Source: Roseibium algicola
Lineage (GTDB): Bacteria; Pseudomonadota; Alphaproteobacteria; Rhizobiales; Stappiaceae
Direction: 5' to 3'
DNA: 64,000 nucleotides
NCBI RefSeq assembly: GCF_001999245.1
Contig: NZ_CP019630.1
Coordinates: 5,299,001-5,363,000, forward strand
In this document: positions 1-64,000 of the stretch, piece after piece
Layout of the letters: each line of letters opens with the position of its first letter
How positions within the stretch are numbered: the first letter of the stretch is position 1
Made by a program: the position numbers and the translations under genes
Notes under the pieces: generated by a model
What the model was told of the DNA's origin: nothing
Databases searched by the model: none
Seen by the model: only the letters and a program-made list of their open reading frames with translations

Positions 1-339
1 GCGGATAATTCCGGCGCTCGTCGTGTCATGTGCATCAAAGTGCTCGGCGGCTCCAAGCGTAAATATGCCCAGGTAGGCGACATCATCGTCGTCTCCGTGA
101 AAGAGGCAATTCCGCGGGGCCGCGTTAAGAAGGGCGACGTGATGAAGGCTGTCGTCGTGCGCACGGCAAAGGATATCCGCCGTCCCGATGGCAGCGTGAT
201 CCGGTTCGACCGCAATGCGGCCGTGCTGGTCAACAACAACAAGGAGCCGATCGGCACCCGTATCTTCGGACCGGTACCGCGTGAACTCCGTGCAAAGAAC
301 CATATGAAAATCATTTCGCTCGCGCCGGAGGTGCTCTGA
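1..339 (+). CDS. rplN: 50S ribosomal protein L14 (5' end cut by window edge)
   Basis: L14 binds 23S rRNA at the subunit interface of the large ribosomal subunit. The reading frame is open from base 1 ([10 protein letters not shown]), so the Met codon at 28 is internal and not the start. The 112 residues present match L14 from about residue 11 of its usual 122, leaving roughly ten N-terminal residues outside the window. The conserved KEAIPRG and [15 protein letters not shown] stretches and the C-terminus ISLAPEVL are visible. The stop overlaps the rplX start (ATGA), the usual translational coupling in the spc operon. Confidence 0.98.
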
Positions 340-656
340 TGGCTGCGAAAATTAAAAAAGGCGACACGGTGGTTGTGCTGACCGGCCGTGACAAGGGTAA
401 GTCCGGCGAAGTCATCCAGATGCTGCCGGCTGACAACAAGGCCCTGGTCCGCGGCATCAACATGGTTCGCCGCCACCAGAAGCAGACCCAGACGCAGGAA
501 GCAGGCATCGTGGCCAAGGAGGCCCCGATTCACCTTTCCAACGTTGCACTGGCCGATCCGAAGGACGGCAAGGCGACCCGCGTCGGCTTCAAAGTGCAGG
601 ACGATGGCACCAAGGTCCGTGTGGCCAAGCGTTCGGGAGACCTGATCGATGGCTGA
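339..656 (+). CDS. rplX: 50S ribosomal protein L24
   Basis: L24 is an early assembly initiator protein of the large subunit and lies near the peptide exit tunnel. The 105-residue product has the N-terminal KOW motif ([18 protein letters not shown]) followed by the conserved [11 protein letters not shown] and [11 protein letters not shown] segments, and its length is normal for the family. Its start overlaps the rplN stop and its 3' end overlaps rplE by 8 bases, so the three genes are tightly coupled. This is the standard gene order L14-L24-L5. I see nothing unusual in it. Confidence 0.98.
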
Positions 657-1206
657 GACCACTAACGTGCCGCGTCTCAAGACGCATTATGACGAAGTTG
701 TGCGCAAGCAGCTTCTGGAGAAGTTCCAGTACAAGAACGTCATGCAGGTTCCGCAGCTGGAAAAGATTGTCCTCAACGTCGGTGTCGGCGAAGCGGTCAG
801 CGATTCCAAGAAGGCGCGTATCGCAGCTGACGACCTGGCACTGATTGCCGGTCAGAAGCCGGTGATCACCAAGGCGAAAAAGTCGATCGCAACCTTCAAG
901 GTTCGCGAAGGCATGCCGCTTGGTGCAAAGGTTACCCTGCGCCGCCAGCAGATGTTCGAATTCCTGGACCGTCTGATCACCATCGCGCTGCCGCGCGTAC
1001 GTGACTTCCGTGGTCTGAACCCGAAGAGCTTCGACGGTCGCGGCAACTACGCCATGGGTATCAAAGAACACATCGTGTTCCCGGAAATCGAGTACGACAA
1101 GGTCGACCAGATCTGGGGCATGGACGTGATCATCTGCACCACGGCGCCGAATGACGACGAAGCACGCGAGCTTCTGCGCGCGTTCAACTTCCCGTTCACG
1201 AAGTAA
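649..1206 (+). CDS. rplE: 50S ribosomal protein L5
   Basis: L5 binds 5S rRNA and forms part of the central protuberance and inter-subunit bridge. The 185-residue product is of normal length and shows the family signature regions [27 protein letters not shown] and [14 protein letters not shown]. The start codon lies inside the last codons of rplX, an 8-base overlap that implies translational coupling. The gene continues the spc operon order, followed 21 bases later by rpsN. It is not a candidate for any other function. Confidence 0.98.
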
Positions 1207-1227
1207 CGGGCAAGGAAGGGATCGACG

Positions 1228-1533
1228 ATGGCGAAGAAAAGCGCAATCGAGAAGAACAAGCGCCGCGAGAAGCTTGTAAAGAAATACGCTGAGAAGCGCG
1301 CTGCCCTGAAGGCACTGGCTAAAGATGAAAGCCTGTCCCTGGAAGAGCGGTACAACGCACGCCTGAAGCTGGCAAAATTGCCGCGGAATTCCGCGCCGAA
1401 CCGCGTTCGCAATCGTTGCGAAGTGTCCGGCCGTCCGCGCGGTTTTTACCGCAAGCTGAAGATGTCGCGTATTGCGCTTCGTGAACTGGGCTCCCTGGGT
1501 AAGATCCCGGGCCTGGTCAAGTCGAGCTGGTAA
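1228..1533 (+). CDS. rpsN: 30S ribosomal protein S14, zinc-independent form
   Basis: S14 is a small-subunit head protein needed for late 30S assembly. The 101-residue length and the absence of the paired CxxC zinc-ribbon motifs mark it as the longer, zinc-independent (C-minus) form usual in Proteobacteria; the only cysteine seen is in [12 protein letters not shown]. The conserved C-terminal sequence [20 protein letters not shown] is present. A GGAAGG ribosome binding site precedes the ATG. It lies between rplE and rpsH as expected. Confidence 0.97.
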
Positions 1534-1545
1534 GGAGAAACTCCG

Positions 1546-1944
1546 ATGGCAATTTCTGATCCGTTGGGGGATATGCTGACCCGCATTCGCAACGCGCAGA
1601 TGCGTCGCAAGAACAAGGTCAGTTCACCAAATTCCAAATTGCGCGCACATGTACTTGATGTGCTCGCAAAAGAGGGGTACATCCGTGGCTACACCACGGT
1701 TGAATACGAGGGCGGTAAGTCCGAGTTGGAAATCGAACTGAAGTATTTCGACGGTGAACCGGTTATCCGCACGATTGAACGTGTGTCCAAGCCGGGCCGC
1801 CGCGTGTACTCGTCGGTGAAAAACATCCCGCATGTCTCTAATGGCCTGGGCGTGTCGATCATTTCGACTCCGCGTGGTGTCATGAGCGACCATCAGGCGC
1901 GGGACGAAAACGTAGGTGGTGAGGTTCTTTGCCGCGTCTTCTGA
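1546..1944 (+). CDS. rpsH: 30S ribosomal protein S8
   Basis: S8 binds the central domain of 16S rRNA and in many bacteria also represses the spc operon by binding its mRNA. The 132-residue product begins [16 protein letters not shown] and contains the C-terminal family signature [20 protein letters not shown] and ends GGEVLCRVF. Length is normal. A GGAG Shine-Dalgarno lies a few bases before the ATG and just after the rpsN stop. I did not try to locate an S8-binding mRNA structure. Confidence 0.98.
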
Positions 1945-1985
1945 TGCGGCATCCTCACTTTTAAAACAACGACAAGGTTGGTCAT

Positions 1986-2519
1986 ATGTCTCGTATTGGC
2001 AAAAAGCCAGTCCCCGTGCCAAGCGGGGTAACGGCATCGATCGACGGTCAGACTGTTACGATCAAGGGCCCGAAAGGCGAAAAGTCTTTCGTGCTCAATG
2101 ATCTTGTTCTGGCCGAAATGACGGATGATGGGATCAAAATCGATCCGTGCAACAGCTCCAAGCCGGCTCGCTCCATGTGGGGCATGAGCCGCACCATGGT
2201 CGCGAACCTGATCACTGGCGTAACCGAGGGCTTCAAGAAAGACCTCGCCATCACCGGTGTCGGTTATCGCGCTCAGGTCCAGGGCAAGAACCTTCAGCTG
2301 GCGCTCGGTTTCTCTCATGACGTTGTCTATCCGATCCCGGATGGTATCGATATCGTGTGCCCGAAACCCACGGAAATCAACATCACCGGTACCGACAAAC
2401 AGCGCGTCGGTCAGGTTGCAGCTGAAATTCGTGAATTCCGCCCGCCGGAGCCCTACAAGGGCAAAGGCGTTCGTTATGCAGGCGAGTTCATCGTCCGCAA
2501 AGAAGGCAAGAAGAAGTAA
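1986..2519 (+). CDS. rplF: 50S ribosomal protein L6
   Basis: L6 is a large-subunit protein near the factor-binding site. The 177-residue product starts [14 protein letters not shown] and ends with the family signature [15 protein letters not shown] followed by a basic tail (RKEGKKK). Length is typical. It is preceded by a 41-base gap after rpsH and followed 12 bases later by rplR. No anomaly is visible. Confidence 0.98.
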
Positions 2520-2531
2520 CGGACCCAGATC

Positions 2532-2894
2532 ATGGCGAACAGCAAACAAGCTTTCGAGCGCCGCCGCGATCGCGTGCGCCGTTCGATTCAGAAAGCCGCG
2601 AACGGTCGTCCGCGCCTTTCTGTCTTCCGCTCGTCGAAGCAGATCTACGCCCAGATCATCGACGATGCGAAGGGACATACGATTGTCTCTGCTTCAACGA
2701 TCGAAACAGATCTCAAGAGCAGCCTGAAAACGGGCGCCGACGTCGCTGCAGCCGCAGCCGTTGGCAAGCTTGTCGCCGAGCGTGCTGCTGCCGCTGGCGT
2801 AAAGCAGGTCGTGTTCGACCGTGGCGGGTACCAGTATCATGGGCGCGTAAAAGCGCTTGCTGATGCAGCCCGTGAAGGTGGACTTGAATTCTGA
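2532..2894 (+). CDS. rplR: 50S ribosomal protein L18
   Basis: L18 binds 5S rRNA together with L5 and mediates its attachment to the large subunit. The 120-residue protein has the basic N-terminus ([20 protein letters not shown]), the [18 protein letters not shown] segment, and the C-terminal [26 protein letters not shown] typical of the family, seen here in pieces along the chain. Length is normal. It sits between rplF and rpsE in conserved order. Confidence 0.98.
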
Positions 2895-2935
2895 CCAGCG
2901 CCCGTTGGCGCTCTTAAGAACGGAAGACGTATAAT

Positions 2936-3502
2936 ATGGCGAGACAAGAAAATCGCGATCGCGACGAGCGAGACAGCGAATTCGTCGACAAGCTCGTTCA
3001 CATCAACCGCGTTGCGAAAGTGGTCAAGGGTGGCCGTCGTTTCGGCTTCGCAGCACTCGTTGTGGTTGGTGACCAGAAGGGCCGCGTCGGCTTCGGTCAT
3101 GGCAAGGCGCGTGAAGTGCCGGAAGCCATCCGTAAGGCAACTGAAGCAGCAAAGCGCACGATGATCCGTGTACCGCTTCGCGAAGGCCGGACCCTCCACC
3201 ACGATGTGGAAGGCCGTCACGGCGCTGGCAAGGTTCTGCTTCGTGCAGCTCCGGCCGGTACCGGTATCATCGCAGGCGGTCCGATGCGTGCCGTTTTCGA
3301 AACGCTCGGCGTCCAGGACGTTGTGGCCAAGTCTCTGGGGACTTCCAACCCCTACAACATGGTGCGTGCAACTTTTGCTGCGCTGACCAAGGAAGACAGC
3401 CCGCGTTCCGTCGCTGCCCGCCGTGGCCTGAAGGTCTCTGTGCTGCAGTCCCGCCGTCGTGACAACAACGATGAGGCGGCTTCGGCTGCCGCTGAGGCTT
3501 GA
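2936..3502 (+). CDS. rpsE: 30S ribosomal protein S5
   Basis: S5 lies at the mRNA entry side of the small subunit and contributes to decoding accuracy. The 188-residue product contains the S5 double-stranded RNA-binding signature ([18 protein letters not shown] and [17 protein letters not shown]) and the C-domain [20 protein letters not shown]. It ends in an acidic alanine-rich tail ([12 protein letters not shown]), common in alphaproteobacterial S5. A GGAAGACG stretch precedes the ATG. Confidence 0.98.
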
Positions 3503-3543
3503 CCTTAGCGGCTCCGGTCCCCAGCTGAGAGAGGGTATGTTCC

Positions 3544-3741
3544 ATGGCGAACACCGAAAAGACTGTCACGGTCGAACAGATCGGCAGCCCGCTGCGCCGT
3601 CCTAAGGACCAGCGCGCGACGCTCGTCGGTCTCGGCCTGAACAAGATGCACCGCCGTTCCACACTGAAGGATACTCCTGAAGTGCGCGGCATGATCAATA
3701 AGGTCCAGCATCTCGTTCGCGTCGTCGAAGACAACGCGTAA
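3544..3741 (+). CDS. rpmD: 50S ribosomal protein L30
   Basis: L30 is a small large-subunit protein. The 65-residue product contains the diagnostic [20 protein letters not shown] region and the [20 protein letters not shown] segment. The length is normal for the bacterial short form. It lies between rpsE and rplO as in other proteobacterial spc operons, with an AGAGAGGG ribosome binding site about ten bases upstream. Confidence 0.97.
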
Positions 3742-3764
3742 GAACGGGGTGAGGAGAAACGAAC

Positions 3765-4232
3765 ATGAAGCTCAATGAACTTCGTGACAACGAAGGTGCC
3801 GTAAAAGACCGCATGCGTGTGGCTCGTGGCATCGGGTCCGGCAAGGGCAAGACTGGTGGCCGTGGTGTCAAAGGTCAGAAGTCCCGTTCCGGCGTTGCCA
3901 TCAAAGGCTTTGAAGGCGGTCAGATGCCGCTTCACCGCCGTCTGCCGAAGCGCGGCTTCACGAACATTTTTGCCAAGGACTACAACACTGTGTCCGTTGG
4001 CCGTGTTCAGAAGGCGATTGATGCAGGCAAGCTGAATGCGTCCGAGACGGTTACCGTCGAAGCGCTGAAGGCAGCAGGCGTTGTCAAGCGGGTCCGTGAC
4101 GGTGTGCGCATCGTTGCCAACGGTGAACTCACCACTGCAGTGACCTTTGAAGTTGCCGGTGCCTCCAAGGGCGCTATCGCAGCGATCGAAAAAGCAGGCG
4201 GCAAGGTTGCCGTTCTGGGAGCTCAGGCTTAA
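3765..4232 (+). CDS. rplO: 50S ribosomal protein L15
   Basis: L15 is a late assembly protein of the large subunit. The 155-residue product starts [19 protein letters not shown] and carries the glycine/lysine-rich loop [20 protein letters not shown] that threads into 23S rRNA, followed by [31 protein letters not shown] ribosome binding site precedes the ATG. It is immediately followed by secY, the standard arrangement. Confidence 0.98.
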
Positions 4233-4279
4233 CAGCCTGGGCTTCACCCATTTCTTGGGCAAGCATTCCGGAGTAGGGC

Positions 4280-5611
4280 ATGGCATCGGCCGCCGAGCAA
4301 CTGGCGTCAAATCTCAATTTCTCAGCTTTCGCCAAGGCTGAAGAACTCAAAAAGCGCATCTGGTTCACACTGGGGGCGCTTTTGGTTTATCGACTGGGCA
4401 CTTACATTCCCTTGCCCGGCATCAATCCGGACGCCTTTGCGCAGGCCTTCAATCAGGCCCAGTCCGGCATCATCGGCATGTTCAACATGTTTGCCGGCGG
4501 TGCTGTCGAGCGCATGGCGATCTTCGCTCTCGGCATTATGCCGTATATTTCCGCCTCCATTATCATGCAGCTCATGACGACCGTCGTACCGACGCTCGAG
4601 CAGATGAAGAAGGAAGGCGAGCAGGGCCGCAAGGTCATCAACCAGTACACGCGCTACGGTACTGTAATCCTGGCGGCTTTCCAGGCTTACGGTATCGCAG
4701 TCGGTCTGGAAGGAGCGACCAATGTGGTCGCCGATCCGGGCTGGTTTTTCCGCGCATCAACTGTCCTGACGCTTGTCGGCGGTACCATGTTCCTGATGTG
4801 GCTCGGTGAGCAGATCACATCGCGCGGTATCGGTAACGGTATTTCGCTGATCATCTTTGCCGGCATTGTCGCCGGTCTGCCGGTCGCGCTGGTCAATGTG
4901 CTTGAACTCGGTCGCCAGGGCTCGATGTCGACGATCCTGATTCTCGGCATCCTGATACTGGCTGTTGTGGTGATCGCACTGATCGTGTTCATGGAACGGG
5001 CTCAGCGCAGACTGCTGATTCAGTATCCTAAGCGCCAGATGGGCAATCGAATGTTCGAGGGCAACACCTCGTTCCTGCCGCTCAAGCTCAATACTGCCGG
5101 TGTGATTCCGCCGATCTTCGCTTCTTCCCTCCTGCTGGTTCCTGCCACCATTGGCGGCTTCAGTCAGGGTTCGGGCAATGAGTGGCTGACGTATATCACT
5201 GCGGCGCTTGGTCACGGCCAGCCGTTATTCATGGTGTTCTACGCAGCGATGATCGTGTTCTTCTGTTTCTTCTATACCGCGATCGTTTTCAATCCGAGCG
5301 ACACTGCGGACAACCTGAAGAAACACGGCGGTTTCATTCCCGGAATCCGTCCCGGCGAGCGTACAGCGCAGTATATCGACTACGTTCTGACGCGCATTAC
5401 GGTGGTCGGTGCAATTTACATCACCGTCGTTTGTCTATTACCCGAATTCCTTATTTCGGCGACAGGCGTTCCGTTCTATTTCGGTGGCACCTCTTTGTTG
5501 ATTGTCGTAAGCGTGACGATGGATACCGTGTCACAGATCCAGGGGCATTTGCTTGCGCACCAATATGAGGGTCTGGTGAAAAAAGCGAAATTAAGTGGGA
5601 GGCGTCGATGA
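4280..5611 (+). CDS. secY: Protein translocase subunit SecY
   Basis: SecY forms the protein-conducting channel of the SecYEG translocon in the inner membrane. The 443-residue product has about ten hydrophobic segments. Recognisable family regions include [13 protein letters not shown] after the first helix, the plug-region [22 protein letters not shown], and the large cytoplasmic loop [13 protein letters not shown]. It ends in the basic tail [10 protein letters not shown]. Its stop codon overlaps the adk start by four bases, so the two genes are translationally coupled. Confidence 0.98.
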
Positions 5612-6204
5612 GGCTTATTCTGGTTGGACCGCCAGGAGCGGGGAAGGGGACACAGGCCGCGCACCTCGTTGCGAAATACGCGATCCCGCAGCTCTCCACC
5701 GGAGACATGCTGCGGGCCGCAGTGGCCGCCCAGACCCCGGTAGGCGTTAAAGCCAAGGAAGTCATGGACGCAGGTGGTCTCGTGTCGGATGAGATCGTTG
5801 TCGGTATCATCCGCGATCGGATCGCCGAAGAAGATGCCAGGAACGGATTCATTCTTGATGGTTTTCCCCGCACGCTCGCCCAGGCCGAAGCGCTTGACGA
5901 GATGCTGGAAGCAAACAGCCTCAAGCTGAACGCCGTCATCGAACTGCGTGTCGACCAGTCGAAGCTGGTCGATCGGATCATCAAGCGCGCTGCTGATGCA
6001 CAGGCTGCGGGTCAGCCGGTGCGCAAGGACGATGATCCGGAAGTCTTCAAGCAACGCCTTGAAGCCTACAACCGCGATACCGCAGTTGTTGTGCCGTATT
6101 ACGAGAAGACAGGTCTTCTTTCCGTGATTGACGGCATGCAGTCCATTGATGAAGTAACGGCTTCAATAGATTCCGTTCTTCAAGGACTTGACGAAAAGGT
6201 TTAG
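5608..6204 (+). CDS. adk: Adenylate kinase
   Basis: Adenylate kinase interconverts ATP plus AMP with two ADP in the cytoplasm. The P-loop GPPGAGKGT is at residues 7-15, the AMP-binding STGDMLR follows, and the signature FILDGFPRT lies near residue 86. At 198 residues with no zinc-binding cysteine cluster it is the short-LID variant common in alphaproteobacteria, compared with about 214 residues for the long form. It overlaps secY by four bases. A terminator-like hairpin follows before rpsM. Confidence 0.97.
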
Positions 6205-6272
6205 AGCCGTTAAACGACCCGCTCTACCTTACAGTTAAGCCGGTTCCATGTAAGTGGGGCCGGCATTCTCTG

Positions 6273-6295
6273 TGCCGGGGTTACCCCGGCATTTT
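6273..6295 (+). terminator. Rho-independent terminator or attenuator after adk
   Basis: A perfect 8-bp stem (TGCCGGGG / CCCCGGCA) with a three-base TTA loop is followed directly by TTTT. It lies 69 bases after the adk stop and about 90 bases before rpsM, where the spc portion of the superoperon ends and the alpha portion (S13, S11, alpha, L17) begins. It could end or attenuate upstream transcripts. The U-tract is short, so read-through is likely. Confidence 0.6.
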
Positions 6296-6383
6296 CGTAC
6301 CCGCAAGGGCCGGACTCCACCGGACGCGGGCATTACAACCTGCGGCAAGACCATGGTCTCGCTGCGTAATCATGGAGACGAAC

Positions 6384-6752
6384 GTGGCACGTATTGCTGG
6401 CGTTAACATCCCGACGAACAAGCGCGTTGTCATCGCGCTTCAGTATATTCACGGCATCGGCGCGAAGTTCGCGCAGGAAATCATCGAGAAGAACAACATC
6501 GATGCTGCCCGCCGTGTGAACGAGCTTTCCGACGCAGAAGTTCTGTCCATCCGCGAAACCATCGACCGCGATTACCTCGTTGAAGGTGACCTGCGTCGTG
6601 AGACCGCGATGAACATCAAGCGTCTGATGGACCTTGGCTGCTACCGCGGCCTGCGTCACCGTCGCGGCCTGCCGGTTCGCGGTCAGCGGACGCACACGAA
6701 CGCACGTACCCGCAAGGGTCCGGCTAAGCCAATCGCTGGTAAGAAGAAATAA
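6384..6752 (+). CDS. rpsM: 30S ribosomal protein S13 (GTG start)
   Basis: S13 is a small-subunit head protein contacting the large subunit and the P-site tRNA. I chose the GTG at 6384, giving 122 residues starting (M)[14 protein letters not shown], the normal S13 N-terminus and length. An in-frame ATG four codons upstream (6372) would add the atypical METN, and the GGAG at 6374-6377 that would be part of that ATGGAG is better read as the Shine-Dalgarno for the GTG. The family signature [20 protein letters not shown] and a basic C-terminus are present. First gene of the alpha segment. Confidence 0.96.
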
Positions 6753-6823
6753 TTACCCTGCCTCGATTGGTGGTGGAGCTGCCGGCATTACGGCAGTGAC
6801 GAGATCAAAACAAGGATAAGAGA

Positions 6824-7213
6824 ATGGCTAAAGACACGACGCGCGTGCGTCGCCGCGAACGCAAGAACATCTCTTCTGGCGTCGCGCATGTGAACTCCAC
6901 GTTCAACAACACCATGATCACGATCACCGACGCACAGGGCAACGCGATCTCCTGGTCGTCCGCCGGTGCACTCGGTTTCAAAGGTTCCCGTAAGTCCACT
7001 CCGTATGCTGCCCAGGTTGCTGCGGAAGACGCTGCGAAAAAAGCTGCCGAGCACGGCATGCGCACCCTGGAAGTGGAAGTGCGCGGTCCGGGTTCCGGTC
7101 GTGAATCTGCTCTGCGTGCCCTGCAGGCCGCCGGTTTCCTGATCACGTCCATCCGTGACGTGACGCCGATTCCGCACAACGGCTGCCGTCCGCGCAAGCG
7201 TCGCCGCGTCTAA
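6824..7213 (+). CDS. rpsK: 30S ribosomal protein S11
   Basis: S11 forms part of the small-subunit platform at the E site. The 129-residue product contains [20 protein letters not shown], the [23 protein letters not shown] region and the signature [18 protein letters not shown] at the C-terminus. Length is normal. An AAGGATAAGAGA ribosome binding site precedes the ATG. It lies between rpsM and rpoA, in the conserved order. Confidence 0.98.
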
Positions 7214-7303
7214 GGCTTCCCAGCTTTAGGTACTTGTTTCTCCAAATGGCAAAGAATGGCCTGGCGCTGATCCGCCGGGCGGGATAGCCGAAGGGACGAA
7301 AAC

Positions 7304-8326
7304 GTGACCATTCAAAAAAACTGGCAAGAACTGATCAAGCCGACCAAACTCGAGATCAAGCCGGGTGAAGACCCGCGCTTCTTGGCAACCGTCGTTGCCG
7401 AGCCGCTCGAGCGTGGCTACGGTCTGACCCTTGGCAACGCGCTGCGCCGTATCCTGCTGTCTTCTCTGCAGGGTGCCGCCGTGACTGCCGTTCAGATCGA
7501 TGGCGTTCTGCATGAGTTCTCGTCGATCCCGGGTGTCCGGGAAGATGTCACCGACATCGTGCTGAATATCAAGGAAATCGCCATCCGCATGGAAGGCGAG
7601 GGTCCCAAGCGCATGGTCGTGCGCAAACAGGGTCCGGGTGTTGTCACCGCCGGCGATATTCAGACTGTTGGCGACGTCGAGGTTCTCAATCCGGAACTGG
7701 TGCTCTGCACGCTGGATGAAGGCGCTGAAATCCGCATGGAATTCACCGTCAACACCGGCAAGGGCTACCATTCTTCCGATCGGAACCGTCCGGAAGATGC
7801 GCCGATTGGCCTGATCCCGGTCGACAGCCTCTACTCTCCGGTCAAGAAGGTCTCCTACAAGGTGGAAAACACCCGTGAAGGCCAGGTTCTTGACTATGAC
7901 AAGCTGACCCTGACTGTCGAAACCGATGGTTCCGTCAAGCCGGAAGACGCCGTGGCATTCGCTGCACGCATTCTGCAGGATCAGCTCTCCATCTTCGTCA
8001 ACTTCGAAGAGCCGCAGCGTGAAGTCGCCGAGGACAGCGTCCCGGAACTGGCTTTCAACCCTGCGCTTCTGAAGAAGGTCGACGAGCTGGAACTGTCTGT
8101 ACGGTCTGCAAACTGCCTGAAGAACGACAATATCGTGTATATTGGCGATCTCATTCAGAAGACCGAAGCGGAAATGCTGCGGACCCCGAATTTCGGCCGC
8201 AAGTCGCTGAACGAAATCAAGGAAGTTCTCGCCCAGATGGGTCTCCATCTCGGCATGGAAGTTGCCAACTGGCCGCCTGAGAACATCGATGATCTCGCCA
8301 AGCGCTACGAAGACCATCAGTACTAA
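7304..8326 (+). CDS. rpoA: RNA polymerase alpha subunit (GTG start)
   Basis: The alpha subunit dimerises to nucleate core RNA polymerase, and its C-terminal domain contacts UP elements and activators. The 340-residue product has an alpha-NTD (about residues 1-235, with [19 protein letters not shown]) and an alpha-CTD (about 260-325, with [16 protein letters not shown] and [13 protein letters not shown], which form the DNA-contacting helices). The start is a GTG 5 bases after an AAGGGACG ribosome binding site. It is followed by rplQ after 81 bases. Confidence 0.98.
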
Positions 8327-8407
8327 GGGCGTACGCGTCCTGTGAGGATCAACCGGGCAAGAGTTCAACCAGAAGAACTGACTGCCTGAAAGAAAAAGGA
8401 GAGGGCC

Positions 8408-8833
8408 ATGCGCCACGGTAAATCCGGCCGCAAGCTCAACCGGACCTCTAGCCACCGTAAGGCTATGTTCGCGAACATGGCAGCGTCGCTGATCAAGCAC
8501 GAACAGATCGTAACGACCCTGCCGAAGGCTAAAGAAATGAAGCCGATCATCGACAAGCTCATCACCCTGGGCAAGCGCGGTGACCTGCATGCACGCCGCC
8601 AGGCCATTTCGCAGATTCGCGATGCGGCAATGGTTGCCAAGCTGTTCGAAACGCTCGGTGAGCGTTACAAGGACCGCAGCGGCGGTTACTCCCGCGTGCT
8701 GAAAGCCGGCTTCCGCTATGGCGACAACGCTCCGATGGCTGTCATCGAGCTGGTCGACCGTGATCCGGAAGCACGCGGTGCTGAAGACCGTGCTCGCGTT
8801 GAAGCTGAAGAAGCAGCTGAAAACGCAGCGTAA
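8408..8833 (+). CDS. rplQ: 50S ribosomal protein L17
   Basis: L17 is a large-subunit protein close to the tunnel exit. The 141-residue product begins [20 protein letters not shown] and contains the [15 protein letters not shown] region and the domain end [23 protein letters not shown]. It ends in a glutamate/alanine-rich tail, as in many alphaproteobacterial L17 proteins. An AAAGGAGAGGGCC ribosome binding site precedes the ATG. It is the last gene of the superoperon and is followed by a strong terminator. Confidence 0.98.
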
Positions 8834-8856
8834 TAATTGCCTAAATGGCAATCGGG

Positions 8857-8886
8857 AAAGGCGGGCAGATTTGCCCGCCTTTTTTT
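8857..8886 (+). terminator. Rho-independent terminator of the ribosomal superoperon
   Basis: An 11-bp perfect stem (AAAGGCGGGCA / TGCCCGCCTTT) with a GATT loop runs into a tract of about seven T residues, 24 bases after the rplQ stop. It is a textbook intrinsic terminator and marks the end of the spc/alpha cluster. Confidence 0.92.
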
Positions 8887-9019
8887 GTTGTTTTAGTGAC
8901 TGTGCGCCTAAACGTATTCGTTTCGAATAATGAGACCGCAATTATCAATGATTTAAGGAAAACTGCCTAGCTTCTAGCCATGCCTCCTGGACTAGTGGGA
9001 GAGGCTGGGGAGATTTACT

Positions 9020-11197
9020 GTGATAGCCAAAACGAATTCCGCTTCTAAGAAGAGGTCGCCTTCTCTTCGACTTTCTTTTGTTATTCCGGCTCTGATGATC
9101 GTGATTACAGTCGCCGCATGTGCGGCGGTGGGTGTCATCGGCTACATGACCGGTCGCGACGGATTGCAACAAGCGGCAGAAGCCGAACTTGGCATGGTCA
9201 TCACAGCGCGTAACGCGCTCCTGCAGTCGCGCCTGCACGCAGCTGAGTCCCAGATCGTGAACCTGGCGTCCAGCGTGTCGGATCCGTTGAGCAACCTTGG
9301 CAACGCGACCATGAACCTTGCCAAGGAAAAGGACGAAATTCTCGGCCTGTTCCAGGCACCGCAGAGCCCGGAAGAACGTGCAGCGGTAACAGGCAAGGAA
9401 CAGAAGACAATGTATGCCTGGCGCCACACCGAGGCGCACCCGGCCTTCTACAATGTCTGGAAGAACGGCGGCTTCGCGGATCTTTATCTGCTCGATAACG
9501 CCGGTCTCATTCTTTATTCGGTCACCAAGGGTGACGAATTTCTGTCCAAGCTTGGTGAAGGCAGTGTTGCCGAAGGGACCGGCCTGGAGATGGTCTACAA
9601 TGCTGCCAAGGAGCTGGGTGAGGGCGAGATCGCTGCCAGTGTCTTTGCACCCTACACCCCTGCCGGCGGCAAGGGCTCTCTGTTCCTGGCATCGCCCGTG
9701 TTCATGAATTCGTTTGGTACGATCAGCCTCAGCGGTGTTGCGGTCATGCGGATCGATTCCGATTTCCTGAGTGAAGTTGTCGCGAACCGTGAAGACCTCG
9801 GGGAAACCGGTCAGGTTTACGTGATCAACCAGGACGGCCTCGCGCTCAGCGACATGCCGCTTGCAGGTGCGCCAACCGCGCTCAGCACCAGCGTTTCCAG
9901 CGGACCGGCGATTGAAGCTGCCGCCGGCACCGCTTCAGCCGGTATCGTTCAGGGGGCTGATGGCGTTGATGATCTTGTCGTTGCCCGTCCGCTAGCCTTC
10001 CAGGGGCAGAACTGGGCCATCGTTGCAGAGAAGAGCGTTGAAGAAACGCTGTCTGCCGTCATTCGCATGCGCGATCAGATGTTCCTCTGGTCGCTTGCAA
10101 CAATTGCCGTTGCAGCCGTCATTGCCTTGTTCTTCTCCCAGTCGATCACCCGTCCTCTCACCACTCTTGTAGGCGCTCTCAACGCGATTGCCTCCGGTGA
10201 TCTTGGTGCAGAGATCAAGGCTGCGAACCGCAAGGACGAAATCGGCGACATCGGCCGGGCCGTTCTTCAGATCCGCCAGAACGCGGCTGAAGAAAACGAG
10301 CGTCGTGCAGCCGAGGAAGCCGATGATGCAAGACGTCAGGCAGAGCAGCGCCAGGAAATGCTGGCAAGCCTTGCCGGCGACTTCGAAGCAACCGTCGGCA
10401 CCGTCGTCGACAAGGTGGCTCATACCGCTGCAACCTTGCGCGAATCGGCGAACAAGATGCGCAGCATGACCGACATGGCAGGCGAAACATCTGCCAATGC
10501 GGCCACTATGTCGGAAGAAACTCTGGCCGAAGTGGAATCGATTGCGGCAGCTTCCGATCAGCTTTCCAGCTCGATCCAGGAAATCTCGACGCTGATCGAA
10601 CGCTCTTCCAGCGTTGCTGCCGAAGCAACCAAACGTGCGGAAACGACCAACGATACAGTGCGCTCGCTTGCGGAAGCTGCCAACCGGATCGGCGAAGTCG
10701 TCACGTTGATTTCCGATATCGCCGACCAGACCAACCTTCTGGCCCTTAACGCCACCATTGAAGCCGCACGTGCCGGTGAAGCCGGCAAGGGCTTTGCGGT
10801 AGTTGCCTCCGAGGTCAAGGATCTTGCGTCCCAGACAGGCAAGGCAACCGGCGAAATCCAGCAGCAGATCGATGCCATCCGCGGAGCAACCGACGATGCG
10901 GTTGATGCCATCGGCGACATCCAGAAGACCATCGACGAGATTACAAAGTCGGTGAGCGAAGTTGCTGCAGCCGTTACAGAGCAGAGCTACGCGACGCAGG
11001 GCATTGCAGAGAACACTCAACGGGCCGCCGGTGGAACCTCCAAGGTTACCGAGGACATCCGCAACGTTTCTTCTCTATCGAACGATACCAACATGGCTGC
11101 ACAAAACTTCTCCGAAGAAGCAGCGGACATGGCATCGAAAGCTGAAGAGCTGGATCACGAAGTGCGCAGCTTCCTTGCGCAGGTTCGTTCGGCCTGA
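9020..11197 (+). CDS. Methyl-accepting chemotaxis protein with periplasmic Cache-type sensor
   Basis: A transmembrane chemoreceptor that would signal to CheA/CheW. The 725-residue product has TM1 at about residues 18-42, a periplasmic sensor of about 310 residues that looks Cache-like, TM2 at about 355-377, a HAMP domain, and a C-terminal methyl-accepting domain. The kinase-control hairpin tip ([18 protein letters not shown]) is near residue 575. The C-terminus FLAQVRSA lacks a CheR-tethering NWETF-type pentapeptide. The start is a GTG preceded by GGGGAG. The ligand cannot be told from the sequence. The gene stands alone between two strong terminators and is not part of a che operon. Confidence 0.93.
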
Positions 11198-11215
11198 AGT
11201 AAGCCTGCATGATGA

Positions 11216-11249
11216 AAAAGGGGCCGCCGGAAATCCGGCGGCCCCTTTT
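11216..11249 (+). terminator. Rho-independent terminator after the chemoreceptor gene
   Basis: A 16-bp perfect inverted repeat, AAAAGGGGCCGCCGGA then TCCGGCGGCCCCTTTT, with only two bases between the arms (an effective AAAT tetraloop), lies 18 bases after the stop codon. It has A/T tracts on both sides and could work in either orientation; here it ends the plus-strand chemoreceptor transcript. Confidence 0.92.
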
Positions 11250-11324
11250 GTATTTGCCTCTTTTCCTCCCTATCTGCCATGTATCGCGATGGATATGAGA
11301 AGATTCGAAAAAGAGGCACCCGCC

Positions 11325-12776
11325 ATGCGCCTGGTTCTGACCAGCTTTACGCGTTCCCTTGTCATAGCGGGCCTGGTCGGCCTGATGGGTATGTCTGCTG
11401 CGCTTTCGCAGACTGTGCAGCCGTCTCCGGCCGATCTTCGGCTTGTTCCGCAAAGCGATGCGCAGATCAAACTCTCCTTCGCGCCAATCGTGAAAAAGGT
11501 CGCGCCGGCGGTGGTCAACGTCTATGCCAGCCGTAAGGTGGTCCAGCGTCGGCAAGTGTCGCCCTTCATGGACGATCCCTTCTTTCGCCGGTTCTTCGGC
11601 CAGCCCGGCGGGAACGACAGGCCACGGCAGAGGGTTGAATCGTCCCTTGGATCCGGCGTCATCATTTCGAGTGATGGTACGGTGATCACCAACCATCATG
11701 TGATCAAGGACGCGGACGACGTTCGCGTCGCCCTGAACGACCGTCGTGAATTCGATGCCGATATCGTTCTCATGGACGAACGTACCGATCTCGCGGTGCT
11801 GAAGATCCGGGGTGATGGACCATTCGAGAGCATCGACTTTGCGGATTCCGACAGCCTTGAAGTCGGCGACATCGTGCTTGCCATCGGTAACCCGTTCGGT
11901 GTCGGCCAGACGGTTACCCAGGGCATCGTCTCGGCCACGGCTCGCACGCAGGTCGGCGTAACGGACTTTCAGTTCTTCATCCAGACCGACGCTGCAATCA
12001 ACCCGGGCAACTCCGGCGGTGCGCTTGTCGATATGACCGGCAAGCTGGTTGGCATCAACTCGGCCATCTATTCTCGCTCCGGCGGCTCCAACGGTATCGG
12101 CTTTGCCATTCCGGCGCATATGGCGCGTTTCGTTGCGAAAGCCGCCGATCATGGCGGCAAGGTGCAGCGGCCCTGGCTGGGCGCGACCGTGCAGCTGGTA
12201 AATGCCGAAATCGCCGAAGCGCTGTCTCTCGACCGGCCACGCGGTGTGCTTGTAACGGCAGTCTTTGATGGGTCTCCTGCCTTTGAGGCCGGGCTTCGGG
12301 TCAGCGATCTGGTGATTGCGGTTGACGGCAAGGAAGTGACCGATCCCAATTCCTTCGGCTATCGTTTTGCAACAAAGATGATTGGCGAACAGACCGATTT
12401 TGTTGTCCTGAGGGACGGTGCGGAAGAGCATGTGACCGTGTCACTGCAGCCGGCTCCCGAAACCATTCCACGGGATACGCGTGAACTTGTCGACTATTCG
12501 CCCTTCGAAGGCGCGACGGTCATGAACCTTTCGCCTGCCGTTTCCGAGGAACTTGGAATGGAAGGGATTTTCGACGGTGTCGTGATTGCCGAAGTGAAGC
12601 GCGGCAGCACCGCGGACCGTGTGGGGCTTCGCCCGGGCGACATCATCCGGGGGATCAACCGGCAAACCGTCGAGACCACCGAAATGCTGGAAGGTATCAC
12701 CAAGAAGCCACCGCGTGTTTGGCAGCTCGATATCGAGCGGGACGGCAAGGTTTCACAGCTCATCCTGCGCGGTTAG
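11325..12776 (+). CDS. Do-like (DegP/DegQ family) periplasmic serine protease
   Basis: A trypsin-like quality-control protease of the envelope. The product is 483 residues with an N-terminal signal peptide (MRLVLTSFTRSLVIAGLVGL... cut near ALSQ). The catalytic triad is visible: His in VITNHHVIKDADDV (about residue 122), Asp in DERTDLAVLKI, and Ser in NPGNSGGALVD (about residue 229). Two PDZ domains follow (about 285-375 and 390-480). I chose the ATG at 11325 because AGAGG lies 8 bases upstream and the signal peptide starts there; in-frame ATGs at 11289 and 11295 lack a good ribosome binding site. rarA follows 8 bases later, suggesting one transcript. Confidence 0.93.
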   Translation: MRLVLTSFTRSLVIAGLVGLMGMSAALSQTVQPSPADLRLVPQSDAQIKLSFAPIVKKVAPAVVNVYASRKVVQRRQVSPFMDDPFFRRFFGQPGGNDRPRQRVESSLGSGVIISSDGTVITNHHVIKDADDVRVALNDRREFDADIVLMDERTDLAVLKIRGDGPFESIDFADSDSLEVGDIVLAIGNPFGVGQTVTQGIVSATARTQVGVTDFQFFIQTDAAINPGNSGGALVDMTGKLVGINSAIYSRSGGSNGIGFAIPAHMARFVAKAADHGGKVQRPWLGATVQLVNAEIAEALSLDRPRGVLVTAVFDGSPAFEAGLRVSDLVIAVDGKEVTDPNSFGYRFATKMIGEQTDFVVLRDGAEEHVTVSLQPAPETIPRDTRELVDYSPFEGATVMNLSPAVSEELGMEGIFDGVVIAEVKRGSTADRVGLRPGDIIRGINRQTVETTEMLEGITKKPPRVWQLDIERDGKVSQLILRG

Positions 12777-12784
12777 GAGACAGT

Positions 12785-14089
12785 GTGAGCGATCTGTTCG
12801 AAGCTTCCGGGCTAAGCCAGTCCGGCCCGCGGCCACTGGCGGACCGGATGCGACCGACCAAACTTGCCGATGTGGTGGGGCAGGATCACCTGCTCGGGCC
12901 GGAAGGCACGCTGTCGCGCATGCTGAAGACGCGGACGCTTGGTTCGTTGATCTTCTGGGGGCCGCCGGGCACCGGCAAGACAACCATTGCCCGGTTGCTG
13001 GCCAATGAAACGGACCTTGCGTTCGAACAGATCTCGGCGATCTTTTCTGGTGTTTCGGACCTGAAGAAGGTGTTCGAAACGGCTCGCGCCCGGCGCATGA
13101 GCGGCAGGGCAACACTGCTCTTCGTAGACGAGATCCATCGGTTCAACCGGGCGCAGCAGGACAGCTTCCTTCCGGTGATGGAGGACGGCACGATCACGCT
13201 GGTTGGTGCGACCACGGAAAACCCGTCCTTTGAGCTTAACGCGGCCTTGCTGTCGCGCTCTCACGTCATGACGTTCCATTCCCTTTCCGCGGACGCCATC
13301 GAAAAACTGTTGGCGCGGGCAGAGGAGTTGGAAGAGCGTAAGCTGCCGCTTGACGAGGAAGCCCGACGAGTGCTGATCCGCATGGCCGATGGCGACGGCC
13401 GCTCTTCTCTGACCCTGGCCGAGGATGTCTGGCGCGCCGCAGGAGAGGACGAGGTCTTCGATGCCGAGCGCCTGCAGGAAATTGTCCAGAGGCGGGCGCC
13501 GATCTACGACAAGAGTGCTGACGGCCATTACAATCTGATTTCCGCGCTGCACAAGTCCGTGCGGGGTTCCGATCCCGATGCCGCCCTCTACTGGTTCTGC
13601 CGGATGCTGGATGGCGGCGAGGACCCGCTCTATCTTGCCCGGCGTCTTATCCGCATGGCGGTTGAGGACATCGGGCTGGCCGACCCCAATGCACTGGTGC
13701 AAGCCAATGCGGCCCGTGACGCCTACCAGATGCTCGGGTCGCCCGAAGGGGAATTGGCGCTTGCGCAGTCGGTGATCTATCTTGCAACGGCGCCGAAATC
13801 GAACGGTGCTTACGTGGCCTACAAGGCGGCGATGCGGGATGCCAAATCCAGCGGCTCTCTGCTGCCGCCCAAGCATATCCTCAACGCGCCCACCAAGCTG
13901 ATGAAGCAGGAAGGGTACGGCGACGGCTATCAATACGATCACGATGCTCCCGACGGCTTTTCCGGTCAGGATTATTTTCCAGAGCAGTTGGGCCGCAAGA
14001 CCTATTACGACCCACCCCAGAGAGGGTTTGAGCGGGAACTGAGAAAACGTCTTGAGTTCTGGGACAAGCGGCGCAAGGAACGAGGCTGA
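12785..14089 (+). CDS. rarA: Replication-associated recombination protein A (MgsA/RarA AAA+ ATPase)
   Basis: RarA acts at stalled replication forks and is related to the clamp loader and RuvB. The 434-residue product has Walker A GPPGTGKTT at about residues 59-67, Walker B LLFVDEIHRF, sensor GATTENPSFELNAALLSR and the C-terminal tetramerisation region (KSVRGSDPDAALYW, APTKLMKQEGYGDGYQYDHD). The start is the GTG at 12785 preceded by AGGAGA that overlaps the stop of the protease gene, which gives the normal N-terminus MSDLFEASGL. A longer upstream start would add residues from another frame's coding region. It converges with the cyclase gene 18 bases later. Confidence 0.96.
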   Translation: MSDLFEASGLSQSGPRPLADRMRPTKLADVVGQDHLLGPEGTLSRMLKTRTLGSLIFWGPPGTGKTTIARLLANETDLAFEQISAIFSGVSDLKKVFETARARRMSGRATLLFVDEIHRFNRAQQDSFLPVMEDGTITLVGATTENPSFELNAALLSRSHVMTFHSLSADAIEKLLARAEELEERKLPLDEEARRVLIRMADGDGRSSLTLAEDVWRAAGEDEVFDAERLQEIVQRRAPIYDKSADGHYNLISALHKSVRGSDPDAALYWFCRMLDGGEDPLYLARRLIRMAVEDIGLADPNALVQANAARDAYQMLGSPEGELALAQSVIYLATAPKSNGAYVAYKAAMRDAKSSGSLLPPKHILNAPTKLMKQEGYGDGYQYDHDAPDGFSGQDYFPEQLGRKTYYDPPQRGFERELRKRLEFWDKRRKERG

Positions 14090-14107
14090 GCTCGGTAGCC
14101 TGAAAGA

Positions 14108-15115
14108 TCAGGCGGTTTCGGTGGATGTCAGACGGTCGAGGGCGCTCTTGAGTGTGGCGATCAGCCTGTCCCGGTCTTCCGGTGCCATCGTGTCGGAAAT
14201 CTTGTCCAGCTGGCGGGACACCAGGTCGACCTCCAGATCATCCTTGACCGGAACGGGTTCCTTCAGGCCGATTACCTCGTAGGTGGAGACCGGATAGGCA
14301 ATCCCCTTGACGTTGACTTCACCATTTTCAGCGCATTTGATCTGCTCTTTCACCTGCGAATAGGTTTCGAAGGAGATCAGGATAGAGCCCGGTGTGGCAA
14401 GGCTTTCCAGGCGGGAGGCCGTGTTCACGCCACGTCCGATGATGGTGTAGTCCAACCGGTCTTCGCTGCCGAAATTGCCCACGGTGCAATAGTCCGTATG
14501 GATCCCCATGCGGCATTTCATCGGTTTGGAGATACCGGCTTCCCGCCAGGCACCCTGGAGCGCCTTCATCCGGTCCTGCATGTCGATGGCCATGCGTACG
14601 CAGGCAAGCGCGTCCTCGGTCACACCACGTGTTTCCGGGTCACCGAAAAAGATCAGGATGGCGTCGCCGACGTATTTGTCGATGGTCGCGCCGTAGCGCA
14701 GCGCGATATTCGACATCTCCGTCAGATACTGGTTGAGGATTGCCGTGAGTTCTTCTGATTCAAGCCGGTCTGCCGTTTCGGTGAAGTCGGCGATATCGGA
14801 GAAGAAAACCGTCAGTTTCTTGCGTGTGGACGCAATCTTGACTTCCTGACGGCCTTCGAAAATGGATTGATAGACCTGAGGCGAAAGGTATTTGGCGAGC
14901 TGCCGCGAAAGTGCCTCGAGCTTGGTGGATTGATCCGCCAGCTGGTCCTCGACCGCTTCGCCATGCTCGATGGTCGCCTCGTACAGGAGGCGCAGATCTT
15001 CCAACTCGGATCGCAGATAGTCGTTCTCTTCCTGCAGGGATTGCAGCGAGGTCGTCTGGTCGGCTTGCCCGGTTTCATCGGAGCTTTGGGCAGCTGTATC
15101 TACACTCTTGGCCAT
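14108..15115 (-). CDS. Soluble class III adenylate cyclase with N-terminal coiled coil
   Basis: The protein probably makes cAMP from ATP in the cytoplasm; no membrane segment is seen. It has 335 residues: a coiled coil of about residues 22-75, then a cyclase homology domain (about 97-285). The metal-binding Asp lies in FFSDIADFTE and the second in KYVGDAILIFFGD. The Lys of KYVGD and the Thr of DYTIIG occupy the substrate-specifying positions, which fits ATP. The Asn and Arg of VNTASRLE are the transition-state residues. All catalytic residues therefore look intact. The start is preceded by a weak ribosome binding site. It is transcribed divergently from the patatin-like gene. Confidence 0.9.
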   Translation of the reverse strand: MAKSVDTAAQSSDETGQADQTTSLQSLQEENDYLRSELEDLRLLYEATIEHGEAVEDQLADQSTKLEALSRQLAKYLSPQVYQSIFEGRQEVKIASTRKKLTVFFSDIADFTETADRLESEELTAILNQYLTEMSNIALRYGATIDKYVGDAILIFFGDPETRGVTEDALACVRMAIDMQDRMKALQGAWREAGISKPMKCRMGIHTDYCTVGNFGSEDRLDYTIIGRGVNTASRLESLATPGSILISFETYSQVKEQIKCAENGEVNVKGIAYPVSTYEVIGLKEPVPVKDDLEVDLVSRQLDKISDTMAPEDRDRLIATLKSALDRLTSTETA

Positions 15116-15417
15116 TTCATTCCGCGTCGAAAAGGTCTGGTCTCATTGTCTGTTTTATAATGCTGAACTTTAAAGAATCACTGTCGGATCCATGAACTAT
15201 CTTAGCGGAATATACAGGTCAGGCGGGGGAAAATCGTAGCAGGCTTCAGAGCGCCAAGTTCCCGGCAAGCCTCGTCGTCAAACCATGTTTGCATAGAAGT
15301 GATCGGGCGGGAGCATAGTTCCGCCATGTCTTGATTGGCGAATGGAAAGGTCCGCCGCATAAAGATAGTAGCCATTCTTTCGTGTTAGGACTTCAACATG
15401 TTCCCCACGGTGACCTC
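15116..15417 (+). other. Divergent intergenic region between cyclase and patatin-like genes
   Basis: About 300 bases separate two divergent start codons, so promoters for both genes should lie here. I see no RNA gene, clear palindrome or conserved small ORF. A TTG at 15331 is in frame with the patatin-like gene but the added residues look non-coding. Confidence 0.5.
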
Positions 15418-17811
15418 ATGAAGGAAATCGAACTCAGATTGGCGCTGGTGTTTTATGGCGGCGTTTCGCTTGCCATCTACATGCATGGCGTAAGCCGGGA
15501 AATCCTCAATCTTGTTCGGGCGTCGAGCGTTCGTCTTGACCGCAAGTCGAACGGTTCTGCCCAGGAAATACCCGATCAGGAGCTTCCTCCGGTTCAAAGC
15601 GCCTACAAGGATCTGCTCGATCTGTTGTCCTCCGTTGCCGACATCCGGGTGGTGGTTGACGCAATTGCCGGTGCGTCTGCAGGTGGCGTCAACGGCATCA
15701 TGCTTGCGCGGGCCATCACCCACGACCTGCCACTCGACAGCCACAGCGAGATGTGGCTGGAAAATGCCGATGTCACGCGTTTGGCCCGGCCACAGGCCGG
15801 TCTGTCCCGATACCTGAAGATTTCCATTTCGCCAGTGCTGGATCAGCTGATTTCCACACGGCTGACAAAGCAGATAGAAAGCGCGGAAACGCGCGAGAAG
15901 CTGCGACTGTTCATGCAGGCGCGTTGGTTCACACCGCCGTTTTCCGGTGAACGGTTCATCAGCTGGATGCTGGATGCCTGCCAGAAGATGGAGGACGGTG
16001 CCGTGCCCGGCCGCAGTCTGATCCCGCGTGGTCAGACGCTCGACCTGTTCGTGACGATCACCGATTACAACGGCATCAAGCGACGCATTCACCTGGACGA
16101 TCCGGACTATGTCGAGGAGTGGGATCATCGCCGGATCCTGAGTTTCCATGCCGCGCACAGAATGCCAGGAGATATCGAAAGCCAGTTCGATGCCGACAGC
16201 ATTCCGGAAATTGTCTTTGCGGCTCGTGCGACGTCCTCGTTTCCAGGGGCGTTCCCTCCTGCAACGGTTGCGGAAATGGAGCGGGTGCTGGTCGATCACG
16301 ACCTGACGTGGCGCAACCGGGATGCGTTTCTTGCAAGAGGGCTGAACCTGACGTCCGAGACAGCCGGTCAGCATTGTTTTGTCGATGGCAGCGTCGTCAT
16401 GAACAAACCGTTTGCGCCGGTGATTGACGTTATTCAGGATCGGCCGGCGGTGCGCGAAGTTGCCCGGCGGCTGATCTATGTGGATCCGTCACCGGTGGTT
16501 CCGGTCGAAACGGATAGCACCGTTTCGGAGTTGCCCGGGTTCTTCCGCGTGATCCTGGCTTCGCTCGCTCATATTCCGCGCAATGAGCCCATCGGCGATG
16601 ATCTGAAAGAGCTTGAACAGAACAACCGGCGCAGCCGCTGGCTCTCGCAACTGATCGATGATGCGGGGCCGATGGTGGAAAAGGCGGTGGCGGGCATTTT
16701 GCCAAAGCGGCGCCGGGTGACACCTGACATTCTTTCGTTGTGCCGCAAGCAGGCAACCGTGGCCGCATTCGAGCAGGCAGGGTTCGCCTTTCTCAATTAT
16801 CAGTCCTTGAAACTTCATTCCCTGGCTGAGCGGTTGGCAGGCCTGACGGCGCGGCTCAGTGGGCTGGACAGTGCGCGCGGCCAGGAAGAAGCCCTTCTGG
16901 GGCTGTACTCGCGTCACACCAGCCGCCTGACAGCCGAGAGCAAGGACATCCTGGGGCGCACGGACCCGCATGTTGTTGCCTTGTTGCGCGGGCTGGATGT
17001 CGACTACCGGATACGCCGGCTTCGCTTTGCGGTGCGCAAGCTAAACGGCTTCTATCACTATCGTCCGGGCTCCGACTTACCGCCGCCCAATTTCGAGGCG
17101 CTCGATCAGATGAAGGGATTGCTCTACGAGCAGATCGATCATCTGGGTTGGCGCTGGAATGACCGGTTTTTCGGTGGCCGCAGCCGGGAACTCGCCGAAA
17201 CGTTCGTTCGGGCAGCGGAGGCGGGTGGTCCGGACGCTGCCGAGCATGTCCAGCCAATGCTGAAATCCCTGACACAGATGATGGGGCTTGCCGATCTGGA
17301 CAGGCTTCAGGACGAACTCTTTGCCGAGACGGCCCGAAACCTTCTCGACAAGAGCCGTCACACATCCCTGATGGGAACCTACATCGGCTTCGGTTTTTTC
17401 GATCTGATCACCTTTCCCGTGTTGCAGCGCAACGACTTCTCGGAGGTGACGGAAATCCTGGTCGACCGCATCAGCCCGACCGACGCCGCAAGCCTTTATA
17501 CGGAAGGTTTCGACCTCAAGGGCAAGTCTCTGAATACGTTCGGTGCCTTCTTCAATCGCGGCTGGCGGGAACATGATTATCTGTGGGGACGTCTCAACGC
17601 CGCCGACAGGCTGGTCAGCATCGTGCTGTCTGCGGCAGGTGAGGGCACTTTGCCGCAGATCCAGGTAAACCAGGCGCGTGCACGGATCTTTCTGGCGGTT
17701 CTGGAAGAAGAACGTGGCAAACTTTCTGATATTCCAGAGGAAATAGACCGGGTCGACAAGCTGGTCCGTTCGATCTATCCCGATTTCGCTCATGTGACGG
17801 AAAGCGTCTGA
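15418..17811 (+). CDS. Large patatin-like (DUF3376-type) phospholipase/acyl hydrolase
   Basis: Patatin-like enzymes use a Ser-Asp dyad to hydrolyse acyl esters. The N-terminal third of this 797-residue protein has the oxyanion glycine loop (LVFYGGVSLAIYMHGVSRE), the nucleophile elbow GASAG at about residues 85-89, and the dyad Asp in HCFVDGSVVMNKPF near residue 323. The remaining 450 residues match what I know of the patatin-related family carrying DUF3376, found in alphaproteobacteria and actinobacteria, with no assigned substrate. No signal peptide or clear membrane segment is visible. I chose the ATG at 15418, where homology-like sequence begins (MKEIELRLALVFYGG); its ribosome binding site is weak. 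Confidence 0.85.
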   Translation: MKEIELRLALVFYGGVSLAIYMHGVSREILNLVRASSVRLDRKSNGSAQEIPDQELPPVQSAYKDLLDLLSSVADIRVVVDAIAGASAGGVNGIMLARAITHDLPLDSHSEMWLENADVTRLARPQAGLSRYLKISISPVLDQLISTRLTKQIESAETREKLRLFMQARWFTPPFSGERFISWMLDACQKMEDGAVPGRSLIPRGQTLDLFVTITDYNGIKRRIHLDDPDYVEEWDHRRILSFHAAHRMPGDIESQFDADSIPEIVFAARATSSFPGAFPPATVAEMERVLVDHDLTWRNRDAFLARGLNLTSETAGQHCFVDGSVVMNKPFAPVIDVIQDRPAVREVARRLIYVDPSPVVPVETDSTVSELPGFFRVILASLAHIPRNEPIGDDLKELEQNNRRSRWLSQLIDDAGPMVEKAVAGILPKRRRVTPDILSLCRKQATVAAFEQAGFAFLNYQSLKLHSLAERLAGLTARLSGLDSARGQEEALLGLYSRHTSRLTAESKDILGRTDPHVVALLRGLDVDYRIRRLRFAVRKLNGFYHYRPGSDLPPPNFEALDQMKGLLYEQIDHLGWRWNDRFFGGRSRELAETFVRAAEAGGPDAAEHVQPMLKSLTQMMGLADLDRLQDELFAETARNLLDKSRHTSLMGTYIGFGFFDLITFPVLQRNDFSEVTEILVDRISPTDAASLYTEGFDLKGKSLNTFGAFFNRGWREHDYLWGRLNAADRLVSIVLSAAGEGTLPQIQVNQARARIFLAVLEEERGKLSDIPEEIDRVDKLVRSIYPDFAHVTESV

Positions 17812-17913
17812 CCGGGTAATATTCATAATTTGGCAAGTCATTCCTTGACGTGAGGTCCGCTCTTTCGCTACGCACAAAAGTGGCTAGGGAATTGCGCGTG
17901 GATATTTGAGTTG

Positions 17914-18699
17914 ATGACTTTTATTGCCGAACATTTTGGGACCGGCCCAGAGGTGTTTCTGGGTTTCTTTCTGGTGCTTTACGCTTCCAGCTTGATCGTG
18001 CTGTTCACGACCGGTCTGACCATGACGGTGATGAACAGGCGTCACCCTGACCGCAAGATCCAGAAGCGCCAGCCGACCCACGATGCCCTGCGCGATATCA
18101 AATCTTCCATGGGGCAGCTGTCGATCACGAGCTGCTGCCTTTCCATCGGCCTCTATGCCCAGCTGCGTGGCTGGACGCTGTTCGACCCTGTTGCGTTGTC
18201 CTGGTGGTCTGTGCCGTTGTTCTTCGTGATCTCGTTGGCCCTGCACGATACCTGGTTCTACTGGGGGCACCGGATCCTGCACACCAAGATGTTCTACCGG
18301 TTCCACAAGCCGCACCACATGACAGTGACACCAACAGTCTGGTCCAACGATGCAGGCTCCAGTGTGGATACGCTGTTCGCCCATTCCTATTATGCGCTTG
18401 TGCTTTTTGTTGTGCCAATTCCGCCGCTGGTTTTCCTGGGCCACAGGTTGTTCGACCAGGTGTCGGCCGCCATCGGCCATTGCGGCTATGAGCATTTCGC
18501 AAGCCCGAGCGCACGCAAACCCTGGCCACTGCTGTGCACGCTCTACCACGACCAGCATCACCAGTATTTCGTCTACAACTACGCCAACTACTTTTCCTTC
18601 TGGGACCGGTTCTGCGGCACCATCCATCCGACCTATGACGAGCGGGTGGAAGGGTTCGAAGCGCTTTATGCCGGCACCGGCAAACAGGAAAAATCATGA
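17914..18699 (+). CDS. Sterol desaturase / fatty acid hydroxylase family protein, copy 1
   Basis: A membrane di-iron oxygenase-type protein of 261 residues. The histidine clusters that bind iron are present: WGHRILH, then FHKPHH, then YHDQHH, with a further HCGYEHF between. Hydrophobic segments lie at about residues 11-35, 70-85, 90-112 and 150-175. It is the first of three tandem paralogues with the same strand and length. The substrate (sterol, hopanoid, carotenoid or fatty acid) cannot be assigned. Start: ATG at 17914; a TTG one codon upstream is possible. Its stop overlaps the start of copy 2. Confidence 0.88.
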   Translation: MTFIAEHFGTGPEVFLGFFLVLYASSLIVLFTTGLTMTVMNRRHPDRKIQKRQPTHDALRDIKSSMGQLSITSCCLSIGLYAQLRGWTLFDPVALSWWSVPLFFVISLALHDTWFYWGHRILHTKMFYRFHKPHHMTVTPTVWSNDAGSSVDTLFAHSYYALVLFVVPIPPLVFLGHRLFDQVSAAIGHCGYEHFASPSARKPWPLLCTLYHDQHHQYFVYNYANYFSFWDRFCGTIHPTYDERVEGFEALYAGTGKQEKS

Positions 18700-19478
18700 T
18701 GGGGCTACTCGTCGATTACCTCATCGTTCTGGCGCTCACCTATGCGGCCATGGTTGCGGTCTATTTTGCGACCGGGTTCACAATGATCGCGATAAATGCC
18801 CGTCATCCTGACCGGCGGATCCAGAAACACCGTGACGGCATGAAACGACAGGCAGAGGAAATCCGTGCCTCCATGAAGGCGTTGGCGACATCTTCCGTCC
18901 TGCTGTCGTCCGGATATTTCGCTCAGACCCAGGGCTGGACGCTGTTCGCTCCGCTGGAACTCAGCTGGTGGTCGTTTCCGCTGATGTTCGCCGTTTGCTT
19001 CGTCCTGTTTGATGCCTGGTTCTATTGGGGGCACCGGATTCTTCACTGGCCGTCGCTCTACAAATTCCACGTACCTCATCACCGCTCGATCGCACCGACG
19101 GTCTGGAGCAACGACAGCTCGACCACGGTCGACACCCTGATCGAGCATTTTTTCTATTTTCTGGTCTGGTTCGTGCTGCCGGTGCCGGCCTTGAGCGTTT
19201 TTGCCCTGCGGTTGTTCGACCAGATTTCAGGCATGGTCGGCCATTCGGGCTTTGAATATTTCGCGTCCAAGTCGTCGCGATTCCCTTCGCCGCTGATTTG
19301 CACGACGTTCCATGATCTGCATCATTCGCAGTTTCACTACAATTACGGTAACTTCTTCTCGTTCTGGGACCGGATCTGCGGAACGGTGCATCCGAAGTAC
19401 GATGTGCTGGTACGGTCCATGGAAGAGACCGGGGAAATTCCGGATTCGGAAGAAACGAAAGTCAAGGCAACCGGGTAA
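18696..19478 (+). CDS. Sterol desaturase / fatty acid hydroxylase family protein, copy 2
   Basis: The second tandem paralogue, 260 residues. It keeps all histidine motifs at the same spacing: WFYWGHRILH, FHVPHH, HSGFEYF and FHDLHH, followed by YNYGNFFSFWDRICGTVHPKYD, a C-terminal region shared by all three copies. AGGA lies 6 bases before the ATG, and a second ATG follows at once (18699). The four-base overlap with copy 1 implies translational coupling. The divergence from copy 1, mainly at the N-terminus and outside the histidine regions, suggests an old duplication rather than a recent one. Confidence 0.88.
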   Translation: MMGLLVDYLIVLALTYAAMVAVYFATGFTMIAINARHPDRRIQKHRDGMKRQAEEIRASMKALATSSVLLSSGYFAQTQGWTLFAPLELSWWSFPLMFAVCFVLFDAWFYWGHRILHWPSLYKFHVPHHRSIAPTVWSNDSSTTVDTLIEHFFYFLVWFVLPVPALSVFALRLFDQISGMVGHSGFEYFASKSSRFPSPLICTTFHDLHHSQFHYNYGNFFSFWDRICGTVHPKYDVLVRSMEETGEIPDSEETKVKATG

Positions 19479-19534
19479 GCCCGCACAGTACTAACATGTG
19501 TCAGCCAACCGACCAAATGGATGTATGAAGAGAT

Positions 19535-20323
19535 ATGCTCGATCAGGCGCTGACGATATTGCTTGAATTCCTGCCGATTTACGCGGCGTGCTACGCTGTG
19601 AACGTGTTCCTGTATTTTGCGACCGGCTGGGTGCTGGTGAAGATACAGGACCGGCACCCGGAGCGGCGTATTCAGCAGAATCGGCGTGGTGAAAAGCGCA
19701 TGTGGAAGGAAATCCGGGCCAGCGTCTATTCGTTGACCGTGACCGCGGGCTGTCTTGCCGGCGGCATCTTCCTTTCGATGAAGGGCTGGACCCTGGTCGC
19801 GCCGCTGGAGCTGACCTGGTGGTCGGCAATCCTGATGTTTGTCGTTTCCATCCTAGCTTTCGACACCTGGTTCTACTGGGGCCACCGGTTCATGCACACG
19901 AAGGCGATGTACCGCTTTCATGCCGAGCATCACCGCTCGGTCGCGCCGACTGTCTGGAGTACCTATTCCGACGATCTGGTCGATGCCTTTGTCATGCAGA
20001 GTTATTATCTGTGGGCGGTCATCCTCCTGCCGATCCCGATCCCCGTGCTGATCGTTCACCGGCTTTGGGACCATTTCAATGGCACAATCGGCCATTCCGG
20101 TTTCGAATTCTGGGCGTCGCCGATGTCGCGTATGCCTTCGCCGATGGTCTGCGTGACTTTTCACGACCAGCACCATTCGCGCTTCCGCTACAATTACGCC
20201 AATTTCTTTTCGTTCTGGGACCGTGTCTGCGGCACCATCGACCCGAAGTACGATGAACAGGTCAAGGTGTTTGAACAGATGGGCGAAAAATCGGCTGCAA
20301 AGCCGGCGGCTCCCGGCGAATAG
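19535..20323 (+). CDS. Sterol desaturase / fatty acid hydroxylase family protein, copy 3
   Basis: The third tandem paralogue, 262 residues. Histidine clusters are WFYWGHRFMH, FHAEHH, HSGFEFW and FHDQHH. It differs from copies 1 and 2 in having TVWSTYSDDLVDAF where they have TVWSNDxxSxVDTL, and the C-terminal tail (SAAKPAAPGE) is unique. It is separated from copy 2 by 56 bases, so it may have its own ribosome loading; GAAGAG precedes the ATG. All ligand histidines are kept, so it is probably active. Substrate unknown. Confidence 0.88.
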   Translation: MLDQALTILLEFLPIYAACYAVNVFLYFATGWVLVKIQDRHPERRIQQNRRGEKRMWKEIRASVYSLTVTAGCLAGGIFLSMKGWTLVAPLELTWWSAILMFVVSILAFDTWFYWGHRFMHTKAMYRFHAEHHRSVAPTVWSTYSDDLVDAFVMQSYYLWAVILLPIPIPVLIVHRLWDHFNGTIGHSGFEFWASPMSRMPSPMVCVTFHDQHHSRFRYNYANFFSFWDRVCGTIDPKYDEQVKVFEQMGEKSAAKPAAPGE

Positions 20324-20425
20324 GGCTTTCCCTGGCCCGGCAGATTCCGTGATGGTTCACCCATGCATGGATTGAACTCGGCGTATTCAGGGACGGCTGG
20401 GACCAGTTAGAAGCGGGGCGACGGT

Positions 20426-20809
20426 TTGAAACATCTTTTGCTGGTGATGCTGGGCGGTGGTCTGGGGGCGGGCGGACGGCATCTGGTGTCGCTTGCGACG
20501 CTCCGTTTGTTTGGGCCGGGTTTTCCTGTCGGGACTCTTACTGTCAATGTCGTCGGCTCACTGGCCATGGGGCTTTTCATCGGTTGGCTGGTTCGCCATG
20601 AGACCGGCAACCTGCAGTCATTGCGCTATTTCGTGGCGACCGGCTTCCTCGGCGGCTTCACGACGTTCTCCGCGTTTTCGCTCGACACCTCAGTGCTATG
20701 GGAGCGCGGCGACACGCATCTGGCACTCGTGTATGTTCTTGCCTCTGTCGCCTTGTCCATTCTTGCCGTGTTTGCCGGACTGATGATCATGCGCCAGGTT
20801 GCAACTTAA
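20426..20809 (+). CDS. crcB: Fluoride efflux channel CrcB/Fluc
   Basis: CrcB exports fluoride through a dual-topology dimeric channel in the inner membrane. The 127-residue product has four hydrophobic helices, the conserved GAGGRH near the N-terminus, the NVVGS motif (TVNVVGSLAMG) and the phenylalanine-box region ATGFLGGFTTFSAFS. The start is a TTG (MKHLLLVMLGGGLGAGGR) because no ATG gives a complete first helix; GGGGCGA lies upstream. I looked for a fluoride riboswitch in the 100 bases before it and found no convincing one. It precedes rluC. Confidence 0.93.
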   Translation: MKHLLLVMLGGGLGAGGRHLVSLATLRLFGPGFPVGTLTVNVVGSLAMGLFIGWLVRHETGNLQSLRYFVATGFLGGFTTFSAFSLDTSVLWERGDTHLALVYVLASVALSILAVFAGLMIMRQVAT

Positions 20810-20932
20810 GAATTCCTTCCCTTTCGGGCCGATTCCGCCTATACGCTGCGGAACGAATTTTCCCCCCGCCTTGATGCAGGGGCGATGGATGCGCGTCACG
20901 GCGGCAGGCCGGATGCCGAATTTGAGAAAAAC

Positions 20933-21952
20933 ATGTCCGCGATTGAACAGAAACAAGTGTCCGCCGATGAGGCGGGCATGCGCCTCGACCGTTGGTTCAA
21001 GTCCCATTACCCGGGCCTTGGATTCGGTCATCTGCAGAAACTGCTGCGTACGGGGCAGGTCCGCGTCGACGGCAAGCGTGCCGAGACGAACACCCGTATC
21101 GCCAAGGGGCAGATGATCCGTATTCCACCTCTCGGGGTGGAACTTCCGGCGGACGACAAGAAGAATGCCAAGCCGAAATCCACCAAGCTGATTGCTGACG
21201 ACCGCAAGGCCATTGAGGACATGCTGCTGTTTGAAGACAGCCAGGTAATGGTGCTCAACAAGCCGGCAGGTCTTGCTGTTCAGGGCGGTTCAGGCCTCAA
21301 GCGCCACCTGGATGGCATGCTGGACGCCTATACCGACCGCAAGGGCAACAAGCCGCGTCTGGTGCACCGTCTTGACCGTGAGACCTCCGGCATCATTCTG
21401 GTTGCCCGTACGCGTCAGGCCGCGCAGGAACTGACAAAGGCCTTCCGTCACCGGAATACCCAAAAGATCTACTGGGCAATCCTGGCGGGTGTTCCGAAGC
21501 CGTTTCAGGGCCGCATTTCCACCTTCCTGGCCAGAAATGACGGCGAAGAACGCATGCAGATCGTTCGTCAGGGCGACGATGAGGCACAGCACGCCGTGTC
21601 GCTCTATTCCGTCTTCGAAAAGTCCGGCCAGAAGCTTTCCTGGGTGACGATGAAACCGGTGACGGGTCGAACGCACCAGTTGCGCGCACATGCGGCCCAT
21701 ATCGGCCATCCGATCATCGGTGACGACAAGTATTTCAATATCGAGAACTGGGAGCTGCCGGGTGGTATCCAGAACCGCCTGCATCTGCTGGCGCGCCGGA
21801 TCGTGATCCCGCATCCATCGGGCCATGGCACGATCGATGTTTCGGCACCGCTGCCGCCGCACATGCAGCAGACCTGGAATCTGCTTGGATTTGATGCAAC
21901 GGACTATGATCCGGAAGTGGATGATCCGGATGACGCGCTCAACAAGCGCTGA
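20933..21952 (+). CDS. rluC: Large-subunit rRNA pseudouridine synthase, RluC/RluD family
   Basis: The enzyme isomerises specific uridines of 23S rRNA to pseudouridine. The 339-residue product has an S4-like RNA-binding domain (EAGMRLDRWFKSHYPGL, about residues 10-65) and the catalytic domain with the active-site Asp in RLVHRLDRETSGI and GRTHQLRAHAAHIGHPI near the end. I chose the ATG at 20933 (MSAIEQKQVSADEAGMRL). An in-frame ATG 16 codons upstream would add a glycine/arginine-rich stretch not typical of the family. Whether the target is 955/2504/2580 (RluC) or 1911/1915/1917 (RluD) is not certain from sequence alone. Confidence 0.9.
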   Translation: MSAIEQKQVSADEAGMRLDRWFKSHYPGLGFGHLQKLLRTGQVRVDGKRAETNTRIAKGQMIRIPPLGVELPADDKKNAKPKSTKLIADDRKAIEDMLLFEDSQVMVLNKPAGLAVQGGSGLKRHLDGMLDAYTDRKGNKPRLVHRLDRETSGIILVARTRQAAQELTKAFRHRNTQKIYWAILAGVPKPFQGRISTFLARNDGEERMQIVRQGDDEAQHAVSLYSVFEKSGQKLSWVTMKPVTGRTHQLRAHAAHIGHPIIGDDKYFNIENWELPGGIQNRLHLLARRIVIPHPSGHGTIDVSAPLPPHMQQTWNLLGFDATDYDPEVDDPDDALNKR

Positions 21953-21978
21953 TAGCACTTCTCTGCTTTGCCAGAAGC

Positions 21979-22485
21979 CTAGCTGCCGGCGGCGGGATAG
22001 ACCTTCAGATTGAAGCTCTCGTCTTCCGCCGGTGGCTGAAAGTGGCTTGAGATCCGGTCGAACTCGGCCTCGGACACCGAGAACTCGTGCTTGCCGGCGG
22101 CATTGCGCTGGCGAAGCCGTTCCTTGCAGACCTCATCCGGCACATCGAGAAAATGAAGCTGATGCTTGCACTCGACCTTGTCGGCAATGGCGCGCATCCA
22201 TTGCCGGCTTTCTTTCGTGTTGGCATGAAAGTCCAGTACCACGGAAAGACCGCTTTCCAGCAGGGCAGCCACATGCGGCGCTATCGTTTTTCTCAAGAGT
22301 GACGAACAGCGGACAAAATCTGCGAGGCTGGACATCTGGTCAGCGTAGAGACCGGATAGCCAGACGTCCTCCCGCAGGAGAATGTTGCCGGGACGCTCGG
22401 CAAAGCGATCCGCCAATGTCGACTTGCCGGAAGCAACCTTGCCGCAAAACAGATGCAGAGTTGGAGCGTCGTCAGATCGTAGCAT
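21979..22485 (-). CDS. P-loop kinase-like ATP-binding protein (zeta/AAA_33 type)
   Basis: A 168-residue protein starting MLRSDDAPTLHLFCGKVASGKSTLA. The Walker A motif GKVASGKST is at about residues 15-23. A basic region follows (LREDVWLSGLYADQ), then a Walker-B-like strand ending VVLDFHAN and a LID-like arginine region (CKERLRQRN). This pattern fits the AAA_33 / zeta-toxin-like kinase group, which includes small-molecule kinases. No antitoxin gene lies beside it, so a toxin role is not supported. A longer in-frame start 23 codons upstream is possible but less like the family. It lies on the opposite strand to rluC and shares its strand with the small membrane gene upstream. Confidence 0.75.
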   Translation of the reverse strand: MLRSDDAPTLHLFCGKVASGKSTLADRFAERPGNILLREDVWLSGLYADQMSSLADFVRCSSLLRKTIAPHVAALLESGLSVVLDFHANTKESRQWMRAIADKVECKHQLHFLDVPDEVCKERLRQRNAAGKHEFSVSEAEFDRISSHFQPPAEDESFNLKVYPAAGS

Positions 22486-22531
22486 TTGAAGGGAGCTCGC
22501 TATCGGATGTTTGCAAACCTGGTGGACGTAA

Positions 22532-22702
22532 TCAAACGCCCTGAAACAGTGCACCCAGGATCACCGACGCAAAGGTGATGCACACAACTCCCGCCACCAG
22601 TTTCCAGGCATCCGAGCGTTTCTTGAGACCAGGCCAGCCAAGCGGTTTGATCACCTGGATCGCGGCAATCATGAACAGCAGCAACAGGATGATCTTGGTC
22701 AA
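22532..22702 (-). CDS. Small two-helix membrane protein (56 aa, TTG start)
   Basis: A short minus-strand reading frame begins with TTG at 22702, preceded by GGAG 9 bases upstream, with an in-frame TAG eight codons further up, and ends at TGA 22532. The product starts (M)TKIILLLLFMIAAIQVIKPL and continues with a polar linker (GWPGLKKRSDAWK) and a second hydrophobic segment (LVAGVVCITFASVILGALF). Two helices joined by a basic loop is a pattern seen in real small membrane proteins. I do not recognise the family. An ATG at codon 11 is an alternative start that would shorten the first helix. It ends 46 bases before the kinase-like gene start. Confidence 0.6.
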   Translation of the reverse strand: MTKIILLLLFMIAAIQVIKPLGWPGLKKRSDAWKLVAGVVCITFASVILGALFQGV

Positions 22703-22795
22703 GAAAAGCTCCGGGCGGGCAGGGCGCTATGCTGCAACGGCAGTTGCCAGATTGACGCCGTCAGACCAGAATCTACTGGCGGCCTCAAAACGATG

Positions 22796-22829
22796 AAACA
22801 TCCCGCTCTCGACTGAAAACGGGATGTTT
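22796..22829 (-). terminator. Probable terminator after the DUF2778 gene
   Basis: A perfect 10-bp inverted repeat (AAACATCCCG / CGGGATGTTT) with a 14-base loop lies 35 bases beyond the stop of the minus-strand DUF2778 gene. On that strand it is followed by CATCGTTTTG. The loop is long and the T tract imperfect, so confidence is moderate. Confidence 0.55.
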
Positions 22830-22864
22830 AGAAGGCATATCCAATCCGGCAGTTGCCTGCAAGG

Positions 22865-24154
22865 TCAGGCTCCGGTGCTCCGCTGAAGTTTTGCCATATA
22901 GGTCGGCAGCTTTTCCATCGACGGAACGACGATCAAGGTCTTTACGTGGCCGCGTTTGAATGCGTTCAGGAACTTGTTGTAGTCCTTGAAGGCAACACAG
23001 CCATGGGACCCGATGGAGCGGCGCAGCAGACGCGTATGGGTCAGCATGCCGTCACGGCCTTTCATGGCAGCACGGTCCTGCGGCAGCATGCGAATGGCCT
23101 CCACGCCATGGAAGCGCCGTTCGCGCATTCTCAAGTTGTAGATGTTGGGCGGCGTTGGGCCGAGCATCTTCACGTGCGAAAACTTCGGATTGTCCATCCG
23201 GTGTCCAATGCCGGAATGAGCCTCCAGCTTGGTGCCGTCCGGCATGTGAACGGTCGCGGCGCTGATGTCATAGACGGCGATCTTGCTGCCTGCACCGGGA
23301 AGTCCGGGCTTGGCGCTGCCGAACAATTTGCCGAGACCGCCGAACACTCCGTTTTCGTCTTCTTCGGGATTTCCTGGCGTTGCATAGGCCAGAACGGGAG
23401 ACGCTTGTTCAGGCTTTTCCCTGCCTTCAGAACGGTTTTCTGCAACCACAGGCGCGCTGCGGCGCGGCGGTTCGGGTTTCATGTCCGGGGTCGGCGGCAG
23501 AATAGCGCCGGGTTTGGCCGGATTACCTGCAGCCATGGCAATGTTCACGGCCGTCTGTTCAGGTTTTGCAGCAACATTCGTCTCTGCTTCAGCCGCGGTG
23601 CCGACGCTTTGTAACGCTGCGACTTCGACATTCGGCGCAGTGTCATCGGCTGCCGGTTCATCGAGCGCGGCAACACTTGTGGTTTCTGAAGCAGCTTGAT
23701 GGGCCAGAAGTGTCTGGGCGAGTTTCAGCCTTGCGAGCTTGGCGGCAAGGGCCACCTTCGCAGCCTTTTTAGCCTCAGCCTCGAGTGCCGCCGCTTCCGC
23801 CTTGAGGGCAGCTTCTGCTTTCGCAGCTATTGCTGCTGCCTGTTCAGCGGCTTTTTCCGCTGCAAGAGCGGCTTCCGCTTCGGCGCTTTGCCGTTTTTTC
23901 GTTGTCAGCGCTATCGGGGCCAGACCAAGAGAAGCTGTGGCAGGGGTTGTCTGCGCAAGCGTCAATTTCTCCTGCGGCTCAGTGCCGGCGGCGACAAAAT
24001 GAGACGGGGCGATCGAGGTTCCAAGAAAAGTGGCGGTTCCGGCCAAGCCGGATATCACCAAAGTTGCCCCCGCGAGGATCGTATAAAAAGTCCGGCTGGT
24101 CTTCCGGGATTTTGCTTGCCCCTTCAGGCCGACCTTTTGTTTCTTCTGAATCAT
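22865..24154 (-). CDS. DUF2778 (Tlde1-like) L,D-transpeptidase-fold protein with long alanine-rich linker
   Basis: The 429-residue protein has a basic N-terminus, one TM helix (about residues 23-47), then a long Ala/Glu/Lys-rich stretch (about 85-150) likely to be a helical spacer, a proline-rich region, and a C-terminal domain (about 290-420). That domain contains KIAVYDISAATVHMPDGTKL, SGIGHRMDNP and the catalytic motif SIGSHGCVAFKDY with its cysteine. This pattern is the DUF2778/Tlde1 domain, which in Salmonella Tlde1 is an L,D-transpeptidase/carboxypeptidase acting on peptidoglycan. In Rhizobiales such proteins are common and probably remodel the cell's own wall. The topology puts the enzyme in the periplasm. 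Confidence 0.82.
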   Translation of the reverse strand: MIQKKQKVGLKGQAKSRKTSRTFYTILAGATLVISGLAGTATFLGTSIAPSHFVAAGTEPQEKLTLAQTTPATASLGLAPIALTTKKRQSAEAEAALAAEKAAEQAAAIAAKAEAALKAEAAALEAEAKKAAKVALAAKLARLKLAQTLLAHQAASETTSVAALDEPAADDTAPNVEVAALQSVGTAAEAETNVAAKPEQTAVNIAMAAGNPAKPGAILPPTPDMKPEPPRRSAPVVAENRSEGREKPEQASPVLAYATPGNPEEDENGVFGGLGKLFGSAKPGLPGAGSKIAVYDISAATVHMPDGTKLEAHSGIGHRMDNPKFSHVKMLGPTPPNIYNLRMRERRFHGVEAIRMLPQDRAAMKGRDGMLTHTRLLRRSIGSHGCVAFKDYNKFLNAFKRGHVKTLIVVPSMEKLPTYMAKLQRSTGA

Positions 24155-24549
24155 TCAGACAAAACCACTCTGTTACGCCGGTCTTGTTCGACCGCGCTCC
24201 AAATTCGTATCCTTTGGTGACAATCTTGCCCCAAACGTTCATGCCCACCCGCCTGCGGCAGTATCGTCGATCATGGTAACCAAGTTCTTTACGATAAATA
24301 TGCAAGCGGCCAAGAGACCGGTAATCACTCTAAAGAGGCAATTTTCGGGCGGTTTTTCAAAATTGGCGATATCCAAAGATTGAACGTCAATTTGCCGCAG
24401 ACTGTGGAAGTCTTTGCCTATTGTTGAATTTACCAATCAATGACGTAGATGTCGGCAAAACTTCCAATCCGGCGCAGTGTCAAATGTGCTCTTGACCCCC
24501 GGGGGAAAACCCGGCACATGCGGGCTACTTTCCGTTCGCTTGGCACAGG
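24155..24549. other. AT-richer divergent intergenic region
   Basis: About 395 bases between the divergent starts of the DUF2778 gene and the HAD phosphatase gene, visibly richer in A/T than its surroundings. It should hold both promoters. Short minus-strand frames exist (for example one of 65 codons) but they have no ribosome binding site or recognisable product. A CCCCCGGGGG palindrome sits near 24496. I see no RNA gene. Confidence 0.5.
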
Positions 24550-24555
24550 ATGCCC

Positions 24556-25236
24556 ATGTATCTGATCATCTTCGACGTCGACGGCACGCTGGTGGACAGT
24601 CAGAAAACCATTTTGCAGGGCCTGCAGGTCGGTTTCGAGGCTGCGGGCCTGCCCATGCCTGACCGGGAAACGGCGCTCTCAATCGTCGGACGGTCGCTGG
24701 ACGAGGCTTTTCTGGATCTCGTTGGACCTGAACACCAGGACAAGATCCCGGTGATGTCCAACGCGTATAAACAGGCCAAGTGGTCCCGCAGGAGGGAAGG
24801 GCTGGATCTCGACCCGCTTTATCCGGGTGCTCGCGAGGCTATCATGCGGCTGAATGCGCGTGACGATGTCCTTCTTGGAATTGCCACCGGCAAAGCGATG
24901 CGTGGGGTCAAGCACATGCTGGATACCCATGATCTGCATGGACGCTTCGTGACTGTCCAGACAGCTGATACCTCACCCTCCAAGCCTCATCCGGACATGG
25001 TGCTGCGGGCAATGGCGGAGACCGGAGCGGACAGGACACGAACCATCATGATCGGTGATACCGGTTTTGACATGGCGATGGCCAAGGCCGCCGGCACACA
25101 TGCCTTGGGCGTTGCCTGGGGTTATCATGATCATGACCGGCTGAGTGCTGATGGTGCAGACAAGATCATCCAGACCTATGCCGAGCTGGATTTGGCACTT
25201 GGTGAACTTCTGGATTTCGACAAGGAAACAATCTGA
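24556..25236 (+). CDS. HAD-superfamily hydrolase, phosphoglycolate phosphatase-like
   Basis: A 226-residue HAD subfamily IA phosphatase. Motif I is FDVDGTLVDS (catalytic Asp pair), motif II GIATGK, motif III the Lys in SKPHPDM, and motif IV IGDTGFDMAMA, with a helical cap between motifs I and II. Substrate cannot be set from sequence; phosphoglycolate or a related sugar phosphate is typical. I prefer the ATG at 24556 because AGGA lies 5 bases before it; an ATG two codons upstream overlaps that AGGA. Its stop overlaps the start of the ATP12 gene, a pairing I recall as frequent in Rhizobiales. Confidence 0.9.
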   Translation: MYLIIFDVDGTLVDSQKTILQGLQVGFEAAGLPMPDRETALSIVGRSLDEAFLDLVGPEHQDKIPVMSNAYKQAKWSRRREGLDLDPLYPGAREAIMRLNARDDVLLGIATGKAMRGVKHMLDTHDLHGRFVTVQTADTSPSKPHPDMVLRAMAETGADRTRTIMIGDTGFDMAMAKAAGTHALGVAWGYHDHDRLSADGADKIIQTYAELDLALGELLDFDKETI

Positions 25237-26009
25237 TGCGCGACTTTCTTGAAACCTTGCAGGAAGATGCGGCCAAGGATCCGGAGCAGCGGGCGCGCGA
25301 ACTCTCCCGGCGCGAATTGCCTAAGCGTTTCTACAAGGAAGCAGCCCATGTTGCCGTGGACGGCGGTTTCGCGATCCATCTGGACGGAAGGCCCGTCAAG
25401 ACACCGGGCAAGGCGGCCTTGTTACTGCCGAGTGAGGCGCTTGCTGCAGCGGTTGCCGCCGAATGGCAGGCACAGCAGAAGGAAATCAATCCGGCCACTA
25501 TGCCGCTGACCCGGATTTCCAATTCAGCGCTTGATGCAGTCAGCATCCGGTTTGGCGAAGTGGCTGACGATATCACCCGGTTTGCCGGCAATGATGCGCT
25601 GTGCTACCGCGCGGACGATCCGCAAAGCCTTATCGACACCCAAAGGCGCTTGTGGGATCCTGTCGTGGACTGGGCAGGCGGGTTGCTCGGCGGCCGTTTC
25701 GTGCTGATCGAAGGTGTCATTCACGCTGCCCAGCCGGAAGCGCTGCTTGTCGCCTATCGGGCCCGAGTTTCCGACCTGACCCCGATGCGCCTCGCAGCGC
25801 TCCATACGATCACCAGCCTGACAGGCTCCGCGCTCCTGGGGCTTGGTCTGCTGGAAGACTACCTCGACGCCGATGCCGCCTGGACGGCCGCTCATGTGGA
25901 AGAGGACTTCAACATCGAGCGCTGGGGTGAAGACGCGGAAGCTGCTCTCGTCCGGGCCTACAAGCGCAAGGAATTCGACGCGGCGGTTCTGATCTTGCGT
26001 GAAGCGTAA
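25236..26009 (+). CDS. ATP12-family F1-ATPase assembly chaperone
   Basis: ATP12 binds the F1 alpha subunit and assists its assembly with beta in mitochondria and alphaproteobacteria. The 257-residue product has the conserved RFYKEAAHVAVDGGFAIHLDGRPVKTPGK, an AAEWQAQ-x-EINPATMPLTR segment, and the C-terminal domain with GALALLHTITSLTGSALL-like sequence (LAALHTITSLTGSALLGLGL). These are family-typical. It is translationally coupled to the upstream HAD gene by a one-base overlap and converges with mgtE after 36 bases. Confidence 0.93.
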   Translation: MRDFLETLQEDAAKDPEQRARELSRRELPKRFYKEAAHVAVDGGFAIHLDGRPVKTPGKAALLLPSEALAAAVAAEWQAQQKEINPATMPLTRISNSALDAVSIRFGEVADDITRFAGNDALCYRADDPQSLIDTQRRLWDPVVDWAGGLLGGRFVLIEGVIHAAQPEALLVAYRARVSDLTPMRLAALHTITSLTGSALLGLGLLEDYLDADAAWTAAHVEEDFNIERWGEDAEAALVRAYKRKEFDAAVLILREA

Positions 26010-26045
26010 CAATTTCCCTGCGATGTGGTGTGGAGCGTATTGGCT

Positions 26046-27470
26046 TCACCCCAAGTAGAACGTCGTTGCCATCAGAAAGAAAATGAGCACGCCGAGGACG
26101 TCGTTGGACGAGGTGATGAAGACACCGATGGCCATGGCCGGGTCGATGCCGATCTTGTCCAGAATGATTGGTATGGTAGCGCCGACCATGGCCGCGAGCG
26201 TGGTGACGCACAGCAGTGACAGCGATGTGGCCAGGGCAAGGTGCAGCGGGTCTTCCAGCGGCACGATCAGCGAAGCCACGAGCACGAGACAGCCCAGGAT
26301 CGTGCCGGCGATAGCGCCATTGAAGAGCGCCGCCACCAGTTCCTTCAGCAGGCGGTAGAAGATATCGCCGGACCACAAGGCTCCGGTCGCAATGCCTTGT
26401 ACCGCCACAGCGGAGGCCTGCAGGCCCGCGTTTCCGGCCATCGACATGGTGACGGGAATGAAAGCGGCCAGGATGGCGGCTTCCGCCAACTGGTCTTCAT
26501 AGGAACCGACCACCGTTGCAGCAACGCTGGCCCCCACCAGACCGGCGAGCAGCCAGGGCAGGCGGCCGCGTACTATACGCAGCACCGTGTCATCCGACCG
26601 GGCTTCTGAGGAAACGCCGCTCATCAGCAGCATGTCTTCGTTGGCTTCGTCCGAGGCGATGCGTGTCAACTGCTTGGGCGTGATCCTGCCGATCAGGTGG
26701 CCTTCTCCGCTGACGACCGGCACGGTGCGCATGTCGCGTTTTCGGGCGAGCCGCAGCACTTCTTCCTGGTCAGTGTCCGTGGACACGGCAATGACGTCGC
26801 GGTTCATGAAGCTGGACAAGGGGGCGTCCGCCGGCGCGAGCAGAAGCTTGCCGACTTCCACCGTTCCGGTCAGCTTGCTGTCGGCATCGGTCACATAAAC
26901 GGTAAAGACCTTGCGAATGCGGCTGGCTTCCGCGCGCATCTGCGCGACAGCTTCGCCGGCGGTGCAGGTTTCGGGAAGGGCGACGAACTTGCGGGCCATC
27001 ACGCGGCCCGCCGTGTCGTCGGCATAGGAACCGCGCGTTGCGATGTCTTCCACATCCGGCAAGCGCGCGATCAGTTCGTCCGCGACATCGTCCGGAAACT
27101 CGTTGAGAATTTCGATGGCGTCTTCCGGATCGAGACCGGCGAGAATATCCCGAAACTGCTCAAGGGTGGATTCTTCCATCAGAATCGAACGGAATTCCGG
27201 TCGAAGCTCGGCAATGACCTTGATCGACGGGTTGGCCGGCAACCACTGGAACAATTTGCGGGCTTGTTTCAGGCGCAGCCGCGTCAACAATTGCATGACG
27301 TCGACGGGGTCCCAGCGCTTGAGCAGTTCGACCAGCTGCGTGCGCTGACCCGACTTGATCATCTCGCGCACGGCCCTGAGCGCAGCATCATTGATTTCCA
27401 GCGGTTCGTTAGCCGGCTCTCTGGTCCATGCGGTTGGATCAAGCTCGGCGACGTCGCTGGAATTGCTCAT
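26046..27470 (-). CDS. mgtE: Magnesium transporter MgtE, copy 1
   Basis: MgtE is a Mg2+-gated Mg2+ channel of the inner membrane. The 474-residue product has an N-terminal superhelical MgtE_N domain (about residues 30-140, with EILNEFPDDVADELIARL), two CBS domains (about 145-265), a plug helix and five TM helices from about residue 310. The pore region reads MAGNAGLQASAVAVQGIATG where family members usually have MGGNxGTQ. The final helix keeps the Asp of SSNDVLG at the position of the selectivity-site Asp. A second, more canonical mgtE lies in this window. It is transcribed toward ATP12. Confidence 0.93.
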   Translation of the reverse strand: MSNSSDVAELDPTAWTREPANEPLEINDAALRAVREMIKSGQRTQLVELLKRWDPVDVMQLLTRLRLKQARKLFQWLPANPSIKVIAELRPEFRSILMEESTLEQFRDILAGLDPEDAIEILNEFPDDVADELIARLPDVEDIATRGSYADDTAGRVMARKFVALPETCTAGEAVAQMRAEASRIRKVFTVYVTDADSKLTGTVEVGKLLLAPADAPLSSFMNRDVIAVSTDTDQEEVLRLARKRDMRTVPVVSGEGHLIGRITPKQLTRIASDEANEDMLLMSGVSSEARSDDTVLRIVRGRLPWLLAGLVGASVAATVVGSYEDQLAEAAILAAFIPVTMSMAGNAGLQASAVAVQGIATGALWSGDIFYRLLKELVAALFNGAIAGTILGCLVLVASLIVPLEDPLHLALATSLSLLCVTTLAAMVGATIPIILDKIGIDPAMAIGVFITSSNDVLGVLIFFLMATTFYLG

Positions 27471-27547
27471 GGATACTCACTTTCCGGAAGGGTCCGGTCC
27501 GCTTCTACTGATCGATTGTGACGTCCGCCTGACAGTTTCCTGCGGGA

Positions 27548-28279
27548 TCAGACCTCAAATTCCTCAATATCGGCAAAGGCCTGCCGCAGCTTGTCTGACC
27601 AGCCCCGGGACAGTTTCTGGAAATACGGGTCGTCCTGCTGAATGCGCACCTGGCGGTCGGTGGAAAAGCTGTCGGTGTTGTAGAGCAACATGTCGATGGG
27701 CATGCCGACAGACAGGTTCGACCTCAGCGTGCTGTCAAAGGACAGCAGCACCAGCTTGGCCGCTTCACCGAGGCGCATGTCCGCACGCGTGACCCGGTCC
27801 AGGATCGGCTTGCCGTATTTGTGCTCGCCGATCTGCAGATAGGGCGTGTCTTCACAGACCTCGATGAAGTTGCCGGCCGCATAGATCTGGAACATGCGCG
27901 GTTCCTCACCCTTGATCTGGCCGCCCAGAATGAAGGTGACGAAGAAGTTTTCCGCACTTGTTGCAAGGGCTTCGCCGTCGATCGCCTTGACCTCACGAAC
28001 CGCACTGCCGACGAGGCGGGCAACCTGGAACATGGTTTTTGCGGTCATCAGCGTCGCCCGGTCGCTTTCCGCGGACGTGATGTGCTCACTCAAAAGCGAT
28101 ACGACGGCCTGGGTGACGGCAAGGTTGCCGGCAGAGAGCAGGGTGATCACCCGCTCGCCTGGCTCCTCCCATACGTGGAGTTTCTTGAAGGTGGCAATGT
28201 TGTCGACACCGGCGTTGGTGCGTGTGTCCGCGGCGAACACCAGCCCGCGATCCAGTTTCAAGCCAACGCAATAGGTCAT
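27548..28279 (-). CDS. Anbu (ancestral beta subunit) proteasome-like peptidase
   Basis: Anbu is a bacterial self-compartmentalised NTN-hydrolase related to HslV and the 20S proteasome; its substrate is unknown. The 243-residue product begins MTYCVGLKLDRGLVFAADTR. Removal of the Met would expose Thr1, with Asp17 (AADTR) and Lys31/32 (ATFKK) in the proteasome-type active site. A longer in-frame start 19 codons upstream would bury this threonine, so the ATG at 28279 is preferred. The family-typical LLSAGNLAVTQAV and LLSFDSTLRSNLSVGMPIDML are present. It is the last gene of a four-gene minus-strand cluster, the known Anbu neighbourhood. Confidence 0.93.
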   Translation of the reverse strand: MTYCVGLKLDRGLVFAADTRTNAGVDNIATFKKLHVWEEPGERVITLLSAGNLAVTQAVVSLLSEHITSAESDRATLMTAKTMFQVARLVGSAVREVKAIDGEALATSAENFFVTFILGGQIKGEEPRMFQIYAAGNFIEVCEDTPYLQIGEHKYGKPILDRVTRADMRLGEAAKLVLLSFDSTLRSNLSVGMPIDMLLYNTDSFSTDRQVRIQQDDPYFQKLSRGWSDKLRQAFADIEEFEV

Positions 28280-28411
28280 TCCCAAGCCCTCAGACTGCGC
28301 CAAGACCCGTTGCTGGAGCCCCCAAAGGGCAAGCATCCATCAGGCAGGGCGCAGGTTGCCCTTTAATATCTTTTGTTGGAGTGAGCCTGTTCGGGCGGTT
28401 TGAAAGGACAC

Positions 28412-29230
28412 TTACTGCTGTTGCTGGAACGCGGCCTGGGCCACATCGACCTCAACATGCAGGTTTTCCTCACGCCCGCCAAAACGGATCCCCCTGATAG
28501 GGGCAGCTGAACGGGAATCCAGGCCCACCGTCAAGCGGATATAGCGATCGGTCGGACACATTGCGTTGGATATGTCGAATCCGGTCCAGCCAAGACCGTT
28601 TATCATCACTTCGGCCCAGGCATGATGGGCTTCCGAAGCCTGTTCGTCTTCCAGCAGCAGATAGCCAGAAACGTACCTTGCCGGAACGCCGATGGAACGT
28701 GCGGCCGCGATGAAAATATGCGCGTGATCCTGGCAGACGCCTTCTCCGGCGGCCAGCACGGCAGTGGCCGGAGCGTGCGTTTCGGTGACGCCCACCTTGT
28801 AGTCGACCTTGTCGCGGATGGCATGCATCAGAGCATGGAAACCGGCAATCTTGTCATGTCCCTCCGCGTTGGCCGCCAATCTGCGGATCGCCTGGTTGGA
28901 TTGCGTAAGCGGAGTAACCCTTGTGTAGATCCGCGGTGGGATGCCGGCATCCGGTTCGTGGCCGAGAATTCCGTTGGTATCCGTCGTCTCGACAATACCG
29001 CTGGCGGTGATCTCGACGTCCTCGATCGGCTCGCTGCGCGACACCATGTGAACCTGGTTGCCGAAAGCGTCCTTGTAGGTCGTCGCCCGTTCAATGCCCG
29101 GTGCTTCGATTGACCATTCGACAACTCTCTGGCTCGGGCCATCCTCGGGCGTCAGGCGCAACTGCTGCATGGCGTTGGCGAGTGGCGTCTCGTAACGGTA
29201 TCGGGTCGTGTGTCTGACAGTCAGTCGCAT
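28412..29230 (-). CDS. Transglutaminase-like cysteine protease-fold protein (Anbu cluster)
   Basis: A 272-residue protein with the bacterial transglutaminase-like N-terminal beta domain (LTVRHTTRYRYETPLANAMQ) and the catalytic core: Cys in GEGVCQDHAHIF, His in SEAHHAWAEV and Asp in GWTGFDISNAM. All three triad residues are present. Proteins of this type are thought to act as peptidases or amidases on isopeptide or peptide bonds. The start is the ATG at 29230; sequence further upstream in this frame is antisense to other coding. No signal peptide is seen, so it is cytoplasmic. It lies between the alpha-E and Anbu genes. Confidence 0.92.
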   Translation of the reverse strand: MRLTVRHTTRYRYETPLANAMQQLRLTPEDGPSQRVVEWSIEAPGIERATTYKDAFGNQVHMVSRSEPIEDVEITASGIVETTDTNGILGHEPDAGIPPRIYTRVTPLTQSNQAIRRLAANAEGHDKIAGFHALMHAIRDKVDYKVGVTETHAPATAVLAAGEGVCQDHAHIFIAAARSIGVPARYVSGYLLLEDEQASEAHHAWAEVMINGLGWTGFDISNAMCPTDRYIRLTVGLDSRSAAPIRGIRFGGREENLHVEVDVAQAAFQQQQ

Positions 29231-29258
29231 GCTGCACCGGTTCTGCGGGGTTCCAGGG

Positions 29259-30209
29259 TCAGGCGAAATTGTAGTCTTCGCAAAGCTGATGGGCGAAAAG
29301 ATTGTTTTTGTTGATGAAATCCGAGAGGAAATCATGCAGTCCCTGCTGATAGATTTCGTGCATCTGCTTTTCAGCCAGGTCTTTTGCCATGTCCGCTGCC
29401 ATGTCCAGGCTTGGTTCGCGCGAACCATAGAACTGGGCCAGGTCTTCCGCGGTATCGGCCATCCAGTCGTAGCAATGGGCAAGGGACCGGGGCATTTCCG
29501 TTCTGAGGATCAGAAACTCGGCAATGTTGAACGCTTTCAGTCGGGCATTCGGATACGCAAACCGGTAGCTTCTCCGCCCGGACAGGGCACGCAGGATCGC
29601 GGACCACTGATAGTGCTCCAGAGAGCCGTCATCGATGATGTCGCTGTCCGGCAGCAGGGTCCAGTAGTACGTGTCGAGGATGCGGGCCGTGTTGTCCGAC
29701 CGTTCCACGAAATTGCCCATCTGGCTGAAGAAATAGCCGTCGTCGCGCAGGATCGTGTTCAGCAGCGCGCCCCGGAACAGGTGCGCACGCTGATTAACCC
29801 AGGCAAGAAAGTCCGGCAGTTTTTCCTGGGTGATGGATTGCGGGTTCACGTCGGTAAACTCGATCCATGTGGTGTTGATGGCTTCCCAGAGTTCAGCCGT
29901 GATGCCTGTTCGAACGGCACGGGCGTTGTTCCTGGCAAGTTCCAGGCAGCTGCGGACGCTTGAGGTGTTTTCCTTGGAAAAGATCATGTGGGCCGCCACG
30001 TTGCGGCCGTTCAGTTCCTCGTATTTCTGCTTGTACCCGGTCTCGCACCCCGAGCAGGCGAGGGCGAAGGTCCAGTGGGTTCCGTCCTCCTGACCCGAAT
30101 GGGAGATGATGGCGCCACGACAGGCGACCTCAAGGAGACGGGAAACATTCTGGGCACGCTCATGGTAGCGCGACATCCAAAACAGCGAAGAGGCGGTTCT
30201 TCCGAGCAT
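29259..30209 (-). CDS. Alpha-E domain protein (DUF403)
   Basis: A 316-residue all-helical protein starting LGRTASSLFWMSRYHERAQN, the hallmark N-terminus of the alpha-E (DUF403) family, with ARNNARAVRTGITAELWEAIN and the long C-terminal helical region (ILRTEMPRSLAHCYDWM). Alpha-E proteins always travel with circularly permuted ATP-grasp enzymes and are proposed to act with them in peptide or amide bond formation. No catalytic residues are defined for the family. It starts 9 bases after the stop of the ATP-grasp gene and ends 28 bases before the transglutaminase-like gene. Confidence 0.92.
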   Translation of the reverse strand: MLGRTASSLFWMSRYHERAQNVSRLLEVACRGAIISHSGQEDGTHWTFALACSGCETGYKQKYEELNGRNVAAHMIFSKENTSSVRSCLELARNNARAVRTGITAELWEAINTTWIEFTDVNPQSITQEKLPDFLAWVNQRAHLFRGALLNTILRDDGYFFSQMGNFVERSDNTARILDTYYWTLLPDSDIIDDGSLEHYQWSAILRALSGRRSYRFAYPNARLKAFNIAEFLILRTEMPRSLAHCYDWMADTAEDLAQFYGSREPSLDMAADMAKDLAEKQMHEIYQQGLHDFLSDFINKNNLFAHQLCEDYNFA

Positions 30210-30218
30210 CTGGTTCTC

Positions 30219-31643
30219 TCAGTCCTCAAGTACCCAGGTGTCTTTTGTGCCGCCACCCTGGCTGGAGTTGACGACGAGCGAGCCTTTCTTGAGGGCAACC
30301 CGTGTCAGGCCACCTGGCGTGATGCGGACCTGATCACCGATCAGCACGTAGGGGCGCAGATCGACGTGGCGCGGGGCGACACCCGAAGCGACATGCGTCG
30401 GGCAGGCCGACAGCGCCAGGGTCGGCTGGGCAATATAGTTGGAAGGGTTGGTTTCCAGGACTTTCCGGAATTCCGCGATTTCCCGCTTCGATGCGGTCGG
30501 ACCGATCAGCATGCCGTAGCCGCCCGAACCGTGGACCTCCTTGACGACAATGTCCTCAAGATTATCCAGAACATAGGCGAGGTCATCCGGCCGTGAGCAG
30601 TTCCACGTCGGAACGTTGTTCAGGATCGGTTTCTGGCCCGTGTAGAACTCGATGATGTCCGGGACATAGGCATAGATCGCCTTATCGTCGGCAATACCCG
30701 TTCCCGGCGCATTGCAGATGGTGACGTTGCCGGCGCGATAGGCATCGAAGAGGCCCGGCACTCCGAGCATGCTGCCCGGATTGAAGGTCAGCGGATCGAG
30801 GAAGGCATCGTCGATACGCCGGTAGATGACGTCGACCTGCTTCGGTTCGCGCGTTGTGCGCATGTAGACATGTCCGGCATCCACGAACAGATCCCGGCCT
30901 TCCACCAGTTCCACGCCCATGGAATCAGCCAGGAAAGCGTGTTCGAAATAGGCGGAGTTATAGATGCCCGGGGTCAGGACAACGATCGTCTGCGAAGACT
31001 TCGAGGGATCCGGTGCAACGCTTTCCAGCGTCTGCAGGAGGTTCTCGGGATATTGCTCCACCGCGGCGACCCGGTGACTCTGAAAAAGCTCGGGGAAGAG
31101 ACGCATCATCGTCTCCCGGTTCTCCATCATGTAGGAGACACCTGAAGGCGTGCGCGTGTTGTCCTCCAGCACGTAGAATTCGTTTTCCGACACGCGGACC
31201 AGATCGGTTCCGATGATGTGGGCATAGACCTTGCGGGCAGGGGTGAACCCGGCCATTTCAGGCAGGAATGCCTCGTTCTGCAGCACGAGCTCCGCCGGGA
31301 TCCTGCCTGCGCGCAGGATTTCCTGGCGATGGTAGATGTCGTGCAGGAAGGCGTTCAGAGCCCGCACACGCTGGTCGATGCCGGCAGACAGGCGCCGCCA
31401 CTCCGGAGCCGAGATGATGCGCGGGATGGGATCAAACGGGATCAGCCGTTCGGTAGCTTCTTCCGCTCCATAAACCGCGAAGGTGATGCCAAGTCTGCGG
31501 AAAATGGTTTCAGCGTCGCGGCCCTTCTTGGTCAGAAAGTTGGCTGGTTTGTCTTCCAGCCATTTGGCGAGCCGGGCGTATGGCTGGCGCGGCTTGTTGG
31601 CCTCGTCGAGCATTTCATTGAAGAAAGTGCGTTCGTCCGCCAT
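30219..31643 (-). CDS. Circularly permuted type 2 ATP-grasp protein
   Basis: ATP-grasp ligases join a carboxylate to an amine through an acyl-phosphate; the permuted type 2 group (DUF404/DUF407) accompanies alpha-E proteins and has no defined product. The 474-residue protein contains VYAHIIGTDLVRVSENEFYVLEDNTRTPSGVSYM in pieces, the VVLTPGIYNSAYFEHAFLA segment, APGTGIADDKAIYAYVP and the nucleotide-binding IVVKEVHGSGGYGMLIGP. The ATG at 31643 is chosen because a strong AGGGGAGG ribosome binding site sits before it. It is the first gene of the minus-strand Anbu cluster. Confidence 0.93.
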   Translation of the reverse strand: MADERTFFNEMLDEANKPRQPYARLAKWLEDKPANFLTKKGRDAETIFRRLGITFAVYGAEEATERLIPFDPIPRIISAPEWRRLSAGIDQRVRALNAFLHDIYHRQEILRAGRIPAELVLQNEAFLPEMAGFTPARKVYAHIIGTDLVRVSENEFYVLEDNTRTPSGVSYMMENRETMMRLFPELFQSHRVAAVEQYPENLLQTLESVAPDPSKSSQTIVVLTPGIYNSAYFEHAFLADSMGVELVEGRDLFVDAGHVYMRTTREPKQVDVIYRRIDDAFLDPLTFNPGSMLGVPGLFDAYRAGNVTICNAPGTGIADDKAIYAYVPDIIEFYTGQKPILNNVPTWNCSRPDDLAYVLDNLEDIVVKEVHGSGGYGMLIGPTASKREIAEFRKVLETNPSNYIAQPTLALSACPTHVASGVAPRHVDLRPYVLIGDQVRITPGGLTRVALKKGSLVVNSSQGGGTKDTWVLED

Positions 31644-32111
31644 TGCCTCCCCTTTGCCGATGCTTCGTTCTTGGGCAATCATGGCAAAATTCTGAAAGGT
31701 GTCAAAGTTCAATGTCGCGGCGACAGTGCCTGCAAATTAGGCAACGAGCTGAAATTCATCGAAAAATCCTGAGGTTCCCTCAGGTTGAATATATTTTTTT
31801 CGACCACTGAAAAAGGATTTGAAGGCGGTGTTTTTCGCCGCTTGCGCGTGCAAACTTCGCCAAAATGACGGGCTCAAATGAACGTTACGGCATCCTTGCT
31901 GCCAGGCTTGGCCGGGAAAGACGAGGGGCCGGATCGGGGGCGTCTGCTGCCCGTCAAAACATGCCAGACCGGAGTGGTAACATCTGCTTGTTCGGTCAGG
32001 CAGAAGTTGTGTTCAATCCAATATGCACAGTCGATGGGCAGGTCGGGCAGCATGATCGAAATCTGATTTGCTGCCCGGTGCGTGTGCGGATAGGTGGCCG
32101 GAGACAGGGTG
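31644..32111. other. Leader/intergenic region upstream of the Anbu cluster
   Basis: About 470 bases separate the OmpA-like gene (which ends here) from the ATP-grasp start, both on the minus strand. The region is A/T-rich near 31785-31830 and contains one clear hairpin. Plus-strand frames of up to 121 codons are present, but with no ribosome binding site and no family I recognise, so I call none. The promoter of the ATP-grasp operon should lie here. Confidence 0.5.
31768..31784 (-). terminator. Hairpin, possible terminator of the OmpA-like transcript
   Basis: A perfect 7-bp stem, CCTGAGG then CCTCAGG, with a three-base loop. On the minus strand it is followed by ATTTTTCG, on the plus strand by a T-rich tract. 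It lies about 330 bases beyond the OmpA-like stop and 125 bases before the ATP-grasp start, so it could end the upstream transcript or sit in the operon leader. Confidence 0.5.
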
Positions 32112-33062
32112 CTAGCGCATCAGTGTCCTGCCGACCGAGATCACCGAGACGTCGCCGTATTTGCGCCCGGTCCAAACGTGGAGGCCTGCACCGACGCCAA
32201 GCATCGGAATTGTGTAGAGACCTTTCTTGACGAACCCCTTGTTCTTGGTGAGTTCGATCGCGGCATGGCTCAGTTCCTCGTATTTCTCCATCGTATTGAC
32301 GATCTTGCCGATGCCCTTGATGCCTTTGAGGACGTCCCCCAGCTTTCCGGCAATCGCCAGGTCGAGGTCCCAATCAGACCATTCGCCCTTCTTGTTGAAC
32401 TCGCTGGGCGTCTTGACACCATGCGCCACGATGACGATGCCACCGACACTACCCCCCAGGCCGCCGCCGATTTTCCAGCCGTCTGCCATAAGGTCAACGT
32501 AGTCGACATAGCCGTTGTCATCGGCGCTGGCCCGGTAAAGGCGTCCATTCCAGTTGTACCGCCCGACAGCAACAAGGTCGCCTGAATGGCTTTCACCGAT
32601 GCCGACCCACAAGGTGGAAGCCGCCTTTGGCTTGGGCTTCATCTTTTTCGGGGTTTTGATGACCTTCGGATTGGGTGGCGTCGGCAGAGAATGCACGTAA
32701 ATCATCACGGCACGGAACTGTCCATCTTCAACGCCGTCTTCCTGACCCATTTCTTCAGCCAGGGATTCGCCAAGTCCGTCGACCAGATCGAACGGAAAGC
32801 AGGACAGTAGGCATTCTTCCAGGAACGTCTTCACGGCATTAGCCCGCTTCATCGACAGGGCCTTGTTGAAAGCTGCCTTGCCGCTGCGGCTGGAAAGTCC
32901 GACGATACTGATACTGCCGTTGCCTTTCAGCAGCGGAACGACGTTTCTGCGAAGCCAGTTCTTGTGATCTTCCTTGAGGTTCGCCTGGCTGACGTCGAAA
33001 TATTGCAGGCGCGCGAGCGTGATGACACCGTCACGATGATCAACAACATAATTTCCTGACAT
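32112..33062 (-). CDS. OmpA-like domain protein with unknown C-terminal domain
   Basis: The 316-residue product begins with an OmpA/MotB-like domain (about residues 15-125): SISIVGLSSRSGKAAFN and KALSMKRANAVKTFLEE match the peptidoglycan-binding core, though the usual NxxLSxxRA spacing is slightly altered. A lysine/proline-rich linker (about 130-150, KTPKKMKPKPKA) leads to a 165-residue glycine-rich C-terminal region that I do not recognise (ESHSGDLVAVGRYNWNGRLY). There is no signal peptide, which is odd for a domain that normally acts in the periplasm. Two cysteines lie close together (LSCFPF and CLLS). It lies upstream of the Anbu operon on the same strand, but 470 bases away. Confidence 0.7.
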   Translation of the reverse strand: MSGNYVVDHRDGVITLARLQYFDVSQANLKEDHKNWLRRNVVPLLKGNGSISIVGLSSRSGKAAFNKALSMKRANAVKTFLEECLLSCFPFDLVDGLGESLAEEMGQEDGVEDGQFRAVMIYVHSLPTPPNPKVIKTPKKMKPKPKAASTLWVGIGESHSGDLVAVGRYNWNGRLYRASADDNGYVDYVDLMADGWKIGGGLGGSVGGIVIVAHGVKTPSEFNKKGEWSDWDLDLAIAGKLGDVLKGIKGIGKIVNTMEKYEELSHAAIELTKNKGFVKKGLYTIPMLGVGAGLHVWTGRKYGDVSVISVGRTLMR

Positions 33063-33370
33063 TAATGTACTCCGTTAAGAATGGGTCCTGGACCTGAAAT
33101 GAGATTTCTCGAGTTTGAAAATCGTGCTTCGAAAAATGGCACGTATTGAAGTGATCCTGGTCTGTCCCGGCGCGCGGAAACGCAAGGGCAGTTTTGGGAT
33201 CGGGCAAAGCGTGGCCATAAAGGCTTTTGCCTGACATTCGTCCAGCTTCTGTGGGCGTTTGGCAGGAAAGGTTCATAGGGCGTAGTTTCCCCATAAGCCC
33301 ATGTGCTGACTAGGCTCTGTCGGGGGATCATGCTACGGCGTGATCCAAGCTCAAGTTTTGGGAGGACCGG
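33063..33370. other. Divergent intergenic region upstream of pccB
   Basis: About 308 bases between the divergent starts of the OmpA-like gene and pccB. Promoters for both are expected. I see no hairpin terminator, RNA gene or convincing small reading frame. A GGGAGG ribosome binding site at the right end serves pccB. Confidence 0.5.
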
Positions 33371-34903
33371 ATGAAAGAAGTTCTGGCCGAATTGGAACAA
33401 CGCCGCGAAACCGCGCGGCTGGGCGGCGGGCAACGCCGCATCAATGCGCAGCATGCCAAGGGCAAACTGACTGCGCGTGAACGTATTGAAATTCTTCTGG
33501 ACGAAGGGTCCTTCGAAGAATTCGACATGTTCAAACAGCACCGCTGTACCGATTTCGGCATGGAAGAGCAGCATATCCCCGGCGACGGCGTGATCACCGG
33601 CTGGGGAACGGTCAACGGTCGGACCGTTTACGTGTTCTCCAAGGATTTCACGGTCTTCGGCGGGTCTCTTTCCGAAACGCATGCGGAAAAGATCACCAAG
33701 CTTCAGGACATGGCCCTGCAGAACCGGGCACCGATCATCGGTCTGTTCGACGCAGGTGGCGCCCGCATTCAGGAAGGTGTCGCGGCCCTTGGCGGTTACG
33801 GCGAAGTGTTCCAGCGCAACGTTCTGGCATCCGGTGTCATTCCGCAGATTTCGCTCATCATGGGTCCTTGTGCCGGCGGCGACGTCTATTCCCCTGCCAT
33901 GACGGACTTCATCTTCATGGTGCGTGACACGTCGTACATGTTCGTCACCGGACCGGACGTGGTGAAGACCGTGACGAACGAGACGGTGACGGCCGAGGAA
34001 CTGGGCGGCGCGTCGATCCACACCACCAAGTCTTCGATTGCGGACGGTGCCTTCGATAACGACGTCGAAGCCCTGCAGGAAATGCGCCGGCTGATCGACT
34101 ATCTGCCGATGAACAATCGTGCGGACCTGCCGGAGTTGACGAACTACGACGACCCGGAGCGGATCGACACCAGCCTCGACACGCTCATTCCGGACAACCC
34201 GAACAAGCCCTACGACATGAAGGAACTTGTTCTGAAGACAGTCGACGAGGGAGACTTCTTCGAAATTCAGGGCAGTTTCGCGGGCAACATCATTACCGGT
34301 TTCGGACGGATCGAGGGTCGCACTGTCGGCATCGTTGCCAACCAGCCGATGGTTCTGGCCGGCGTGCTGGATTCCGACGCCAGCCGCAAGGCAGCAAGGT
34401 TTGTCCGCTTCTGTGACTGTTTCAGCATTCCGATCGTGACCTTCGTTGATGTTCCAGGCTTCCTGCCCGGCACGTCGCAGGAATATGGCGGCCTGATCAA
34501 ACACGGCGCCAAGCTGCTGTTTGCCTACGCGGAAGCTACGGTGCCGAAGATCACCGTCATCACCCGCAAGGCCTACGGCGGTGCTTATGACGTGATGAGC
34601 TCCAAGCACATCCGCGGCGACATCAACTACGCCTGGCCGTCTGCTGAAATCGCGGTGATGGGCGCAAAAGGGGCGGTCGAAATCCTCTACAGATCCGAAC
34701 TCGGCGACAAGGAGAAGATCGCCAAGCGGACGAAGGATTACGAAGACCGTTTCGCCAATCCGTTCGTCGCTGCGGAGCGCGGCTACATAGACGATGTCAT
34801 TCGTCCGCATTCCACCCGCCGGCGTGTGTCCAAGGCTCTGGCCCTGCTCAGGTCCAAGCAGGCGGATATGCCGTGGAAAAAGCACGACAATATTCCGCTC
34901 TAG
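33371..34903 (+). CDS. pccB: Propionyl-CoA carboxylase beta (carboxyltransferase) subunit
   Basis: PccB transfers the carboxyl group from biotin to propionyl-CoA, giving methylmalonyl-CoA. The 510-residue product has the crotonase-like N- and C-terminal carboxyltransferase domains. Features include [21 protein letters not shown], the oxyanion glycine pairs in [20 protein letters not shown] and the C-terminal [18 protein letters not shown], typical of PccB. Length matches the family. The biotin-carrying subunit gene pccA lies 1.9 kb downstream on the same strand, with three opposite-strand genes between. Ribosome binding site GGGAGG. Confidence 0.95.
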
Positions 34904-34983
34904 CAAGAAGAGCCGATTTGCATTCATTCGCTCGGTTCCGGAAGACGATCGCTGGTCCGCAGCAGTGACACACGAGATTGTAT

Positions 34984-35004
34984 CAGGCCGGATTTTCCGG
35001 CCTG
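34984..35004. terminator. Bidirectional terminator between pccB and a convergent small gene
   Basis: A perfect 9-bp stem, CAGGCCGGA / TCCGGCCTG, with a three-base TTT loop, lies 81 bases after pccB and 17 bases from the end of the convergent minus-strand gene. The plus side is followed by TTTGCTGTC, so the T-tract is weak. Confidence 0.6.
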
Positions 35005-35020
35005 TTTGCTGTCTGTCAGG

Positions 35021-35332
35021 TCAGTCCCAACGCGAAAGACCGCGCGGGAACAGCGGTTCCTTGCATTCGAACGCGACCGGGCAACGTGGCGTATCCCGCG
35101 TCTGGCCGAACTGCGTGAACAGGACCTGGTTACGGTCGCAGTAGCTACGGTTCGAAACAAACATCGAATAGGTGTACTGCCCCGTGGTGAATACCACGGC
35201 ACCGTGCTGACGCACCATGTTCTGCGCCTGGGCACAGGTCATCTTGCGAAGGTCTGGACGTGCCTCGGCCGCCGTCGACATGACAAGGCCGGGAAGGGCA
35301 AGCGCTGCTGCGCAAAGAAGCATTTTCCGCAT
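35021..35332 (-). CDS. Small secreted four-cysteine protein
   Basis: The 103-residue product has a signal peptide (MRKMLLCAAALALPGLVMS, cut near AAEA) and a mature domain of about 75 residues with cysteines in MTCAQAQNMVRQHG, RSYCDRNQ and TPRCPVAFECKEP, able to form two disulfides. The pattern MTCAQAQxMVxxxGAVVxTTG is one I recall from small exported proteins widespread in Rhizobiales, without assigned function. AGGAG lies before the ATG at 35332, which I prefer to one nine codons upstream. Convergent with pccB. Confidence 0.8.
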   Translation of the reverse strand: MRKMLLCAAALALPGLVMSTAAEARPDLRKMTCAQAQNMVRQHGAVVFTTGQYTYSMFVSNRSYCDRNQVLFTQFGQTRDTPRCPVAFECKEPLFPRGLSRWD

Positions 35333-35495
35333 GAAAGTCTCCTGACGTGCCGTTGCCACCGGAAAGAACGCTCTGAAGGTTTAGTCTAACAGAACGGTCC
35401 GGAAAGGTGGTGACAGGAGAAGTGTGCACCAACTTGTGGCGCGCAAATGTGATTGCGAGCACATAAATCGCATCGGTCAGAACTCTAACCGGATT

Positions 35496-35966
35496 TTACC
35501 GCGTATTCTGGGCCATCTGGCTGGAGCAGACAGACCCCGCCATGGCTTCTCGCACGCCGTTCAGGGAAAAGCCCGAATAGCGTCTGTCTTCCAGTTGCAC
35601 GGCGAATTTTACCGAAGAGCGCAACCGGTGCCAGAAATAGGTCATGTTATCGGAACAGGCCGGACAGTCATTGTAAATGTAACCGTCGTTTCCGGCCCTG
35701 AACTTGATCAGCTTGTGATCCAGTTCGACCAGGACTGTGGATCCGGGGTCTGGCCTGCGACCCTTGATGCGCACGCCGATGAGGGTGTTCCTGACGGCAT
35801 GATTGGGCGGGCACCAGATCGTGAACCGTGCTCCTGAAGAGCTTTCGGTCCAGTAGCGCTCGTAGCCATACGCCGTGTCGGTATGCCACTTGCCGTAATC
35901 GGCTGCGATTGCCGGCAAGCTCGTGGCAAGTGTCAGGTAGAAAAAAGAAAAGAGGGCGGTGCGCAT
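35496..35966 (-). CDS. Secreted protein of unknown family, paralogue of the gene at 36086
   Basis: The 156-residue product has a signal peptide (MRTALFSFFYLTLATSLPAIAA) and a mature domain with GYERYWTESSSGARFTIWCPP, NDCPACSDNMTYFWHRLRSS and GFSLNGVREAMAGSVC. It aligns along its whole length with its neighbour, sharing a WC, a CxAC pair, the WHRLRSS core and a final Cys. I do not recognise a named family. The start is the ATG at 35966; one ten codons upstream would precede the signal peptide with non-hydrophobic residues. Function unknown; periplasmic or outer-surface location is implied. Confidence 0.75.
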   Translation of the reverse strand: MRTALFSFFYLTLATSLPAIAADYGKWHTDTAYGYERYWTESSSGARFTIWCPPNHAVRNTLIGVRIKGRRPDPGSTVLVELDHKLIKFRAGNDGYIYNDCPACSDNMTYFWHRLRSSVKFAVQLEDRRYSGFSLNGVREAMAGSVCSSQMAQNTR

Positions 35967-36043
35967 CGAGCCGTTTCCGTAATCTGTCACCGACAAAACT
36001 ACAGGTGTCCTGTTAAAAGCCCTTCAATCAAGAAAGCAATCTA

Positions 36044-36079
36044 GCGGCCTGGCATGCCACAAGGGCTTGGCCAGGCCGC
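36044..36079 (-). terminator. Possible terminator hairpin between the paralogous secreted-protein genes
   Basis: A perfect 10-bp stem (GCGGCCTGGC / GCCAGGCCGC) with a 16-base loop lies just beyond the stop of the minus-strand gene at 36086. On that strand it is followed by TAGATTGCTTTC, a poor T-tract, so it may be a pause or processing structure rather than a full terminator. Confidence 0.4.
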
Positions 36080-36085
36080 CATGCG

Positions 36086-36562
36086 TCAGGACCTGGGATG
36101 TTGTTTCTGCCAGTCGGTCGGGCAAACGTTTCCAGGAATGATTTTCTGAGCGCCGCGCAGGGAAAATCCTGCATAGCTGTCATCTTGAAATTTCACCGCA
36201 AGGGAATGGGATGACCGCAAACGGTGCCAGACATAGCCGAAGCTGTCGGAACACGCGGCGCAACCCGTTTCCACGTATCCCTGCTCGTTGATTGGCAGCT
36301 CCAGGATCTCGCGGTCCATGATCAATTTGATCCTGCTGCGTGGTGGCGGCATTTTTCCGTCGATATCAATATGAAGCAGGGTGCCGTTGATCCGGCGTTT
36401 CGGATGACACCAGACTACGAAGTTCGCGCCAAGGTTGTTGGTGGTCCAATAACGTGTAAAGCCATTGATTTCGCCGCTCTTCCACTTGCCGGCGGTTTCC
36501 GCCAGTGCGGAAGTTGGTAGTAAAGCACTCGCAATAATTGCCGCTGAAAGGATGCGTTTCAT
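36086..36562 (-). CDS. Secreted protein of unknown family, paralogue of the gene at 35496
   Basis: The 158-residue product starts with a clear signal peptide (MKRILSAAIIASALLPTSALAE). The mature part reads GFTRYWTTNNLGANFVVWCHP, GYVETGCAACSDSFGYVWHRLRSS and GFSLRGAQKIIPGNVC, matching its neighbour position by position at WC, CxAC, WHRLRSS and the final Cys, but with most other positions changed. The pair is therefore an old tandem duplication. Four conserved cysteines suggest two disulfides. No function can be assigned. It is transcribed divergently from pccA. Confidence 0.78.
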   Translation of the reverse strand: MKRILSAAIIASALLPTSALAETAGKWKSGEINGFTRYWTTNNLGANFVVWCHPKRRINGTLLHIDIDGKMPPPRSRIKLIMDREILELPINEQGYVETGCAACSDSFGYVWHRLRSSHSLAVKFQDDSYAGFSLRGAQKIIPGNVCPTDWQKQHPRS

Positions 36563-36786
36563 TTATTTGTTCCCCATTGCCTTGGTAATTCCTGCAATAA
36601 GTTTATTAAAATTCGGATAAATAGACGCTTTTCCGCGGAACTACCTTTGGCCGGTCCTTGTCGCGACATGCCGTTTTTGAGTGTTTGGGCAACTATCCGC
36701 AAAATCACGTCTCGCCCTTTGGATAAGTTGCGTGCCAAAGTGGCGCAGCCTACAAAATGGAAAATCGTCCAGCTGGGTGGAAATTC

Positions 36787-38799
36787 ATGTTCTCCAAAAT
36801 ACTAGTCGCCAACCGTGGTGAGATTGCCTGTCGCGTCATCAAGACGGCCCGCCGTATGGGCATAAAGACAGTTGCGGTCTATTCCGATGCCGATCGCGAT
36901 GCCCTTCATGTGGAAATGGCAGACGAAGCGGTTCACATCGGTCCCGCGGCAGCGTCGGAATCCTATCTGATCGCCGACAAGATCATCGCGGCCTGCAAGG
37001 AGACCGGGGCTGAAGCCGTGCATCCGGGCTATGGCTTCCTGTCCGAACGCGCCAGCTTTCCCGAAGCGCTGGCGAAGGAAGGCATTGTCTGGATCGGCCC
37101 GAACCCGCGCGCCATCATGGCCATGGGCGACAAGATCGAATCCAAGAAATTCGCCAATGAGGCCAAGGTCAGCACGGTGCCGGGTTATCTTGGCGTCATA
37201 GAAAGTCCGGAGCAGGCCGTCGAAATTGCAGCGGACATTGGCTACCCGGTCATGATCAAGGCGTCCGCGGGTGGTGGCGGCAAGGGCATGCGCATCGCCT
37301 GGAATGCGGATGAGGTGCGGGATGGCTACACCCGCTCGAAATCCGAGGCGGCGTCTTCCTTCGGCGACGATCGGGTTTTCATCGAGAAATTCATCGAAAA
37401 CCCGCGCCATATTGAAATCCAGGTCCTGGGCGACAAGCACGGCAATGCGATTTACCTGGGCGAGCGTGAATGCTCGATCCAGCGGCGCAACCAGAAGGTC
37501 ATCGAAGAGGCGCCGTCGCCTCTGCTCGATGAGGAAACGCGCCGCAAGATGGGTGAGCAGGCCGTCGCGCTTGCGAAGGCCGTCGACTACGACAGCGCCG
37601 GCACGGTCGAGTTCGTCGCCGGGCAGGACAAGAGCTTCTTCTTCCTGGAAATGAACACGCGCCTGCAGGTGGAGCACCCGGTGACCGAACTGATCACCGG
37701 CATCGATCTGGTTGAGCAGATGATCCGCGTTGCCGCCGGCGAGAAACTGGACCTTGCCCAGGAAGACGTCAAGCTGAACGGCTGGGCGGTCGAAAGCCGT
37801 ATTTATGCGGAAGATCCCTACCGCAATTTCCTGCCGTCCATTGGCCGGCTTGTGCGTTACCGGCCGCCGGCGGAAGAAGCCAGCAACGGGATTACTGTCC
37901 GCAACGATACCGGCGTTGTCGAGGGTTCGGAAATTTCGATGTTCTACGACCCGATGATCGCAAAGCTGATCACCCATGCGCCGACACGGGCGGAGGCGAT
38001 CGATGCGATGAGTTCAGCTCTGGATGCGTTTTACGTCGACGGTATTCAGCACAATGTGCCGTTTCTGACTGCGCTGATGAACCATCCGCGCTGGCGGTCG
38101 GGCGAGTTGGCTACCAGTTTCATCGCAGACGAATATCCGGACGGCTTCGAGCCGGCGGTTCCCGATGACGAGGCCTATGCGGTTCTTGCAGCCGTTGCCC
38201 TGTCCATGGGGGCGTTGCAACGCGAGCGTCTGGACCACCTGCCCGGGCGGTTGCGGGCCCATTCCGGTGCCATCCGCGAAGATTGGGTGATCAAGCTCGA
38301 CAAGACCTATGTTCCGATCCGGCTTGCTGCCGGGTATCCGGGGACGCCCGTCGAAATTGATGTCGCGATCGGCGATGGCCCCGTTGTCAATGTGGAAGCT
38401 GACTGGGCGCCAGGTGATCCGCTCTGGTCCGGAAAAGTCGGCACGAAGGATGTGACTGTACAGGTCCGGACCCTGCGCGGTGGCTACCGCCTCGACTGGC
38501 AGGGCTATTCCGTAGTCGCGAAAGTGATGACACCGCGGATTGCCGAGCTGGATGCCCTGATGCCGGAGAAGCTGCCGCCGGACACGTCGAAGATGCTGCT
38601 GTGCCCGATGCCTGGTCTGGTGGTGTCCATCGCGGTGGCCGAAGGACAGGAAGTCAAGGCAGGTGAGCAGCTTGCCGTCGTTGAGGCCATGAAGATGGAA
38701 AACGTGCTGAGAGCGGAGCGCGACTGTGTCGTGAGTGCCATCAAGGCAACTCCCGGCGACAGCCTTGCCGTTGACGCCGTGATCATGGAGTTTTCCTGA
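36787..38799 (+). CDS. pccA: Propionyl-CoA carboxylase alpha (biotin) subunit
   Basis: PccA carboxylates its own biotin using ATP and bicarbonate and supplies PccB. The 670-residue product has the biotin carboxylase domain (about residues 1-445, with KILVANRGEIACRVI, the ATP-binding KASAGGGGKGMRIA and EMNTRLQVEHPVTE), a linker/BT domain, and a C-terminal biotinyl domain with AMKMEN, biotin attached at Lys636, 35 residues from the end. I chose the ATG at 36787, which gives the canonical MFSKILVANRGE and has GGTGGA upstream; an ATG ten codons earlier is unlikely. The mutase step is not encoded in this window. Confidence 0.95.
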   Translation: MFSKILVANRGEIACRVIKTARRMGIKTVAVYSDADRDALHVEMADEAVHIGPAAASESYLIADKIIAACKETGAEAVHPGYGFLSERASFPEALAKEGIVWIGPNPRAIMAMGDKIESKKFANEAKVSTVPGYLGVIESPEQAVEIAADIGYPVMIKASAGGGGKGMRIAWNADEVRDGYTRSKSEAASSFGDDRVFIEKFIENPRHIEIQVLGDKHGNAIYLGERECSIQRRNQKVIEEAPSPLLDEETRRKMGEQAVALAKAVDYDSAGTVEFVAGQDKSFFFLEMNTRLQVEHPVTELITGIDLVEQMIRVAAGEKLDLAQEDVKLNGWAVESRIYAEDPYRNFLPSIGRLVRYRPPAEEASNGITVRNDTGVVEGSEISMFYDPMIAKLITHAPTRAEAIDAMSSALDAFYVDGIQHNVPFLTALMNHPRWRSGELATSFIADEYPDGFEPAVPDDEAYAVLAAVALSMGALQRERLDHLPGRLRAHSGAIREDWVIKLDKTYVPIRLAAGYPGTPVEIDVAIGDGPVVNVEADWAPGDPLWSGKVGTKDVTVQVRTLRGGYRLDWQGYSVVAKVMTPRIAELDALMPEKLPPDTSKMLLCPMPGLVVSIAVAEGQEVKAGEQLAVVEAMKMENVLRAERDCVVSAIKATPGDSLAVDAVIMEFS

Positions 38800-38915
38800 T
38801 CCGGGGTGATGCGCCTAACGCAGCCTGATTGACAGGCATCGGATACTGCCGATATTCAGCGGCCTGCGACCATCCGGTCCAGGCCGCTTTCTTTTTCAAT
38901 ACGTTGCGGGGCATC

Positions 38916-39569
38916 ATGACGACTTCGACCATTCTGTTCGATCTGGACGGAACCCTGACTGACCCCTTTGAAGGCATCACCCGTTCAATCGGGTATGCGG
39001 TTGAAAAGATGGGTGGGCAGGCACCTGATGTGGAAGAGCTGCGCTGGTGCATCGGGCCGCCGCTCTGGGACAGCTTCAAGGTTCTTCTGGGATCGGAAGA
39101 CAAGGCTGTGCTGGATCAGGCCGTAGCCTTTTACCGCGAGCGCTACACGGTAACGGGACTGTTCGAGAATTCGCTGATCGAGGGTATTCCCGAACTGCTG
39201 ACAACACTCAGGAAAGACGGGTTTCTTCTTCACGTCTGTACCTCAAAACCCCACAGTTACGCAGGTCGGATCGTTGAGCATTTCGGCCTGATGGACTTTT
39301 TCGGAAAGGTCTACGGTGCGGAGTTGGACGGCACGCGGTCCGCGAAGGCCGAGCTGATCGCGCATATCCTGAGCGAGGAAAACATCCAGGCGTCGGAGAC
39401 GGTCATGGTTGGTGATCGCAAGCATGACCTTGTTGGGGCAAACGCCAACGCAGTGGCAGGCATTGGCGTTTTGTGGGGCTACGGTAGCCGTGAAGAATTG
39501 GCCGCCGAAAATCCGGTATTGATAGCAGATAGGCCTCAAGACATAGCCGCGTATTTCGCGACCCACTAA
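38916..39569 (+). CDS. HAD-superfamily hydrolase (phosphoglycolate phosphatase-like)
   Basis: The 217-residue product starts MTTSTILFDLDGTLTDPFEG, with HAD motif I at DLDGTLTD, motif II in LLHVCTSKP, which also supplies a Lys, and motif IV MVGDRKHDLVGA. The cap domain lies after motif I. The GDRKHD motif and the HVCTSKP segment are typical of the HAD IA group annotated as phosphoglycolate phosphatase or 5'-nucleotidase-like. I chose the ATG at 38916 over a longer frame because homology starts there. A weak GCGGGGC precedes it. No operon partner is clear; a second HAD IA gene lies at 24556. Confidence 0.87.
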   Translation: MTTSTILFDLDGTLTDPFEGITRSIGYAVEKMGGQAPDVEELRWCIGPPLWDSFKVLLGSEDKAVLDQAVAFYRERYTVTGLFENSLIEGIPELLTTLRKDGFLLHVCTSKPHSYAGRIVEHFGLMDFFGKVYGAELDGTRSAKAELIAHILSEENIQASETVMVGDRKHDLVGANANAVAGIGVLWGYGSREELAAENPVLIADRPQDIAAYFATH

Positions 39570-39679
39570 TGGCGTCCATTCCGACACTGCGGCAATGAGA
39601 GTGGCTTCTTGTTGCCGGCAAACTTTCTTAACTCCGAATTTATCGATTTTCCCGTAGGTTAAGCTCAAAGGAGTGCGCC

Positions 39680-40972
39680 TTGGCAGAACGGATGCATGCA
39701 ACGGATACCCAAAATACGTCGGTACCGTCTGAAAAGGCGGTTGACGTCGGGTATTATTCGCCTGCCAAAAGACCGCCGCCGTCGCTTCCAGCCGGTTACG
39801 TCCTGCACCAGGTCACTGTCCAGCCGCTATCCTCTTGCCCGTTTCAGGTCTGTCTTCTGGATGTCGGGGCGACGGGGGAATTGCCGACCTGCGATTTTCA
39901 CAGAATACGGGATACGACCCTCATCATCGCATGTTCGTCGGGAGAACTGGCAGCTAAAACTCAGCTGACATTGCTGGAAGGCGGTGTGGATGATGTTGTC
40001 GACGCCGACGACACGGACCTTCTGCTGCTTGCCCTTAAACGCGCAGAACTCGTGATCGCGCGGCAGGGTGGGCTGTTCCGCAAATGCCGCGATCTCGCCA
40101 TTGAGAGGGATAACCTTCAGTCAGCAATCGACAACCTGCCTTCACCCATCTTCTTCAAGAACCGGGCTGGCATCTACAGCGGCTGCAACAAGGCTTTTGA
40201 AGCGTTTATCGGATTGCCGGCCAGCAAGGTGAACGGCGCCAGTGTTTATGACGTAGCACCAGCTGAATTGGCAAAGGTCTATGAAGCGGCCGACGAAGAA
40301 CTGATGCAGCAGGGGGGTGTTCAGATCTATGAGGCGGACGTTTGCTATGCTGATGGTGAGCGCCGAACGGTGACCTTCCACAAGGCTGTTACACGTGACC
40401 GGGTCTCCGGCGAGGTGAACGGCCTTGCTGGTTCCATGCTCGACATCACTGAACGCAAACGTCTGGAAGAGCAGCTCAAGTGGGCAGCAGAGCGCGATGC
40501 GCTGACAGAGGCCTACAACCGTCGCAGGTTTTTCGAGCTGGCGGCTGCAGCAAAGGAACGGGCACAAAAGACGTCAGCCAGCCTGTCCATCCTTGTGCTG
40601 GACGTTGACCATTTCAAACTGATCAACGATCGATACGGCCATGCCTGCGGCGATGCAGCGCTCAATCATCTTGTCGGCCTGCTGAAACGTGAACTTCAAG
40701 AGCCGCATATCTTTGCAAGGGCAGGCGGTGAGGAGTTCTATTGCCTGCTGGAAGGGTGCGACCTCAATGAAGCGTTCGAAATCGCCGAGCGCATTCGAAA
40801 GGCCGTCGAAACCGTGCCCCACTTGCATGATCAGCAGCTCATCTCGATGCGGGTCAGCATAGGGGCTGCCACCGTTCGTGACGGCGAGAAAATCAGCCAG
40901 ACCATCGCCAGGGCTGATGAAGCGCTATACAGCGCCAAGCAGGCTGGCAGAAATCGGGTTTGCGTGGCCTGA
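39680..40972 (+). CDS. PAS-GGDEF diguanylate cyclase
   Basis: The protein would synthesise the second messenger cyclic di-GMP. The 430-residue product has an N-terminal region (about 50-130) that looks like a degenerate receiver domain (LTLLEGGVDDVVDADDTDLL), a PAS domain (about 140-260, ending GLAGSMLDITERKRLEEQLK) and a C-terminal GGDEF domain (about 270-430) with the intact active-site signature AGGEEFY. No RxxD inhibitory site lies five residues before GGEEF, so product inhibition at that site is not expected. No TM segment is seen. The start is a TTG with AAAGGAG six bases upstream; ATG at 39689 is the alternative. Confidence 0.9.
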   Translation: MAERMHATDTQNTSVPSEKAVDVGYYSPAKRPPPSLPAGYVLHQVTVQPLSSCPFQVCLLDVGATGELPTCDFHRIRDTTLIIACSSGELAAKTQLTLLEGGVDDVVDADDTDLLLLALKRAELVIARQGGLFRKCRDLAIERDNLQSAIDNLPSPIFFKNRAGIYSGCNKAFEAFIGLPASKVNGASVYDVAPAELAKVYEAADEELMQQGGVQIYEADVCYADGERRTVTFHKAVTRDRVSGEVNGLAGSMLDITERKRLEEQLKWAAERDALTEAYNRRRFFELAAAAKERAQKTSASLSILVLDVDHFKLINDRYGHACGDAALNHLVGLLKRELQEPHIFARAGGEEFYCLLEGCDLNEAFEIAERIRKAVETVPHLHDQQLISMRVSIGAATVRDGEKISQTIARADEALYSAKQAGRNRVCVA

Positions 40973-41051
40973 TGTGCCGTTGACGTGCCTTTCGGCATGC
41001 TTCCACTATTGCATCCTGTCTATTTCAGGGATACTGAAAGCTCTTGGAGAG

Positions 41052-41220
<169 letters not shown>

Positions 41221-41310
41221 TGACCGCCGCCAGTTGTTGATAGGCCGGTGGGCGTGTGTCTTTTGAGACTGTTCTGAACGATGACGGAACGGATCGCAGA
41301 TAGGACGCCC

Positions 41311-42201
41311 ATGTCTACCAATTCGAAGAAGCCCATATTCGCTGCACTTGCCATGATCGGGGCAGGGGCTTCGTTTGCCATCGTGAACGGCGCCCTGCAG
41401 GCCTCGACCATGCAACTGGGCGTACCATCAACGTCCGCGGCCTTCTGGCAATATGCGCTGGGCCTTCTCGTTGGCCTGCCATTCGTCCTGCGGCGCGGCT
41501 TTTCCGCCTTGAAGACACATCAGATCGGATGGCATCTGGCGCGGGGTGTTCTTGCGGTAATCGGGATCCAGTTGTGGGTCGCCGGTCTTGCGCAGGTCGA
41601 GATCTGGCAGGCAATCGCCTTGGTGATGACTTCGCCGTTTTTCGTGATCATTGGCGCCAAGCTGTTCTTCAGGGAACGGGTTGGCCTGATCCGGTGGCTC
41701 GCGACGTTGGCGGGCTTTTCCGGCGGCATGGTGATTCTGGAGCCCTGGACGGAAGGCTTCAGCCTGGCAGCACTTTTGCCGGTCGGGGCAGCTGCATTCT
41801 GGGCAGGAACTTCGCTCGTCACCAAAAAGCTGACTGCAACTGAAGATGCCGATTCCATCACCATCTACCTGCTGCTGCTCCTGACACCGGTCAATGCACT
41901 GCTTGCGCTGGGAGAGGGCGGTATCGTGCCAACCGGTCCGGCGCTGTGGCTGCTCGTGGGGGCCGGCGCCCTGACTGTGCTGGCAAACTACCTGCTGACC
42001 CTTGCCTACCAGAAGGCCGATGCGGCCTTCGTGCAGCCTTTCGACCACCTGAAGCTTCCGCTGAATATAGCGGTCGGCTTCTTCGCTTTCGGTTTTGCAC
42101 CGAGCGGTGCATTCTGGCCGGGTGCGCTGGTGATTGTCGGTGCGTCGCTGCTGGTCATGCTGGACGAGCAAAAGCGCGATACGCAAGTGTCCACAGCCTG
42201 A
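41311..42201 (+). CDS. ribN: RibN-type riboflavin transporter (EamA/DMT family)
   Basis: A 296-residue DMT-superfamily membrane protein with about ten TM helices in two EamA repeats (first ending GLAQVEIWQAIALVMTSP; second ending VGASLLVMLDEQK). RibN was named in Rhizobium and other proteobacteria as an importer of riboflavin encoded downstream of an FMN riboswitch, and that context is present here. The assignment rests on the riboswitch plus the family, since EamA proteins carry diverse substrates. I chose the ATG at 41311, with AGGA five bases upstream; the ATG at 41281 (306 residues) is possible. Confidence 0.88.
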   Translation: MSTNSKKPIFAALAMIGAGASFAIVNGALQASTMQLGVPSTSAAFWQYALGLLVGLPFVLRRGFSALKTHQIGWHLARGVLAVIGIQLWVAGLAQVEIWQAIALVMTSPFFVIIGAKLFFRERVGLIRWLATLAGFSGGMVILEPWTEGFSLAALLPVGAAAFWAGTSLVTKKLTATEDADSITIYLLLLLTPVNALLALGEGGIVPTGPALWLLVGAGALTVLANYLLTLAYQKADAAFVQPFDHLKLPLNIAVGFFAFGFAPSGAFWPGALVIVGASLLVMLDEQKRDTQVSTA

Positions 42202-42274
42202 AGCACACGCAGGCGTTTGCGAACGGACAGGTTTGCACTAAGCTTTTGCAGCATCGCGAACTTCGGAGACCTGA

Positions 42275-42562
42275 ATGACCGCCGATCCATTGACCGTTCA
42301 CGTGCTGATTGAGGGCAGGGTCCAGGGTGTTGGGTACCGCGCCTGGTGTGCGGGTGAAGCTGAAGACAGGGCACTGGCCGGCTGGGTGCGCAATCTCAGC
42401 TCCGGTGGGGTCGAAGCCGTGTTTTCAGGCCCGTCCGATACCGTTGTCGACATGCTGGATGTGCTCTGGCATGGGCCGTCTCTTGCAAGGGTAAACCTGG
42501 TCAAGGACCTTGAGCCGGTAGAGCCCTGCTCGGGTGCCTTTGAGGTGCGCGATACGGCTTAA
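42275..42562 (+). CDS. acyP: Acylphosphatase
   Basis: Acylphosphatase hydrolyses carboxyl-phosphate bonds of small acyl phosphates. The 95-residue product has the family signature VHVLIEGRVQGVGYRAWC, including the catalytic Arg in VQGVGYR, and the Asn of the second motif in GWVRNLSSGGVEAVFSG. Length is normal. It ends 144 bases before sqdB and follows ribN at 73 bases; neither relationship implies a shared function. The protein has one cysteine after the signature. Confidence 0.95.
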   Translation: MTADPLTVHVLIEGRVQGVGYRAWCAGEAEDRALAGWVRNLSSGGVEAVFSGPSDTVVDMLDVLWHGPSLARVNLVKDLEPVEPCSGAFEVRDTA

Positions 42563-42706
42563 CCGGCTGTGGCCAATCGTCTTTTCTATATCAATCGCGA
42601 CATTCGAAGTTGAGTTGTCACGGAAATATCGCAATGATCTGATCTTTCAGATGAAGCAATCGGTGCCGCACGGTCGGTGCCGAAACGTGAAACCGGGAGA
42701 TTTTCA

Positions 42707-43927
42707 GTGAAGATTGCGATACTTGGCGGTGATGGTTTTGTCGGCTGGCCCACATCCTTGCATTTGTCGGATCAGGGCCATGAAGTTCATATCATCGACA
42801 ATCTGAGCCGTCGCTGGATCGATGCCGAACTAGGCGTGCAATCGCTGACGCCCATGGATTCGATCCAGGAACGCACCCGGATCTGGAAGCAGGAAACCGG
42901 CAATACAATCCGGTTCCACCTGATCGATATTGCCCGCGACTACGAAGTGTTCAAGGCCTGGCTTGCAGACAACCGGCCGGATGCCATCATCCACTTCGCC
43001 GAACAGCGCGCTGCGCCCTATTCGATGAAATCGGATCAGCACAAGAACTACACGGTCAACAACAACGTCAATGCCACGCACCATCTGCTCAACGCGATGG
43101 TGGAGCTGGATCTCGATGCGCATCTTGTCCACCTCGGCACCATGGGCGTCTACGGCTATTCCAGTGTCGGCGCGGCAATTCCGGAAGGCTATCTGTCGGT
43201 TGACGTCGAGACCCTGAACGGCTCCAAAGCGGCTCAGGAAATTCTTTATCCGGCCAACCCCGGCTCGATCTATCACATGACCAAGTGCCTGGATCAGCTG
43301 TTGTTCCAGTTCTACGCCAAGAACGACGGGCTAAAGATCACCGACCTGCACCAGGGGATCGTCTGGGGTACGCATACGGAACAGACCCTTCGCCACAAAC
43401 AGCTGATCAACCGGTTCGACTATGACGGCGACTATGGCACGGTTCTGAACCGGTTCCTGATCCAGGCAGCCATCGGCTATCCACTGACGGTTCATGGCAC
43501 CGGTGGCCAGACACGGGCTTTCATCCATATCCAGGATTCGGTTCGCTGCATTGAACTGGCATTGAAGAACCCGCCGAAAAAGGGCGACCGGGTCAAGGTG
43601 TTCAACCAGATGACCGAGACCCACCGGGTGCGGGATCTGGCAGAGTTGATTTCCCGTCTTACCGGCGCGAAGGTTGCCTATCTGCCAAACCCGCGCAAGG
43701 AAGCGGCGGAAAACGATCTGGTTGTCGAGAACAAGCAGTTCCTGGAACTGGGCCTCAATCCGATCACGCTGGAAGAAGGCCTGTTGAGCGAGGTGGTGGA
43801 CGTCGCGAAGAACTTTGCCTACCGCGTCGACCGCAGCCGAGTACCGGCAGTGTCCGCCTGGACCAAGGAAATTGCCGACGAGATCGAACGAGATCCGGAA
43901 CATCCGCGTCTGAAATCCGTCTCCTGA
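42707..43927 (+). CDS. sqdB: UDP-sulfoquinovose synthase (GTG start)
   Basis: SqdB converts UDP-glucose plus sulfite to UDP-sulfoquinovose for sulfolipid (SQDG) synthesis. The 406-residue SDR-fold protein has the NAD-binding glycine motif AILGGDGFVGWP, the catalytic Thr in HLGTMGVYG, the YxxxK pair in YHMTKCLDQ and the substrate-binding LFQFYAKNDGLKITDLHQG region highly conserved in SQD1/SqdB. The GTG at 42707 is preferred because GGGAGA lies six bases before it and the product then begins MKIAILGGDG. sqdD and sqdC follow closely on the same strand. Confidence 0.95.
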   Translation: MKIAILGGDGFVGWPTSLHLSDQGHEVHIIDNLSRRWIDAELGVQSLTPMDSIQERTRIWKQETGNTIRFHLIDIARDYEVFKAWLADNRPDAIIHFAEQRAAPYSMKSDQHKNYTVNNNVNATHHLLNAMVELDLDAHLVHLGTMGVYGYSSVGAAIPEGYLSVDVETLNGSKAAQEILYPANPGSIYHMTKCLDQLLFQFYAKNDGLKITDLHQGIVWGTHTEQTLRHKQLINRFDYDGDYGTVLNRFLIQAAIGYPLTVHGTGGQTRAFIHIQDSVRCIELALKNPPKKGDRVKVFNQMTETHRVRDLAELISRLTGAKVAYLPNPRKEAAENDLVVENKQFLELGLNPITLEEGLLSEVVDVAKNFAYRVDRSRVPAVSAWTKEIADEIERDPEHPRLKSVS

Positions 43928-43935
43928 GGCCGGGA

Positions 43936-44802
43936 ATGCAAGACACTCCTCAGTTCGACCGGGCACCTGGAAGCACATGTGCCTATGTGACACTGGTGAC
44001 GAACCGGGACTATGTGCTCGGGGCGACGGCGCTTCTGCGCTCGCTCCAGCATTCGGGAACCGAAGCCGACCTCGTGGTCCTCTACACGCCCGGGGTCGGT
44101 GAGGCGGATCTTGCCCCCCTTGCGGAATTCGGTCCGCGGTTTGGCCGGTGTGAGCGCCTGCCAACGAGCGAAAGCTTCAACGCCCGCCATGAACGCGGCC
44201 GCATTCACAAGGCGGCCCCGTTCACAAAGGGCGGAAAGCCGGTCTTTCACACGCCTCTGGACAACTTCGTCAAGCTGCGGCTGTGGCAACTCGAGGAATA
44301 TGACCGGGTCATCTTCATCGATGCTGATGCCATCGTGCTGCAGAACTGCGACAAGCTATTTGGCTATCCCGAGTTCTGCGCAGCGCCCAACGTCTACGAA
44401 AGCCTGCAGGACTTCCACCGTCTGAACAGCGGTGTCTTTACCGCCCGGCCGAATAGGACCACGTTCGAGGCCATGCTGGCGCGTCTGGACAGGCCGGAGG
44501 CCTTCTGGCGGCGCACGGACCAGACGTTTCTGGAAGACTATTTTCCCGACTGGCACGGGTTGCCGGTGTTCTTCAACACGCTCCAGTATGTCTGGTTCAA
44601 CCTGCCGGAACTCTGGAACTGGAAGCAGATCCATGTGCTGCATTACCAGTATGAAAAGCCCTGGCAGGAGGGGCATGAAAAGACCGCCAAGTTAAGTCCT
44701 CTGATCGATCTCTGGCAGGCTTTTGCGACCGGGGTCGACATTCCGGACGATTTGGCCGGCCTGCCAGGACCTCTGGAGTGGGCGGCAAAGCAGGCGTCCT
44801 GA
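43936..44802 (+). CDS. sqdD: Sulfolipid-associated glycosyltransferase family 8 protein SqdD
   Basis: In Rhodobacter and Sinorhizobium the sqdBDC operon carries a glycogenin-like GT8 transferase, SqdD, needed for sulfolipid formation. This 288-residue protein has the GT8 start TCAYVTLVTNRDYVLGA, the DXD metal motif in VIFIDADAIVL, and the FNAGVFxxxP-like HRLNSGVFTARPN. It lies 8 bases after sqdB and overlaps sqdC by one base. It probably transfers sulfoquinovose to diacylglycerol, by analogy with the operon. Start and length are as expected for the group. Confidence 0.9.
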   Translation: MQDTPQFDRAPGSTCAYVTLVTNRDYVLGATALLRSLQHSGTEADLVVLYTPGVGEADLAPLAEFGPRFGRCERLPTSESFNARHERGRIHKAAPFTKGGKPVFHTPLDNFVKLRLWQLEEYDRVIFIDADAIVLQNCDKLFGYPEFCAAPNVYESLQDFHRLNSGVFTARPNRTTFEAMLARLDRPEAFWRRTDQTFLEDYFPDWHGLPVFFNTLQYVWFNLPELWNWKQIHVLHYQYEKPWQEGHEKTAKLSPLIDLWQAFATGVDIPDDLAGLPGPLEWAAKQAS

Positions 44803-45686
44803 TGCATGTACTTCTGACGGGGGCGAGCGGAACGGTTGGCCGATTCATCCTGAAGCGGCTGCTTGACGATGGCTGCACGGTTACGCTTCTTGGCAGACGT
44901 CCGGTTGACGGCGTCGCGGCAGCCTTTCGAACCTATGACCTTGCTGATGCGGATCCTCAACTCCCGCAAGCCGATGCACTCGTTCATTGTGCGCTGGTCC
45001 ATGAGCCCGGCAAGTTCCGGGGCGGTGAGGGGGACGATCCAGAGCGGTTCAGGAAGCTGAATGTCGACGGTACCCGACGTCTTTTTAAAGCGGCCGCGAA
45101 GATGGGATGCCGGACAGTCGTTTTCCTCTCCAGCAGGGCTGTTTACGGTGATCACCGACAAGGCGAAAAGCTTACGGAAACGGATGCACCAGCACCCGAT
45201 ACGCTTTATGGCGACGTGAAACTTGCAGGGGAGAGGGCACTCAAGGTTTTATGCGGCCAGAGAATGCGCGGCATCGTTTTGCGCGCGACCGGTGTTTACG
45301 GCCCTGGGTCAGGCTCGGCAGACCACAAATGGTCGGGGCTTTTCAGGGATTTTGCATCCGGTATTCCGATTACCCCGCGCAGGGGAACGGAAGTTCACGG
45401 GGACGACCTTGCTGCTGCCGTTGCCCTGGTTCTGGAAGCGCGACGGGAAAATGAAGAACCATTTCAGATCTACAACGTCTCGGATCTTCTGCTCGACCGC
45501 CAGGACCTTCTGGCACTTTATGCGGCCGAAGCAGGTTTGAACCTTGAGGTGCCGACAGGATCGGACCAGGCGCCAGGCGAAATGACGACAGACCGGCTGC
45601 GGGCACTTGGGTGGTCGCCTGGCGGAACTGAAAAGCTGAAAGTGTTTCTGCGCTCAATAGCCGGGCGCGGTGCGGCCGGCACCTGA
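44802..45686 (+). CDS. sqdC: NAD(P)-dependent epimerase/dehydratase-like SqdC
   Basis: The third gene of the sulfolipid operon. The 294-residue product is an extended SDR with the Rossmann motif LTGASGTVGRF near the N-terminus, VVFLSSRAVYG as the strand with catalytic Ser, and the Tyr/Lys pair in TLYGDVKLAGE. In Rhodobacter sphaeroides sqdC was named as the last gene of sqdBDC, with an auxiliary role in sulfolipid metabolism. I assign it by position and fold. The ATG at 44802 shares its A with the sqdD stop. A strong terminator follows. Confidence 0.82.
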   Translation: MHVLLTGASGTVGRFILKRLLDDGCTVTLLGRRPVDGVAAAFRTYDLADADPQLPQADALVHCALVHEPGKFRGGEGDDPERFRKLNVDGTRRLFKAAAKMGCRTVVFLSSRAVYGDHRQGEKLTETDAPAPDTLYGDVKLAGERALKVLCGQRMRGIVLRATGVYGPGSGSADHKWSGLFRDFASGIPITPRRGTEVHGDDLAAAVALVLEARRENEEPFQIYNVSDLLLDRQDLLALYAAEAGLNLEVPTGSDQAPGEMTTDRLRALGWSPGGTEKLKVFLRSIAGRGAAGT

Positions 45687-45729
45687 CGCTCAGCTTTTGA
45701 TCGGGTGTGTTTGCCGGTATGGCAACAAA

Positions 45730-45757
45730 AAAAGGCGGGCTCAGCGGCCCGCCTTTT
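45730..45757. terminator. Bidirectional terminator between sqdC and the convergent chemoreceptor gene
   Basis: An 11-bp perfect inverted repeat, AAAAGGCGGGC / GCCCGCCTTTT, with a six-base loop and A/T-rich tracts on both sides. It lies 43 bases after sqdC and 20 bases beyond the end of the minus-strand chemoreceptor gene, so it can end transcripts from both directions. Confidence 0.9.
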
Positions 45758-45777
45758 CCAGTTGCCTTTGGGCCAGA

Positions 45778-47751
45778 TCAGGCAGCGCGGATGTCGTCGA
45801 AGAAGCGGTCGACCTTCGAGCTGAGGTTGGCGGATTCGCTGGTCAGTGCCTCTGCTGTAGACAGAACATCCGCAGCGTTTCGGCCGGTTGACTGAGCGCC
45901 ACTGGAGACCTGGATAATCGTCTCGGAGATGGCGTCCGTACCCGTGGAGACTTCGTTGACGTTTCGCGAAATCTCGTTGGTCGCCAGGCTCTGCTGTTCA
46001 ACCGACACAGAGATGTCCTTGGAGATCTCGGACATTTCCGCAATGACGTTGCTGATATCGCGGATGGCTTCAGCAGCGCGGTTCGAAACTGTCTGCATCG
46101 CCTGGATCTGCGTTGCGATTTCCTCTGTCGCCTGGGCAGTCTGGTTGGCCAGGGATTTCACCTCCGATGCAACAACCGCAAAGCCTTTGCCGGCTTCACC
46201 GGCGCGGGCCGCCTCAATGGTGGCATTCAGCGCCAGAAGGTTGGTCTGGGCAGCAATGTCGTTGATCAGACTGACGATCTGGCTAATCCGGTCGGTGGTA
46301 GCCACCAGGCTCTGTACGGTCTGATCCGTCTGGGAAGCCGCGCTGGAGGCCCGTTCGGAAATACCGGCCTGCTCTTCAACACGCCGGGCGATTTCGGCGA
46401 TAGAGGACGTCAGTTCCTCGGAGGCTGCGGCAACCGAACGGACATTGGCGGCAGTATCGCCGGTGGTCCGGGCAGCCGATTCCGCATCGGTCGAGCTTTG
46501 TTCGGAAGTTTGCGCCAACTCGCGGGCGGTGCGTTCCAGTTCTTCTGTGGCGTTGGAAACGGTTTCCAGAACGCTGCGGATTTCCTGGTTGAAACCACCA
46601 AGCAACTGGTCGACGGTTGCTGCCCTGCGATGCTTGGCTTCCTGCTCGGTCGCGCGTTCGGCTTCCAGGCGACGCTGTTCCTTGCCGTTGGTCTTGAACA
46701 CCTCCACGGCATTGGCGATCGAGCCGATCTCGTCGTTCCGCTCCAGGCCCAGGACCGGGGTTTCCAGATCGCCTTCCGCAATCTGGGCCATTGAACTGGT
46801 CACGGACGCGAGCGGACGGGCCAGCAGTGTCTGGAACAGGGTGCCGAGGATGGCAAGCATCAGCACGGTTGCAATCACGGTCGCAAAGAGTGCCGAATAG
46901 CGGAAGCTGGTCAGGCTCGCAAAGGCGGCGTTCCGATCAACGGAAAGGCCAATCTGCCAGTCGACCGGCAATCCGGTGACCGGAACGAACTGGACGATAC
47001 GGTCGCCATTCACACTGGACGCGTATTGCGGTTCTGCACTTACCTTGACCGGCTCGTTGGGGAAAAGCTCACTGAGCGGCTTGGAAATCATGTTGCTGTC
47101 CGGGTGCACCAGGATGGTGCCCTTGGAATCGGCCACAAAGACGTAACCGAGGCCGCTCATGTTCGACGAGGCGAGCATGTTCGCCAGGGTGGTGATGTCA
47201 AAGTCACCACCGACCACACCGGAAAGGGTGCCACCGGTTTTTACCGGTGTTGCAGCCGTCACGATGAGATTGCCGGTTGAGGCGTCCTGATAGGGGGCGG
47301 TGATCACGGGTCCGCCTTTTGCGACGGCATCCTTGTACCAGGGGCGCACGCGCGGATCGTAGCCTTCGGGCAGATCTGCCGGCGGCCACATGTTGAAGGC
47401 GCCGTCTGCTTCCACACCAAAATAGGTCGCGCTGAAATTGCTGGTCAGGGTCTTGAGGTCGAAGAACTCGGGCGTTACCTCGGGCTGCTTGGCAATGCGT
47501 TCGGACAACGCTTCGATGAGCAGCATGCGCGCTTCGAACCAGTTTGTGACGATATTGACTTCCGACTGGCCGACACCGGTCATGTAGTCGCGAACTTCGT
47601 CCGTCTTTGCGTTGCGCTGAAGGGTGTCGTTGAAGAGGCCAAAGCCGGCGAAGATCAGAACAATGACGCCGGCGGCTGCCAGCAGGATTTTGGTGATCAC
47701 GCTCCGACGGGAGCGAACTGAGAGAGCCTGGGTCACAAACTTCATTCCCAT
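45778..47751 (-). CDS. Chemoreceptor with dCache amino-acid-binding motif
   Basis: A 657-residue methyl-accepting chemotaxis protein. TM1 is at about residues 18-40, the periplasmic dCache sensor at about 45-275, TM2 at about 283-308, then HAMP and the methyl-accepting domain with [20 protein letters not shown]. The sensor carries Tyr131, Arg136, Trp138, Tyr139, Asp156 and Asp183, whose spacing (5, 2, 1, 17, 27) equals that of the amino-acid motif residues of Pseudomonas PctA. So an amino acid ligand is predicted. No pentapeptide tether at the C-terminus. Preferred start 47751; Met at 47745 is an alternative. It stands alone. Confidence 0.93.
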
Positions 47752-47991
47752 GGTTGAGAAGGTTTGTGTCTGTATTCGCTCATCTGAATGAAGGAATACT
47801 AAATCCGACCGGTTTCCAAGCCGTCTTTGAACTAAAAAAATGAAAACTTCATGCGATTTTGAATGTTACTCGCAAAAATAACAATGGAATTTCTTGAGGT
47901 TGCTTTTTTGTTTTTGTTACAACTCGAGTTTGAACTCGATATTACCTAGAGTTCAATGCACCTGTTTGAAGCCTCCACCGCGCAAGTGGCT

Positions 47992-48699
47992 TCAAACGGA
48001 AACCGTGGGGCCAAATATCTTTTCAAATTCGGCCCGAAGGACGCTGTCGTTTTCGGCCATGGTAACGGGCAGGCCGAGATCCACGAGACTGGTCACGCCA
48101 TGTTCGGTAATGCCGCAGGGCACGATGCCGTCAAAATGATCCAGTTCAGGCTCCACGTTGAAGCTGATGCCGTGGAACGTGACCCATTTGCGCAGGCGGA
48201 TGCCGATTGCGGCGATCTTGTCCTCGACCGTCGCCCCGCGGTCTGGCCGACGCACCCAGACGCCGACGCGGTCTTCCCGGCGTTCGCCGCGAATGTGATA
48301 GTGCCAGAGCGTGCTGATGAGCCAGGCTTCAAGTGCGGAAACAAAAGCCCGCACATCCTGCTGACGCCGCTTCAGATCGAGCATGACATAGGCTACGCGT
48401 TGCCCGGGCCCATGGTAGGTGTGCTGTCCACCGCGCCCTGTCCGGTAGACCGGAAAGCGGTCGGGAGCGACAAGATCGCTGTCCTTGGCGCTGGTGCCGG
48501 CGGTGTAGAGCGGGGGATGCTCCAGCAGCCAGACCTGTTCGTCGGCTTCGCCGGCAATGATTCTCTGGACCCTTTCATCCATTTCCCGAAGAGCGGTCTC
48601 ATAATCGACCAGTTCGTCTGAAATCCGCCATTCGACCGGCCGCGAGCCGGAAACTGGCAGAAAACTAAGGGAAAGAGCGTCTCTATCGGCGGGTGACAT
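47992..48699 (-). CDS. lipB: Octanoyl-(acyl-carrier-protein)-protein N-octanoyltransferase
   Basis: LipB moves octanoate from ACP to the lipoyl domains of 2-oxoacid dehydrogenases and GcvH, the first step of lipoate assembly. The 235-residue product has the signature [15 protein letters not shown], the catalytic Lys161 in [10 protein letters not shown] and Cys195 in [10 protein letters not shown]. Length is normal. The gene is alone here; lipA is not in the window. It is divergent from the fliN-like gene. Confidence 0.95.
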
Positions 48700-48797
48700 G
48701 TGGATGACACTTCATTGTTTTTTGAGCTGGCTTGCCATGCCGTGGTATGGTTAAGCGCTGGCGGGTCAGTAGCCCTATTTAAGGATCAAGGCGTCCG

Positions 48798-49064
48798 ATG
48801 ACTACCTTCGATGAAATCAAAGTCGATATTTCCGTCGTTCTCGGGGAGAACGAGATGCCTGTCCACCAGTTGCTCCGCATGGGACGTGGCGCCGTTATCG
48901 ACCTTGATGTGGCCGAAGACGACGATGTGAAGATCTATGCCAACAATACGCTGGTCGCCAAGGGGCAGGTGGTTTTGCTCGGCGAGCGGATAGGCATCTC
49001 GATCACGGAAGTTCTGATGCGTCCGCCGGACATCCGGCCCATGCGTACCGATGGCCCTCTGTGA
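48798..49064 (+). CDS. fliN: FliN-like flagellar motor switch (SpoA domain) protein
   Basis: An 88-residue protein consisting of one SpoA domain: VDISVVLGENEMPVHQLLRMGRG and IYANNTLVAKGQVVLLGERIGI are typical of FliN, which forms the lower part of the flagellar C-ring together with FliM and FliG. No other flagellar gene lies in the window, so the gene is isolated from a flagellar cluster. It is short compared with many FliN proteins, lacking the N-terminal extension. A type III secretion SpoA protein is the alternative. Ribosome binding site AAGG. Confidence 0.85.
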   Translation: MTTFDEIKVDISVVLGENEMPVHQLLRMGRGAVIDLDVAEDDDVKIYANNTLVAKGQVVLLGERIGISITEVLMRPPDIRPMRTDGPL

Positions 49065-49126
49065 GGGACTAAAGCATTTCTGCATAAGAAAAATCGCGTG
49101 CCTGTGAATTAATGCAAAAAGGCCTC

Positions 49127-49155
49127 TTGCGCCCCCAAATTCCTTTTGCTACATG
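49127..49155 (+). promoter_or_regulatory. Probable sigma-70 promoter of the tRNA-Leu gene
   Basis: A TTGCGC -35 box and a TACATG -10 box are separated by exactly 17 bases, ending about 41 bases before the tRNA 5' end. This is a stable-RNA-type arrangement; it is inferred from pattern only. Confidence 0.5.
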
Positions 49156-49196
49156 GAGCGCCTCGACGCTGAGAGGCGCCGGGAATAATCGAATAT

Positions 49197-49283
49197 GCGG
49201 TCGTGGCGGAATTGGTAGACGCGCAGCGTTGAGGTCGCTGTGGGGTAAAACCCGTGGAAGTTCGAGTCTTCTCGACCGCACCA
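49197..49283 (+). tRNA. tRNA-Leu (anticodon GAG), CCA encoded
   Basis: The 7-bp acceptor stem GCGGTCG / CGACCGC is followed by discriminator A and an encoded CCA. A D-arm (GGCGGAATTGGTAGACGC), anticodon arm CAGCG-TTGAGGT-CGCTG with GAG as anticodon, a long class II variable arm and a T-arm with TTCGAGT are visible. A long variable arm plus GAG identifies a leucine tRNA reading CUC and CUU. 87 nucleotides including CCA. A terminator follows. Confidence 0.96.
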
Positions 49284-49313
49284 TATTCGAAGCATTTCTA
49301 CCGATGCTTCCTC

Positions 49314-49342
49314 AAAAGGCTGCCCCTCCGGGTGGCCTTTTT
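49314..49342 (+). terminator. Terminator after tRNA-Leu
   Basis: AAAAGGC pairs with GCCTTTT across a 15-base loop that itself contains a CCC/GGG helix, followed by TTGCTTTT. It lies 31 bases after the tRNA and is a plausible intrinsic terminator, though the stem has an unpaired interior. Confidence 0.7.
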
Positions 49343-49502
49343 GCTTTTCCGCACTGCCCGCAAAATACCTGATTGCTCTGGGAAAATTCAGATACCGGCT
49401 TTTTGGGTTTGTTGCGATGTGCTTTTCTGCATGGAACAGCCTCAGCGGGCTACTGGCAAAAACCGGTCCGGCACATTCATGCGAAATCGAAGGAAGCCGC
49501 AC

Positions 49503-50102
49503 GTGTTCAATTTCCGTTCCATCAGTACTTCGTCCTGTGTGGCAATGATGAGCCTGAGCTTGCTGGCAGGTCCGCTTCAGGCGCAAGAACAAGAGAAAGT
49601 GCAGGAGGCAATGGTCCCGGCCGGTGCCATTGCCGGTGCAGTCACGTCTCCCGTCGACGGCGATATCAATCGCTTTCGCGCAATCCTCGTTGAAACGGAA
49701 GAAGGCGCCGATCTCTACGTCTTTACGGACGCAGGAGAGGGCTGGAAACAGGTTGCCCATTCGAAAGACATGGTGTGGCGCGGCGGCATGTACGGCCAGG
49801 AGCCCTGGATGGAAGCAACCGAACACGGTTCGTTGAAAATCTATTCGGAAAATTCGGCTGTCGGACGCAACCGTTGGGAACAGGTCCTGACCATTGCCTA
49901 TCGTAACGGCGTCTTCCGGGTCGCCGGATACACCTATTCCTACTACGATACGCTGGATCCGGATGCGAACGGGCAGTGTGACGTCAACCTTCTGACGGGC
50001 AAGGGGGTCCTGAACGGGAAGAACTTCAAGACTTCACTCGGTGCCCTGCCTGTACAGGATTGGACCATGGATACTCGGCCGCCGGAGTGCGAGGTCGAGT
50101 GA
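49503..50102 (+). CDS. Exported protein of unknown function (GTG start)
   Basis: A 199-residue protein. I chose the GTG at 49503 because AAGGAAG lies six bases upstream and the product then starts directly with a signal peptide (MFNFRSISTSSCVAMMSLSL... cut near LQAQ). ATGs at 49431 and 49479 would put extra polar residues before it. The mature part has short motifs DINRFRAILVETEEGADLYVF and WKQVAHSKDMVWRGGMYGQE and one cysteine pair (GQCDVN and PPECEVE). I recognise no family. It is probably periplasmic, with no obvious partner among its neighbours. Confidence 0.7.
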   Translation: MFNFRSISTSSCVAMMSLSLLAGPLQAQEQEKVQEAMVPAGAIAGAVTSPVDGDINRFRAILVETEEGADLYVFTDAGEGWKQVAHSKDMVWRGGMYGQEPWMEATEHGSLKIYSENSAVGRNRWEQVLTIAYRNGVFRVAGYTYSYYDTLDPDANGQCDVNLLTGKGVLNGKNFKTSLGALPVQDWTMDTRPPECEVE

Positions 50103-50213
50103 TGCGGCCTTTGCGGCGCGTGTCCGCACTGGCTGTGGAAGCGGTTCTGAAGGGCTCTTGATGACGCTTTGTCGTGTTGTTGTCAGTCATTGAGAAAACA
50201 CGGGAGGGATGAC

Positions 50214-50702
50214 ATGTCCGATATCACAAGGCCGGATTGGCGCTGGGTGATCCGCGGCATGATTCTGACGCTCGTCATCTGCCTGTTGCTGATACAGCTT
50301 TTCCCTGAAATTTACGCCGTAAAGGATTTCTGGCTTGTCACGGTGCCGAGTGGCGCCTTATGGGGCAGCTTCTTGTCGCGTCTCTTGAGCGAGCCGGGGC
50401 TCTGGAAACTTCTCGTGACGAGCGCGGAAGGGGCTGCGATGATCGTGGTGCTGTTTCTTGTGGTGTTTCGTCCGCTGATTGCCTGGAAAGCGTATCTGGT
50501 CTGCGTTGCCTTGACTGCCGTCTCGGCAATCCTGTTTTTTACCTACGTCCTTCCCGCAATGCCGAACAGCACGCTGCTCATGGTCTTGGCCGGCAGCCTC
50601 TATTCATCGTTCCGCTATGGCGTCACGCTTGCGCTGCTCTATGCGCTCGCGCTCACGTCGGACACAGCGCCAACCAATCGGCAGCTTCCCGCCCATGCGT
50701 GA
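50214..50702 (+). CDS. Integral membrane protein of unknown function
   Basis: A 162-residue protein with about four hydrophobic helices (residues 12-30, 58-85, 90-112 and 120-150), starting MSDITRPDWRWVIRGMILTL. A strong GGGAGGG ribosome binding site precedes the ATG at 50214; an upstream frame start is unlikely. No motif suggests a function. The next gene starts 8 bases before this one ends, so the two are translationally coupled and probably work in the same place. Confidence 0.72.
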   Translation: MSDITRPDWRWVIRGMILTLVICLLLIQLFPEIYAVKDFWLVTVPSGALWGSFLSRLLSEPGLWKLLVTSAEGAAMIVVLFLVVFRPLIAWKAYLVCVALTAVSAILFFTYVLPAMPNSTLLMVLAGSLYSSFRYGVTLALLYALALTSDTAPTNRQLPAHA

Positions 50703-51063
50703 AGGTGTGAGACAGGGCATTGCGGAGCGACTGAAAGCCCTCCGGACCAGGTTCGTTCTCGTGTGGCTGGCACTTGCATTTGTGTCGCCAGCGGCATTTG
50801 CGCAGTCACTTTCCGTTTATCCTGCCGTTGATCCGGGCAGGTTTGGCGCGATGACGTGCCAGCAGCTTTGGTATGTCGAGCAGGAGGTGCTGGCTGCAGG
50901 CAGAGTGTGTCTTGCCAGCGAAAGAGCACGCCGCGCATTCCGCCGTGCGGAGCGATGCATATCCGATGACGAGGCCATTCTGCCACAGGATACGCGTGAC
51001 TATCTTGATCACTTGCGAAGCGTTGCAGCGGACAAGGGGTGCAGCGGCCCCGAGAGGCGTTGA
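50695..51063 (+). CDS. Small exported protein with YARHG-like domain
   Basis: A 122-residue protein that starts MREGVRQGIAERLKALRTR, followed by a hydrophobic signal sequence (VLVWLALAFVSPAAFA) and a mature part of about 70 residues with CQQLWYVEQEVLAAGRVCLAS, ERCISDDEAI and a final Cys. The LWYxxxxVxxxGxV pattern with cysteine pairs resembles the YARHG domain found in alphaproteobacterial exported proteins, but the central YARHG residues are not conserved, so I call it only like. It overlaps the membrane gene upstream by 8 bases. An internal start is possible. Confidence 0.65.
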   Translation: MREGVRQGIAERLKALRTRFVLVWLALAFVSPAAFAQSLSVYPAVDPGRFGAMTCQQLWYVEQEVLAAGRVCLASERARRAFRRAERCISDDEAILPQDTRDYLDHLRSVAADKGCSGPERR

Positions 51064-51237
51064 AGGACTTCAAGGAAAGTTGGCAGGCTTTTGAACCAGA
51101 TCGGCATTTCGGAGTTAAGTCTGTGGACCGGTTTCGCTTTTCCGGTGGCGCTTTGCCGCCGCAAACGCTAGATCTGGAGAGGAGTGTCCGGTGCCTTTCG
51201 CCGGAAGAGTTCGTTGCGTTTTGAGGGGAGGCGCCAG

Positions 51238-52653
51238 ATGAGTGAAGCATCCGAGCTTGATGTCACCGCCTCTCCCGTTCCCGACATTCCGGTGCGCGAC
51301 GAGGATGAGCATCTCAATCGCGAGTTCATTGCGGCTGTTGAAGCGGCAATCGAGGCGAACGATCAGGATGGCTTGAGGCACCTTGCCGCTGATCTTCACG
51401 AAGCTGACACCGGTGACCTTCTCGAGACGCTGGATCCGGAGGATCGGGCGTCCTTCATCCGGCTTCTGGGCGAGGACTTCGACTATACCGCGCTGACCGA
51501 GATCGATGAGGCGGTGCGTCTACAGGTTCTGGAAGACCTGCCGACGGAAGTCATTGCCGAAGGTCTGGGCGAGCTCGATTCGGATGATGCGGTCTACATT
51601 CTGGAAGACCTCGATGAGGACGACCAGGCTGCTATTCTGGAAGAACTGCCCTATGCGGACAGGGCCCAGCTGCAAAAGGCTCTGGATTATCCGGAAGAAA
51701 GCGCCGGCCGGCGCATGCAGACCGAATTCATTGCGGTTGCCCCGTTCTGGACCATCGGTCAGACGATCGACTACATGCGCGAGGCCCGCGACCTTCCGGA
51801 CAGCTTCTACGAAATCTACGTGGTCGATCCGACGTTCAAACTGCTCGGGTCCGTTCACCTGGACAAGATCCTGCGCACCAAGCGGGACGAGAAGGTCACT
51901 TCCATCATGGAGGAGACCCGCCAGGCGGTGCTCGCGACGGAAGATCAGGAAGAGGTCGCCCGCCGGTTTGAGCGCTACAACCTCGTTTCATCCGCCGTTG
52001 TCGACGAGAATGACCGTCTGGTCGGTGTTTTGACGGTTGATGACATCGTCGACGTCATCCAGGAAGAAGCGGAAGAAGACCTGCGTGCCCTGGCCGGTGT
52101 CGGTGATGAAGAGATTTCCGATAATGTGATGACCATTGCGCGCTCGCGGCTGACCTGGCTGGTCGTCAACCTTGGCACCGCCGTGCTTGCCTCGGTGGTG
52201 ATTGCGCTGTTCGAGGACACGATCGAGGCCATGGTGGCGCTGGCGGTGCTGATGCCGATCGTCGCTTCCATGGGGGGCAACGCCGGCACCCAGACGATGA
52301 CCGTTGCCGTGCGTGGTATTGCCACCCAGGAACTGGGTGCGCGCAATCTTTTGCGCGTTCTCAACCGTGAAATTCTGGTGAGTGTGTTCAATGGCGTTGC
52401 CCTGGCCATCCTAATCGGGGTGACCGCCTGGATGTGGTTTGGCAGTCCGGGGCTCGGCGTGGTGATTGGCGGTGCGATCGTGATCAATCTGCTGTTCGCG
52501 GGTCTCTCCGGCCTTCTGATCCCGATCGCACTCGACAAGATGAACGTCGATCCGGCGATCGCCTCGAGTGTCTTCGTGACGACGGTGACAGATGTGGTCG
52601 GTTTCTTCGCCTTTCTCGGCATCGCGGCGCTTTGGTTCGGCCTGCCGTTCTAG
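51238..52653 (+). CDS. mgtE: Magnesium transporter MgtE, copy 2
   Basis: A 471-residue MgtE. N-terminal MgtE_N domain (about 20-135, with LGELDSDDAVYILEDLDEDD), two CBS domains (about 140-265), plug helix and five TM helices. The pore segment VASMGGNAGTQTMTV is canonical and the final helix has the selectivity Asp in VTTVTDVVGF. The strong GGGGAGG ribosome binding site precedes the ATG at 51238; an upstream in-frame start 18 codons earlier is not supported. Compared with copy 1 it is closer to the textbook MgtE. Converges with a DUF1330 gene. Confidence 0.94.
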   Translation: MSEASELDVTASPVPDIPVRDEDEHLNREFIAAVEAAIEANDQDGLRHLAADLHEADTGDLLETLDPEDRASFIRLLGEDFDYTALTEIDEAVRLQVLEDLPTEVIAEGLGELDSDDAVYILEDLDEDDQAAILEELPYADRAQLQKALDYPEESAGRRMQTEFIAVAPFWTIGQTIDYMREARDLPDSFYEIYVVDPTFKLLGSVHLDKILRTKRDEKVTSIMEETRQAVLATEDQEEVARRFERYNLVSSAVVDENDRLVGVLTVDDIVDVIQEEAEEDLRALAGVGDEEISDNVMTIARSRLTWLVVNLGTAVLASVVIALFEDTIEAMVALAVLMPIVASMGGNAGTQTMTVAVRGIATQELGARNLLRVLNREILVSVFNGVALAILIGVTAWMWFGSPGLGVVIGGAIVINLLFAGLSGLLIPIALDKMNVDPAIASSVFVTTVTDVVGFFAFLGIAALWFGLPF

Positions 52654-52670
52654 CCTCCAATCGGCAGGCC
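52639..52670. terminator. Hairpin across the mgtE stop codon
   Basis: A perfect 9-bp inverted repeat, GGCCTGCCG / CGGCAGGCC, encloses the mgtE stop codon in a 14-base loop. It lies between convergent genes and could terminate from both sides, though the T-tract (TCGTTT) is weak. Confidence 0.4.
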
Positions 52671-52681
52671 TCGTTTAAAGG

Positions 52682-53122
52682 TCAGTCACCGCAAATCAGA
52701 ACCTTCTGTCGCAGACATGCGGCCGTGCGGTGATGGAAGGCCTCGCGATAGGCGCTGTCCGAATAGAGTGCGATCAACGCGGTTAAATCGGGATAGGCGC
52801 CGATAGCGACCAGATCCCAATCCTCGTCCTGCCCCAGGAACATGCCCTGAAACGGTCCGACATAAAGGAACCGTCCACCAGCCCGCTCCATGGCCGGCAT
52901 GCTTGCAGCCGCATAACTGGCAAAGGCTTCCTGGCCCGTCTGGCCCGTCGTTCCGTCCGCATATGTCGCGGCGGCATTCAGCTTGAAGAAATTGATCAGG
53001 GTTACGGGTTTGTCGTTCGCCCGGCTGAGGATCTGCGTCCATTGGCTTTCCGTCGGGCTGGTGCCGTCGGTTCCCGGGCCGTACCAGGTTACGAATTGGG
53101 CTGACTGTTGCTTGACGTCCAT
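52682..53122 (-). CDS. DUF1330 domain protein
   Basis: A 146-residue cytoplasmic protein of the DUF1330 family (a ferredoxin-like dimeric alpha/beta barrel): KPVTLINFFKLNAAATY, FASYAAASMPAMERAGGRFLYVGPF and DWDLVAIGAYPDLTALIAL are typical. Function is not known for the family. I chose the ATG at 53122, with GGAGAAG before it. It is transcribed divergently from the TetR gene, and two copies of an inverted-repeat operator lie between the starts, so it is probably repressed by that regulator. Confidence 0.82.
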   Translation of the reverse strand: MDVKQQSAQFVTWYGPGTDGTSPTESQWTQILSRANDKPVTLINFFKLNAAATYADGTTGQTGQEAFASYAAASMPAMERAGGRFLYVGPFQGMFLGQDEDWDLVAIGAYPDLTALIALYSDSAYREAFHHRTAACLRQKVLICGD

Positions 53123-53138
53123 GAGGCTTCTCCATAAC

Positions 53139-53178
53139 TTTACACGTGTCAAATTGCAGGAAAGTTTACACGTGTCAA
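53139..53178. promoter_or_regulatory. Duplicated palindromic operator between DUF1330 and tetR
   Basis: The 14-base sequence TTTACACGTGTCAA occurs twice (53139-53152 and 53165-53178), 26 bases apart. Its core ACACGTGT is a perfect palindrome flanked by TT/AA. The right copy covers the GTG start codon of the regulator gene itself. Two identical operators one and a half to two helical turns apart suggest cooperative binding of the divergent TetR-family repressor, controlling both genes. Confidence 0.8.
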
Positions 53179-53765
53179 GTCAAGCCAGAGTGCAGCGCAC
53201 GCGCGCGGAAATTCTCGATAGTGCCTGGACGCTCATCTCGCAGCGGGGAGCGGACGTGTCGCTGGCGGAAATCGCCAAGGCCGCAAAAATCAGCCGGCAA
53301 TCCGTCTATGATCATTTTGGTTCGCGTGGGGGGCTGATCCTGGCGCTCGTCCGGCGGGCTGATGAACGTCTCGACATACGGGCAAAACTGTTTGCAGCCT
53401 TTGACAGGCCACAGCCGCATGAACGGCTGGATGCTACTGTTGCCGTCTGGATCGGCTTCGTGAAGGAAATCTACCCTGTTGCCTCGGATCTTATCCGCCT
53501 GCGAACGACCGATGCGGACGCATCGGCGGCGTGGGAAGACCGGATGTCGGAACTGAGGCAATGGTTGCTTGTGTTGACCGGATCGCTGGAACGCGACGGT
53601 GCGCTGCAATCCGTCTGGACAGCGAAGTCGGCTTCAGAATTTCTCTGGGCGTCGTTCAGTGTGCAGGCCTGGGGTCTGTTGACACAGGACTGCGGCTGGG
53701 ATGAGGGCGAGGCGGAAGCTGTCCTGACGAGGACGCTGCGGCAGGCATTGCTGACGGAAAAATGA
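53172..53765 (+). CDS. TetR-family transcriptional regulator (divergent from DUF1330)
   Basis: A 197-residue TetR repressor. The N-terminal HTH (about residues 8-55) is RTRAEILDSAWTLISQRGADVSLAEIAKAAKISRQSVYDHFGSR read in sections; the remaining helices form the ligand domain, whose ligand is not predictable. The start is the GTG at 53172 with AGGAAAG seven bases before it; a longer frame to the left would translate through the operator region. It lies inside its own right-hand operator, which implies tight autorepression. Confidence 0.87.
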   Translation: MSSQARVQRTRAEILDSAWTLISQRGADVSLAEIAKAAKISRQSVYDHFGSRGGLILALVRRADERLDIRAKLFAAFDRPQPHERLDATVAVWIGFVKEIYPVASDLIRLRTTDADASAAWEDRMSELRQWLLVLTGSLERDGALQSVWTAKSASEFLWASFSVQAWGLLTQDCGWDEGEAEAVLTRTLRQALLTEK

Positions 53766-54080
53766 TGCCGCGGAGGTCGTGAATGTGGGTCACTAAAGGC
53801 AAACACACCTGACAAGGAGTGGAATAGCCCTGGTTCAAAGGTTCGGCGGGCAGGTCATGTCTGGACTAAGGCCGCTTCCTGTCGAATGTTTTGTTGTCGA
53901 ATTCGACGAACACAACGTCATGGAGGGGAATGCCAGCCGACAAAGACTTGAGTTACGCTGCAAAAGGTTACGCAGACCCGTTATTGCCAGAACAAAAGGC
54001 CCCGAGATTTGTGCTGGTGCAGCAACTTCCCGGAGCCTGTTTGATGGCTACTCATTTTGCCCGCTGCTCAATGCCAGGTA
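53766..54080. other. Intergenic region without a recognised gene
   Basis: About 315 bases between the TetR stop and the end of ohrR. Open frames of 77 and 92 codons run through it on the plus strand but overlap the 3' end of ohrR on the other strand and have no recognisable product, so I do not call them. A decayed gene is possible. Confidence 0.4.
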
Positions 54081-54890
54081 TCACTCCAGGCCAGCTTTAC
54101 GCAAATTGTCCCGAAGCGTCATGACCTTTGCCTGAAGGTCGATGACTTCTTCCAGTTTCAGTCCGGTCGAAGACATGATGCAGCTGCTGAAATGTTCCGT
54201 TTTCTTCTGCAAGGCGCGGCCCTTGCGGGTCAGTTTCAGGATAACCTGGCGCTCGTCCTTGATGTTGCGCGTGCGCGTTACCAGCCCCATGGCTTCAAGC
54301 CGCTTTAACAGTGGCGTCAGCGTGTTGGTGTCGAGCTGCAGCTTGGACGTAATGGTACCAACCGGAACGTTGTTGGTTTCCCAGAGCACCGTCATGGCCA
54401 GGAACTGCGGGTAGGTGAGCCCGACTTCCTTGAGCAACGCCTTGTAGACGCCGTGCATCGCGTGGTTGGCGGAATACAGCGCAAAACACAAGTGCCGGTC
54501 GAGCGGCAAGCTGCCATCATGGATTTTCTGACTGTCGTCGTCCTGGTCGCTGGCAAGGTCATTGGCAGCGGATGCAGATGCGGCCTGCTCGGTGCCGGGA
54601 TCTTCGCCAGCCTGCGTTTCCGCAGAAACGTCAGGCGTCTCCCCGGTATCAGCTATCTCTTGGCTGGCAGGCGTCTCGGCGACGGCAACGTCAATTTCCG
54701 CTTCGCGTGTGTCATCGCTTTCAGCGCCGGAAGTCGTTTCCGCCTCAGGCTTGGCAGCGGCCTTCTTGCGCTGTTTCTTCTCAGACTTTTCGGCTTTTGC
54801 CGGCTTGTCTTTTTTTTGTTTTTCAGTCGCTTCCGGCGCGGAAAATCCAATCGCGTCCAGCAGGGACATCTGGTTTGTGGTCTCGCTCAT
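54081..54890 (-). CDS. ohrR: OhrR-type MarR regulator with a 125-residue N-terminal extension
   Basis: OhrR represses ohr and is released by organic peroxide through a reactive cysteine. The C-terminal 145 residues are a MarR domain with the OhrR signature LPLDRHLCFALYSANHAM (peroxidatic Cys135), SKLQLDTNTLTPLLKRLEAMGLV for DNA recognition and a second Cys237 at near the spacing of the 2-Cys OhrR type. The first 125 residues are unlike the usual OhrR: a lysine-rich block (KQKKDKPAKAEKSEKKQRKK) then a long acidic Asp/Glu/Ser-rich stretch. The ATG at 54890 has AAGGGG upstream, which supports the extension as translated. Divergent from ohr. Confidence 0.88.
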   Translation of the reverse strand: MSETTNQMSLLDAIGFSAPEATEKQKKDKPAKAEKSEKKQRKKAAAKPEAETTSGAESDDTREAEIDVAVAETPASQEIADTGETPDVSAETQAGEDPGTEQAASASAANDLASDQDDDSQKIHDGSLPLDRHLCFALYSANHAMHGVYKALLKEVGLTYPQFLAMTVLWETNNVPVGTITSKLQLDTNTLTPLLKRLEAMGLVTRTRNIKDERQVILKLTRKGRALQKKTEHFSSCIMSSTGLKLEEVIDLQAKVMTLRDNLRKAGLE

Positions 54891-54903
54891 TCGCCCCTTA
54901 TAA

Positions 54904-54979
54904 ATCGCGCGCGATATGGTCGCAACTGTTGACGAATTGGAAGCGTGTGTATATGTGGGTAATTTATATCGTGTACGAT
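54904..54979. promoter_or_regulatory. ohrR/ohr divergent control region with two palindromes and a promoter
   Basis: ATCGCGCGCGAT (54904-54915) is a perfect 12-bp palindrome 13 bases before the ohrR start. ATCGTGTACGAT (54968-54979) is an inverted repeat (ATCGT/ACGAT) before ohr. Between them lies a TTGACG / 17 / TATGTG promoter for ohr (54929-54957), so the second repeat sits just downstream of the -10, where a repressor would block it. OhrR binding is inferred from position only. Confidence 0.55.
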
Positions 54980-55038
54980 TAAAACGTATGAGATATATAT
55001 GGCTGAATGACTTGCTATTTGAGAGAAGGAGCCTGAAG

Positions 55039-55464
55039 ATGGCTGTTGATGTGAAATATGAAACCAAGGCAAAGGCCACCGGCGGCCGCGATGGTGCGGC
55101 GGAAACGTTGAGCGGATCCTTCAAGGTCAAGCTGGCGACGCCGAAAGAACTCGGCGGCGCAGGCGGCGAAGGCAATAACCCGGAAGAGCTGTTCGCAGCC
55201 GGATATGCAGCCTGCTTTATTGGCGCGATGAAATTCGTCGGCGGGCAGGAAAAGATTGCAGTCCCGGCTGATACGTCCATCACCTCGACGGTTGGCATCG
55301 GTCCGCGTTCTGAAGGCGGGTTCGGTCTGGCGGTCGCGCTGGAAGTGTCCCTGCCGGGTTTGGACAAGGCTGTAGCTGAAGACCTCGTTGCCATGGCACA
55401 CCAGGTTTGCCCCTATTCAAACGCCACCCGGAACAACATTGACGTCAAGCTGACTGTCGTCTGA
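55039..55464 (+). CDS. ohr: Organic hydroperoxide resistance protein Ohr
   Basis: Ohr reduces organic hydroperoxides with a two-cysteine active site and belongs to the OsmC superfamily. The 141-residue product has the catalytic Cys59 in AGYAACFIGAM and the resolving Cys124 in HQVCPYSNATRNNIDV, with the conserved Arg in GGRDGAAETL. AAGGAG precedes the ATG at 55039; an in-frame start 41 codons upstream would run through the promoter region and is rejected. Divergent from ohrR, as in other Ohr loci, with candidate operators between. Confidence 0.95.
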   Translation: MAVDVKYETKAKATGGRDGAAETLSGSFKVKLATPKELGGAGGEGNNPEELFAAGYAACFIGAMKFVGGQEKIAVPADTSITSTVGIGPRSEGGFGLAVALEVSLPGLDKAVAEDLVAMAHQVCPYSNATRNNIDVKLTVV

Positions 55465-55541
55465 CACAGATTGTCCGGTTCGACCTTTTGTGGTCGAGCC
55501 GGACCTCTTTTTGGGCTTTCTGTTGGTGGAAAGGAGCTTTC

Positions 55542-55826
55542 GTGAGCCTCTTTGTTATCGATCTTCACTACACTGCTGATCTGCGGGAAATAGACGCTCT
55601 GGCGGAAGAACACAGGTCCTTCCTGCGGGATCAGTATGAGGCCGGTCTGTTCCTGGCGTCCGGTCCAAAACAGCCGCGAACCGGTGGTGTGATCCTGGCG
55701 CGCGCAGCAGACCGTGTCGAAGTCGATCTGGCGATCAACAAGGACCCGTTCAAGTTGTCGGGCGTTGCGGAATATACCGTAACGGAATTCAAGCCGGTCA
55801 TGCACGCACGGAACTTCCCGATTTGA
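55542..55826 (+). CDS. YciI-like (YCII-related domain) protein (GTG start)
   Basis: A 94-residue protein of the dimeric YCII/ferredoxin-like fold: starts MSLFVIDLHYTADLREIDAL, with the family His-Asp pattern in FLRDQYEAGLFLASGPKQPRTGG and a KDPFKLSGVAEY stretch like the KDPF region of YciI. YciI proteins include enzymes and orphan domains; I assign no reaction. The GTG at 55542 has AAGGAG seven bases upstream. It follows ohr by 77 bases and may share its transcript. Confidence 0.85.
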   Translation: MSLFVIDLHYTADLREIDALAEEHRSFLRDQYEAGLFLASGPKQPRTGGVILARAADRVEVDLAINKDPFKLSGVAEYTVTEFKPVMHARNFPI

Positions 55827-55984
55827 CGCAATAACGGGCGATCACCTCTGTGCGGAATGCAGCCGTCACACGACAATTCCAATTGGCGATGGCGATTTGA
55901 AAGAAAACCTTGCCGGGTAACCTGAAATTCCCGGCGGATGGGTGTTAAGAAAGGCCGACCTGTCTCACGCGGAGAATTAAGAAC

Positions 55985-56407
55985 ATGCGGCCGAAGCTTG
56001 ATGGCATCCTGGAAACCGCCGTTTATGTCGACGACATGGAGACGGCTCACTCCTTTTACTCCGAAATCCTGGGATTGAAGCGCATGGTCGCTGGAGAAAG
56101 GCTGTTTGCCTATGATGCCGGCCCCGCGCAGGCCCTTCTGGTGTTTCATCGCGGCCATACCGGGGAAGACGTTGAGACGCCGGGAGGTATCGTTCCCGGG
56201 CACGATACGTCGGGGCACAGTCATTTCGCGTTTCGCATTGGGTCCGACCAACTGGAACCCTGGCGGGCTCACCTGGGCGAGATGGGAGTGGAAATTGTCA
56301 GCGAGGTCGTATGGCCGGCAGGAGGCACCAGCCTTTATTTCAACGACCCGGACGGCAATGTCCTGGAGCTGGCGGCAGCCCCGCTCTGGCCGAATTACCT
56401 ATCGTGA
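55985..56407 (+). CDS. VOC-family (glyoxalase/bleomycin-resistance fold) protein
   Basis: A 140-residue protein with two VOC repeats. LETAVYVDDMETAHSFYSEILGL starts the first, and HSHFAFRIGSDQLEPWRAHL starts the second. Metal-binding-type residues occur in ETAVYV (first repeat) and HSHFAF, and FNDPDGNVLELAA ends the domain, with a Glu as the last metal ligand candidate. This fold covers glyoxalase I, dioxygenases and antibiotic-binding proteins, so the reaction is not assigned. It is alone between the YciI gene and a lysozyme gene. Confidence 0.85.
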   Translation: MRPKLDGILETAVYVDDMETAHSFYSEILGLKRMVAGERLFAYDAGPAQALLVFHRGHTGEDVETPGGIVPGHDTSGHSHFAFRIGSDQLEPWRAHLGEMGVEIVSEVVWPAGGTSLYFNDPDGNVLELAAAPLWPNYLS

Positions 56408-56463
56408 TTCTTAACAGTTTTGCGGCAGGGTGACGGCGTTTGAAAGTCATAACGGGTGGCGCA

Positions 56464-57174
56464 ATGAATTTCTTGCAAGCGGTCCTGCGGACATTGTTCT
56501 ACGTTGCCGTCGGCGGGGTGATTTCGATTGTCGGAGCGGCGTTTTTCTTCATGAACTGGGAGCCTGACCGGAACCAATACACGATCCGCGGCATCGATAT
56601 TTCGCACCACCAGGGTGATATCGACTGGGCGCAGGTGGCGGCGGACGATATTGCCTTCGTCTACATGAAGGCAACTGAAGGCGGAGACTTCAAGGACCGT
56701 GCCTTTGCCCGCAACTGGGCCGGAGCAGGAGGCGCTGGTCTGGCGCGTGGTGCCTATCATTTCTTCAGTTTGTGCAAATCCGGCCGCGAGCAGGCGCATA
56801 ACTTCCTGTCGGTTCTGCCTCAGGACAGCGACATGCTGGCGCCGGTGGTGGATCTGGAATTCACCGGGAACTGCGCGCGCCGTCCGCCGGCCGAGGAAGT
56901 GCTGCAGGAAATCAGTGATTTCGTTGCTCTGGTCGAGCAGGGGCGCGGCAAGCAGGTCATCCTTTATGTGCCGGAGGACTTCTATCTGGACTATCTGAAG
57001 GGCAAGGGGCTGAACCGCCGTCTCTGGACGCAGTCGATCTGGCATTCTCCCGGCTATGTGTCAGACTGGTCGCTCTGGCAGTACCATGACCGGGGCACGA
57101 TCAAAGGCATTTCCGGCGATGTCGATCTGAATGTCCTTCATCCAGATAAGAGCTTGGATAATCTGAAATCCTGA
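56464..57174 (+). CDS. Membrane-anchored GH25 lysozyme-like muramidase
   Basis: GH25 enzymes cleave the glycan chain of peptidoglycan between MurNAc and GlcNAc. The 236-residue product has an N-terminal TM anchor (about residues 10-32), then the GH25 barrel with IRGIDISHHQGDIDWAQVA (catalytic-site Asp) and APVVDLEFTGN (the DxE pair with catalytic Glu), followed by WLWQYHDRGTIKGISG-like C-terminal sequence (SLWQYHDRGTIKGISGDVDLN). The ATG at 56464 has GGGTGG upstream; the TTG at 56440 is a weaker alternative. It is not near phage genes, so it looks like a host enzyme acting in the periplasm. Confidence 0.88.
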   Translation: MNFLQAVLRTLFYVAVGGVISIVGAAFFFMNWEPDRNQYTIRGIDISHHQGDIDWAQVAADDIAFVYMKATEGGDFKDRAFARNWAGAGGAGLARGAYHFFSLCKSGREQAHNFLSVLPQDSDMLAPVVDLEFTGNCARRPPAEEVLQEISDFVALVEQGRGKQVILYVPEDFYLDYLKGKGLNRRLWTQSIWHSPGYVSDWSLWQYHDRGTIKGISGDVDLNVLHPDKSLDNLKS

Positions 57175-57214
57175 TTGCTCAAGTTCATGAAATATAAGCT
57201 TTAAAATAGACGTG

Positions 57215-57230
57215 TTGACTTTAACGTAAA
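57215..57230 (+). promoter_or_regulatory. Candidate LiuR-type operator upstream of merR gene
   Basis: TTGACTTTAACGTAAA is an imperfect palindrome of the kind reported for MerR-type regulators of branched-chain amino acid catabolism (LiuR), and lies 35 bases before the regulator's start codon. TTGACT may also serve as a -35 box. Assignment rests on resemblance and position only. Confidence 0.5.
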
Positions 57231-57264
57231 AAGACGGAACTGTGCGCTCCAACAAGGAGCGGGC

Positions 57265-57690
57265 ATGCAGCGTTATTACACCATCACCCAGCTGACGCAG
57301 GAGTTCGACATTACCACCCGAACCCTGCGGTTCTACGAAGCGCAGGGGCTGGTGTCGCCGACGCGCCGGGGTCGTCAACGCCTTTACACACCTGGTGATC
57401 GTACCCGCATCAAATTGATCCTTCGCGGCAAGCGTCTCGGATTTTCCCTGAACGAAATCAAGGAAATGATCGAGATGTACGGCAGTGCGCCCGGTGAAAC
57501 CGGCCAGCTGCGGCTCCTCCTCGACAGGATCGCCGCACGCCGGGCAGAACTTCTCGAAAAACAGCGCGATATCGAATTGACCCTGGTTGAACTCGACGAT
57601 GTCGAGGCCGGTGCAAAAGCCCGCATGGTCGAGCTTGAAACAGGCCCGAACCAACTGTCTGGCGCCGTTACGACCTCGGAGGACAAATGA
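57265..57690 (+). CDS. MerR-family transcriptional regulator, LiuR-like
   Basis: A 141-residue MerR regulator with the N-terminal winged helix (about 5-70: YYTITQLTQEFDITTRTLRFYEAQGLVSPTRRG) and a coiled-coil dimer helix near 85-115. It lacks cysteine-based metal-binding ligands in its C-terminal part. Its gene stands before a thioesterase, an acetyltransferase and isovaleryl-CoA dehydrogenase, the setting of LiuR, the regulator of leucine/isovalerate catabolism in proteobacteria. The identification is therefore by context plus fold, not by a specific motif. AAGGAGCGGGC precedes the ATG. Confidence 0.85.
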   Translation: MQRYYTITQLTQEFDITTRTLRFYEAQGLVSPTRRGRQRLYTPGDRTRIKLILRGKRLGFSLNEIKEMIEMYGSAPGETGQLRLLLDRIAARRAELLEKQRDIELTLVELDDVEAGAKARMVELETGPNQLSGAVTTSEDK

Positions 57691-58133
57691 TGGATCTTTC
57701 GCCTCGAGACGAAAACTGGGAACCCCGTGTCCGGGCCAGTTTTGCCGCGCAGAAATTCATGACCCATCTGGGGGCGAAGATGGTTCACGTCTCGCCCGGC
57801 GCGGTCGATCTGGAATTGACGATGCTTCCGGAACTGACACAGCAACACGGCTTTTTTCATGCCGGTGCGACGTCTTCCATTGCGGACAGTGCGGCAGGCT
57901 ATGCAGCTCTGACGCTGTTTTCTGCCGGCTTCGGGGTGTTGACCAGCGAATACAAGATCAACCTGCTCAATCCGGCGAAACAGTCGGTGCTTCTTGCGCG
58001 TGGACGGGTTGTCAAACCGGGACGAACGCTGACCATAGCCAAGGCAGATGTCTACGGACTGGATGACGGCGAACAGGTGCATGTCGCAACGGGGCTGTTC
58101 ACGCTCATGAGCGTTGCCGGCGTCAAGGACTGA
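57687..58133 (+). CDS. PaaI-family hotdog thioesterase
   Basis: A 148-residue hotdog-fold protein. HGFFHAGATSSIADSAAGYAAL contains the PaaI-type motif with the catalytic Asp in ADSAAGYAAL, and the C-terminal strand LLNPAKQSVLLARGRVVK completes the fold. Such enzymes hydrolyse acyl-CoA thioesters. It overlaps the regulator's stop by four bases (ATGA), so it is probably co-transcribed with it and with isovaleryl-CoA dehydrogenase, where it could clear dead-end acyl-CoAs. Substrate not defined. Confidence 0.85.
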   Translation: MMDLSPRDENWEPRVRASFAAQKFMTHLGAKMVHVSPGAVDLELTMLPELTQQHGFFHAGATSSIADSAAGYAALTLFSAGFGVLTSEYKINLLNPAKQSVLLARGRVVKPGRTLTIAKADVYGLDDGEQVHVATGLFTLMSVAGVKD

Positions 58134-58136
58134 AGA

Positions 58137-58583
58137 ATGACCGATATCACCATCAGGCCGCTGGAACGATCCGACAAGCCGGGCTGGCTCGAACTCTGGA
58201 AGGCCTATCTTGCATTCTACGAGCAGGATCTGGCGCCGGCAGTGACGGAAACCCTCTTTGAGCGACTGCATTCCGATGCAGGCCACCGCGCGTTCGTGGC
58301 AGTTCAGGAGAATGAGCTGGTTGGACTGGTCCATTACCTTTTTCACGATAGCACCTGGGCCAGTTCGTCCACCTGCTATCTGGAAGATCTGTATGTCAGC
58401 GAGAAGCTTCGTGGTGGCGGAGCCGGCCGCAAGCTGATCGAGGCGGTCTACAGGGCCGCGACCGAAGAACCGTCTGCCAGCGGCAAAGTCTACTGGCACA
58501 CACATGATCACAATACGCGCGCCCGGCAGCTTTACGACCGGATCGGCGTTTTGAGCGATTTTGTCCGATACGACAGGCCTTAA
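58137..58583 (+). CDS. GNAT-family N-acetyltransferase (first of two)
   Basis: A 148-residue GNAT protein. The region LYVSEKLRGGGAGRKLIEAVY holds the acetyl-CoA-binding RxxGxG/A motif, and the end LYDRIGVLSDFVRY is the typical C-terminal Tyr-containing strand. Substrate cannot be predicted. It begins three bases after the thioesterase stop and ends 21 bases before the isovaleryl-CoA dehydrogenase start, so the four genes from 57265 to 59777 look like one operon. Confidence 0.85.
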   Translation: MTDITIRPLERSDKPGWLELWKAYLAFYEQDLAPAVTETLFERLHSDAGHRAFVAVQENELVGLVHYLFHDSTWASSSTCYLEDLYVSEKLRGGGAGRKLIEAVYRAATEEPSASGKVYWHTHDHNTRARQLYDRIGVLSDFVRYDRP

Positions 58584-58604
58584 GAACTCTGGGAGGTAAT
58601 CAAG

Positions 58605-59777
58605 ATGATCCGTAACGATTTTCCGGGTTTCAATTTCGATCTCGGCGAAACCGCCGACATGCTGCGCGACACCGTTCGGTCCTACAGTCAGGACCGGATT
58701 GCGCCACTGGCAGAAAAGATCGACCGCGAGGACTGGTTCCCGCGGGAGCTCTGGCCGGAAATGGGAGACCTTGGCCTTCACGGGATCACAGTGGAGGAAG
58801 AATGGGGCGGTTCGGGTCTGGGCTACCTGGAGCACTGCATTGCCATGGAAGAGGTCAGCCGGGCGTCCGCCTCCATCGGCCTCAGCTATGGCGCCCATTC
58901 AAACCTGTGTGTCAACCAGCTTCGCCGCTGGGGAAGTGACGACCAGAAGAAGCGCTATCTGAACAAGCTTGTGACCGGTGAACATCTGGGTGCGCTGGCC
59001 ATGTCGGAGCCGGGCGCTGGCTCAGACGTCGTTTCCATGAAACTGAAGGCGGAAAAGAAGGGCGATCGGTACGTCCTCAACGGCTCCAAGATGTGGATCA
59101 CCAACGGTCCTTCCGCCGATACGATGATCATCTATGCCAAGACCGATCCGGAAGCCGGGCCGAAGGGCATTACCGCATTTCTGGTCGAGAAGAGCTTCGC
59201 AGGTTTTTCCGTCGCGCAGAAACTCGACAAGCTCGGCATGCGCGGGTCCGAAACCGGTGAACTGGTGTTCCAGGATTGCGAAGTACCGGAAGAAAACGTC
59301 CTCGGCCAGGTTGGCAAGGGCGTCAACGTGCTGATGTCGGGTCTGGACTACGAGCGCGCCGTTCTGGCTGCAGGGGCCGTCGGCATCATGCAGGCAGCCA
59401 TGGACGTGGTCATTCCCTATGTCCACGAGCGCGAGCAGTTCGGTCAGCCGATCGGCACGTTCCAGCTTGTACAGGGCAAGGTCGCGGACATGTATGTGAC
59501 CATGAACGCCACCAAGTCCTATGTCTATGCGGTTGCCAAGGCGTGCGACCGGGGCGAGACCACGCGCGAAGACGCCGCTGGTGCAATCCTTTACGCTGCC
59601 GAAAACGCAACCAAACTGGCACTTGATGCAATCCAGCTGCTTGGTGGCAATGGCTACATCAACGAATATCCGACCGGGCGTTTGCTGCGTGACGCCAAGC
59701 TGTACGAGATTGGTGCGGGAACTTCCGAAATTCGGCGAATGCTGATCGGTCGTGAGATCTTTAACAAGACGGCCTGA
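58605..59777 (+). CDS. ivd: Isovaleryl-CoA dehydrogenase
   Basis: The enzyme oxidises isovaleryl-CoA to 3-methylcrotonyl-CoA in leucine breakdown, passing electrons to ETF through FAD. The 390-residue product is a standard acyl-CoA dehydrogenase with [21 protein letters not shown] and [10 protein letters not shown] for FAD binding. The catalytic Glu250 lies in [10 protein letters not shown], the position specific to isovaleryl-CoA dehydrogenases, and the C-terminal [12 protein letters not shown] has Gly where other dehydrogenases have the catalytic Glu. This settles the subfamily. The partner methylcrotonyl-CoA carboxylase genes are not in the window. Confidence 0.93.
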
Positions 59778-59798
59778 TCACCGAACTCGGAGAATGGC

Positions 59799-60191
59799 AT
59801 GAAACAGACCCGGCTTCCCGAAAAGCCCGACGCGAAATCTCCGGCGGGGGCCGATATCCGTTTCATCATGGATGGGCCGACAGGAAACATGATCCATTCG
59901 ACTGTTCCTGTCGGCCAGACCAACCGCGCAACACGGCACAGGACCGTGCATGAGTTCTGGCATGTGCTTTCCGGCCAGGGACAGATCTGGAGGTCCGACG
60001 ATTCCAGCCAGGGCGTTGTCGACCTGGAAGCCGGTGTCTCCATCGATATCCCGGCTGGAACAGCTTTCCAGTACCGCAACACCGGTGAAAGCGTTCTGCA
60101 GTTCATCTGTATCTCTATGCCTCCCTGGCCAGGGGATGACGAAGCCGAATTTTTTGATGGGCCCTGGGAAGCGACGGTCGTCAGCACCTGA
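59799..60191 (+). CDS. Cupin-domain protein
   Basis: A 130-residue single-domain cupin. The first cupin motif region (RHRTVHEFWHVLSGQGQIW) supplies histidines and the second (GVSIDIPAGTAFQYRNTGES) the PxGxxH-like turn, although a His is missing from the second motif, so metal binding may be incomplete. Start as chosen has AGAATGGC upstream of ATG. It follows isovaleryl-CoA dehydrogenase by 21 bases and may be part of the same transcript. Function unknown. Confidence 0.8.
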   Translation: MKQTRLPEKPDAKSPAGADIRFIMDGPTGNMIHSTVPVGQTNRATRHRTVHEFWHVLSGQGQIWRSDDSSQGVVDLEAGVSIDIPAGTAFQYRNTGESVLQFICISMPPWPGDDEAEFFDGPWEATVVST

Positions 60192-60261
60192 GACCAATCC
60201 TTCTAGCGAACCGATCCGGCTATTTCTGCGTATCGCTGTCACGACGAAAGTGAGGCAGTGA

Positions 60262-60951
60262 ATGACGTCAATTGCGGTAATCTTTGGGGCCAGCGGCGGA
60301 ATTGGCTCAGCCATGAGAGACCACCTTGAAGCGGGCAGCGGCTACGACAAGATTATCGCCCTTCATCGAACGTCGTCACCACCTCTCGACCTGCTCGACG
60401 AACGCATGATCCAGGCCTGTGCCGACTGGATAAGGGAGGAAGAGGGGGATGTTCGATTGCTGTTCGATGCCACCGGAGCTCTCACCTTGGGCAGTGCCCG
60501 TCCGGAAAAGAGCCTGCGCGAACTCGATCCTGAAATCCTTGCCCGTTCATATGCGATCAACGCCATTGGACCGGCACTGCTGATGAAACACTTTTTGCCG
60601 CTCCTCCCGAAAGAGGGAAGAAGTGTCTTTGCGACGCTTTCGGCCCGGGTCGGTTCGATCGGCGACAACGGTCTTGGCGGATGGTTTGCTTACCGCGCCG
60701 CAAAGGCTGGGCTCAATCAACTGGTCCGTACGGCGTCTATCGAGCTGGCACGCAAAAATCCCGCTGCTCTCTGTGTTGCGCTTCATCCCGGCACGGTGAA
60801 AACACCCTTGACCGAGAACTTTGCGAAAACCGGGCTCGACGTGCAGGAACCGGCTGTTGCAGCAGAGCGTCTTGTCAATGTGCTGACCAGTCTTACGCCT
60901 GCAGACACCGGTGGATTTTTCGATCAAACCGGCAGGCCGATCCCCTGGTAA
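60262..60951 (+). CDS. Short-chain dehydrogenase/reductase
   Basis: A 229-residue classical SDR. The NAD(P) motif is VIFGASGGIGSAM at about residues 6-18, NAIGPALLMKH follows, and the active site is Ser in LSARVGSIG with Tyr and Lys in YRAAKAGLNQ. It lies 70 bases after the cupin gene. It resembles the CsgA-like cell-contact/short SDR group by length and by the first-strand pattern, but substrate is not assigned. The gene ends 203 bases before the divergon operator of the next TetR gene. Confidence 0.85.
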   Translation: MTSIAVIFGASGGIGSAMRDHLEAGSGYDKIIALHRTSSPPLDLLDERMIQACADWIREEEGDVRLLFDATGALTLGSARPEKSLRELDPEILARSYAINAIGPALLMKHFLPLLPKEGRSVFATLSARVGSIGDNGLGGWFAYRAAKAGLNQLVRTASIELARKNPAALCVALHPGTVKTPLTENFAKTGLDVQEPAVAAERLVNVLTSLTPADTGGFFDQTGRPIPW

Positions 60952-61154
60952 GGCATGGCCTGGGCTTAAATCCCGGCGTGTTGCGACCACCAAGCGGTCT
61001 TCGTCCGCTCAATTCAGGTGTTGGCAGGGAACCCTTTCGTTTTTCAATGTCTCAATTTCAGAAACCCCGCTCGCTCGCTCAAACGCGTTTGGCGCATCCT
61101 TGCTAGCCGGTGACAGGGAGTTGCAGCACGGTCGTCAAGCAAGTAGATTGACAA

Positions 61155-61174
61155 CATACCAACTGGTCGGTATG
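61155..61174 (+). promoter_or_regulatory. Palindromic operator upstream of the second tetR gene
   Basis: CATACC and GGTATG form an inverted repeat with an 8-base spacer (CATACCaactggtcGGTATG), eight bases before the ATG of the TetR gene. Its form is that of typical TetR operators, so self-repression is likely. Confidence 0.7.
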
Positions 61175-61182
61175 AGTGATTT

Positions 61183-61818
61183 ATGACAGAGAAACCTCAA
61201 AAGACCAAACGGCCGGACGCGCGGATCAAGCTGCTGGATTCGGCACTGCGTGTGATCCGCATGAAGGGTTATACGGCCACCACCGTCGATGATCTGTGCC
61301 GGGATGCGGGCGTGACCAAGGGGGCCTTCTTCCACCACTTTCGTTCGAAGGACGATCTGGCAGTGGCCGCTGCGGATTATTGGTCTGAAACGACCGGGGC
61401 TCTGTTCGAGAAGGCGACGTATCACGATCCCGAAGATCCGTTGGACCGGGTGCTCGGCTATCTCGATTTCCGCAAGGCACTGGTGCAGGGCGATGTGCCG
61501 GAGTTCACTTGTCTGGTCGGGACCATGGTCCAGGAAGTCTATGACACGAACCCCTCCATCCGCGATGCCTGCAACCGCAGCATAACGGGGCACGCCGCAA
61601 CGCTGGTTTCCGATATCGCAGAAGCAGCTGAAGCCCGGGGTGTTGAAATTCCAGGTGGTGCGGAAAGCCTGGGGCTTCACACACAGGTCGTGATCCAGGG
61701 GGCATTCGTGCTGGCGAAGGCAGGCAATGCGCCGTCGATAGCAACTGACAGCATCGATCATCTGAAACGTTACGTCGAACTGTTGTTCGGCCGGTCTAGA
61801 AACGGGAGCGCGCAATGA
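61183..61818 (+). CDS. TetR-family transcriptional regulator (second)
   Basis: A 211-residue TetR protein. N-terminal HTH (about residues 14-60): RIKLLDSALRVIRMKGYTATTVDDLCRDAGVTKGAFFHHF read in sections. The ligand domain holds a single Cys in FTCLVGTMVQEV. The stop codon overlaps the start of the SRPBCC-VOC gene (ATGA), so it is translationally coupled to its likely target. A palindromic operator lies just before its start. Confidence 0.9.
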   Translation: MTEKPQKTKRPDARIKLLDSALRVIRMKGYTATTVDDLCRDAGVTKGAFFHHFRSKDDLAVAAADYWSETTGALFEKATYHDPEDPLDRVLGYLDFRKALVQGDVPEFTCLVGTMVQEVYDTNPSIRDACNRSITGHAATLVSDIAEAAEARGVEIPGGAESLGLHTQVVIQGAFVLAKAGNAPSIATDSIDHLKRYVELLFGRSRNGSAQ

Positions 61819-62777
61819 GTGAAGTCGAAATTCGCAAGGAAGGTCTGACACTGGAACTCAGCCGCGTCATAGCCGCGCCGCGCGAGGCCGTCTGGCAATG
61901 CTGGACCAATCCCGAATTATTGAAGCAGTGGTTTTGCCCGAAGCCCTGGTTCGTACCGAAGGCCGACATGGACGTCCGTCCGGGAGGGCGTTTCAACACA
62001 GTGATGGCCGGTCCGGAAGGGGAGCTGTTCGAGAATGTCGGAATGTTTCTGGAAGTTGTCGACGGTGAGAAGCTGACGTTCACGGATGCCTATTCGGAAG
62101 GATATGTGCCGCGGGAAAACGCGTTCATGACCGGGTATGTGGAACTGGCAGATGTTCCCGGTTTTGGTACGCGCTTCACATGGGGGGCTCGCCACACTTC
62201 GGAAGCAGACAGGAACAAGCACCTGGAAATGGGTTTTGAGGAAGGCTGGAAGGCCGCTTCCACTCAGCTTGATGAGCTTGCTAGGTCGATTGCCATTGAG
62301 GGCTTGCAAACAACTCCTGCGTTTTCCGCCAAGGTGCGCACTTGCCTGTTCTTCAGTGAGAAGGGTGAAGAAGCCGCCAAATACTATACGTCCTTGTTGC
62401 CGGATAGCGTGATGGGTTCGGTGTTCAGGCCGGATCCGAATGGACCTGTGCTTGTTGCCGAGTTCACCCTGGCGGGCTCACCTTTCATGATCCTGAACGG
62501 CAACCCGGATATGCAGCCAAGTTATCTGACCTCGATTTCCATACTGACGGAAGATCAGGCAGAAACGGATCGGCTTTGGCAGGCGCTCCTTGCCGATGGT
62601 GGGGAAGAAGGGCAGTGCGGCTGGTTAAAAGACCGCTACGGTGTTCACTGGCAGATCGTACCAAAGGCGTTGCCTCGGCTGATGCATGCTGGCAATCCGG
62701 AACGGGCTGGCCGTGTCAGTGCTGCCCTGATGAAGATGAGGAAGATCGACATTGCCGGGCTGGAAGCCGCTGCCTGA
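61815..62777 (+). CDS. SRPBCC (AHSA1)-VOC (PhnB-like) fusion protein
   Basis: A 320-residue fusion. Residues 1-155 form an AHSA1-type SRPBCC domain (SRVIAAPREAVWQCWTNPELLKQWFCPKPW; GYVELADVPGFGTRFTWG; EEGWKAASTQLDELA). Residues 170-290 form a PhnB-like VOC domain (RTCLFFSEKGEEAAKYYTSLLPDS; GSPFMILNGNPDMQPS; WLKDRYGVHWQIVPKAL). Both families occur separately in many bacteria, and such fusions are known, without a defined substrate. The start overlaps the tetR stop by four bases, so the regulator probably controls it. Confidence 0.88.
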   Translation: MSEVEIRKEGLTLELSRVIAAPREAVWQCWTNPELLKQWFCPKPWFVPKADMDVRPGGRFNTVMAGPEGELFENVGMFLEVVDGEKLTFTDAYSEGYVPRENAFMTGYVELADVPGFGTRFTWGARHTSEADRNKHLEMGFEEGWKAASTQLDELARSIAIEGLQTTPAFSAKVRTCLFFSEKGEEAAKYYTSLLPDSVMGSVFRPDPNGPVLVAEFTLAGSPFMILNGNPDMQPSYLTSISILTEDQAETDRLWQALLADGGEEGQCGWLKDRYGVHWQIVPKALPRLMHAGNPERAGRVSAALMKMRKIDIAGLEAAA

Positions 62778-62844
62778 ATTGGAGCATTCACTCAGCCCGT
62801 TGTCTTGAGAGCCCAACGAGGCTTGAGCGAAGAATGAGAATCCG

Positions 62845-62869
62845 AAACGCCGCCTGTTGAGCGGCGTTT
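62845..62869 (+). terminator. Terminator after the SRPBCC-VOC gene
   Basis: AAACGCCGC pairs with GCGGCGTTT across a seven-base loop, followed by TGCTTTTG. The stem is 9 bp and perfect, 67 bases after the stop. Confidence 0.8.
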
Positions 62870-62949
62870 TGCTTTTGTGGAACAGACACTTTCACCGGGA
62901 TTGCCGTCCCCGTTCTTTCCGTGCAACTTTGCAATCCGGAGGAGTGGAT

Positions 62950-63540
62950 ATGACACATAACGATCCCGTCCACATTCAGATTGCAACCCCGGAGCGCTGG
63001 GCAGATCTGGTGGATCTGTTCGGACCGGAGAGGGGGGCGTCTGGCGGTTGCTGGTGCATGTGGCCGTTCTTGCGGGGCAGAGACTGGAAAGCGATGACCC
63101 GTGATGAACGGCGCGATGCATTCCAGCAGAAAGTGGACGGGGGTCCGGCGCCAGGGCTTCTGGCCTATCGCGGCGATCTGGCCGTGGGGTGGATCGCACT
63201 CGGTCCACGTATGCAGTATCTGCGTTTTCAGCTTGGAAAAACCACCCAGCCGCTACCCGATGACAGCGAACAAGCGCTGGCGGCGACATATGCCGTCACC
63301 TGTTTCTTTATCAGAATCGGACATCGCAAAACCGGGTTGATGTCCGTGTTGCTTGATGCAGGCATCGACCACGCCAAAGCGCAAGGAGCGCAGCAACTGG
63401 ATGCTTGTCCAATGGAATCGGAAAAGCCCCTTCAATGGGGAGAAGGCTTCGTGGGTATGGCAGACGTCTTCCGTAGAGCCGGTTTTGTCGAAATCGCACG
63501 CAGAAGCCCGCGGCGGCCGCTGATGCGCAAACTTCTTTGA
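62950..63540 (+). CDS. GNAT-family N-acetyltransferase (second)
   Basis: A 196-residue protein beginning MTHNDPVHIQIATPERW. A GNAT fold is suggested by the strand ending GLLAYRGDLAVGWIALGP and the CFFIRIGHRKTGLMSVLLDAGIDHA segment, where the acetyl-CoA motif RxxGxG is present as GHRKTGL. Its N-terminal part carries GGCWCMWPFLRGRDW, a Cys/Trp-rich signature of a GNAT subgroup found in alphaproteobacteria. The ATG at 62950 follows GGAGGAG; a start 31 codons upstream is rejected. It may be co-transcribed with the ACT protein 13 bases downstream. Confidence 0.82.
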   Translation: MTHNDPVHIQIATPERWADLVDLFGPERGASGGCWCMWPFLRGRDWKAMTRDERRDAFQQKVDGGPAPGLLAYRGDLAVGWIALGPRMQYLRFQLGKTTQPLPDDSEQALAATYAVTCFFIRIGHRKTGLMSVLLDAGIDHAKAQGAQQLDACPMESEKPLQWGEGFVGMADVFRRAGFVEIARRSPRRPLMRKLL

Positions 63541-63553
63541 ATGGATTATCCGA

Positions 63554-63958
63554 ATGACCGGTGAAACCGACCTTGCCACCCTGATCTCCCAGATGCGTCC
63601 GATGCTGGATCCGGAGCCTTATGTGTTCTGCACCTTCGCTTCGAAATCCATGACGGACCTCGCGGAATACGACCCGATCGGGCTTTTTGCGGAAACGGAG
63701 GGCCTGACAGCGATCCTGCCGGTGGAGCGTGCGCGCGAACTGGGTTTGGCCGAGGCCGAATGGTTTCGCCGGATAACCCTGACGGTGCATTCCTCACTTG
63801 AAGCCGTGGGGCTGACGGCGTCGATCTCGGCTGCATTGGCCGCTGAGGGGATTTCGGCAAATGTGGTCGCAGCCTATTTTCACGATCATGTTTTTGTGCC
63901 TGAAGAGCGCGCCGATGATGCCCTGGCAGCACTGCGCAAACTCGCCGGAGACATCTGA
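63554..63958 (+). CDS. ACT-domain protein
   Basis: A 134-residue protein of two ACT-like halves: PYVFCTFASKSMTDLAEYD and then the C-terminal RITLTVHSSLEAVGLTASISAALAAEGISANVVAAYFHDHVFVPEERADDALAALR, where the VGLTAxISxxLxxxGISxNxxxxxxxDHxxVP pattern is the ACT family typical form. It probably binds an amino acid or similar ligand and has no catalytic domain. It follows a GNAT gene. The window ends 42 bases after its stop. Confidence 0.85.
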   Translation: MTGETDLATLISQMRPMLDPEPYVFCTFASKSMTDLAEYDPIGLFAETEGLTAILPVERARELGLAEAEWFRRITLTVHSSLEAVGLTASISAALAAEGISANVVAAYFHDHVFVPEERADDALAALRKLAGDI

Positions 63959-64000
63959 CACTACTTTTCTTAGTTGGCCGAACTTCGGGCTGGGTGGCGA

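Follow-up and report, generated by a model that had tools for sequence, protein, structure and literature searches.

A complete four-gene Anbu operon in Roseibium algicola that may encode a cycle of amide-bond formation and cleavage

The window analysed here is a stretch of 64,000 nucleotides from Roseibium algicola. It carries four minus-strand genes whose place and order, as described in an earlier note on this DNA, are confirmed by Pfam matches and coordinates. The first, CP-ATP-grasp (CP_ATPgrasp_2; 30219..31643), encodes a protein of 474 aa that matches PF14403 at 566 bits and 3n6x at 657 bits. It is followed after 9 bp by alpha-E (29259..30209; 316 aa; PF04168, 269 bits), after another 28 bp by a transglutaminase-like gene (28412..29230; 272 aa) with both Bact_transglu_N and Transglut_core domains (PF01841, 82 bits; PF08379, 81 bits), and after 132 bp by Anbu (27548..28279), whose product of 243 aa, including the start Met, matches PF00227 at 37 bits and the solved Anbu 5nyj at 358 bits. 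The Pfam and PDB query for Anbu was one residue too long upstream, and the Pfam query for the transglutaminase-like protein twelve. For three of the four genes the mechanical open reading frames begin further upstream than the starts adopted here, which were set by homology and, for CP-ATP-grasp, additionally by GGGGAGGCAATG. Small variations aside, this element is conserved in the window and in nine other Roseibium loci (the alignment has 11 rows, with L047 and L103 coming from one genome). The CP-ATP-grasp start is the ATG at 31643, with conserved GGGGAGGC.

For comparison, loci of relatives were taken as the best 80 of 593 by score, and their genes of at least 60 aa were predicted with a codon-score caller. 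Since the caller placed the Anbu start wrongly in 13 of 75 cases, Anbu starts were taken from codons read directly; it also skipped the metallopeptidase gene of one locus (L100). The strand and order seen in the window recur in 60 of these best 80 of 593 loci, with mostly short gaps (medians of 19, 10, and 37.5 bp). The key residues are likewise kept across this set, as the earlier note had proposed for Anbu, the transglutaminase-like protein, and the ATP-grasp protein. In Anbu, the Thr immediately follows the start codon, with no propeptide, in the window (MTY start) and in 80/80 loci, and Asp17, Lys32, and Gly50 are present in the window and in all 75 called proteins. Lys32 had not been listed in the earlier note. 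Cys166, His203, and Asp219 of the transglutaminase-like protein, a triad also present in the window, are intact in 50/50 called proteins of fitting length. In CP-ATP-grasp, Asp147, Glu160, and Asn162 occur in 63/63 such proteins, Lys368 in 62, and the GGYG loop at 374-377 in 62 or 63.

The Anbu operons and structures described from Yersinia, Pseudomonas, and Hyphomicrobium (PMC6376114, PMC5666114; 5nyj, 5nyf, 5loy, 5nyw, 5lox) match the window, in the portions of these sources at hand, in residues, absence of a propeptide, S1 pocket of the Anbu-1 type, and gene order. No essential difference was found, although the region upstream of the window operon has a dyad shared among Roseibium and no sigma-54 motif. 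The cluster was thus rightly called known beforehand, and the Roseibium operon represents, in complete and intact form, a described but functionally unexplained four-gene set. The present analysis adds the one-way dependence of Anbu, the near inseparability of CP-ATP-grasp and alpha-E, the recurrence of a third hydrolase, the enrichment of sigma-54 motifs, and a confident model of alpha-E.

The upstream dyad, TTGCCTAATTTGCAGGCA (31727..31744, minus strand), forms a footprint common to Roseibium with variation and is possibly the site of a regulator. A sigma-70-like promoter (TTGACA, 16 bp, CATGAT) may lie at 31678..31705 on the same strand, as judged by eye from the Roseibium alignment. The spacing TGC-N11-GCA occurs at three exact sites in the genome, including that of the operon; the other two lie near an amino-acid ABC transporter and the gene for an outer-membrane-like protein, both named by eye. 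With up to one mismatch there are 113 sites, against 72 for a backward control, and no regulon emerged from this search of the organism's own genome.

Neither the operon in the window nor those of nine Roseibium relatives are preceded by a sigma-54 -24/-12 motif. Control by sigma-54/NtrC in Roseibium was considered and rejected: sigma-54 and NtrC consensus sites in the window do not exceed shuffles (6 against a mean of 13.5, and 27 against 37.8), and none of good quality lies ahead of the operon, which seems to be controlled by another route. In many relatives, a sigma-54-type motif precedes the operon, which is therefore probably under nitrogen control there. Such a motif reaches at least 10 bits in 22 of 65 operon leaders compared with 17 of 607 control leaders, and the positive leaders span 18, 15, and 12 CP-ATP-grasp sequence clusters at 90, 80, and 75 % identity. 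On the opposite strand, 10 bits is reached in 7/65, and the score shift of 300-bp windows relative to all genes is weak (p 0.017). The motif is absent before 10 of 11 Anbu genes that lack a called CP-ATP-grasp gene in the locus. Expression of a related cluster in B. cenocepacia is NtrC-dependent, according to the available part of PMC5491218, and the portions seen of PMC5666114 and PMC6376114 cite up-regulation of Anbu under nitrogen limitation. The motifs point to nitrogen limitation as the growth condition in many relatives, which are preferable to Roseibium for such work.

Across 200 Pseudomonadota genomes, we counted Anbu in 69, alpha-E in 112, CP-ATP-grasp in 116 (113 over the cut-off), and Bact_transglu_N in 110 (109 over the cut-off). 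Both alpha-E and CP-ATP-grasp are present in 68 of the 69 Anbu genomes (Fisher p 6e-22 for Anbu with alpha-E, kinship ignored). These p-values and counts overstate independence, because the genomes share descent and the loci are the best 80 of 593. Loss of co-occurrence in most genomes had been named beforehand as a refutation, and no such loss is seen. Even where Anbu sits far from alpha-E, alpha-E is still present in 8/9 genomes, and 8/9 genomes with an Anbu-alone locus among the best 80 of 593 carry it likewise. The sole Anbu genome in the census without alpha-E (G124) is listed as 100 % complete and has a GSP_synth gene; a metagenome-assembled genome (L180) also has Anbu without alpha-E. 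The statement that the four genes travel together thus stands for Anbu and its partners, but not for one obligate unit: in 44/200 genomes Anbu is missing while its three partner families are present, in 5 of the best 80 of 593 loci CP-ATP-grasp, alpha-E, and Anbu follow one another with no transglutaminase-like gene, and Anbu sometimes lies elsewhere. The dependence is one-way, in that Anbu needs the ligase pair and the ligase pair does not need Anbu. By eye, no recurring gene takes the place of Anbu in nine three-gene loci (L034 and L091-L098), eight of them from the 44 Anbu-less genomes and L034 from a separate search; L093 ends at a contig edge. Among eight loci in which Anbu is distant from alpha-E or lacks it, three (L085, L086, and L088) place Anbu between mutS, identified by eye, and an alpha/beta-hydrolase-like gene, with Pfam run on these neighbours for L085 only; no other common partner was apparent by eye in the eight.

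This dependence bears on what Anbu does. Like the subunits of HslV/HslU and the 20S proteasome, Anbu is an Ntn hydrolase with Thr1, Asp17, and Lys32-33 (PMC6376114, in the part available), and the available text of PMC5666114 proposes it as a precursor of the proteasome family. The S1 pocket of the window protein (Thr20, Phe30, Ser48, Leu52, Thr55) is of the Anbu-1 type with conservative changes at 48 and 55, the same source giving T20, F30, T48, L52, and S55 for Anbu-1 of P. aeruginosa and I20 and A29 for Anbu-2. Such a proteasome-like active site would suit a small, self-assembling protease that turns over proteins in general when nitrogen is scarce. The other three genes would then mark, activate, or feed Anbu rather than make its only substrate, and the cited nitrogen response agrees with that view. 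Thr1 of P. aeruginosa Anbu also binds epoxomicin and MG132, and the authors prefer protein degradation over peptide synthesis (PMC5666114, in the portion seen). We nonetheless consider general turnover an unlikely role, since CP-ATP-grasp and alpha-E accompany Anbu almost everywhere, even when unlinked, and none of the proteins and peptides offered to Anbu was turned over, according to the available parts of PMC5666114 and PMC6376114. Moreover, unlike the HslV/HslU and 20S systems, Anbu has no AAA+ partner among the ten window proteins scanned (22868 to 34900), and no fifth family joins the loci across lineages.

At the centre of these loci, CP-ATP-grasp and alpha-E are nearly inseparable, with the hydrolases variable around them. 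CP-ATP-grasp is present in all 112 alpha-E genomes of the 200 Pseudomonadota sampled, and the four CP-ATP-grasp matches without alpha-E are all weak (E 2e-4 to 1e-7). In alpha-E, Glu17-Arg18, Arg93, Arg100, Glu169, Asp172, Arg176, and Arg241 are invariant wherever the proteins cover these positions. Its model is all-helical (pLDDT 92.3); the best match among PDB sequences is at chance level (E 0.76), and Foldseek found none in the PDB at E<=0.001.

The transglutaminase-like protein is one of the variable parts. Its intact triad, and the transglutaminases among its structural matches, would fit a true cross-linker that attaches the ligase product to protein glutamine side chains, with Anbu removing or degrading the tagged proteins. 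Tagging was reportedly proposed by Iyer in 2009. That proposal is cited in PMC6376114, in the part available. The top structural match, however, is 3isr, a putative cysteine protease (TM 0.79), and five of the best 80 of 593 loci have CP-ATP-grasp, alpha-E, and Anbu adjacent with no transglutaminase-like gene. In locus L099, an HExxH metallopeptidase, Peptidase_Mx (PF15887), follows alpha-E at the usual transglutaminase-like position. Alpha-E is also present in 27 of the 28 genomes that have PF15887, and Peptidase_Mx adjoins the system in 9 of these 28. Because a metallopeptidase occupies its slot once and lies near these systems repeatedly, the comparison favours a putative hydrolase over a cross-linker, and we regard tagging as very improbable.

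Taken together, these observations suggest that the operon may run an amide-bond cycle, in which an ATP-grasp/alpha-E ligase is combined with exchangeable Cys, Thr, or Zn hydrolases, probably under nitrogen control in many relatives; we hold this to be plausible, at slightly less than an even chance. CP-ATP-grasp would use ATP to activate a carboxylate, and alpha-E, as its obligate partner, would supply the second-substrate site or act as co-catalyst, so that the pair links the carboxylate to an amine. Cleavage of that bond, or trimming of the product, would fall to both the Cys protein of transglutaminase-like type and Anbu, an Ntn hydrolase of the Thr type. The earlier reading of a ligase set beside hydrolases gains support, with ligase activity itself inferred from fold and motif. 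Because Anbu depends one-way on the pair, and Cys, Thr, and Zn types come and go around it, the three hydrolases most likely share one class of product as their target. Published tests that gave no ligase product and no Anbu peptidase activity (PMC6376114, PMC5666114, in the portions available) are evidence against the cycle; for the Yersinia ATP-grasp protein, that part of PMC6376114 reports phosphate release only. Also against it, Anbu of Yersinia showed no specific interaction with its operon partners (PMC6376114, in the same part).

A possible precedent is the bifunctional glutathionylspermidine synthetase/amidase (2io7), which pairs an ATP-grasp amide ligase with a Cys hydrolase, as the operon would; its synthetase makes an amide that the partner amidase cleaves. 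That enzyme has its own amidase domain, in place of which the operon has the transglutaminase-like protein; the operon proteins are also separate and include alpha-E and Anbu. CP-ATP-grasp and the GSP_synth family both have a D-x(12)-E-x-N motif, and the two copies align, but at a hhalign probability of 0.2 %, which is not significant, and a PDB profile search returned no GSP_synth-family chain at E<=10.

ATP-grasp enzymes often produce small peptide-like compounds, and the operon, which puts a ligase together with several peptidase types, could build and mature such a natural product, which the hydrolases would trim. We find this improbable, given that most of the gaps leave no room for a precursor gene and that a presence in 112/200 genomes is, in our judgement, wider than that of most natural-product clusters. 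No fifth gene of at least 60 aa recurs across lineages in the best 80 of 593 loci; the commonest extra neighbour families, led by ABC ATPases, occur in 23, 14, 14, and 13 of them, mostly in one Mesorhizobium-like group. With gaps mostly short and no such fifth gene, no precursor peptide and no small modifier protein of the ubiquitin/Pup kind was found in cis among genes of at least 60 aa in these loci, and the tag considered in the earlier note is not shown.

More tentatively, and at well under an even chance, we propose a widespread two-component amide ligase with a helical alpha-E and an exchangeable hydrolase slot, the whole being a store of amides, or a cycle of conjugates, that responds to nitrogen. 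Anbu, the putative proteasome ancestor, would in this view be a dedicated hydrolase rather than a general protease. If the product of the ligase pair is all that Anbu acts on, the substrate hunt should shift from proteins to that amide product. The census suggests an order of work: the product of the pair first, and then which Cys, Thr, or Zn hydrolase opens it.

A second, related system elsewhere in the Roseibium genome had not been described in the earlier note. This type-2 locus (L033) has the same ligase pair and a Bact_transglu_N protein, but CP-ATP-grasp and alpha-E are fused into one protein of 801 aa. Transglutaminase/DUF2126 and transglutaminase-like genes complete the set, which thus has an extra DUF2126 domain (in Pfam, a putative amidoligase); no Anbu was found at the locus, and the proteins are 25-30 % identical to the operon where tblastn matched. 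The host genome also carries a second PF00227 gene elsewhere.

All four genes that the earlier note had described as an intact cluster lie side by side and unbroken on the minus strand of the window: a CP-ATP-grasp gene (31643-30219), an alpha-E gene (30209-29259), a transglutaminase-like gene (29230-28412), and Anbu (28279-27548), separated by 9, 28, and 132 bp. Pfam assigns the first two proteins to CP_ATPgrasp_2 (566 bits) and Alpha-E (269 bits) and the third to Transglut_core (82 bits) and Bact_transglu_N (81 bits), all far above cut-off; in PDB sequence searches the CP-ATP-grasp protein also matches 3n6x (657 bits). The last protein scores moderately against the Proteasome family (37 bits versus a cut-off of 22.4) and is firmly identified as Anbu by a full-length match to 5nyj (358 bits). 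An alpha-E match occurs in the window's own Roseibium genome and in 18 of 18 same-genus genomes searched, and the Anbu of an R. limicola record (L103) is 80 % identical to that of the window.

Relatives were read at 80 named loci, the best by similarity among at least 593 confirmed stretches (at least 598 matched). The Anbu start codon is followed by codons for Thr and then Tyr in 80/80 loci, two positions left out of the search patterns. Among called proteins, Anbu Asp17, Thr20, Lys32, Gly50, and Leu52 (75/75), the transglutaminase-like triad (50/50), and ATP-grasp Asp147, Glu160, and Asn162 (63/63) are invariant, in agreement with the claim that key residues are kept. Alpha-E, a family with no active site assigned to it, likewise retains Arg93, Arg100, Glu169, Asp172, Arg176, and Arg241 (64/64), together with Glu17-Arg18 in all 62 proteins with residues at those positions; judged from sequence, these charged side chains look like a ligand or catalytic site. 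The predicted alpha-E model is all-helical (pLDDT 92.3, pTM 0.91), with no PDB match at E ≤ 0.001 in Foldseek. The transglutaminase-like model (pLDDT 91.9) matches the putative cysteine protease 3isr (TM 0.79), and true transglutaminases rank below it at far lower TM. The window copy is an ordinary example of an already known cluster, and the original observation is sound.

The full gene order on one strand is found at 60/80 named loci. The remainder lack the transglutaminase-like gene (5/80), carry Anbu alone (9/80), are divergent without (3/80) or with (1/80) a detected transglutaminase-like gene, or are cut by a contig end (2/80). Across the named loci, the three successive gaps have medians of 19, 10, and 37.5 bp (n=61, 53, and 54) and 95th percentiles of 140, 142, and 280 bp. 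Beyond the four genes, the top families within 10 kb reach 23 (ABC ATPases), 14, 14, and 13 of 80 loci; all but the ABC ATPases occur mainly in one Mesorhizobium-like group (L113-L151), which looks like local synteny. An MgtE magnesium transporter gene (26046-27470, minus strand) lies ~77 bp downstream of the window Anbu and beside Anbu in 9/9 Roseibium relatives read; MgtE is not among the recurring neighbor families of the 80 loci, and L100 has a distant MgtE-like gene on the downstream side of alpha-E. The OmpA-type domain protein gene directly upstream of the operon (32112-33062, minus strand) is present at the locus in only 2/9 Roseibium relatives (L041, L045) and is a recent gain or loss.

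The four families were searched in one set of 200 Pseudomonadota genomes that share ancestry, a kinship ignored by the co-occurrence p-value. Genomes with a match number 69 for Anbu, 112 for alpha-E, 116 for CP-ATP-grasp (113 above cut-off), and 110 for Bact_transglu_N (109 above cut-off); all 112 alpha-E genomes contain CP-ATP-grasp. The earlier view that these genes travel together stands insofar as 68 of the 69 Anbu genomes carry both alpha-E and CP-ATP-grasp, the exception (G124) carrying a GSP_synth gene. The reverse does not hold: 64 genomes have all four families, but in 44 Anbu is missing while the remaining three are present. An alpha-E match is found no more than 15 kb from Anbu in 60/69. 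Eight of the nine genomes with unlinked Anbu have alpha-E and CP-ATP-grasp elsewhere. The 17 genomes behind the Anbu-alone, transglutaminase-less, and three divergent loci contain alpha-E in 16 cases (8/9 for Anbu alone) and Bact_transglu_N in 15. Since Anbu accompanies the pair even when unlinked and the pair often occurs without Anbu, Anbu depends on CP-ATP-grasp and alpha-E, and not the reverse; this dependence requires no linkage.

Several loci carry individual variations. At L085, L086, and L088, Anbu has an alpha/beta-hydrolase-like gene on one side and, on the other, a gene recognized by eye as mutS, with CP-ATP-grasp and alpha-E far off. An alphaproteobacterial Anbu-2-like protein (L090, 6170-6934, in G046; Ile20 and Ala29 by eye) is encoded ~370 kb from an alpha-E gene. 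In a single Minwuia MAG, a ThiF/MoeB-type E1-like gene (PF00899; L145:3766-4518) overlaps the Anbu end. A ~417-aa family adjoins CP-ATP-grasp/alpha-E in three genomes (L130:6016-7266, L144:6117-7367, L260:8309-9559), behind alpha-E in two of them; it has no Pfam match (L130, L144) or NCBIfam match (L130) and by eye resembles a VOC-type dioxygenase.

A third hydrolase was found at L099 (genome G216), where alpha-E is followed by a zinc metallopeptidase gene (PF15887, 302 bits) instead of the transglutaminase-like gene, and Anbu is convergent to it; this genome has only a weak Bact_transglu_N match (E 5e-5). PF15887 occurs in 28/200 Pseudomonadota genomes, 27 of which contain alpha-E (base rate 112/200), and by coordinates adjoins CP-ATP-grasp, alpha-E, Anbu, or type-2 genes in 9/28 genomes from 6 of 14 families. 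HExxH is kept at all 16 PF15887 loci read (the nine adjoining and seven others, picked partly by coordinates). The family is present in 3/4 alpha-E genomes without Bact_transglu_N versus 24/108 others (p 0.04, on small numbers). The family search did not find it in the window's genome, and genes called at the 80 named loci yielded no relative. Because the Cys, Thr, and Zn hydrolases share the same ligase partners, these associations suggest that all three act on the bond formed by the predicted ligase.

The window's genome also encodes a type-2 system (L033, contig C1 ~3713300-3719900), consisting of a transglutaminase-like gene, a fused CP-ATP-grasp/alpha-E (801 aa), and a transglutaminase/DUF2126 protein (1068 aa); no Anbu was found at this locus. 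The CP-ATP-grasp and alpha-E pair, here as one fused protein, is the core of the system, and the hydrolases are accessory and variable around it. Most parsimoniously, the pair would form an amide ligase whose product the partner hydrolases would cleave. In glutathionylspermidine synthetase/amidase, the ligase product is split by its partner, and the proposed logic is alike as a functional analogy. The D-x(12)-E-x-N motif of CP-ATP-grasp aligns with that of the glutathionylspermidine-synthetase family in an hhalign comparison that is not significant. In published tests, a Yersinia ATP-grasp protein releases phosphate and Anbu is without peptidase activity (PMC6376114), while proteasome inhibitors label Thr1 of P. 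aeruginosa Anbu (PMC5666114). The latter authors consider a peptide-synthesis idea less likely; the one-way dependence of Anbu argues for keeping it.

The 160 bp upstream of CP-ATP-grasp were scored against a sigma-54 consensus with a threshold of 10 bits. Sites at or above threshold occur in 22/65 CP-ATP-grasp leaders versus 17/607 leaders of other transcription units at the same loci, 7/65 on the opposite strand, and an average of 1.3 in mononucleotide shuffles of the 65 leaders. All 22 are located 42-86 bp ahead of the CP-ATP-grasp start; when the CP sequences are clustered at 90, 80, or 75 % identity, these sites belong to 18, 15, or 12 clusters. Among Anbu genes with no CP gene called in the locus, 1/11 has a site. 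At nine Mesorhizobium-type loci (L114-L116, L119, L121, L127-L129, L151), a small AsnC-type gene for a free-standing Lrp/AsnC ligand-binding domain protein (78 aa and PF01037 at L151) lies 157-313 bp upstream of CP-ATP-grasp; two of the nine (L127, L151) have a site before this gene, both counted within the 17 controls. No sigma-54-type site was found upstream of the operon in the window and 9 Roseibium relatives, which instead share a TTGACA-like element and a dyad, a candidate regulator site located 84-101 bp before the CP-ATP-grasp start in the window. Support comes from published reports that place a related Burkholderia cenocepacia cluster in the NtrC regulon (PMC5491218) and tabulate a Bradyrhizobium CP_ATPgrasp_1 gene with a sigma-54 site (PMC13207237).

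In the partly covered literature, we recognized no published account of these comparative results; dependence without linkage, a metallopeptidase partner, and recurrent sigma-54 motifs sharpen the question on a known cluster. Elsewhere, the window contains an FMN riboswitch (41050-41223, plus strand, 102 bits) and a gene for a protein with a C-terminal Tlde1 domain (22868-24154, minus strand).
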